A DNA stretch of 32,111 nucleotides, from assembly GCA_007693555.1 (NCBI GenBank), contig REDJ01000120.1:1-32111 (forward strand), given 5' to 3'. The translations under genes and the position numbers were made by a program. The notes beneath the pieces were generated by a model that saw only the letters and a list, made by a program, of their open reading frames with translations, searched no databases and was not told the DNA's origin. Shown in pieces: positions 1 through 32,111 of this stretch. Position 1 is the first letter of the stretch. Every line of letters begins with the position of its first letter. The DNA comes from Bacteroidota bacterium. GTDB lineage: Bacteria; Bacteroidota; Bacteroidia; Bacteroidales; UBA7960.

Positions 1-7
1 GGGAGTG

Positions 8-38
8 CAAAGGTACAAACCTTTTTTGTTTTGACAAG
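8..38 (-). promoter_or_regulatory. Bacteroidota-type promoter for a gene beyond the left edge
   Basis: Read on the minus strand, a -7 box TACCTTTG (8-15) fits the TAnnTTTG consensus exactly. A -33 element CTTG (35-38) lies 19 bases upstream, the preferred spacing in this phylum. The bases after the box (CACTCCC) run off the window, so the gene it serves is to the left. This is the best complete promoter in the window. Confidence 0.65.
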
Positions 39-174
39 GGGTTTTTTGAAAAAAAAATCATCCTTGTCATACTGTGTTGTAAACCAGAACTTTTAGTCAG
101 AGAAATTTTTTATCAAAAAGATAATGAACGAAAATTTCTTGATTGATGATTCTGAATTCACAGCAAAAGGGTTA

Positions 175-182
175 CAAAGATA
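175..182 (-). promoter_or_regulatory. -7 box, second promoter candidate
   Basis: TATCTTTG on the minus strand matches TAnnTTTG exactly. No -33 TTTG stands at the usual 17-23 base distance; the nearest is about 24 bases away. It lies downstream of moxR and upstream of the stronger promoter at 8-38, so it may be a second start for the gene left of the window or a chance match. Confidence 0.35.
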
Positions 183-195
183 CAAAATTTGAGTC

Positions 196-224
196 AAAAA
201 ACATCCCAAATAATGGATTTTTTT
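196..224 (-). terminator. weak hairpin downstream of moxR
   Basis: ATCC (203-206) pairs with GGAT (214-217) around an 8-base loop. It is flanked by an A run (196-201) and a T run (218-224) that can extend the stem past one bulged base and provide a U tract on either strand. The GC stem is only 4 bp, so this is a tentative terminator for the long minus-strand block ending at 276. Confidence 0.3.
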
Positions 225-275
225 ATTAACAGTATCTTACTTTATGAAATACGCTAAACAAAAGAGGATGTTACA

Positions 276-1241
276 CTATTGAGCAAGTTTTTCAACAATA
301 TTTTCAATACTCACACCTTCGGCTTCCGCTTTATAATTCCTAACAACTCTGTGTCTGAGTATGTCTTCTGCAATGGCATTTACATCTTCAATATCCGGAG
401 AATATTTACCATTGATAGCAGCATGACATTTGGCGCCAATAATAAGGAATTGCGAAGCCCTGGGTCCTGCACCCCAACTAATATACTCCTTTGACATGGG
501 ATGAGCATCGCTTGAGGTAGGCCTGGTTCTTGAAGCAAGCTTTACGGCATATTCAATCACATTATCAGCAACCGGAATTTTTCTTATCAGTTTTTGAAAG
601 TAAATAATATCGTTGGCATTTAAGACAATTTCAAGTTTGTTTTCTATATCAGATGTTGTAGTTTTTACAACCAATACTTCTTCATCAAAGCTTGGATAAT
701 CAAGCCACACATTAAACATGAATCTGTCAAGCTGAGCTTCAGGTAAGGGGTATGTACCCTCCTGTTCAATGGGATTTTGAGTTGCGAGAACAAAAAACGG
801 ATCATCAAGTTTATAGGTTACCCCCGCAGCTGTAACAGACTTTTCCTGCATTGCCTCAAGCAAAGCAGATTGTGTTTTAGGAGGTGTACGGTTAATTTCA
901 TCTGCAAGGATAATATTTGCAAATACAGGCCCCTCAATAAAACGAAAATTTCTCGACTCATCCAGGATTTCAGTACCTATAATATCTGAAGGCATCAGAT
1001 CTGGAGTAAACTGTATTCTGCTATATTTCAAGCCCAATGTTTTTGCTATGGTATTTACCAAAAGAGTTTTTGCCAATCCCGGTACCCCAACTAAAAGACA
1101 ATGTCCTCTGCTGAAAATGGAAATCAGGACTTTTTTAATAACCTCGTCCTGACCTATTATAACTTTTGAGATTTCCTCGCGGAGTTTTTCATAACTTTCA
1201 GAGAAAGCATCCAGGGCTTCCACATCTGATTTATATTCCAT
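276..1241 (-). CDS. moxR: MoxR-family AAA+ ATPase
   Basis: A 321-residue AAA+ ATPase of the MoxR group, cytoplasmic chaperone-like ATPases that usually act with von Willebrand factor A proteins in envelope stress or metal insertion. Visible motifs are Walker A GVPGLAKT (52-59), Walker B ILADE (about 111-115) followed by INRTPPKTQ, and sensor 1 ATQNP (153-157). No signal peptide or membrane segment is seen, and the length is normal for the family. It starts 23 bases after the stop of the SurA-like gene and is the last gene of the minus-strand block. In many Bacteroidota moxR is followed by a DUF58 gene and batA/batB. Here about 275 bases without a gene, carrying promoters and a possible terminator, follow instead, so it may stand apart from any bat operon. 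Its substrate cannot be inferred. Confidence 0.95.
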   Translation of the reverse strand: MEYKSDVEALDAFSESYEKLREEISKVIIGQDEVIKKVLISIFSRGHCLLVGVPGLAKTLLVNTIAKTLGLKYSRIQFTPDLMPSDIIGTEILDESRNFRFIEGPVFANIILADEINRTPPKTQSALLEAMQEKSVTAAGVTYKLDDPFFVLATQNPIEQEGTYPLPEAQLDRFMFNVWLDYPSFDEEVLVVKTTTSDIENKLEIVLNANDIIYFQKLIRKIPVADNVIEYAVKLASRTRPTSSDAHPMSKEYISWGAGPRASQFLIIGAKCHAAINGKYSPDIEDVNAIAEDILRHRVVRNYKAEAEGVSIENIVEKLAQ

Positions 1242-1264
1242 AAAAACTATTTACAAATTAGAGA

Positions 1265-2632
1265 TTATTTTGGTGCCTTAGCGACCTGATCGGACCATTG
1301 AATAGTGAAATTACAATGGTGAAAATCTTCATTGATAAAAATATATGTATTACCAATTCTTTGGCGAATCCAATCCTGAACTGCCTTCATTCTTTTCTCA
1401 TTAAGAGCAAGTTGTTGAATAAAGTCATAATCACCATCCAAAGAAGCCGGGTGAGCCTCAATACGTCTGGTTACTTTGACAATTCTGAATGCCTGCTTTC
1501 CTTCTTCTGTCATCATAGGTACAGGATTTGATATCTGCCCCTCATCCAATCTGTCAATTACAAAAAACAGGTTACGGTCAATTTCATCATTTTTGAAGCG
1601 GGTGGTGTTGGTAAAAGGATTAATCATTATACCACCACTAACTTTACCGGGATCATCAGAAAACTTCTTTGCAGCTTCAGCAAAAGTAAATTCCTCATTT
1701 CGAATAAGATTTCTTATACTATCAAGCTTATTCCTTGCCTGGCTGAGTTGTAAAGGAGATATTTGAGGTTGTATTAGTATATGTCTTACATTGATTTGCT
1801 CCCCACGTCTTTCAATCATTTGAATGATATGGAAGCCAGCCTGTGTTTCAATAATTTCAGAAATTTCACCGGGCCGAAGTCCAAAGGATGTTGCTTCAAA
1901 TTCCGCAAACAACTCACCTCTGCCATGAAACCCTAATTCTCCACCTCTTCGGGCAGAGCCGGGATCTTCAGAATAAAGAATTGCCATGGTATTGAAACTC
2001 TCCCCCTGAATAATTCTATCCCGAATATCGTTGAGACGCTCTTTGGTTAAAGCAATTTCCTCAGGATCAACCGGGGGTTTAATTACGATTTGAGCCATTT
2101 CGGTTTCACTTTCTACGGTTGGGATACTGTCAGGAGGCAAATTGTTAAAGAACCTTTTTACTTCGGAAGGAGTAACCCTTACATTTCGGGTAATTTTACT
2201 TTCCATCATCTGGCTCAGTTCCTGCTCGCGCACCAGGGGTCTGAATTCATCCTTTAATTCTTCAATGGATTTACCATAATAAGCTTCCAACTGCTCACGG
2301 GACCCAATCTGCTGGATAAAGAAACGCAACCTGCGATCCAGAATTTGTTCTACTTGTTGATCCGAGACTTCAACACTATCAATAATTGCCTGATTGTAGA
2401 GTAGTTTTTGATACAACATCTCATCCAAAAGCTCACACTGGGCATTTGCTCCAAAAGTTATGCCCTGAGATTCAAGTTGTCTTTGCTGATTGTAAATATC
2501 TGATTTTAAAATTGCACTGTTCCCAACAACAGCTACTATTTTATCAATAACTACCTTTTCCTGTGTGAACCCCTTGAAAATTAGAAAGGGAGTCATTAAT
2601 AAAAAAACAAAACCAAACTTAATACTTTTCAT
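1265..2632 (-). CDS. surA: SurA-like periplasmic peptidyl-prolyl isomerase
   Basis: Periplasmic chaperone and prolyl isomerase for outer-membrane protein folding. An ATG three codons upstream (2641) is possible, but the chosen ATG gives a standard signal peptide (MKSIKFGFVFLL... cleaved after about GFTQ). Numbering from the longer form: SurA N-terminal helical domain about 30-165, first parvulin domain about 178-280 (FHGRGELFAEFE, then AGFHIIQM), second about 283-392 (VRHILIQP, KFSDDPGKVSGG). The two rotamase domains and the length of about 455 match SurA. It lies between a SurA-N-like lipoprotein gene (46 bases upstream, measured from the longer start) and moxR (23 bases downstream) and is likely co-transcribed with both. 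The second parvulin domain looks the more divergent, so isomerase activity may reside mainly in the first; that is inference. Confidence 0.93.
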   Translation of the reverse strand: MKSIKFGFVFLLMTPFLIFKGFTQEKVVIDKIVAVVGNSAILKSDIYNQQRQLESQGITFGANAQCELLDEMLYQKLLYNQAIIDSVEVSDQQVEQILDRRLRFFIQQIGSREQLEAYYGKSIEELKDEFRPLVREQELSQMMESKITRNVRVTPSEVKRFFNNLPPDSIPTVESETEMAQIVIKPPVDPEEIALTKERLNDIRDRIIQGESFNTMAILYSEDPGSARRGGELGFHGRGELFAEFEATSFGLRPGEISEIIETQAGFHIIQMIERRGEQINVRHILIQPQISPLQLSQARNKLDSIRNLIRNEEFTFAEAAKKFSDDPGKVSGGIMINPFTNTTRFKNDEIDRNLFFVIDRLDEGQISNPVPMMTEEGKQAFRIVKVTRRIEAHPASLDGDYDFIQQLALNEKRMKAVQDWIRQRIGNTYIFINEDFHHCNFTIQWSDQVAKAPK

Positions 2633-2687
2633 ATTTAACATATTATTTAAATCGTTGTTTATACACGTTTAAAAAGCAGCAAACCCG

Positions 2688-3542
2688 TCACTGGAAAATT
2701 TCAAAAGTTCCATTCCCAACTGCCTGCTTGTATATCTCCTGTCTGTATTCATTTATGAGGTCCATTTTCCTCTTGTTTAAAATAATTGCCCTGATATTAT
2801 CACTTTGATAAGCAATTGGTGAAGGGCTGCCTTCTAACCTGAAATCTTTTATATACAAAAAGTAGCGATAATAATTATCATTCCTTTCTAAAAACCTGTT
2901 ATTTCTTAAAAACAATTCATGATTCTGCGGGTTAATTGGAATATCCCTAAGGATATCAGAAAAAAGAAACCATGATTCTTCTTCCAGATAAAAACTGGCA
3001 GCATGATTCAGGCTGTATTCTTCCAAAGCAAGTAAATCCTCTTCATTTTCAGACCTTATGAATCTACGCACCTGATTAACATTCGGAGCATCAAGAGGTA
3101 ATTTTATAAACCTTACTTGTACGATGTTATCTCTTAATTTAAACTCATCCTTATGTTTTTCGTAGTACTCTGCCATTAACTCCGGTGAAATGACAGTATC
3201 CAGTTTTGACTTTACCAATTGATTTTCATAAGTAAAGATGATTAGAGAATTCCTGTAATCTTCAACCTTTCTTTGAAAATCTTTTCTATCATCAGATAAA
3301 TTTTGTTCTGCTTCGGCAACAAAAATTTGTTGTCTTACCCAGTTTTCAATGTATCTATCAATTATGGCTGCACTATCTGATGGGTGAGTACCCGGACTTA
3401 TTATACCCTCCAGGTCAGATTTGTACAGGTATTTGTTTTTAACCCTGGCAACAGGTTGATCAGAACCCCTTCCTGTAAACATATTACAAGAAGATAAAAG
3501 GCCAGAAATAACGAAAAACAAAATGATCGAAGTTTTATGCAT
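2688..3542 (-). CDS. SurA-N-like lipoprotein without a recognisable parvulin domain
   Basis: A lipoprotein of about 284 residues. The longest frame starts at 3572, but the ATG at 3542 gives a compact type II signal ending in the lipobox LLSSC, so I prefer it. The mature part opens with a segment resembling the N-terminal domain of periplasmic isomerases (VARVKNKYLYKSDLEGII, a helical pair, then LMAEYYEKHKDEFKLRD). Where PpiC/parvulin would follow, I see a beta/alpha stretch (VQVRFIKLPLD...) without the conserved rotamase blocks (RHIL..., SDD...GG, G.H...). It sits between two genuine parvulin genes in the same direction, so it is probably a membrane-anchored chaperone partner of theirs. The role is inferred from context and N-terminal resemblance; no catalytic claim can be made. 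Confidence 0.75.
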   Translation of the reverse strand: MHKTSIILFFVISGLLSSCNMFTGRGSDQPVARVKNKYLYKSDLEGIISPGTHPSDSAAIIDRYIENWVRQQIFVAEAEQNLSDDRKDFQRKVEDYRNSLIIFTYENQLVKSKLDTVISPELMAEYYEKHKDEFKLRDNIVQVRFIKLPLDAPNVNQVRRFIRSENEEDLLALEEYSLNHAASFYLEEESWFLFSDILRDIPINPQNHELFLRNNRFLERNDNYYRYFLYIKDFRLEGSPSPIAYQSDNIRAIILNKRKMDLINEYRQEIYKQAVGNGTFEIFQ

Positions 3543-3606
3543 TGAATGTAATCTGTATTTAATATAAATCAACGAAGATTTGGCTAAGATGTTTTCTTTT
3601 TAGGCT

Positions 3607-5625
3607 TTATTGAGAAATTAACGCATCCAGAACCTCTCTGTTAACATAATAATCATATTTTTCTCTTAATTCTTTCACCCACTTTTGCTCCAGGTGATTC
3701 TGATAATCAGCTATTACAAGACCCCGAACCTCATTGAGTTTTTTAGGTTGACTGGGTATAAACTCATTAACTTTTACTACAACATAATGATTCCCCAACC
3801 TTATGACATCTGATACTCCAGATTGCTGAGATAATTGTGATAATACAGGTATCTGACCAACTTCAAACAAACCTTTTTCGCCTGATACTTTTAATTGATT
3901 GGTCTGGTTAAAGTTTGCAAGAAGTTCATCGTATGTAACATTTCTTCTGTGCGCCCTGCGTATTTGCCTTCTACCCTGCTTGGCTTCTTTTTCATCGTTA
4001 AAAGTAAAAATTTCGGCATCAAACCTGTCCTGCCACATGTAATCTTCAATATTGTTTTCAAAGAATTCCTTTAATCCTGTAGTATCCCTCATGGCCTTGC
4101 TCCAGACTTTTTGATCTGTCAGTTCAAATAACAAAATACCGTCATGATATTCGCGCATTATTTGCCTGAATTCAGGATATTTTTTCTCCAGCCTGGAATC
4201 CTCATAATCCATCAGTTTTTGCTGAATAAAGTTTCCGTAAATTGTACTTACATAATTCCTTATGGATTCAGGAGTTCTGACAGATTGAACCCGGGATAGG
4301 TATGATGCAAAGTCCTGCTGATTGTATCTCATATCAGCAAACTCAAACAATGGGCTTTTATGGTCATTTATAATGCTTTTATCCCACTTGCCCTCAAAAA
4401 TACTTTCATCAACCTTGCTGAAGAATATTTCGAGATTGTATTTCTGTTCTTCAAAATCATATTCCTTTTTAAGTCTTTGTATTACTGCATCTTTGCTGAG
4501 GTGTGCCCTGGAATCACGACTGATCCTGTTTCTCAAATCAGCGATTGCTTCTTCTTCTGTGGGTATTTGTTTTTCAAAGAATTTAATTATATGCCAGCCA
4601 AAGTCGGTCCTCAGGGGTTGAGATATTTCACCTTCCTCGTTCATATCAGAAATTGCTTTAATAAATTCAGGCACCATCCTGTTAGCAGTAAATGCGGGTA
4701 GCTCACCTCCTCTTCTTGCAGAAGCTTTGTCGTCAGAAAAACGTTGGGCAAGTTCTGCAAAATCTTCACCACTCTGAAGCTTCAGGTAGATCTCATTGAT
4801 TTTTTCAAAAGCCTGTTTTTGTGCATTTTCATCAGCATCTGCAGGGAGGTTAATCATGATATGCGCAACTCTGGCACGACCGGTAGCCGGAATACGATCT
4901 GTAAGTTTAATGAGATGATAGCCGAAGTTTGTTCTTACAGGCAAGGAGATTTCTCCTAAATCAAGATTATAAGCGGCTGATTCAAATGGATAAACCATAT
5001 CAAGAACATTAAAATAGCGTAAATCGCCATAATTAGGTCTCATTGCAGGCCGGTTGGCAGTAGCAGGGGATCCTTTAGCAGAGGAATCATCAGAATACAT
5101 TTTGGCGAGTTGTCCAAAATCCTCTCCATCAATAGCCCTTTGTCTGATTTCCATGAGTTTATTCCAGGCAGCAATGGTATCTTCCGGTGAAGCATGCTGC
5201 TCCAGATTTATCAAAATATGAGATGCTCTGATATCGTGTTGCATGCGCTCCAAAGCTTCTTCAACAAGATGATTTGCCACTTCCTGGTCTGTCAGATATG
5301 GTTGTGCCAGTTGCTCACGGTACCCGGCCAGTTCATCAATAAAACTGGCATGTGTATCAAGACCCAGTTGCATGGCTTCATAAACCTTGAGATTGAAATT
5401 GATGAACAACTCCAGATACTCCTCCACCGACTTTTGATCAATTACCTGAGGGTTCAGATTGTTTTTGGTATACACATATTCAAATTCAGATAATGTAATT
5501 TCCCTTTCATTGATTTTAAGCAAAACAGGGTCATCATTTGCAATTTTTGCCTGGGTAATGAACATAAAACAAAAAAAGCATACTGCAAGTGTATAAATCA
5601 TTTTAATGTTTAAAAGGCTTCTCAT
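3607..5625 (-). CDS. periplasmic peptidyl-prolyl isomerase with two parvulin domains
   Basis: A 672-residue exported protein. The signal peptide covers about residues 1-26 (hydrophobic IYTLAVCFFCFMFITQA). A chaperone N-terminal region (about 33-128) is followed by two PpiC/parvulin domains: about 131-242 (RASHILINL, MYSDDSSAKGS, FGYHLIKLTDR) and about 250-350 (RVAHIMINL, RFSDDKASARRGGELP, FGWHIIKFF). The remaining 320 residues form a charged, probably helical C-terminal region with no domain I can name. The rotamase domains carry the usual blocks, so isomerase activity on proline bonds of envelope proteins is likely. It is the first of three isomerase-family genes in a row after guaB (50-base gap), and the order matches an outer-membrane-protein folding operon. 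This large two-domain form is common in Bacteroidota and is usually annotated only as peptidylprolyl isomerase. Confidence 0.92.
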   Translation of the reverse strand: MRSLLNIKMIYTLAVCFFCFMFITQAKIANDDPVLLKINEREITLSEFEYVYTKNNLNPQVIDQKSVEEYLELFINFNLKVYEAMQLGLDTHASFIDELAGYREQLAQPYLTDQEVANHLVEEALERMQHDIRASHILINLEQHASPEDTIAAWNKLMEIRQRAIDGEDFGQLAKMYSDDSSAKGSPATANRPAMRPNYGDLRYFNVLDMVYPFESAAYNLDLGEISLPVRTNFGYHLIKLTDRIPATGRARVAHIMINLPADADENAQKQAFEKINEIYLKLQSGEDFAELAQRFSDDKASARRGGELPAFTANRMVPEFIKAISDMNEEGEISQPLRTDFGWHIIKFFEKQIPTEEEAIADLRNRISRDSRAHLSKDAVIQRLKKEYDFEEQKYNLEIFFSKVDESIFEGKWDKSIINDHKSPLFEFADMRYNQQDFASYLSRVQSVRTPESIRNYVSTIYGNFIQQKLMDYEDSRLEKKYPEFRQIMREYHDGILLFELTDQKVWSKAMRDTTGLKEFFENNIEDYMWQDRFDAEIFTFNDEKEAKQGRRQIRRAHRRNVTYDELLANFNQTNQLKVSGEKGLFEVGQIPVLSQLSQQSGVSDVIRLGNHYVVVKVNEFIPSQPKKLNEVRGLVIADYQNHLEQKWVKELREKYDYYVNREVLDALISQ

Positions 5626-5675
5626 GATATTTTCTTTTGTTTTCTGAATTAAATTTTGATGCTTAAAAAATAAAT

Positions 5676-7151
<1,476 letters not shown>

Positions 7152-7172
7152 TTACAGGATTAATTTAAGGTG

Positions 7173-7180
7173 CAAAAGTA
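7173..7180 (-). promoter_or_regulatory. -7 box of guaB
   Basis: TACTTTTG on the minus strand matches TAnnTTTG, followed by CACC, and predicts a leader of about 20 bases before the guaB ATG. There is no clear -33 TTTG at 19 bases; the region there is A/T rich. Confidence 0.5.
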
Positions 7181-7281
7181 TGAAAATTTAACAAGACAGC
7201 CTTTAAAAAATACTTAAAACGAAAAGCTTATCTGCTGAGATTAATTTTGGTATCTGTAATTATACTATACTGGCCGGTTAA

Positions 7282-8823
7282 TTACTTTACAAGCATCAAA
7301 GCACCTTTTCTTTCATGTTTTCGTCCGGAACTATCTTTATACCTTATTACGTATGTATATACACCGGCAGGTGCCTCACGGCTTCTGACCATTCCATCCC
7401 AACCTGTGTTTACATCATCGGTGGAGAAAATCTGCTCTCCCCAGCGATTGAATATTATGAGATTATAATCCTGAGGTGTAAAATAAAGAAATACGGGTTG
7501 AAATATACGGTTCTCAATTATCTGGCTGCCGGGTTTAAACGCATTGGGAATAAATATTTCTGCTTCTCTTTCAATTACAGTAATATTTGATAATACTATT
7601 TCGGGAGTATTTGAATTTTCTATTGCCTGGATGCGGTATTGATAAGCTCCAAACTGACCTGATTGAAGCAAACCTGAAACATCATCGATATAAAAACCGG
7701 CAAAAGAACCCACAATTGCAATGTCAGAAAACTCTGTATCCTGGCCCTGCCGGCGCAAAATGACATATTCTGAAACTCCATTATCCCATCCCTCATAATC
7801 ATTCCATTCTATTCTGTTTTCATATGCAGAATACTGGTTTGCTTCTGCATAAACCGTGGATACGGGCTCAAGGGTAAATGCCGAAACCAGGCATGAATCC
7901 AAAGCCTGAATCCGGTAAAATTCCTGCCTGGCATTTGCGAAAGTATTTTCATCATAATAATTAACTATCTCCAGATTGCTGAAAATGGTATCCAGAGCAA
8001 TGAACTCATTTTCTTCGGGGACAAAACGTTCCAAAACATAGGAGGCTCCCGGTGCACTGACATCAACAATAAAATCAATCTCAACTCCCATTGAATTATC
8101 ATCAAGGCTTACACGTCTAAACCCGGCAAAATCCGGTGAAGGTGCGAATGCTGCATCCAGGCAAATATAATTAGATGAAGAAGTAACATCACTAACAGAT
8201 TGAATAGCCTGGACCCTGAAACAATATTCACCTTCTTCCTGAATATTTAAAGAATAGCTTTCCTGCTCAGTAATAAGAGAAACTATTATTTCATAAGTTG
8301 AAGATTCAAATGATCTCCAAATATTTATGCTGTCATACTCATTGGGTAAAGGTGTTTGAAACCCTGCTGAAGTCGTAATAAGGTAATCTGACCAATCAAT
8401 TATTATTTCACGGTTACAAATATCGTATTCATAATTAAATAAGTAAGGAGGACCATGTGCTAAGCTGGTGGCAACAGTGCTGCCTCCGGGACTTAACGCA
8501 ACAACATAGTACAGATATGAACTCTCAGAGGCATCAATTCCGGTATCTAAATAATAAGTTTGTTCGGGTGGTAAAATATTAATAATGCCTGCCAGTGTAT
8601 TGATACCTGGCTGACGATGTACTTCAATTGAACCCACTGTTTGTTCTGTATCAAGTGTCCAGGCTATAAAAACATGATTGTTTTCATTAACACTTACTGA
8701 ATCAATCACAAGCGTTGATTGCGCAAAGGATGAATTACCATGCAGTAAATACCATATAAAGAAAATAGCAATAACTGCGGGCAGGTAATTTTTAATATCA
8801 AAAACGGGTTTAAACAATCGCAA
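7282..8823 (-). CDS. secreted protein with gliding-motility/T9SS type B C-terminal domain
   Basis: A 513-residue exported protein with a signal peptide about 1-35 (hydrophobic LPAVIAIFFIWYLLH, cleavage near SSFAQ). The middle holds several beta-sandwich repeats resembling fibronectin type III modules (VFIAWTLDTEQTVGSIEVHR, then EIIIDWSDYL, EYCFRVQAIQ, NRIEWNDYEGW, YQYRIQAIE). The last 87 residues or so are the gliding-motility-associated C-terminal domain: IFIPNAFKP, YNLIIFNRWGEQIF, GWDG, APAGVYTYVIRY. This domain directs export through the type IX system and surface attachment (type B sorting). It lies 50 bases after the second M16 gene and 136 bases before guaB. Its ligand is unknown. An adhesin or matrix role is usual for the family, but nothing in the sequence fixes it. 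Confidence 0.9.
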   Translation of the reverse strand: MRLFKPVFDIKNYLPAVIAIFFIWYLLHGNSSFAQSTLVIDSVSVNENNHVFIAWTLDTEQTVGSIEVHRQPGINTLAGIINILPPEQTYYLDTGIDASESSYLYYVVALSPGGSTVATSLAHGPPYLFNYEYDICNREIIIDWSDYLITTSAGFQTPLPNEYDSINIWRSFESSTYEIIVSLITEQESYSLNIQEEGEYCFRVQAIQSVSDVTSSSNYICLDAAFAPSPDFAGFRRVSLDDNSMGVEIDFIVDVSAPGASYVLERFVPEENEFIALDTIFSNLEIVNYYDENTFANARQEFYRIQALDSCLVSAFTLEPVSTVYAEANQYSAYENRIEWNDYEGWDNGVSEYVILRRQGQDTEFSDIAIVGSFAGFYIDDVSGLLQSGQFGAYQYRIQAIENSNTPEIVLSNITVIEREAEIFIPNAFKPGSQIIENRIFQPVFLYFTPQDYNLIIFNRWGEQIFSTDDVNTGWDGMVRSREAPAGVYTYVIRYKDSSGRKHERKGALMLVK

Positions 8824-8873
8824 TGTTATTGAAAGTATATATAAGCTGAAAACAAAAAAAACAACGATTTATT

Positions 8874-10157
8874 TTATCCGACAATCAGTTCAACCATATC
8901 GTTTTCATGAAGATATTTTTCTGCGGTTCTTTGAATATCCTCCGGTTGAAAGCTTTTGAGAGTTACAAGATATTGCTGAAACCACGAATAATCCTGACCA
9001 AAAAGCAGTATCTCCTTAAACCTTTCGCTTTGCATAAAAGGCCCGTCAAAAGAGCGTAAGAAACTCCCTGCCAAATAGTTACGCAGCATATTGATTTCTG
9101 CATCACCTGCGGGTTGTTTTCTGATCGCCTCTATTTCGTTATAGATTTCTTCAACTGCCTGATTTTTCACATCTCTGCCAACCTGGGAAGCTATAAAAAA
9201 GTATGCACCTCTAAGAAGATTTATCAATGCAGAATTGATGCCGTATGTATAACCTTTGTCCTGCCGTATGTTTTTCATCAACCTGGAACCAAAATAACCT
9301 CCGAGCAAAGTATTTGTTACTGATAACAAATGATAATCAGGATGATCACGATTAATAACAGGTTTTCCGATGCGTATGGCTGATTGCAATGTGTTTGGTC
9401 TGGGTAGCAGATGCTTTGGTTTTGGGGTTATTTCAGATTTATGTTCAGGTACCTGATTTAATTTTATGTTTTCCCACGCAAACTTTTTTAAACTTTTATC
9501 CAGCGTCTTAATAATAGTTTCAGGATAATTTCCGGCAACAAGACAAATACAATTTGCGGGAAAATAGTTGTTATGATGAAATGTGACCAAATCCTCTCTT
9601 GTAAGCTTCTCAAAGTCTGATTCCTGCAATCTTTTACCATAAGGATGATTGGTTCCGTATAACAATTCTGCAAAATGCATGCGGGCAAGATACTGCACTT
9701 TGCGATTATTGACCAGGAATTTCTGTTTGCGGTTTTTCAAAAATGTGACTAATTCATCTTCATGAAATTCAGGCATAATGATCATTTCCAAAAGAAGATT
9801 CATAGCCGTGACAAGATGCTTTGAAAGTGCCACAAACCCTACTGAGGTGATATCTTTTTGTGCATCAACCTGTAATGATGCCCCGTAAAAATCCCATAGC
9901 TGATTAATTTCTTCAGAAGTTTTAAATTTTGTGCCGTTCTTCAAAAGATTGGCAGTAGCCCATGCCTGTAATGGTTTTTCCTGATGGTAACTGCCGGATT
10001 TAAAAACAAATTCTATCTTAATAATTTCCTGGCTACCTCCTTTCTGCATATAAACCGGAATACCGTTATGCAAATAACTTTTTTGAGGTTTGAGAAAATT
10101 TACCTCATCAATCATTTTTAAGGCCGGGGCATATTTTCTTGCTGAAATTATCATCAT
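8874..10157 (-). CDS. M16-family peptidase, non-catalytic subunit
   Basis: A 427-residue M16 (pitrilysin/insulinase clan) protein with no signal peptide. The zinc motif HxxEH is missing: the aligned position reads AWATAN (W66, A69 and N70 replace His, Glu and His). The substrate-binding block of the C-terminal half is intact (GGYFGSRLMKNIRQDKGYTYG, with R298 and Y303/Y305). This is the pattern of the inactive partner in heterodimeric bacterial M16 proteases, which contributes substrate-binding Arg and Tyr to the catalytic subunit encoded 17 bases upstream. Two ATG codons open the frame (10157 and 10154) and either may be used. The dimer is inferred from the complementary motifs and gene pairing. 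Confidence 0.9.
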   Translation of the reverse strand: MMIISARKYAPALKMIDEVNFLKPQKSYLHNGIPVYMQKGGSQEIIKIEFVFKSGSYHQEKPLQAWATANLLKNGTKFKTSEEINQLWDFYGASLQVDAQKDITSVGFVALSKHLVTAMNLLLEMIIMPEFHEDELVTFLKNRKQKFLVNNRKVQYLARMHFAELLYGTNHPYGKRLQESDFEKLTREDLVTFHHNNYFPANCICLVAGNYPETIIKTLDKSLKKFAWENIKLNQVPEHKSEITPKPKHLLPRPNTLQSAIRIGKPVINRDHPDYHLLSVTNTLLGGYFGSRLMKNIRQDKGYTYGINSALINLLRGAYFFIASQVGRDVKNQAVEEIYNEIEAIRKQPAGDAEINMLRNYLAGSFLRSFDGPFMQSERFKEILLFGQDYSWFQQYLVTLKSFQPEDIQRTAEKYLHENDMVELIVG

Positions 10158-10174
10158 ACTGATTTAATTACCAT

Positions 10175-11413
10175 TCAATCATTAGCCATATAATGCAGAA
10201 CTGATGCTTTTGAGGGTTGAAATAATTCATTGGCTGCTTTTCTCAAAGTTACATCATCCACTGCAAAATATTTTTCATTCTGTTTGTTTAATAAATCTGC
10301 ATCTCCAAGTAATTCATAATATGCGAGATTCATTGCCTTTGAGAGTATTCCTGCCTCAGCAAATGTATTGGTCGATTCAATTTTATTTTTTACTTTTTGC
10401 AATTCTCTTTCGGGAATAAGATTTTTTTGCAAATCAATCAACTCCTCCCATATGAGCTGTTCTGCTTTTTCAACTGATTGATTTTTATGAAGCTTACCCA
10501 TAATTGCAAAAAAGCCTTTATCTATACTTCCCGTAATCCATGCATTGGTTTCACTGAATATGTTCTTTTTTTTCACCAGGTTTTCCATAAGCCTGGCTGA
10601 ACGGCCACCACCAAGAACATCACTCAACATATCTGATATAAAAAAAGAGTTTTCCAAACGGGTACCGGTCGGAAAAGCAATGTATATTTCATCAAAAGGA
10701 ACATCCCTTTCCACTTTAAGCCTGCGCTCCTGAAACTGTGAAGGCTCCCGGTAAATATTCCTGGTATATAATTCACCTTCAGGAATATCTGAAAACCACT
10801 TTTGCACAAGTTTATAAGCGTAATCAGGTTCAATATCACCTGTTATAACAAGTATAGCATTATTGGGTCGATAAAAACGATAGAAAAAATCCTTTACCTG
10901 CTGCAGATTTGCATTTTTAACATGATCAATGCTTTTGCCAATAGTTGGCCATTGATAGGGATGTACTTTATACACCAGGGAGCGAAGCAATGCCCAGACA
11001 TCGCCGTAAGGTTGATTAAGATATGTTTGTCTGTATTCTTCCGAAACCACATTTTTCTGAATGGACAGCTTTTCTTCCGAAAAACTAAGGCCGAGCATCC
11101 TGTCAGATTCCAGCCAAAGTGCTGTTTCAATATTTTGACGTGGAATGGTTAAGTAATAATTTGTTATATCATTGTTAGTAAAGGCATTATTTTCACCTCC
11201 GGCCATTTGCAGGGCATTGTCATATTCAGGAATATTAACTGATCCTTCAAACATGAGATGTTCGAAAAGATGGGCAAAGCCGGTTTGCTCCGGATGTTCA
11301 TCACGCGCACCTACATCATACAGCACATTAACCGCAACCAGTGGAGTTGTGGTATCCTGGTGAACAATGAGCCGCAGGCCATTCTGTAAAGTATAACGTT
11401 TGAAATTTACCAT
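10175..11413 (-). CDS. M16-family zinc metallopeptidase, catalytic subunit
   Basis: A 412-residue M16 peptidase. The inverted zinc motif HLFEH is at 48-52 (H48, E51 catalytic base, H52), and the third ligand glutamate lies about 75 residues on in VVSEEYRQ (E125/E126). The surrounding TGFAHLFEHLMFEGS is classic. No signal peptide is visible, so the enzyme is probably cytoplasmic. The C-terminal half carries GGGRSARLMENLVKKK but not the full RxxxxxYxY substrate motif, which the partner gene downstream has. The start codon overlaps the stop of the OstA-like gene in the string ATGGTAA, which suggests translational coupling. The natural substrate is unknown; the family typically degrades oligopeptides and presequence-like peptides. 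Confidence 0.93.
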   Translation of the reverse strand: MVNFKRYTLQNGLRLIVHQDTTTPLVAVNVLYDVGARDEHPEQTGFAHLFEHLMFEGSVNIPEYDNALQMAGGENNAFTNNDITNYYLTIPRQNIETALWLESDRMLGLSFSEEKLSIQKNVVSEEYRQTYLNQPYGDVWALLRSLVYKVHPYQWPTIGKSIDHVKNANLQQVKDFFYRFYRPNNAILVITGDIEPDYAYKLVQKWFSDIPEGELYTRNIYREPSQFQERRLKVERDVPFDEIYIAFPTGTRLENSFFISDMLSDVLGGGRSARLMENLVKKKNIFSETNAWITGSIDKGFFAIMGKLHKNQSVEKAEQLIWEELIDLQKNLIPERELQKVKNKIESTNTFAEAGILSKAMNLAYYELLGDADLLNKQNEKYFAVDDVTLRKAANELFQPSKASVLHYMAND

Positions 11414-12930
11414 TGAAAAATATCTTCCTTTCTCTGTGGACGTTTATCTGTTATCCATCTGAAATGTTGTAAAAAACGCTCATCCATGGGAATTTCCTCA
11501 GGTGGAAACAAATTCGCATCAGCATTGGTGAAAAGTCTTATACGGCTCACTGCATTATCCTCCAGAAAAATTTGCATATCAGATGACAATGACTTATTGA
11601 TTCCTATAAGATGTTCATTTTCATCTCTCACATAATATAGTGCTTCTCCATTGCCGAATACGTCTATTCTACGTAGCTCATTCTCAAAAAAGTGTCCAAC
11701 AATTCTTCTTCCTCTTATTTGATTGAAAGCAGTGGTATCTTCTTTGGAAACAATAAACGCTGCATCAAAAAGGTGAATGGATTCAACGCGATTGTTTTCT
11801 GCTGTTTTAAGCTCTATCCTGTTGGCCGTTAACTGATGATTATCTGACCAAAGCACAGGATTGTTGAAAAGATAAATGGTTGAATCTGAAAAATTGTAAA
11901 CTATTGAATCGCTCAGGCCTTGTATATCCTTTCTGAAAAATTTAGCCTTGTGGTAAGCAAATAATAACCTTTTATCATTTTCTTCATCATGTATAGAACG
12001 CAGAGTATCAGCATGCAAAAACAAAGAGTCTCCCTGACCAATCACAGTAAGAACGGCGTTTTGTGTAACTTCTGAAAAGAATTCATGCTCAAAATGCTCT
12101 GCAAAATGGCCTGTTACCAGGGTTTGTTGAACAGAATCTTTTAAAAGCACATTATTTATGGCTTTTCCATACCCCCGGTTTCTGTCATAAAACAAACTAT
12201 CACCCGACAAGTATTGCTCACCATTGGTAAACCATGCATCCCGGCTGAACCTGGCAATATCATTTCTTGTATCATACCATCCGTTTTTGCAGAAAATGGT
12301 ATTTTCATCACTTACAATAGTTGTAGGACCGAAAAAATATGCAACTTCAGTCATTGTATTGTAATGCAATGTATCAGAATTCATTACATATTGAGGATTT
12401 ACAAGCACAACTTCATCCCTGAAGTAAAAATCTTTCTGGTCGGCATAGTAAAAGCCCCATTTACTGGTAAGCGTATTTTCAACATCCACAATCTTCCCGC
12501 CATCAATATAGTTTGCAGTATTGGTTTCAAGGTTGTAAAATAAATGCTGTGTGGTAAGAGTCATTTGATCATCAATCATTTTCACGTTTCCGTGAAGTTC
12601 AGCAATACGGGTATTTCCGTTATAATAGAGTTTATCACCGAATATCTTAACCGTGTCGTTGACATTGATAAACACATTGCCATATGCATTAAACCGGTTA
12701 TCGACGGTAAACTGCCAGGCACTGTCACAGCGCATAGTTGCATCTTCATGCCGGAATTTCACATCTCCGATTAACCTGCGGGCATCGGGAGCAATGCTCC
12801 TGTCAAAACGCATATCATCAGCGCGAAGTAAATCCACACGGGTAGGTCTCCTTGACTCCTGCGAAAAACATTCCACAGCAATTACAGTTGTAAAAACAAG
12901 AAAAACAATATAAAAAAATGAAAACTTCAT
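11407..12930 (-). CDS. OstA/LptA-like LPS-transport or outer-membrane assembly protein
   Basis: A 507-residue exported protein with a signal peptide about 1-24 (FFYIVFLVFTTVIAV, cleavage near CFSQ). The mature protein is a long series of short beta-strand repeats of the OstA/LptA jellyroll type: VKFRHEDATMRCDSAW, GNVFINVNDTVKIFGDKLYY, GNVKMIDDQMTLTTQHLFYN, then YLSGDSLFYD, SLFLHADTLR, HQLTANRIEL. This is the Bacteroidota OstA-like family, presumed to carry or insert lipopolysaccharide across the periplasm. The final segment lacks a beta-barrel LptD domain, so it is a bridge-like component. It is the first gene of the block with the M16 pair (7-base overlap), and other outer-membrane biogenesis genes lie further downstream. 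A 181-base gap separates it from the transporter gene upstream; I see no good -7 box there. Confidence 0.88.
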   Translation of the reverse strand: MKFSFFYIVFLVFTTVIAVECFSQESRRPTRVDLLRADDMRFDRSIAPDARRLIGDVKFRHEDATMRCDSAWQFTVDNRFNAYGNVFINVNDTVKIFGDKLYYNGNTRIAELHGNVKMIDDQMTLTTQHLFYNLETNTANYIDGGKIVDVENTLTSKWGFYYADQKDFYFRDEVVLVNPQYVMNSDTLHYNTMTEVAYFFGPTTIVSDENTIFCKNGWYDTRNDIARFSRDAWFTNGEQYLSGDSLFYDRNRGYGKAINNVLLKDSVQQTLVTGHFAEHFEHEFFSEVTQNAVLTVIGQGDSLFLHADTLRSIHDEENDKRLLFAYHKAKFFRKDIQGLSDSIVYNFSDSTIYLFNNPVLWSDNHQLTANRIELKTAENNRVESIHLFDAAFIVSKEDTTAFNQIRGRRIVGHFFENELRRIDVFGNGEALYYVRDENEHLIGINKSLSSDMQIFLEDNAVSRIRLFTNADANLFPPEEIPMDERFLQHFRWITDKRPQRKEDIFQW

Positions 12931-13046
12931 TACATTAAAGTCAATAATCTTTGCTTACATAAAACAGCGCAGATCATGTATTATTGTTAAGAATGAAAAG
13001 ATTATGCCGGAATAAATATAATTCAATTTTAAAGGTAAATAAGAAT

Positions 13047-13084
13047 ACTATCTGCCTGCAAAAAATTGGTAAGATAGTTTTTTT
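13047..13084. terminator. hairpin between AGCS and OstA-like genes
   Basis: ACTATCT (13047-13053) pairs with AGATAGT (13072-13078). The stem can extend by GCC/GGT past one bulged A, around an 11-base loop. Six T follow on the plus strand (13079-13084), so the intrinsic-terminator polarity is plus, yet both flanking genes are on minus. On minus the bases after the stem are only moderately T-rich (ATTCTTATTT). It may end AGCS transcription inefficiently or block antisense transcription. Confidence 0.4.
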
Positions 13085-13111
13085 ATAAAAAGTTCAATTT
13101 AGAAACACCTG

Positions 13112-14833
13112 TCAATAAGACTTTTCCTCCGGATGATCTTTTCGGAAGTCTTTCCAGTAATCAACAATTGTTTGTTTGATTTCTTTGTGAAGCAACAATA
13201 TTCCCACAAGGTTAGGAACGGCCATAAAAGCTATTGTAATATAAGAAACCGCCCAGATAATGGTTGTATCGGTAAAAGCTGCCAAAAAGAAAGCAAGTAC
13301 ATAAAGAACTCTGTAGTGCAGCACATATTTAACTCCAAAAAGATAGGTAACAGAGCGGTCACCATAATAAGACCATGAAATAGCGGTTGAAAAAGCAAAC
13401 AACAGCAAACCAATAGCAACAATATATTGGCCAAAATTGCCGAGAAAACTTCGTGTAAATGCTTCTGCTGTAAGCGGGGCACTATGGATAAGCGATTCAC
13501 CGGAAAAAGAAACCGCTGTGCCTGTTTCCTGCACCCTTCCGTTAACAACTACAACCTCACCTGAAAAAGGTTCTCCCTGATGAGTTACCCTTACATTCTC
13601 TGCAATCGATCTGGCATGAAGGATGGTGATTTCGTTGTTGATTTTCTGGTTTATTCTGCCATTTACTACCTCAAGGCTTCCGGTAAATCTTGGCAGGTTG
13701 AGCGAACCATCATAGAAGCTGAATAGCTTTTTTACATCTTCAGGGTCTTCAGAATCAAAATATTCTGCCAGAATAATCTGGTCCGCACGCTGGAAACTAT
13801 TTTCTACTTTATCCTTCCAAACACCTGATGACAGCAATACAAGACCTGTAATTGTGCAAATGACAATTGTATCAATAAAAGGCTCCAGCAATGCAACAAC
13901 ACCTTCCGATACAGGTTCATGTGCCCGGGCTGCTGAGTGAGCAATAGGTGCTGAACCCTGACCTGCCTCATTGGAGAATAATCCACGATTTACCCCGCGG
14001 TTAAATGCATAAATAATAGAAGCTCCCAAAAATCCACCTGTTGCTGCGGTTCCTGTAAAAACATCAGAAAATATAGAAACAATGGATGGTATGATGTTAT
14101 CGTAATTATAAACAAGAACAGCAAGTGCACCGATGATATAAATTATTGCCATTGTGGGCACTAACCTTGAGGTAACCTGTGCAATTCTCTTGATACCTCC
14201 AAGAATAACAAAAGCAAGCAAAACAGACAGCACTGCTCCGATTGCAATCTGAGGTATGCCAAATGTTGAATACATAGCTCCGGCAATGCTGTTGATCTGA
14301 GGCATATTACCTGTACCTATGGAAGACATAATTGTGGCAGCAGCGAAAAATGCTCCCAGCCATGCTCCCGTATTGATTACTTTTTTATTGGGAAGAGTAA
14401 TATTCAATCTTTTCTTCATATAGTACATGGGCCCACCTGCAATCCTGCCTTCGCTGTCAGTTTCCCGGTATTTATGAGAAATGGTGACTTCAACAAACTT
14501 GGTAGTCATACCCAGCATACCGGTAACCAGCATCCAGAAAAGTGCTGCCGGCCCACCCAGATGTATTGCAAGAGCTACTCCGGCAATATTTCCCGTACCC
14601 ACAGTACCTGACAATGCGGTTGTTAATGCTTGAAAATGAGAGGTATCACCAATGTCTCCCACCCTATCATAACGGCCGGTAACAACTCTTAGAGAGTGCC
14701 TGAAATAACGTATTTGCGGAAAACCCAGGTAAAGGGTGAAGAACAATCCTGTAAACAGCAAAAGGTATACAAACCAGGGGCCTCCCCCTAAATAACCATC
14801 CAAAAAGGTTAAAAAATCGTGAACTTTTTCCAT
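13112..14833 (-). CDS. AGCS-family sodium:alanine/glycine symporter with inserted domain
   Basis: A sodium-coupled amino-acid importer of the inner membrane. The AGCS signature [10 protein letters not shown] is at 76-85, with [13 protein letters not shown] following, and [20 protein letters not shown] at about 277-296. About ten or eleven hydrophobic segments are visible. At 573 residues it is roughly 100 longer than typical members. The excess is one block, about 340-452, between the segment [13 protein letters not shown] and the segment starting [18 protein letters not shown], where ordinary members run directly on. The block is hydrophilic and contains two similar strands, [11 protein letters not shown] and [11 protein letters not shown], about 40 residues apart, which suggests a small beta domain. 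It follows the NSS symporter gene by 68 bases and may share its transcript. Substrate preference (alanine or glycine) is by family only. Confidence 0.92.
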
Positions 14834-14901
14834 ATTGTTTTATTAAGATTTGTGAATACAAGCAATCTAAAAAAGCCGATTCAGAATATATATTAAAATT
14901 T

Positions 14902-16269
14902 TCAGGTTCTTAGAATACCAATTGCGTTCAGGAAAATAATTGCAATAGCAACCGGAGCAATAAAACGGATCAAAAAGCGAAATATAAAATATATTCTTAG
15001 TTTAAATAATCCATTATTCGACATTTCATCTTTTACATCGCTGTTTCGCATATACCATCCAACAAAAACTACAATCAATAGTCCGCCTAACGGAAGTAAA
15101 ATATTAGAAGCTGCAAAATCAAGAGTATCAAAAATATTTTTCCCTCCAATTGTAATTCCTTTAAAAGCACCCCACGATAATGTGCAGAACAAACCTACAA
15201 ATGCAGCTGACACAGCAGTAACAAGTGTGGCGTATTTACGTTTTATATTAAATTCTTCTGTCAGAAATGCTACTACAACTTCCATGATAGAAATGGAAGA
15301 AGTAAGGGCAGCAATTGCAAGCAAAATAAAAAAAGCAATACTTATGAAGTAACCCCCGGGTATTTGCAAAAAAACATTGGGCAAGACCATGAAAATCAAT
15401 CCTGCGCCACCCTGCTCAGGAAGCATACCAATGGAAAACATAGCAGGGAAAATAGCAATACCGGCTAATATGGCAATAATAACGTCGGCAACAGAAACTT
15501 CGAAGGCAGTATTGGAAAGATTGGTCCTGTCAGGAAAATAGGAGGAATAGGTAATCAATGCACCCATGCCAATGCTGAGAGAGAAAAATGCCTGACCTAA
15601 TGCACCCAATATGACTCCCGAATCAAGCTTGCCGAAGTCAGGTTTAAAAAGGAAAACAAGACCTTCAAAAGAGCCGGGAAGTGTTACTGAACGGATGGAT
15701 AATGTTATAAGCAGCAAAAGTAAAAAAGGCATAAGAATTTTGGAATATTTTTCTATCCCCTTTTTCACTCCTGAAAGGATAATGGCGGCAGTTAAAGTGA
15801 TGAAAATCAATTGCCAGAATAACGGTAAAAATGTGGATGTCTGAAATAATTCAAACATGTGCGTTAGCTCAGCAGTATCTCTTCCCTGAAACCCGTTACT
15901 GAATGAAAGATAAACATAATGGAGAGTCCATCCGGCAATTGTACTGTAAAAAGCAAGAATTACAAACGCTGCAACAATACCCATAACACCAATTATGGGC
16001 CACCAGGTTTTTGGAGCAATTTCCCTGAAAGCTCCAAAGGTATTTCGCTTTGCTTTTCTTCCAATAATAAACTCTGAGAGCATAACCGGAATCCCCAATA
16101 GCAAAACGAAGCTCAGATAGACCAGCAGAAATGCCCCTCCTCCACTTTCCCCAACTACATATGGAAATCTCCATATATTACCTAGTCCTATGGCCGAACC
16201 TGCTGCTGCGGCTACTATTCCAAATTTGCTGGTAAATCCGTCACGATTACCTCCGGTGCCTGTTGACAT
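14902..16269 (-). CDS. NSS-family sodium-dependent amino-acid transporter
   Basis: A LeuT-fold inner-membrane symporter of 455 residues. The first helix carries the sodium and substrate signature GSAIGLGNIWRFP (24-36), with A26, N31 and R34 at the positions of LeuT A22, N27 and R30. About eleven hydrophobic segments follow, and the length resembles short bacterial members such as MhsT. Other family blocks include YSTIAGWTLHY (helix 3) and LGALGQAFFSLSIGMGALITYSSYF (helix 6 region). A tryptophan, tyrosine or branched amino-acid substrate is possible, but the sequence alone does not settle it. A -7 box stands about 40 bases upstream, and the AGCS gene follows after 68 bases, giving two sodium-driven amino-acid importers in a row. 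Confidence 0.93.
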   Translation of the reverse strand: MSTGTGGNRDGFTSKFGIVAAAAGSAIGLGNIWRFPYVVGESGGGAFLLVYLSFVLLLGIPVMLSEFIIGRKAKRNTFGAFREIAPKTWWPIIGVMGIVAAFVILAFYSTIAGWTLHYVYLSFSNGFQGRDTAELTHMFELFQTSTFLPLFWQLIFITLTAAIILSGVKKGIEKYSKILMPFLLLLLITLSIRSVTLPGSFEGLVFLFKPDFGKLDSGVILGALGQAFFSLSIGMGALITYSSYFPDRTNLSNTAFEVSVADVIIAILAGIAIFPAMFSIGMLPEQGGAGLIFMVLPNVFLQIPGGYFISIAFFILLAIAALTSSISIMEVVVAFLTEEFNIKRKYATLVTAVSAAFVGLFCTLSWGAFKGITIGGKNIFDTLDFAASNILLPLGGLLIVVFVGWYMRNSDVKDEMSNNGLFKLRIYFIFRFLIRFIAPVAIAIIFLNAIGILRT

Positions 16270-16309
16270 ATTATTGCTTTTGGTTTTTCCTGGTTTTTTT
16301 GCAAAAGCC

Positions 16310-16317
16310 CAAAAATA
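16310..16317 (-). promoter_or_regulatory. -7 box upstream of the NSS transporter
   Basis: TATTTTTG on the minus strand fits TAnnTTTG and predicts a leader of about 35-40 bases. The nearest TTTG upstream is only 13 bases away, short of the usual spacing, so the -33 element is uncertain. Confidence 0.4.
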
Positions 16318-16410
16318 TAAAAAATATCAGCAAAGCAGGGGATTTTTAAACAAAGAATTTATAAGCAGGCTTATATCTGAAATAAAACTTGTCAAATTTT
16401 TTTTTCAACC

Positions 16411-17748
16411 CTACTTCAGATAATTTTCGATAGCTCCTTTGTTAACTAAAATCACTTCAGCTCCGGGAGTTTTTTTTCGCCAAAAAAGAAAGCCCCTTTT
16501 TTCCGGAGGTTTCACATAAACACCCTGCCAGAAAAAATCACTGTAAAGTGCATTTGTTATCAAGCCACCATCTACAATGAGTCGTGCACCAGGTTCTAAT
16601 ATAATTGATGCCTCCGGTACCATCTCCAATGTCCCGGTCAGATGAAGACTATTGCCCTCTTTTATTAGGATATCCTGGTAAAACTTTATATTATCTGTCC
16701 ATTTTTGGTTGGAATTAACAGTAAATGGATTGTCTGAATAAGCCCATGTATATTTACGTGCACTTTTCAGAGCAAGCGCTCTGTTCATTCTGCCCATTTG
16801 TAAGGGGGTAATGTTAACTGCACCTCTGTTACCTCCCATCATATTATTTGTACAGGTAGTCTCAGGATCGTTTCTGTCACAACTCCATCCACCCTGATGA
16901 AAGCATATATCGCACCCGGGTCTGGGATTCTCACACCAATCCTGCTTTTCAAAACCAAAAAGATCAAAAAGGAAATCAGGATGAGAAAAATTGCAGAATT
17001 CTGAATCATACGGATGCCTCAAATCCAGATTATGTCCCATTTCATGCGATACATGTATCATCAAAGCCCAAAAATGAAAATCTTCCAGGTTTTCCCGTAT
17101 TTCTATCACAAAACCAACATTGTAGGAATCTGTTTCCAGGTTGCCTGAAGACGGGTAATTTGCGTATCCTGAACCACCTCTGCAATCACCTTGTGTTAAA
17201 TGTATATTCAAATACCTTCGCTTATGTGGGTGTTTATTGAAAACTGCTTCATTGAGCTGTCTGCCATGAAAGCAACCAATATCCATCATTTCTGAGTTTC
17301 TGTAAAAACTGATATCCTTAATTTCAAACTGAATGTGGGAATCGGTAAGGTAATCAACTCCTTCAACAGGGTGTGAAGGTGCCGGATTGTTTCTAAACCG
17401 ATAGTTCATCCACTTAATAATTTGGGATATTTGTTCAAGGACCTCGTCGGTTTCCTGGAAGCTGCCACTTCCATCATCGTATTGCCATATGTTGAAAGCA
17501 ACATAGATAGTTTTCACTACTTCATTCAATGGCTGACCCGGAACATAATTTTTCTGATGAGAGAAAAAGTCTTTCATTTCCTCAAAGGGACCATAATCCT
17601 GAATGTTAAAATTATCCGGGTCAGTTTTAAACTGGGCATTACCTGTTGGAGAAATTAAGAGAATAATGGTTGCTGTGAAGAATACAAAAATGGAGTATAA
17701 TTTACTTCTGACAGGATTTAGCAAGATTGGATAAAAAAGCTTTAGCAT
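16411..17748 (-). CDS. secreted Cys-rich metzincin-like metalloprotease
   Basis: A 445-residue protein with an N-terminal hydrophobic signal (SIFVFFTATIILLISPTGNA, cleavage about residue 38). The zinc motif HEMGHNLDLRH (235-245) is a metzincin HExxHxxGxxH with Asp242 where the conserved Gly should be. A Met-turn candidate follows at TNNMMGG (about 300-306). Between them is a Cys-rich loop (C252, C272, C279, C282, C290, C299), with C159 and C189 before the motif; disulfides are likely in a secreted protein. The closest type I recognise is the M43/pappalysin-like group of Bacteroidota. The tail (about 355-445) has the G-rich alternating pattern of short right-handed beta repeats (ASIILEPGARLIVDGG) and ends abruptly at VILVNKGAIENYLK, with no visible T9SS sorting domain. 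It may be C-terminally shortened. It is divergent from the next gene on the right. Confidence 0.8.
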   Translation of the reverse strand: MLKLFYPILLNPVRSKLYSIFVFFTATIILLISPTGNAQFKTDPDNFNIQDYGPFEEMKDFFSHQKNYVPGQPLNEVVKTIYVAFNIWQYDDGSGSFQETDEVLEQISQIIKWMNYRFRNNPAPSHPVEGVDYLTDSHIQFEIKDISFYRNSEMMDIGCFHGRQLNEAVFNKHPHKRRYLNIHLTQGDCRGGSGYANYPSSGNLETDSYNVGFVIEIRENLEDFHFWALMIHVSHEMGHNLDLRHPYDSEFCNFSHPDFLFDLFGFEKQDWCENPRPGCDICFHQGGWSCDRNDPETTCTNNMMGGNRGAVNITPLQMGRMNRALALKSARKYTWAYSDNPFTVNSNQKWTDNIKFYQDILIKEGNSLHLTGTLEMVPEASIILEPGARLIVDGGLITNALYSDFFWQGVYVKPPEKRGFLFWRKKTPGAEVILVNKGAIENYLK

Positions 17749-17975
17749 GGGGTTATTTATTTAAGTAGAGATATCAAGGTAAAAAAAGAATTAAAGGATT
17801 TTAAAAAAATCAAATATGATACCAAAATCAGTTCATCCTCTTTGGTCGATAAAACATTCTGAACCCAGGTAGTAAAAAAACAAAAAAGAACACTGAAAAA
17901 TTGCACAATTCAATTTTTTGTTCTAAATTAAAGTAATCTTATCTCAAATCGATATGGCATTATCATAAGTTAGCT

Positions 17976-18932
17976 ATGGGCTGGAAAGATTACTTCTATT
18001 TTACAAAAACTGAAAGAAACGGAATTGTTGTCCTATCCGTTCTTTTGATTATTATCATTATTCTGCCATTTTTTTACCCCATATTGTTTCCGGCTAAAGT
18101 TTATGATTTCACCGAGTTTAATGACAAAATAGAAAAGTATGAAAAACTACGGGCAGAATACCATGAAGCCAGAATTGCTTTGGAAAAAACCCGCATTGCT
18201 GAACAAACAATCAAACCGGAACTTGTGCTAACCCTGGCTGCTTTCAATCCCAATCTGCTGAACAGGGAAGAGTTTGTGGAAATGGGTTTTCCTGAAAGAA
18301 TTGCCGGCAATATTGTGAACTACAGAAATGCAGGCGGAATTTTCAGATTCAGAGAAGACTTGAAGAGGATATTCAGTATAGATGAAGATTTTTACAGCCG
18401 GATAGAAAATTACATCGACTTGCCTTCACGTGAAGAGCATGAGCGAACGCGCAGGGAGGAATTACAAGCCCGGGCTCTTGCCAGGGACACTTTACCTGAT
18501 AACCGAAGACAACCCAGCTGGGCCAGTGTACTTATTGATATCAACAAGGCAGATACAACTGAATGGCAGCAAATAAGAGGTATAGGGCCGGTTTTCAGCA
18601 GAAGAATTGCTTCCTACAGGGATTTGCTGGGAGGTTTCTATTCTACTGAGCAATTGATGGAAGTTTATGGTATGGACTCAAGTCGTTTTGAGCAAATTTT
18701 ACCTCATGTTTTTATAAGTGATTCTATTGAACTGAGAAGAATAGATATCAATACTGCCGATTTTGCAACACTGATACGTCATCCATACCTTGACCGCAAC
18801 CAGGTAAATTCTATTTTGCGAATGAGAGAACTGCACGGAAAATATACTTCTTTAAATGACATTTTGCGTTCAGAACTGATAGATGATTCTGTTTTCCAAA
18901 GAGTTGCACCTTACCTGGTAGTTTATCCTTAA
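17976..18932 (+). CDS. membrane-anchored helix-hairpin-helix (ComEA-like) protein
   Basis: A 318-residue protein with an N-terminal cytoplasmic stub, one hydrophobic segment (about 17-39, VVLSVLLIIIIILPFFYPILF) and a charged, probably coiled stretch (45-77). Three helix-hairpin-helix regions follow: about 88-147 (FNPNLLNREEFVEMGFPERIAGN...), 186-247 (IDINKADTTEWQQIRGIGPVFSRRI, the best match to ComEA) and 254-316 (IDINTADFATLIRHPYLDRN). The pattern DINxADxxxLxxxxGIGPxxAxxIxxYR is the DNA-binding fold of the ComEA family. In competent bacteria ComEA holds incoming DNA in the periplasm. Here no com genes are adjacent, so a role in DNA uptake is only possible. The 227 bases upstream hold the divergent start region shared with the metzincin gene, without a clear -7 box. 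Confidence 0.85.
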   Translation: MGWKDYFYFTKTERNGIVVLSVLLIIIIILPFFYPILFPAKVYDFTEFNDKIEKYEKLRAEYHEARIALEKTRIAEQTIKPELVLTLAAFNPNLLNREEFVEMGFPERIAGNIVNYRNAGGIFRFREDLKRIFSIDEDFYSRIENYIDLPSREEHERTRREELQARALARDTLPDNRRQPSWASVLIDINKADTTEWQQIRGIGPVFSRRIASYRDLLGGFYSTEQLMEVYGMDSSRFEQILPHVFISDSIELRRIDINTADFATLIRHPYLDRNQVNSILRMRELHGKYTSLNDILRSELIDDSVFQRVAPYLVVYP

Positions 18933-19065
18933 ATGGTTTTTCAATTCAAGTATGTCATTAAACAAAACTGATATTGCTTTGTTGTTTAAACGTGGACTAA
19001 ATAAAAATAAGACAATTATTTTGTGTTTAACTTAATTAAAAGAACAGAAAAGTAAAACAGAAAGG

Positions 19066-19830
19066 ATGAAAAAAATGGCAACAAAAATTATGAAAATATT
19101 CCCGGCTTTATTAATTGCTGGAATATTTTTTACTTCCTGTCAGCAAGTGCAGGAAAGAACAGAAACAATAGCAAATAATAAATTTAACGAACAAAAACCT
19201 TTAGTAACTATGACAGACGGAAAGTACACTCTACCGGAATTAAATTACGCTTATGAAGCATTGGAGCCTCATATTGATGCCCGTACAATGGAAATTCATC
19301 ATTCCAAGCACCACCAGGCATATATCAACAACCTGAACAATGCCATTGAAGGTACTGAACTGGCCAATAAAACGCTCGAAGAGATATTTAAAAACATGAG
19401 TCAGCATTCAATGGCTGTAAGGAATAATGGTGGCGGACATTGGAACCACACCCTTTTCTGGGAAAATATGTCGCCTGATGGCGGTGGCAAACCTGGTGAA
19501 AAATTATTAAATGCCATTGAAAAAAGATTTGAATCTTTCGAAAAATTCCAGGAAGAATTCAACAAGGCAGCTGCAACACGCTTTGGTAGCGGTTGGGCAT
19601 GGTTGATTGTTGATGCATCAGGAGAATTACAGGTAACCAGTACACCCAATCAGGACAATCCATTAATGGATGTTGCTGATGTAAAAGGCTACCCAATTCT
19701 TGGGATCGATGTTTGGGAGCATGCTTATTACCTGCATTACCAGAATCGCAGACCTGACTACATCAATGCATTCTGGAATGTTATTAACTGGGCAGACGTT
19801 GAAATGCGTTACGAAAAACTTGTAAACTAA
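19066..19830 (+). CDS. superoxide dismutase (Mn/Fe family) with lipoprotein signal
   Basis: A complete iron/manganese superoxide dismutase preceded by about 50 extra residues. Metal ligands by alignment to E. coli SodA are H78 (MEIHHSKHH), H128 ([10 protein letters not shown]), D215 and H219 ([10 protein letters not shown]). Q196 in STPNQDNPL together with the Gly-rich NNGGGH favours the Mn or cambialistic type over the Fe type. The extension holds a basic start, a hydrophobic stretch ([10 protein letters not shown]) and a lipobox FTSC (C25), so export as a lipoprotein is predicted. Met49 ([22 protein letters not shown]) coincides with the usual start of cytoplasmic members. AGAAAGG abuts the first ATG and lies 9 bases before the fourth-codon ATG (19075), which may be the true start. 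A strong terminator follows at 19860. Confidence 0.93.
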
Positions 19831-19859
19831 GATATTTTAGAGTGATTATTTATATACAG

Positions 19860-19887
19860 ACCGGAGGATTTAATTCTCCGGTTTTTT
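19860..19887 (+). terminator. rho-independent terminator of the dismutase gene
   Basis: CCGGAG (19861-19866) pairs with CTCCGG (19876-19881), plus an outer A-T pair, around a 9-base loop, followed by six T. It starts 30 bases after the dismutase stop. Confidence 0.9.
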
Positions 19888-19890
19888 AAT

Positions 19891-19926
19891 AAAAAACGGT
19901 CAGGCAATTATTTACCTGACCGTTTT
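19891..19926 (-). terminator. bidirectional terminator serving rocD
   Basis: CGGTCAGG (19897-19904) pairs perfectly with CCTGACCG (19915-19922) around a 10-base loop. An A6 run on the left gives a U tract for minus-strand transcripts ending after rocD, and TTTT on the right can also work on plus. It separates the convergent dismutase and rocD genes. Confidence 0.88.
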
Positions 19927-19958
19927 CATTTGAATCCTGTTCCGGTTTCTTTCTTCTG

Positions 19959-21194
19959 CTATTCGAATGAAAGAACTGATTTACGGATAATGTCTACACA
20001 TTCCATAAGTTGCTCTTCAGTGATTACCAATGGCGGAGCAAAACGGATTATATCACCATGAGTAGGTTTGGCAAGCAGGCCATTTTCAGCCATTTTAACA
20101 CAAACATCCCATGCTTCTTTTCCATTTTTAGGTTTAATAACAATGGCATTTAAAAGACCTTTTCCCCTTACCTTGGTAATCATTTCTGATTTGATGGCCC
20201 TAAGTTCTTTACGAAGTACCTCTCCAAGGTGTTGGGCTTTTTCTGCCAGTTTTTCTTCTCTGATAACTTCAAGAGCAGCATAAGCAACCCTTGCAGCAAC
20301 AGGGTTTCCGCCAAATGTTGAACCATGCTGACCTGGTTTGATCACCAACATGATATCATCATTTGCCAATACGGCAGATACAGGATACATACCACCACTG
20401 ATGGCTTTACCGAGAATAAGCACATCGGGTTTTACATTCACATGGTCGCAGGCAAGCAGTTTTCCGGTGCGTGCAATACCTGTTTGAACTTCATCAGCAA
20501 TAAATAAAACGTTATGCTTTTCGCAAAGTTCCTTACATTTTGGCAGATAGGTATCGCAAGGCACGAATACTCCGGCTTCACCCTGAATTGGCTCTACCAT
20601 AAAACCTGCCACATGCGGGTCTTTGAGTGCTTCGGCAAGAGCATCAGCATCATTGTAAGGAATACGGATAAACCCTGGGGTAAACGGACCATAATCGCCA
20701 TAACCGTCAGGATCGCTTGAAAAAGACACAATGGTAGTTGTACGACCGTGGAAGTTGTTTTCACAAACCACAATTTTGGCCATATTCTCAGGAATACCCT
20801 TTTTCTTATAGGCCCACTTACGGGTAAGCTTTATTGCGGTTTCAACAGCTTCTGCCCCGGTGTTCATAGGTAGGATTTTGTCGTAACCAAAATATTCTGT
20901 TACATACTTTTCGTAACGTCCCAGAATATCATTATGAAATGCCCTGGAGGTAAGTGCCAGTGTTTTTGACTGGTCAATCAGGGCGTCTAAAATTTTTGGA
21001 TGGCAATGACCCTGGTTCACAGCAGAATAGGCTGAAAGAAAATCATAATAACGCTTTCCTTCCACATCCCACACAAATACTCCTTCACCACGTGAAAGAA
21101 CTACCGGCAGTGGATGGTAGTTATGCGCACCATATTTGTCTTCCAAATCAATAAGTTGCTGCGAGTTTAATTTTTCAGTCATTACATTAGTCAT
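19959..21194 (-). CDS. rocD: ornithine aminotransferase
   Basis: A PLP-dependent class III aminotransferase of 411 residues. It transfers the delta-amino group of ornithine to 2-oxoglutarate, giving glutamate semialdehyde and glutamate in arginine/proline metabolism. The Schiff-base lysine is K263 ([13 protein letters not shown]). Cofactor contacts are [12 protein letters not shown] (111-122), FHGRTT (148-153) and ADEVQTGI (233-240, with D234). [15 protein letters not shown] near the N-terminus and HGSTFGGNP are typical of ornithine rather than acetylornithine or GABA enzymes. A clear Shine-Dalgarno (AAAGGAGA) 8 bases before the first ATG supports that start over the ATG four codons later. 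A -7 box lies further upstream. It is monocistronic, ending at the hairpin at 19891-19926. Confidence 0.96.
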
Positions 21195-21201
21195 AATTAA
21201 A

Positions 21202-21210
21202 TCTCCTTTT
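21202..21210 (-). promoter_or_regulatory. strong ribosome binding site of rocD
   Basis: AAAAGGAGA on the minus strand with GGAG 8 bases before the ATG at 21194. Such a site is unusual here, where most genes show none, and it decides between two in-frame ATG codons. Confidence 0.75.
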
Positions 21211-21263
21211 TTAAATAGTTAGCTATACGTTTTAATTACATCGATGTATGGATAAATTTTGGG

Positions 21264-21271
21264 CAAATATA
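21264..21271 (-). promoter_or_regulatory. -7 box of rocD
   Basis: TATATTTG on the minus strand matches TAnnTTTG and predicts a leader of about 65 bases. A TTTG element lies about 24 bases upstream, slightly beyond the usual spacing. Confidence 0.5.
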
Positions 21272-21368
21272 GGAAAAAGGTTTTGATTTAATAAGCAAAA
21301 CAATTTTCTTATTTTTCTGAAAATTAAAACATTAGATTAATCTCATGGGAAAGGTGGCCAACAGGATT

Positions 21369-21785
21369 TTAAAGCGACGAATTGAGAAATTTATTTTTCA
21401 GCTCTGAGGAGGGTACCATACATTCTTCTCTTTTTCCAAACCATTTGTAGCGGTTACGGCTTATAAGCATATATACTGCATCGCGAATAAATTTCGGTAC
21501 AATGATAAAACCATATGCTGCTTTCCATGGGTAGCCCAGCTTCCGGGCAATCCGTAAAACAGCAGTGGATTTTTCAAAGATTTTCCCATCTTCATAATAC
21601 AGGATGGTGTGAAAATCATCTCCTTCAGGATAATTTTCGGCAAGAACCTGCCTGGCAACGGGCCATTGCAGGGATGCAAAATGGAAAATATTTTGCTTAT
21701 CATGCCTGATGACAAAATTTACCGAGCTGTTGCAGAGATTGCAAACACCGTCGAAGAAGATGATATGTTCAGGCAGTGAAGTCAA
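21369..21785 (-). CDS. DCC-family (DUF393) thiol-disulfide oxidoreductase-like protein
   Basis: A 138-residue protein of the DCC family, named for its motif: FFDGVCNLCN (10-19) supplies the Asp and the CxxC pair, and FHFASLQWPVAR and STAVLRIARKLGYPW follow as in other members. The family is thought to have a thioredoxin-like fold, but the physiological partner is unknown. No ATG fits: the frame is closed by TAA three codons before a TTG codon, and the motif begins only about nine residues after it. TTG (21785) is therefore the likely start. It stands alone on the minus strand, 174 bases upstream of rocD and divergent from the AbiE pair. Confidence 0.85.
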   Translation of the reverse strand: MTSLPEHIIFFDGVCNLCNSSVNFVIRHDKQNIFHFASLQWPVARQVLAENYPEGDDFHTILYYEDGKIFEKSTAVLRIARKLGYPWKAAYGFIIVPKFIRDAVYMLISRNRYKWFGKREECMVPSSELKNKFLNSSL

Positions 21786-21954
21786 ACTATTTTATTGATT
21801 TATGTTACTGAAATCAAATAAAAAACGTTTCTGACCTGAGCCATGTTCAAACAGAATTGGGGTAAAATAAAATTTAAGCATCACTGAATCATGTAAGATT
21901 GTTCAGTTTATTTCTTTTTGTCACTTTATTTAACTACTTTTAGAAATATATTAC

Positions 21955-21962
21955 TAATTTTG
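21955..21962 (+). promoter_or_regulatory. -7 box of the AbiE pair, near-leaderless
   Basis: TAATTTTG matches TAnnTTTG and ends one base before the ATGATG at 21964-21969. With the usual short distance from box to start site, the transcript would begin at or within the start codon. There is no -33 TTTG at standard spacing. Confidence 0.5.
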
Positions 21963-21963
21963 C

Positions 21964-22605
21964 ATGATGAATTTCAAGGAATTCCATAATAAGATGATAT
22001 CATTCGTGGTATTTTCGTATGAAGATATCTATGGGGTGTTTGGTGACATTGATCGCAGACGGTTATATGAATGGGCAAAAAAGAAGTACATTATCCCTGT
22101 CATTAAAGGAGTTTACATATTCAATGAATTTAAAGATACAAAAGGCCTGGAATATTTGATTGCCAATAAAATTTATGAGCCATCTTATTTAAGTCTTGAA
22201 TATGTTATGTCATCCGAATCGCTAATTCCCGAAGCTGTATATACTTTAACATCCATAAGTACCAAAAAAACTGCAATTTTTGATACTTCTTTTGGAAATT
22301 TCAGCTATCGTAACCTGAAAACTGAATTATATCACGGTTATGAACTCCGAAAGATTGAAATTCCCCTGTACGGTAAAAGTATTGAAAGAACAGTAAAAAC
22401 AGCAAGCATTGAAAAAGCATTTTTTGATTTTGTTTACCTGAAAAAAGGTCTGTTTACAAAAAATGAAATTTTGGAAATGAGATTTGACAGGAGTGTTTTA
22501 GAAGCTCTCAATAAAAAAAGTTTGAATAAATATACTTCTCTTTCCAATAATCGCACTGTAGAAACTAATCTAACTCACATTTTTAAATACTATGGTATCC
22601 ATTGA
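21964..22605 (+). CDS. abiEi: AbiEi-like antitoxin of a type IV toxin-antitoxin pair
   Basis: A 213-residue protein with the layout of AbiEi antitoxins. The N-terminal winged helix-turn-helix is about 13-52 (FVVFSYEDIYGVFGDIDRRR, then KKKYIIPVIKGVYIF). The AbiEi core follows: YEPSYLSLEYVMSSESLIPEAVYTLTSIST (about 71-100), the strand FGNFSYRNLK and the EKAFFDFVYLK segment. Antitoxins of this family repress their own operon and prevent the toxin from acting without binding it stably. Two ATG codons stand in tandem (21964, 21967), and a -7 box directly abuts them, so a leaderless message starting at the second ATG is plausible. The stop overlaps the toxin start by 14 bases, the usual coupled order of antitoxin then toxin. 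Confidence 0.85.
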   Translation: MMNFKEFHNKMISFVVFSYEDIYGVFGDIDRRRLYEWAKKKYIIPVIKGVYIFNEFKDTKGLEYLIANKIYEPSYLSLEYVMSSESLIPEAVYTLTSISTKKTAIFDTSFGNFSYRNLKTELYHGYELRKIEIPLYGKSIERTVKTASIEKAFFDFVYLKKGLFTKNEILEMRFDRSVLEALNKKSLNKYTSLSNNRTVETNLTHIFKYYGIH

Positions 22606-23404
22606 AGATATTCTAAAGCAATACCCTGAAAAACTGAGTTCAGCTTTTTTCAGGCAGTATATGGTAAAAGAATACTTGCAAACCCTTGTGCTTAGTAAGG
22701 TTTCTAAAAGTAAGTATGCGAATAAACTTGTATTCATTAGAGGTACAAGCTTAAGGTTTTGCTATGGTCTTGACCGTTTTAGTGAAGATCTTGATTTTGA
22801 TTTTCTGGGAAATGACAAAGAAACACTCCGGGAAGTTTTTGATAAAACTGCCATTGAAATTAAGAAAGAGGGTATTGATTGTTTTATTGAACATAATTAT
22901 AAAAACACCGACAATTTTTGCAAAATTAACTTTCCGGATGCAGCAAAGATTTACAAGCTTGAGGATCCAAGAAAAAAAATCTGGATAAAAATTGATATTC
23001 AGAAAAACCGTGTTAAATATGATAAAGAGTTACATTTCATTAACCGTTTTGGATTTTATTTCCCTATTCATTTACCAAAAAAGACAATTTTGTTTTCCAT
23101 GAAAGCTGTGGCTTTAACTCAGCGGCTCAAGGCAAGAGATATTTATGACTTTAGTTTTCTGATGAGTAATACTAAACTTCACTTTCCTTATTTGCAGGAG
23201 GAATTAAATAAGATGGGAATTGAGGTTCAATCGCCGGAGGACTTAAAACAGATAATTATCTTAAAAAAAAATGAAGTAAATATGCAGGATAAAGTAAATG
23301 AAATAGTAATTTTCCTTCAGAACCGCGAAAACTCCGAAAGAGTAAGAACCTTTTTTGAGTATTTGGGTAGCGTTGATTTTGAAAAAATAGTCACTTACGA
23401 ATAA
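22592..23404 (+). CDS. abiEii: AbiEii-like nucleotidyltransferase toxin
   Basis: A 270-residue protein of the AbiEii/MenA nucleotidyltransferase group. Motif I reads FIRGTSLRFCYGL (48-60), then RFSEDLDFD with the metal-binding D66 and D68. A third acidic position is D135 in WIKIDI. The conserved KAVALTQRLKARDIYDF (171-187) matches the family K...R.K.RDxYD block. Family members transfer nucleotides, in studied cases to tRNA ends, and so arrest growth; they can act in phage abortive infection. The residues needed for activity are present, so the toxin looks intact. Translation is coupled to the antitoxin by the 14-base overlap. No phage or transposon gene flanks the pair, which sits between a DCC protein and rlmD. 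Confidence 0.87.
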   Translation: MVSIEDILKQYPEKLSSAFFRQYMVKEYLQTLVLSKVSKSKYANKLVFIRGTSLRFCYGLDRFSEDLDFDFLGNDKETLREVFDKTAIEIKKEGIDCFIEHNYKNTDNFCKINFPDAAKIYKLEDPRKKIWIKIDIQKNRVKYDKELHFINRFGFYFPIHLPKKTILFSMKAVALTQRLKARDIYDFSFLMSNTKLHFPYLQEELNKMGIEVQSPEDLKQIIILKKNEVNMQDKVNEIVIFLQNRENSERVRTFFEYLGSVDFEKIVTYE

Positions 23405-23470
23405 TTTAATCCATCTATTATACAGTAATCATTCAAATTATTAATGTATTAAACCGATATTTGTTACCAG

Positions 23471-24892
23471 ATGAGCAGAAGCAACAAACGACACTTATTT
23501 AATAAGATTATTGAGAACGTAACGATAGCAGGCGTGGCCGCTGAAGGCAAAGCCATTGCGCGGCATAATGATATGGTGATTTTTGTTAATTACGGTGCCC
23601 CGGGAGATGTGGTGGATATTCAGATCAAAAAAACCCGGCGACGCCATCTGGAAGGTGAAATCATCAGGTTTCATAAAAAATCAGACTCCCGTACCGAACC
23701 TTTTTGTGAACACTTTGGTATTTGTGGCGGCTGCAAATGGCAGCATCTAAGCTATGATGAACAACTCAGATATAAACAAAAGCAAGTTACTGACAACATT
23801 GAAAGGATTGGCAAAGTAAATTATCCTTTCGAGCTTATACCTATACTGGGATCTGCTGATACACAATTTTACCGCAACAAACTCGAATATACTTTTGCCA
23901 GTCGCAGGTGGCTCACTCCCGATGAAATACAAAGCAGTGAAGAAGTTACAAACCTTCAGGCACTGGGTTATCATATCCCCGGATTTTATGACAAGGTGCT
24001 TGATATTAAAAAATGCTGGCTGCAGCCCGAGCCGTCAAACCACATCAGGCTGGGGATAAAAGAATTTGCCATAAAAAACCATATTGACTTATACGACTTC
24101 AGAACAAAAACAGGTTTACTTCGCAATATCATTATCCGCAACAATGAGAAGGGAGAGTTTATGCTTATCCTTGTGCTTTTCTCAGGTGAAGATGATAAGC
24201 GTGAGAGTTTGCTGAAACATATCCATGAGGGTTTTCCTGAGATCATATCCACCTGGTACATGATCAATGATAAGCAAAACACCAGCATTGCCGACCTGGA
24301 ACCGGTTCATTTTGCGGGCACATTTTACCTGACTGAAGAAATGGAAGGTTTGCAATTCAGGATAGGACCCAAATCCTTCTATCAGACCAACAGCCGGCAG
24401 GCTTATGAGCTATATAAAATTGCAAGAGAATTTGCCGGGCTTACAGGAAAAGAGCTCGTATATGATTTATACACCGGCACAGGCACCATTGCCAATTTTG
24501 TTGCCCGGCAAACAAGCAAAGTAGTCGGTATTGAATATATTGAGGAAGCCGTTGCCCATGCCAGGGAAAACTCCAGGCTCAATAAGCTTGATAACCTTGT
24601 ATTTGCGGCCGGAGATATGGCAAAAGTTCTTACCCCGGAATTTATGGAGCAGCATGGTAAGCCTGATGTGATAATCACCGATCCGCCCCGGGCAGGCATG
24701 CACCCCGATGTTCTGAAACAAATAATCGCATCAGAAGCTGACAGGATTGTTTATGTGAGCTGTAACCCGGCCACCCAGGCCAGAGATATTGAAATGTTAT
24801 CAGGCAGTTACAAGGTAAAAAAAGTTCAGGCTGTAGATATGTTTCCGCATACGCAGCATGTGGAGAGTGTGGTTCTGATGGAGAAAATCTGA
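23471..24892 (+). CDS. rlmD: 23S rRNA (uracil-C5)-methyltransferase
   Basis: A 473-residue SAM-dependent RNA methyltransferase of the RlmD/RumA family, predicted to form 5-methyluridine in 23S rRNA (U1939 in E. coli). An N-terminal TRAM domain (about 12-68) is followed by the four cysteines of the iron-sulfur cluster: C79, C85, C88 (FCEHFGICGGCKWQ) and C182 (KKCWL). The SAM site is YDLYTGTGTI (331-340), the catalytic loop TDPPRAGMH (403-411), the nucleophile C431 in YVSCNPATQARD, and the general base E465 in HVES. All key residues are intact. Related Bacteroidota enzymes may methylate a second uridine as well (dual-specificity RlmCD type), which the sequence does not decide. It converges on recA. 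Confidence 0.96.
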   Translation: MSRSNKRHLFNKIIENVTIAGVAAEGKAIARHNDMVIFVNYGAPGDVVDIQIKKTRRRHLEGEIIRFHKKSDSRTEPFCEHFGICGGCKWQHLSYDEQLRYKQKQVTDNIERIGKVNYPFELIPILGSADTQFYRNKLEYTFASRRWLTPDEIQSSEEVTNLQALGYHIPGFYDKVLDIKKCWLQPEPSNHIRLGIKEFAIKNHIDLYDFRTKTGLLRNIIIRNNEKGEFMLILVLFSGEDDKRESLLKHIHEGFPEIISTWYMINDKQNTSIADLEPVHFAGTFYLTEEMEGLQFRIGPKSFYQTNSRQAYELYKIAREFAGLTGKELVYDLYTGTGTIANFVARQTSKVVGIEYIEEAVAHARENSRLNKLDNLVFAAGDMAKVLTPEFMEQHGKPDVIITDPPRAGMHPDVLKQIIASEADRIVYVSCNPATQARDIEMLSGSYKVKKVQAVDMFPHTQHVESVVLMEKI

Positions 24893-24900
24893 TTTTTTTT

Positions 24901-24930
24901 CACCGGGGGAGACAGAGAGGCGCAGAGAAA
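24901..24930. repeat. short G/A-rich repeat-like string after rlmD
   Basis: The stretch reads CACCGGGGGAGACAGAG and continues AGGCGCAGAGAAA. It resembles the degenerate CACAGAG / GCGCAGAG strings scattered between genes in many environmental bacterial genomes. Its composition differs sharply from the flanks. It forms one imperfect run here and no further copies are seen in the window. Confidence 0.4.
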
Positions 24931-24971
24931 AAAAAAGTGGTTAGACGATTTGGAAGTCGACTGACCACTTT
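24928..24971 (-). terminator. hairpin terminator of recA
   Basis: A 15-position stem pairs 24934-24948 with 24957-24971 (AAAGTGGTTAGACGA with its near-perfect complement, one G-T wobble and one mismatch) around an 8-base loop. The A run at 24928-24936 becomes a U tract on minus, which suits recA. It lies between the convergent rlmD and recA. Confidence 0.8.
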
Positions 24972-24988
24972 AAAAATCTTCAGAATTA

Positions 24989-26011
24989 TTATTTTTTCGA
25001 CGAAAGTGCTTCAATGATTTTGGCTTCAATCTCTTCAGCCAGTTCGGGGTTGTCTGTCAGAAGGCTTTTCACGGCATCCCTACCCTGCCCCAGCTTGGTA
25101 TCGCCATAGCTGAACCATGAGCCGGCTTTTTTAATGATATTATAATCCACAGCAAGGTCAATGATCTCTCCTGTTTTGGAAATTCCTTCACCATACACGA
25201 TATCAAACTCAGCCTGGCGGAAAGGAGGTGCAAGTTTATTTTTTACAACTTTTACCCTTGCCCGGTTACCGGTTACGCTATCGCCTTCCTTAATTTGAGA
25301 TATCCGGCGAATATCCAACCTTACAGAAGAATAAAACTTCAGTGCATTACCACCGGTTGTGGTTTCGGGGTTGCCAAACATGATACCGATCTTTTCGCGC
25401 AACTGATTGATAAAGATGCAGCAGGAACCGGTTTTACTGATGGTACCGGCAAGTTTTCTCAAAGCCTGTGACATCAATCGGGCCTGAAGCCCCATTTTGC
25501 TGTCGCCCATCTCACCTTCAATTTCACTTTTGGGAGTAAGTGCAGCAACCGAGTCAATGACAATGATATCAATGGCACCCGACCGTATAAGGTTTTCGGT
25601 GATTTCAAGTGCCTGCTCACCGTTGTCGGGCTGTGATACAAGAAGATTGTCGATATCCACACCAAGCTTCTTTGCATAGGTGCTGTCGAAAGCGTGCTCT
25701 GCATCAATGAAGGCAGCAATACCACCGGCCTTCTGGGCTTGAGCAATGGCATGAATAGCCAGGGTTGTTTTACCTGACGATTCAGGACCATATATCTCAA
25801 CAATACGTCCGCGCGGAAAACCACCAATACCCAGCGCATGGTCAAGGGAAATACTTCCCGATGAGATACTGCTGATACTCACCACCGGCGAATCGCCCAG
25901 CTTCATTACCGTTCCTTTACCATAAGATTTTTCAATCTTATCCATGGTAAGTTGCAATGCCTTCAGTTTTTCGGCATTTACATTTTTTTCTTTCTCTTTT
26001 TCTTTACTCAT
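24989..26011 (-). CDS. recA: recombinase RecA
   Basis: A 340-residue RecA, the ATP-dependent strand-exchange protein and SOS co-protease. Walker A GPESSGKT is at 75-82, Walker [11 protein letters not shown] at about 149-158, loop L1 [22 protein letters not shown] at about 165-186 and loop L2 [17 protein letters not shown] at about 211-227. The C-terminus ([20 protein letters not shown]) is short and less acidic than in E. coli. The N-terminus has a lysine/glutamate-rich stretch (SKEKEKEKN). No LexA-like operator palindrome is obvious upstream; a -7 box lies about 75 bases before the start. Confidence 0.98.
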
Positions 26012-26082
26012 AAGCTTACTAAAATGAAAATATACAGAAATATCGTTTTATTAAATTTACAAAAAAATTCAACCAACAGGGG

Positions 26083-26090
26083 CAAAATTA
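26083..26090 (-). promoter_or_regulatory. -7 box of recA
   Basis: TAATTTTG on the minus strand matches TAnnTTTG and is followed by CCCCTG. It predicts a leader of about 65 bases. A TTTG lies about 25 bases upstream, beyond normal spacing. The rest of 26012-26236 shows no gene. Confidence 0.45.
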
Positions 26091-26236
26091 CCATATAAAT
26101 TTTGAAATTCACCTTCAAACCTTAAAAAGAATTCAGAAAAAACCAAGCGACTCTTAACAGTCTGACTTGCAGCCAGCCAAAGGGTTTTACCAATAGTTAA
26201 CTGAGTGTAAAGTGAATTTCCGATTTCAATCAATGC

Positions 26237-26896
26237 CTATAAATTACCTTCCCATTCCTCATAAAACTGATTTAAAAATTTTTCTAAAAATTCGTGTCTC
26301 TGAATTGCCATTTTTTTTCCGGTTTCAGTGTTCATTTTATCTTTCAGTAAAAGAAGTTTTTCGTAGAAATGATTGATTGTGGGAGCATTATTCCCTTTAT
26401 ACTCTTCTTTGGTCATGTTCAGTTTGGGCTTGATAACCGGATTGAATATTTCCCTGTTTTTAAATCCACCATAATTAAAAGCCCTTGCGATACCGATGGC
26501 ACCCAAAGCATCCAGCCGGTCAGCGTCCTGAATGATATCCAGTTCCTTTGAACGAAAAGCTTGTTTTTCCTTGCCGGCACTGAAAGAAATATTTACTATA
26601 ATTTTTACGACATGATCAATTACAGATTCATCAACCCTGGAAGATTCTAAAAAACTCCGGGCCTTTTGCGGCCCAAGCGTTTCATCTCCATCGTGAAATT
26701 TTGAGTCGGCAATATCATGAAGCAAAGTACCCAGTTCCACAACAAGCATATCTGCCTGTTCTGATTGTGCAATTTTTACAGATAGTTTCCACACCCGCCA
26801 TATATGCCACCAGTCATGGCCTCCTTCTGCTTTATTCAACTCATGTTTTACATACGCTATGGTTTGGTTTACCAGGGCCTGTTGATTGGTTTTCAT
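26237..26896 (-). CDS. HD-domain phosphohydrolase (YedJ-like)
   Basis: A 219-residue single-domain HD protein. Metal ligands appear as GHDWWHIWRVWK (H27 and H31), LLHDIAD (H60, D61) and IIQDADRLDALGAIGIARAF (D124/D126). The arrangement and length fit the YedJ-like group of HD phosphohydrolases, whose substrates are probably nucleotides or other phosphate monoesters but are not established. No signal peptide or other domain is seen, so it acts in the cytoplasm. It follows the serine hydrolase gene by 33 bases in the same direction, which allows co-transcription, and lies upstream of recA with a 225-base gap. Confidence 0.88.
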   Translation of the reverse strand: MKTNQQALVNQTIAYVKHELNKAEGGHDWWHIWRVWKLSVKIAQSEQADMLVVELGTLLHDIADSKFHDGDETLGPQKARSFLESSRVDESVIDHVVKIIVNISFSAGKEKQAFRSKELDIIQDADRLDALGAIGIARAFNYGGFKNREIFNPVIKPKLNMTKEEYKGNNAPTINHFYEKLLLLKDKMNTETGKKMAIQRHEFLEKFLNQFYEEWEGNL

Positions 26897-26929
26897 TTTA
26901 TTGCAGCATAATTTATATTAGCAATGGCA

Positions 26930-28255
26930 TTATTCTTTTACAATTTTTCTTATACTATTTTGTCCGTTTAGAAAATAAACTTTTACAACATACAAGCCGG
27001 GAATCATATGTTCAAATAATAATTTCGCATTCAAATCCATTACTTCAATCCTGTCAATAATTTGGCCATGCATATTATAAATTTTAATCCATTCGATTTT
27101 CATTTCTGATTCTATCATCAAAGAAACGGAAACAGGATTAGGAAAAAGTTTAACGGATGATTCTGAAGATTTTTTATCCGGTATACTCACTGCATCACAG
27201 AAAAGATCATTTACATATTCCCATATTGCATCATTAAGCATATAAGGAACCAAAGAGCCATCCGGTGATTCACCCATTCTTATCCAAACCATATTCTCCG
27301 AAGGAGTTACATTCAAAATCTGTCCGTTCATACCCAGGGCTGAAATCATGTCGGGTGGAGCATTGGGGCTTAAGAAGCCATCAAAAACCAATTGAGTCTG
27401 TGGCACCATATATGACGATTTTCCATTTAACCACCATAAATAGCCGTATGCTTCATTGATTGATTGGGATGTGGTTATCATCTGGTTGAAATAGGCAGTA
27501 TCTGACATAATTGTATTACCATTCCAAATCCCGTTATTAAGTATGAGCAAACCGAAACGAGCCATACTTCTTGCGTTACTGAAAAAAACATTGTTATACC
27601 CTAAATCAACAAATGCGCCATTCATTCCTGTGGGAACTTTCAGTTTTTGATGTGTATAAAAATTGGGTGTAAAACCTGTCGCATTTTCAATAACATTACC
27701 CAGTAATGTATAAGGCGCATTATGATAGGCCCATCTTGTACCCGGTTCAGCTTTGTATATCAGACAGGTATCCAGAGTACAAATGCCTTCCTCCACTTCA
27801 TCATCCAGTCCGGTGGTCATGGTAAGCTGATGCCAGATAGTAATTTGTGCTTCCTGTTCGGGAGTTGTGGCTGTCCAGCCTTCACCCAGGTAATCAGAAG
27901 TGGAATCGTGAATGTTAAGATAATTCTCCTGTTGTGCCATTCCTACCATAAAAGCCGTAATTGTTTTTCCGGCTGAAGCCCAATACCAGTTATCGTTTTG
28001 TTCAAAATCTCCGAAATATTTCTCAAGGACAATCTTGCCATCTTTCAGCAGTATAAAGGCCTTGCTGTTATTTGAATCGAGAAAATCATAAAGAGTTTCA
28101 ATTTTATCATTGCACCAACCCAGCGAGTTTGGTGAAAGAGTATCCCAGTTGTCGCCGGTTACAGGAGGAAAATACAATTCCTGACTCATGCCCTGAAACA
28201 AAATTAAGGTTGCAAAATAAAATGTAAGGACGGCTTTATAAAACTTTTTATGCAC
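26930..28255 (-). CDS. secreted serine hydrolase (beta-lactamase/class C-like) with T9SS type A sorting domain
   Basis: A 441-residue exported protein. A signal peptide about 1-25 (hydrophobic AVLTFYFATLILF, cleavage near GMSQ) leads to a class C beta-lactamase/DD-peptidase fold. The catalytic SxxK is SAGK (S94, K97, in WYWASAGKTITAF), and the second motif YxN is YHN (Y177, N179). The family covers esterases, D-amino-acid amidases and penicillin-binding-like enzymes, so the substrate is open. The last 75 residues or so are a type A sorting domain (KLFPNPVSVSL..., IKIYNMHGQII, MIPGLYVVKV, IRKIVKE), predicting type IX export and surface anchoring. The only start that fits is GTG: TAA lies in frame immediately before it, and the next ATG would cut into the signal. 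The upstream bases are a queE remnant, so the original start region may have been altered. Confidence 0.9.
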   Translation of the reverse strand: MHKKFYKAVLTFYFATLILFQGMSQELYFPPVTGDNWDTLSPNSLGWCNDKIETLYDFLDSNNSKAFILLKDGKIVLEKYFGDFEQNDNWYWASAGKTITAFMVGMAQQENYLNIHDSTSDYLGEGWTATTPEQEAQITIWHQLTMTTGLDDEVEEGICTLDTCLIYKAEPGTRWAYHNAPYTLLGNVIENATGFTPNFYTHQKLKVPTGMNGAFVDLGYNNVFFSNARSMARFGLLILNNGIWNGNTIMSDTAYFNQMITTSQSINEAYGYLWWLNGKSSYMVPQTQLVFDGFLSPNAPPDMISALGMNGQILNVTPSENMVWIRMGESPDGSLVPYMLNDAIWEYVNDLFCDAVSIPDKKSSESSVKLFPNPVSVSLMIESEMKIEWIKIYNMHGQIIDRIEVMDLNAKLLFEHMIPGLYVVKVYFLNGQNSIRKIVKE

Positions 28256-28487
28256 TTAGAGAGATTATTTAATTATATGAATTTACAAAACATTGAACCA
28301 GAGTCAACTTTAAACTGGAAAAACTTAATTATCTATTTTAAATCAGATTGTTATTTGAAAATAAATATGCCATTTGTAAAAATATATTATAATCAAATCC
28401 TGATTATAAATCTCTGTCTGATGATTATTAGTATTTTGAAATTGCCATTTTTTTTACGACGCTATAAAGGGAGAAGCAATTACTCTT
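28256..28487 (+). pseudogene. decayed 5' remnant of queE with its upstream region
   Basis: The segment aligns along its whole length with 29402-29636, the promoter region and first 40 or so codons of the intact queE. AATTTACAAAACATTGAAC (28280-28298) is identical to 29425-29443. ATGCCATTTGTAAAA (28367) corresponds to the queE start ATGCAATTTGTAAAA (29511). Codons at 28449-28481 read FFYDAIKGEAI against FFYDTIQGEGI at queE 30-40, with 8 of 11 identical. Between these, small deletions and an in-frame stop break the frame, and the -7 box (TAAATTTG in queE) is changed to TAAACTGG. The remnant stops where the convergent thuA gene ends. It lacks the radical-SAM cysteines and cannot encode a working enzyme. 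Confidence 0.85.
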
Positions 28488-29244
28488 TTTTTCCGGCAGT
28501 CCACAAAATTGCACCTTTTAAATGCTTGATAAAAAGTGAATCAGAATAAAGTTCTTTTGGATGACCCAGTGCCGTTTGAAAAATAATTCCCTGCCCAACA
28601 TGTTTGTACCATACCAATGGGTGGTCACCCTTAAGATGACTAACACCATGAAACCATTCGTTATAATCGACTTCATAACTAAATTCATCAATGGAGATAA
28701 GTACATACACATCTTCTCGCGGGTTGCGGTCAAAAAAGTACCATTCGTCTTCAATTACCCAGATTGAATCAGGAAAAAAGGCAGTGGACGGGTGGTTCCT
28801 GTCTTCAATGATAAGCTTGCCCTCCTGTACGGGTGGATGACCAACGAAAACCGCGCCAAGGTTGTCAATATACCATTCCCATTCATTTTCTGTAACGGTG
28901 CCTGTATGAATGGTTAGCAAGCCTCCTCCTTGCTCAACAAAATGTTCAATGGCCTGTTTTTGGTCATCGTCAAAAATATTTCCCGTGGTTTGCAGAAAAA
29001 TGATCAGGTCCAGGGTGTCCAGATTATCTTTTGTGAAAAAAACCGGGTCTTCAGTATGATATAATTGCCAGTTATTTTCTTTTGCAAGGTTTTTAATTAC
29101 ATTTACTGCAAGGGGAATATTATCGTGTCGGAAACCTTCGGTTTGGGTGGTTACGGCTATGTTCATTCTTTCTTTATCTGATTGTGGTGTGCATGCTGTC
29201 ATTGCTAATAGCAGCAATAAAATACCGGTTATAATTCTTTCCAT
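28480..29244 (-). CDS. ThuA-like lipoprotein
   Basis: A 254-residue protein of the ThuA family, which has a class I glutamine amidotransferase-like fold. A type II signal ends in the lipobox MTAC (C18), so it should be a periplasmic or surface lipoprotein. Family blocks are TEGFRHDNIPLA (35-46), LDLIIFLQTTGN, FVEQGGGLLTIHTGT (102-116), VFVGHPPVQEGKL (132-144), DEWYFF (166-171) and HPLVWYKHVGQGIIFQTALGHPKELY (208-233). ThuA proteins are linked to sugar metabolism (trehalose utilisation, 3-keto sugars), but the reaction of exported Bacteroidota members is not established. No transporter or dehydrogenase lies beside it. Its 3' end abuts the queE remnant and its 5' side faces intact queE, so it sits inside a rearranged locus. 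Confidence 0.85.
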   Translation of the reverse strand: MERIITGILLLLLAMTACTPQSDKERMNIAVTTQTEGFRHDNIPLAVNVIKNLAKENNWQLYHTEDPVFFTKDNLDTLDLIIFLQTTGNIFDDDQKQAIEHFVEQGGGLLTIHTGTVTENEWEWYIDNLGAVFVGHPPVQEGKLIIEDRNHPSTAFFPDSIWVIEDEWYFFDRNPREDVYVLISIDEFSYEVDYNEWFHGVSHLKGDHPLVWYKHVGQGIIFQTALGHPKELYSDSLFIKHLKGAILWTAGKKE

Positions 29245-29401
29245 TTGTATAATTGTTCGCCAATTTTAATTGCTAAATAATCTTTTTGGTTTTAATGGCA
29301 ATTTGTTTGTCTTTTTCCCGTATTTATTGTTTTAAAGGGTACTTTCTTCAAGCAGAGGTTATTAAATATAATGCGGAATAGCTTTTACATATATTATGTT
29401 C

Positions 29402-29636
29402 AAAAGACTATTTTTAATTATGTAAATTTACAAAACATTGAACTTGTGTCTGCTTTAAATTTGATAATCTTAATTACCTGGTTCAAATCAACCTGTTTTC
29501 TATTATTACTATGCAATTTGTAAAAACGATAATATCATCACATCCTGATTTTAAAAAGCCCCTGCCCGAAGATGTTCCCTTTCTTGAAATAGCAGAATTT
29601 TTTTACGACACCATACAGGGAGAAGGAATCAATCTT
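29402..29636 (+). repeat. intact copy of the sequence duplicated at 28256-28487
   Basis: The region upstream of queE and its first codons forms a direct repeat with the decayed copy about 1.15 kb to the left. The unit between the two copies is thuA with its upstream bases. This copy keeps an open reading frame and a -7 box. Confidence 0.8.
29456..29463 (+). promoter_or_regulatory. -7 box of queE
   Basis: TAAATTTG fits TAnnTTTG and predicts a leader of about 43 bases. The TTG at 29438-29440 is only 15 bases upstream, so the -33 element is unsure. The box is destroyed in the remnant copy. Confidence 0.4.
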
Positions 29637-30278
29637 GGACAACCTGCTGCTTTCCTCAGAGTACAGCATTGCACGCAAAACTGCTGGTGGTGCGACACCA
29701 AAGAGGTATGGAGAGCCGGGAATCCTTATACTTTTGAAGAACTATGGAAATTGATTTACCAGACCGATTTGGTGAGCAAACTGCGCAGCGGACAACATCT
29801 GATACTCACCGGGGGAAGCCCTATGAAACAACAAAAAGGACTCACCCTTTTCCTTCAGTCCTTTAAAGAAAGGTACGGCTTTAAGCCATTCACCGAGATC
29901 GAAAATGAATGCACGCTGATGCCCGATCCGGAGTTTACCCGGCTTATCGACGTATGGAACAACAGTCCCAAACTCAAACACAGCGGCAACCCTGACAAAC
30001 TTCGATATCAGCCTCCAATCATCAAACATCTTTCTTCGCTTGAAAATGCCTGGTTTAAATTCGTAGTAGCCCAGGATGAAGACTGGGATGAGATTGAAGA
30101 ATCGTTCCTGAAGCCCGGTTTAATAAAACGAACTCAAATCATCCTTATGCCGCTGGGTGGCACCCGCGAAGGGCTGCACAGAATCAGAAATACCGTTGTT
30201 GAGATTGCTGTAAGGGAAAGCGTTCGCTATTCATCAAGAGAGCATATTGAGTTGTGGGATAGGAAGACGGGGGTTTAG
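29511..30278 (+). CDS. queE: 7-carboxy-7-deazaguanine synthase (QueE)
   Basis: A radical-SAM enzyme of 255 residues, predicted to convert 6-carboxy-5,6,7,8-tetrahydropterin to 7-carboxy-7-deazaguanine in queuosine synthesis. FFYDTIQGEGINLGQPAAFLR (30-50) is the family opening, with GEG and the substrate-binding Arg. The cluster motif CTQNCWWC (C54, C58, C61) is CxxxCxxC. The SAM segment is LTGGSPMKQ (99-107), with GGSP where many radical-SAM enzymes have GGEP. EIENEC stands for the usual ExE/N block. No queC, queD or queF gene is near, so the pathway must be completed elsewhere. A decayed duplicate of its first part lies at 28256-28487. The start is set by the ATG shared with that copy. Confidence 0.92.
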   Translation: MQFVKTIISSHPDFKKPLPEDVPFLEIAEFFYDTIQGEGINLGQPAAFLRVQHCTQNCWWCDTKEVWRAGNPYTFEELWKLIYQTDLVSKLRSGQHLILTGGSPMKQQKGLTLFLQSFKERYGFKPFTEIENECTLMPDPEFTRLIDVWNNSPKLKHSGNPDKLRYQPPIIKHLSSLENAWFKFVVAQDEDWDEIEESFLKPGLIKRTQIILMPLGGTREGLHRIRNTVVEIAVRESVRYSSREHIELWDRKTGV

Positions 30279-30286
30279 TGATTTTT

Positions 30287-30314
30287 GAAGTCAGATGTTT
30301 GATGTCAAATGTCA
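30287..30314. repeat. degenerate heptamer repeat after queE
   Basis: Four adjacent 7-base units read GAAGTCA, GATGTTT, GATGTCA and AATGTCA, followed by AAC. The unit resembles GATGTCA. The rest of 30279-30464 shows a perfect 10-base palindrome TTCGTACGAA (30387-30396) and an open frame without a start that ends TKTWK-stop near 30454, but no recognisable gene. Confidence 0.55.
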
Positions 30315-30464
30315 AACGGGGATGCTGAGAACCAAAGGTACGAAGTCCCGGCTATGCGGAATCGATAAACATAATTTCAATTCACGTTCGTACGAAATCA
30401 AATGCAGGGACCCATATTTAGGATATAATATGTTGACGAAGACCTGGAAATGAGAATAAAATGA

Positions 30465-31508
30465 TTAAGGTCTCTCTGCCAGTACATAGTTAGCCATAGT
30501 AATGAAATAGTCATTGATGATCCCATAAATATCAAACCACTCCCATATAATAATTTTTCTTGGATTTTCCGGGCGTTCTACCCATCTACCATCAAGGAAT
30601 ATGGGGGCGGGATGCTGGTATTGTTCTCCCCAATTGGGGTTTTTTACAATGGCCACGGCAGCCTGATCAAACAAGGATCTGGCCGGAGGATCACCCCACA
30701 TTTGGTAATGAGTGAATAAATCAACTGAATAATCTCCCCAATTGTAAAATTCTCCTCCATGCCTTCCGGTGACCGGCTCATCAATTTGGGGTCCCTTGCC
30801 TGGCATACGATGAAAAATCTGCGCCTGGGTTACTTTCACGGCATCGGTTCCGGAGGGGTCGCCATAGCGAACAGTTACCATTTCGAAAGAAACATCCAAA
30901 TCAAGAATATAATTCATGGAAGGAATGTCCCAGTCCTGGTTGTGCTCACCTGGTTCGGGGTAGTTGGAGCCCAACCATACAATGCGCAACCTTTCGGCAA
31001 TAAGCGGCTCTTTAAGCAAGGCCAGGGCAATATTTGTAAGCTTACCAACGGGTAGCAGGATAAGCTCCTGGTTGCGCTCGCGCATGGCCTGCTCAATGAT
31101 AAAGTCCACCGCTTCATGGCCGTCGAAGTCGGGCTGATCAATAAAGGGTCTGATCTCTTCAAAGGAGCCTTGCGCACCGGTCAGCAGGGGAATGCGATCG
31201 AAAACACCGCACAGTTGCATAACCCGTTTGGCTTCGTCGTAATGGTCGCTCACAGGCGAAAAGGTATCGTATCCGTCAGGATCGCTGGTGGCATTAACGG
31301 TTACCCCTTCCACAGCAAAATAATCGCCATTGAATAGCAGGTAGGCAAGGGCATGCTGATCGTCCACCTCATTATTGGCGTCGGTATCGAAGATCACATG
31401 ATAGCGAATGACTTTTTCTTCTGTTTGGTCATTGCTATTAGCGCAGGAGGTTGCCAGAAATACAGGTAAAAAAAGAAGGGCCAGGGATTTGAAATAAGGA
31501 GTTTTCAT
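30465..31508 (-). CDS. nucleoside hydrolase superfamily lipoprotein
   Basis: A 347-residue exported protein with a type II signal ending in the lipobox ATSC (C22). The mature N-terminus carries the calcium-binding aspartate cluster of nucleoside hydrolases in the variant form FDTDANNEVDDQHALAYLL (D41, D43, D49, D50). Two residues are inserted relative to the classic DTDPGxDDA, resembling the DUF1593-type spacing. Further family features are VEGVTVNATSD, ELILLPVGKLTNIALAL (the helix after the ribose site), RIVWLGSNYPEPG, and DQAAVAIVKNP at the position of the late catalytic segment. It should split N-glycosidic bonds of nucleosides or related ribosides outside the inner membrane, but substrate choice cannot be read. 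It lies 102 bases downstream of a probable glycoside hydrolase gene in the same direction and may be co-expressed with it. Confidence 0.85.
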   Translation of the reverse strand: MKTPYFKSLALLFLPVFLATSCANSNDQTEEKVIRYHVIFDTDANNEVDDQHALAYLLFNGDYFAVEGVTVNATSDPDGYDTFSPVSDHYDEAKRVMQLCGVFDRIPLLTGAQGSFEEIRPFIDQPDFDGHEAVDFIIEQAMRERNQELILLPVGKLTNIALALLKEPLIAERLRIVWLGSNYPEPGEHNQDWDIPSMNYILDLDVSFEMVTVRYGDPSGTDAVKVTQAQIFHRMPGKGPQIDEPVTGRHGGEFYNWGDYSVDLFTHYQMWGDPPARSLFDQAAVAIVKNPNWGEQYQHPAPIFLDGRWVERPENPRKIIIWEWFDIYGIINDYFITMANYVLAERP

Positions 31509-31610
31509 TTTTAATTGGGTTAAGTGAGTAAAATTATTTTTCTGGATGTCAGTATTTGATGCAGGATTATTTGGTGAATTATTAATTGTGTAATTGGATT
31601 TATCGTGGGT

Positions 31611-32111
31611 TCATTCTAAAACTTTAATCACTGCCACGTACGACCTGTGATCTTTGGGCGTAAGTGTGATGATGCGTTGTGGGCCCCACGAGTCGCTGCC
31701 ATCGTAGTTGTCCCACTGGGGTTCGATGATCTCCTCTTCACTCCAGGTGAGGCTTGCAACATCAAGCCATTTCACCGAAGCTCTAATCGTATGCACCCAT
31801 GGATCCAGATGGACCGTGGCTCTTCCCCCGGGAAAATAGACGGCATATTCTTTCCCCAGATTGGCCATGCAGTATGAATCTACTGAGTTGCCTAAAGTTG
31901 AAAACGCTTCATAGGGCTGGGCATTGAAAATGTCGAATTCGTCAAGGAACATGTTTACCGCGCGCAGGGTTTGCTCTGCCCTTTCGGAGAGTCCAATTCC
32001 CCAGTAAAAATCGCCACCCCTGTGAGCGGGCCTGTGAAAACGTGTGGATGCAGCCCCTCCAAAAATATTTCTCCAGAAACGTTCTACAGCTTCTTTTTCA
32101 GTTCCTGCCGC
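31611..32111 (-). CDS. C-terminal part of a probable glycoside hydrolase with collagen-binding-like domain (partial)
   Basis: An open frame from the right edge of the window to a TGA at 31611 encodes at least 166 residues and has no start inside the window; the internal ATG at 31952 is not the start. The upstream part (RFWRNIFGGAASTRFHRP, then GIGLSERAEQTLRAVNMFLDEFDIF) looks like the end of a TIM-barrel catalytic domain. The tail (SYCMANLGKEYAVYFPGGRATVHLD..., VKWLDVASLTW) resembles the collagen-binding-like beta domain found at the end of DUF4038/GH140-type enzymes in Bacteroidota. The catalytic residues are outside the window, so enzymatic function and substrate remain open. It is co-directional with the nucleoside hydrolase-like lipoprotein gene. 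Confidence 0.6.
   Translation of the reverse strand, partial: AAGTEKEAVERFWRNIFGGAASTRFHRPAHRGGDFYWGIGLSERAEQTLRAVNMFLDEFDIFNAQPYEAFSTLGNSVDSYCMANLGKEYAVYFPGGRATVHLDPWVHTIRASVKWLDVASLTWSEEEIIEPQWDNYDGSDSWGPQRIITLTPKDHRSYVAVIKVLE

Follow-up and report, generated by a model that had tools for sequence, protein, structure and literature searches.

Partial duplication of a gene followed by decay of the surplus piece is a known kind of event in bacteria, in which the truncated copy loses its reading frame, gathers stop codons in the old register and changes evenly over the codon positions. The locus described here belongs to this kind, with a decayed duplicate of the start of a queE-like gene beside intact copies of thuA and queE, and nothing essential sets the duplicate apart from such bacterial cases. 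The locus also resembles the duplication-random loss model, with which it shares a direct repeat, one truncated copy, an altered gene order and a remnant at the old place. The literature on that model, in the parts of it drawn on here, deals mostly with animal mitochondrial genomes (PMC5745709, PMC4223735), whereas the present locus lies on a bacterial chromosome. Among the literature matches listed, none concerned this locus.

The whole stretch of DNA analysed, here called the window, is 32,111 nucleotides long. From left to right, the locus consists of serBL (minus strand, 26930–28255), encoding a protein of the serine beta-lactamase family with a Por secretion tail; a repeat copy, L; thuA (minus strand, 28480–29244); a second repeat copy, R, with queE (plus strand, 29511–30278); and IUNH (minus strand, 30465–31508), of the nucleoside hydrolase family. 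The thuA gene is intact (Pfam ThuA, 1.7e-60); its end agrees to within one residue with those of its orthologues in three members of the genus (G004, G005 and G009), and it is represented by a single match in its own genome. The queE gene, also intact, encodes a QueE-like radical SAM protein of 255 amino acids, to which the NCBIfam QueE models give scores under their cut-offs; nine of the eleven other genus members contain matches of 73–92% to it, and another genus of the family contains one of 56%. The same genome encodes a second QueE-like protein, of 218 amino acids (G000:C122; L002:1141-1797), which reads TGGEP where the 255-residue protein reads TGGSPMKQQ and which is taken as the canonical QueE.

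The repeat copies L (plus strand, 28264–28487) and R (plus strand, 29410–29636) are direct repeats lying 1144–1146 nt apart, R comprising the queE upstream region and the first 42 codons of the gene. By blastn, 28268–28487 aligns with 29413–29636 at 74.7% over 225 columns (E 1.2e-34). The local alignment of 28256–28487 with 29402–29636 scores 160, against a mean of 21.8 and a maximum of 36 for dinucleotide shuffles, and none of 2000 shuffles reaches that score; the repeat of the queE upstream region and first 40 or so codons, proposed in an earlier sequence-only reading of this DNA, is thereby borne out by the shuffling test suggested along with it. The start regions read ATGCCATTTGTAAAA in L and ATGCAATTTGTAAAA in R, and FFYDAIKGEAI faces FFYDTIQGEGI in the queE register with 8 of 11 residues identical, both as that reading had them, letter by letter. 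The 19-base block it singled out is indeed identical but not remarkable, as, among simulated 222-column alignments with 77% identity, 29% contain a run of at least 19 identical bases. A direct-repeat search of the whole window (seed 12, minimum length 40 nt) returned the L/R pair as the sole family, with a gapless core of 85 nt at 79% and a spacing of 1145. The left edge of L lies at about 28264, and the homology ends on the right at about 28479–28487, abutting or overlapping the thuA stop codon (28480–28482) by a few bases. An extension of the repeat into the start codons of serBL was rejected as marginal: at 60 nt, the best of five lengths tried, 39–51 of 1000 shuffles did as well, depending on which of three scorings was used.

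The former coding part of L, which runs from the original start codon to where L meets thuA (plus strand, 28367–28487), has lost the queE frame through deletions of 1, 3 and 1 bases relative to R, and the part upstream carries two extra bases. The codons TAA and TAG interrupt L in the old queE register only; from its own ATG (28367) the frame is open, because the first deletion shifts it into a 99-residue ORF (28250–28549) unrelated to queE. Upstream of queE, R carries a candidate -7 box, TAAATTTG (plus strand, 29456–29463), with a TTG 18 nt upstream, identified by what we take to be the consensus; this box reads TAAACTGG in L. The decay described in the earlier reading is thus upheld for the deletions and the altered candidate box, and for the stops in the old register alone. 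Mismatches between L and R number 24/101 upstream and 27/121 in the coding part, the latter spread over the three codon positions without bias (10/41, 8/40 and 9/40). With the frame lost by deletions and the differences from R equal at all codon positions, L is almost certainly a dead remnant of the queE start. It shows homology beyond chance, loss of frame and closest kinship to the intact copy of its own genome, the marks of a queE pseudogene.

That kinship was examined with a tree of the coding part (126 columns; 11 rows, namely L, R and nine genus relatives), in which L and R form a clade with an SH-aLRT support of 95.8. Branch lengths are 0 for R and 0.46 for L, the zero branch partly reflecting selection on R, which adds to the asymmetry. 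The two copies differ at 27 sites, and at the 26 of these with a majority base in G002, G004 and G009 that base agrees with R at 19, with L at 3 and with neither at 4. Because L and R are sisters and the nearest relatives agree with R at most of these sites, L appears to be a decayed copy of the queE of its own lineage, or of a near sister, and not an older, divergent queE. The upstream region points the same way: over a 135-nt stretch the L–R pairing scores 82 (z 18.9, 60 shuffles), and against ten other rows z is at most 1.4 for R, which matches none of them, and at most 2.9 for L (G017), which matches none clearly; the stretches of G002, G004 and G009 match one another. In this comparison the stretch of L was set 3 bases too far right and takes in its ATG, that of R being correct; the offset is absent from the repeat alignment, the codon-position counts and the coding tree. 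In the trees of queE and recA alike (the names recA, rumA, bcp and nth were assigned by reading sequences), the window falls into a group with G002, G004 and G009 (support 99 and 98), indicating that R is no distant import. The two trees differ in the order inside the group: the queE tree joins the window to G009 (81), and the recA tree places it outside G002 and G009 (95).

Of the two histories offered by the sequence-only reading, a past duplication of the queE 5' region is consequently supported by the significance of the repeat, the pattern of decay and the sister clade. The other, in which an incoming segment with thuA and queE took the place of an older queE, is weakened, since L and R are most closely related to each other in the coding and the upstream part alike; nor does it gain from the comparison of queE with a species tree that had been suggested for it, recA placing the window in the same group.

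The split between L and R would be about as old as the species, a weak dating that fits duplication within the lineage and a source in a sister species alike. In total, L and R differ at 51/222 positions, fewer than the fourfold-site differences of R to G002 (33/92), G009 (36/92) and G004 (38/88), with Fisher p values of 0.025, 0.005 and 0.0008, in a comparison between unlike kinds of sites. Set against the G002 value, third positions alone (9/40) give p 0.16, and the upstream part alone (24/101) gives p 0.08. The upstream divergence equals that among G002, G004 and G009 (22–27 of 107–109), so that a sister-species source for R fits too. For comparison, rumA differs from that of G009 at 43/168 fourfold sites, the low end for the nearest relative.

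Among the nine other genus genomes with this queE, the order is HD-queE in five (G002, G003, G004, G008 and G009), recA-queE in two (G005 and G011) and HD-serBL-queE in G006, and in G007 the left neighbour of queE is another gene. None of the nine has thuA ahead of queE, and in none did blastn find a second queE start, the two features for which the earlier reading had pointed to relatives. The presence of serBL beside queE in G006 suggests that the left flank of L is undisturbed, and the idea that the event explains the GTG start of serBL at the repeat edge finds no support. Judging from this one genome, L seems to occupy the former site of queE, next to serBL.

Close orthologues of thuA (68–79%) are present in G004, G005 and G009. 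The G004 orthologue is found 6 kb downstream from queE, beyond several other genes; the two are oriented to each other as in the window, and thuA adjoins a C-terminal piece of IUNH (84 residues, about 70%). The frame holding this piece (155 residues, L088:3578-4045) begins with an unmatched N-terminal stretch followed by the 84 residues, and is likely a truncated gene. In G009, thuA lies 4.6 kb downstream of queE, without IUNH, and in G005 on another contig; the flanks of thuA show no homology to those in these three genomes. A thuA gene beside IUNH was found only in G004, and not in G005, G009 or five wider regions outside the genus. Of 295 genomes, 21 contain a match to IUNH, counting the one described here. 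The seven best other loci (L103–L109), scanned together with some 1.5 kb of flank, contain no thuA match, and no pair appeared in wider regions around three of them (L123–L125), on the entire 5.5-kb contig of a fourth (L122, G083) or in the surroundings of a distant thuA (L126, G053). A general thuA-IUNH linkage in the order was dropped, no pair having been found in the IUNH loci scanned beyond G004. The order queE-thuA-IUNH is therefore seen among relatives in G004 alone, with other genes between queE and thuA.

Two further observations concern the surroundings of queE. In G017 there is a second, broken queE-like piece (L042; C252:2373-2605), in which the match to residues 4–47 adjoins that to residues 215–253, the pattern that an internal deletion would leave. 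Relatives carry bcp no more than a few kb after queE; in the present genome bcp and nth are on another contig (G000:C208 14001-43400; L101, L102), adjoining a run of genes that by eye resemble carbohydrate-use genes. It is probable that queE, on the 30465–32111 side, has been parted from bcp by a large insertion or rearrangement.

The explanation favoured, and as a whole a probable one, is that L is what remains of queE at its old place and R belongs to the working copy, through duplication and loss. The ancestral order would have been serBL-queE-thuA-IUNH, and duplication and loss would have turned it into serBL-queE'-thuA-queE-IUNH, the duplication having taken place in this lineage, or in a sister very close to it, and having left the working copy on the far side of thuA. 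The old copy would then have lost everything past about codon 42 by a deletion ending at the thuA stop, and drifted. That the duplication took place in this clade is quite likely; the route of queE past thuA is put at even chances. Either queE-thuA was duplicated in tandem, the 3' part of the first queE and the second thuA being lost afterwards, or queE was copied directly into the thuA-IUNH gap, with one loss. The duplication-random loss model needs a second thuA, of which the locus bears no trace: the queE-IUNH gap holds no remnant of it or its upstream region (74 and 248 of 500 shuffles as good), which speaks mildly against the tandem route. The joins of the event would lie at the left edge of R and at the thuA stop. 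The earlier reading was right that the remnant ends within a few bases of that stop, but duplication alone does not explain this; the end is merely the site of a join.

Among other explanations, an insertion of thuA at the start of queE with partial duplication, in a single illegitimate or Campbell-type event during which queE never moved, is unlikely but fares best. One such event yields a truncated copy, an insert and a full copy in direct orientation, and the join of L with thuA falls a few bases at most from the thuA stop. However, the longer ORFs of the window (six searched with Pfam, the rest inspected by eye) yielded no recognisable integrase or transposase, and the position of thuA next to the IUNH fragment in G004 makes queE look like the newcomer, so that, going by this one genome, a copying of queE past thuA is likelier than an arrival of thuA.

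Slightly less probable still is the entry by recombination, at the queE locus, of a sister-species segment with thuA and queE, which would make L the native start and R the donor queE. The upstream divergence, as large as between sister species, would suit it, and the broken queE-bcp neighbourhood suggests that other DNA probably entered nearby. Against this stand the sister relation of L and R and the shared grouping of queE and recA, notwithstanding the different inner order, and a donor with thuA left of queE would be needed, an arrangement present in 0/9 relatives.

An assembly artefact joining two related genomes of the metagenome is highly improbable: the assembly comprises 247 contigs and has 4.33% contamination, but the identity between L and R is only 75%, L decays in a neutral pattern, and the flank to the left, as far as serBL, has retained the order typical of the genus. 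Equally improbable is a retention of L for a function, such as a serBL promoter or a regulatory RNA; serBL starts at its edge and its upstream half is present, yet upstream and coding parts diverge equally from R, the candidate -7 box is altered, and a riboswitch or other RNA in the repeat was dropped because the four weak Rfam matches in 28000–29800 all fall far below their gathering scores. A mobile element with a long target duplication would call for a recombinase gene between the repeats, and the sole gene recognised there is thuA.

Most likely, then, L is an ordinary remnant of a local duplication that altered gene order, with nothing out of the ordinary about it. A more far-reaching view, that the chromosome is caught in the middle of duplication and loss, with queE moved past thuA and the old copy still unerased after roughly the time since the species split, is possible but somewhat doubtful. 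The locus teaches nothing new about the function of queE or thuA; it offers a small and clean instance of local gene-order change in bacteria, and shows apparently unselected sequence persisting in a genome.
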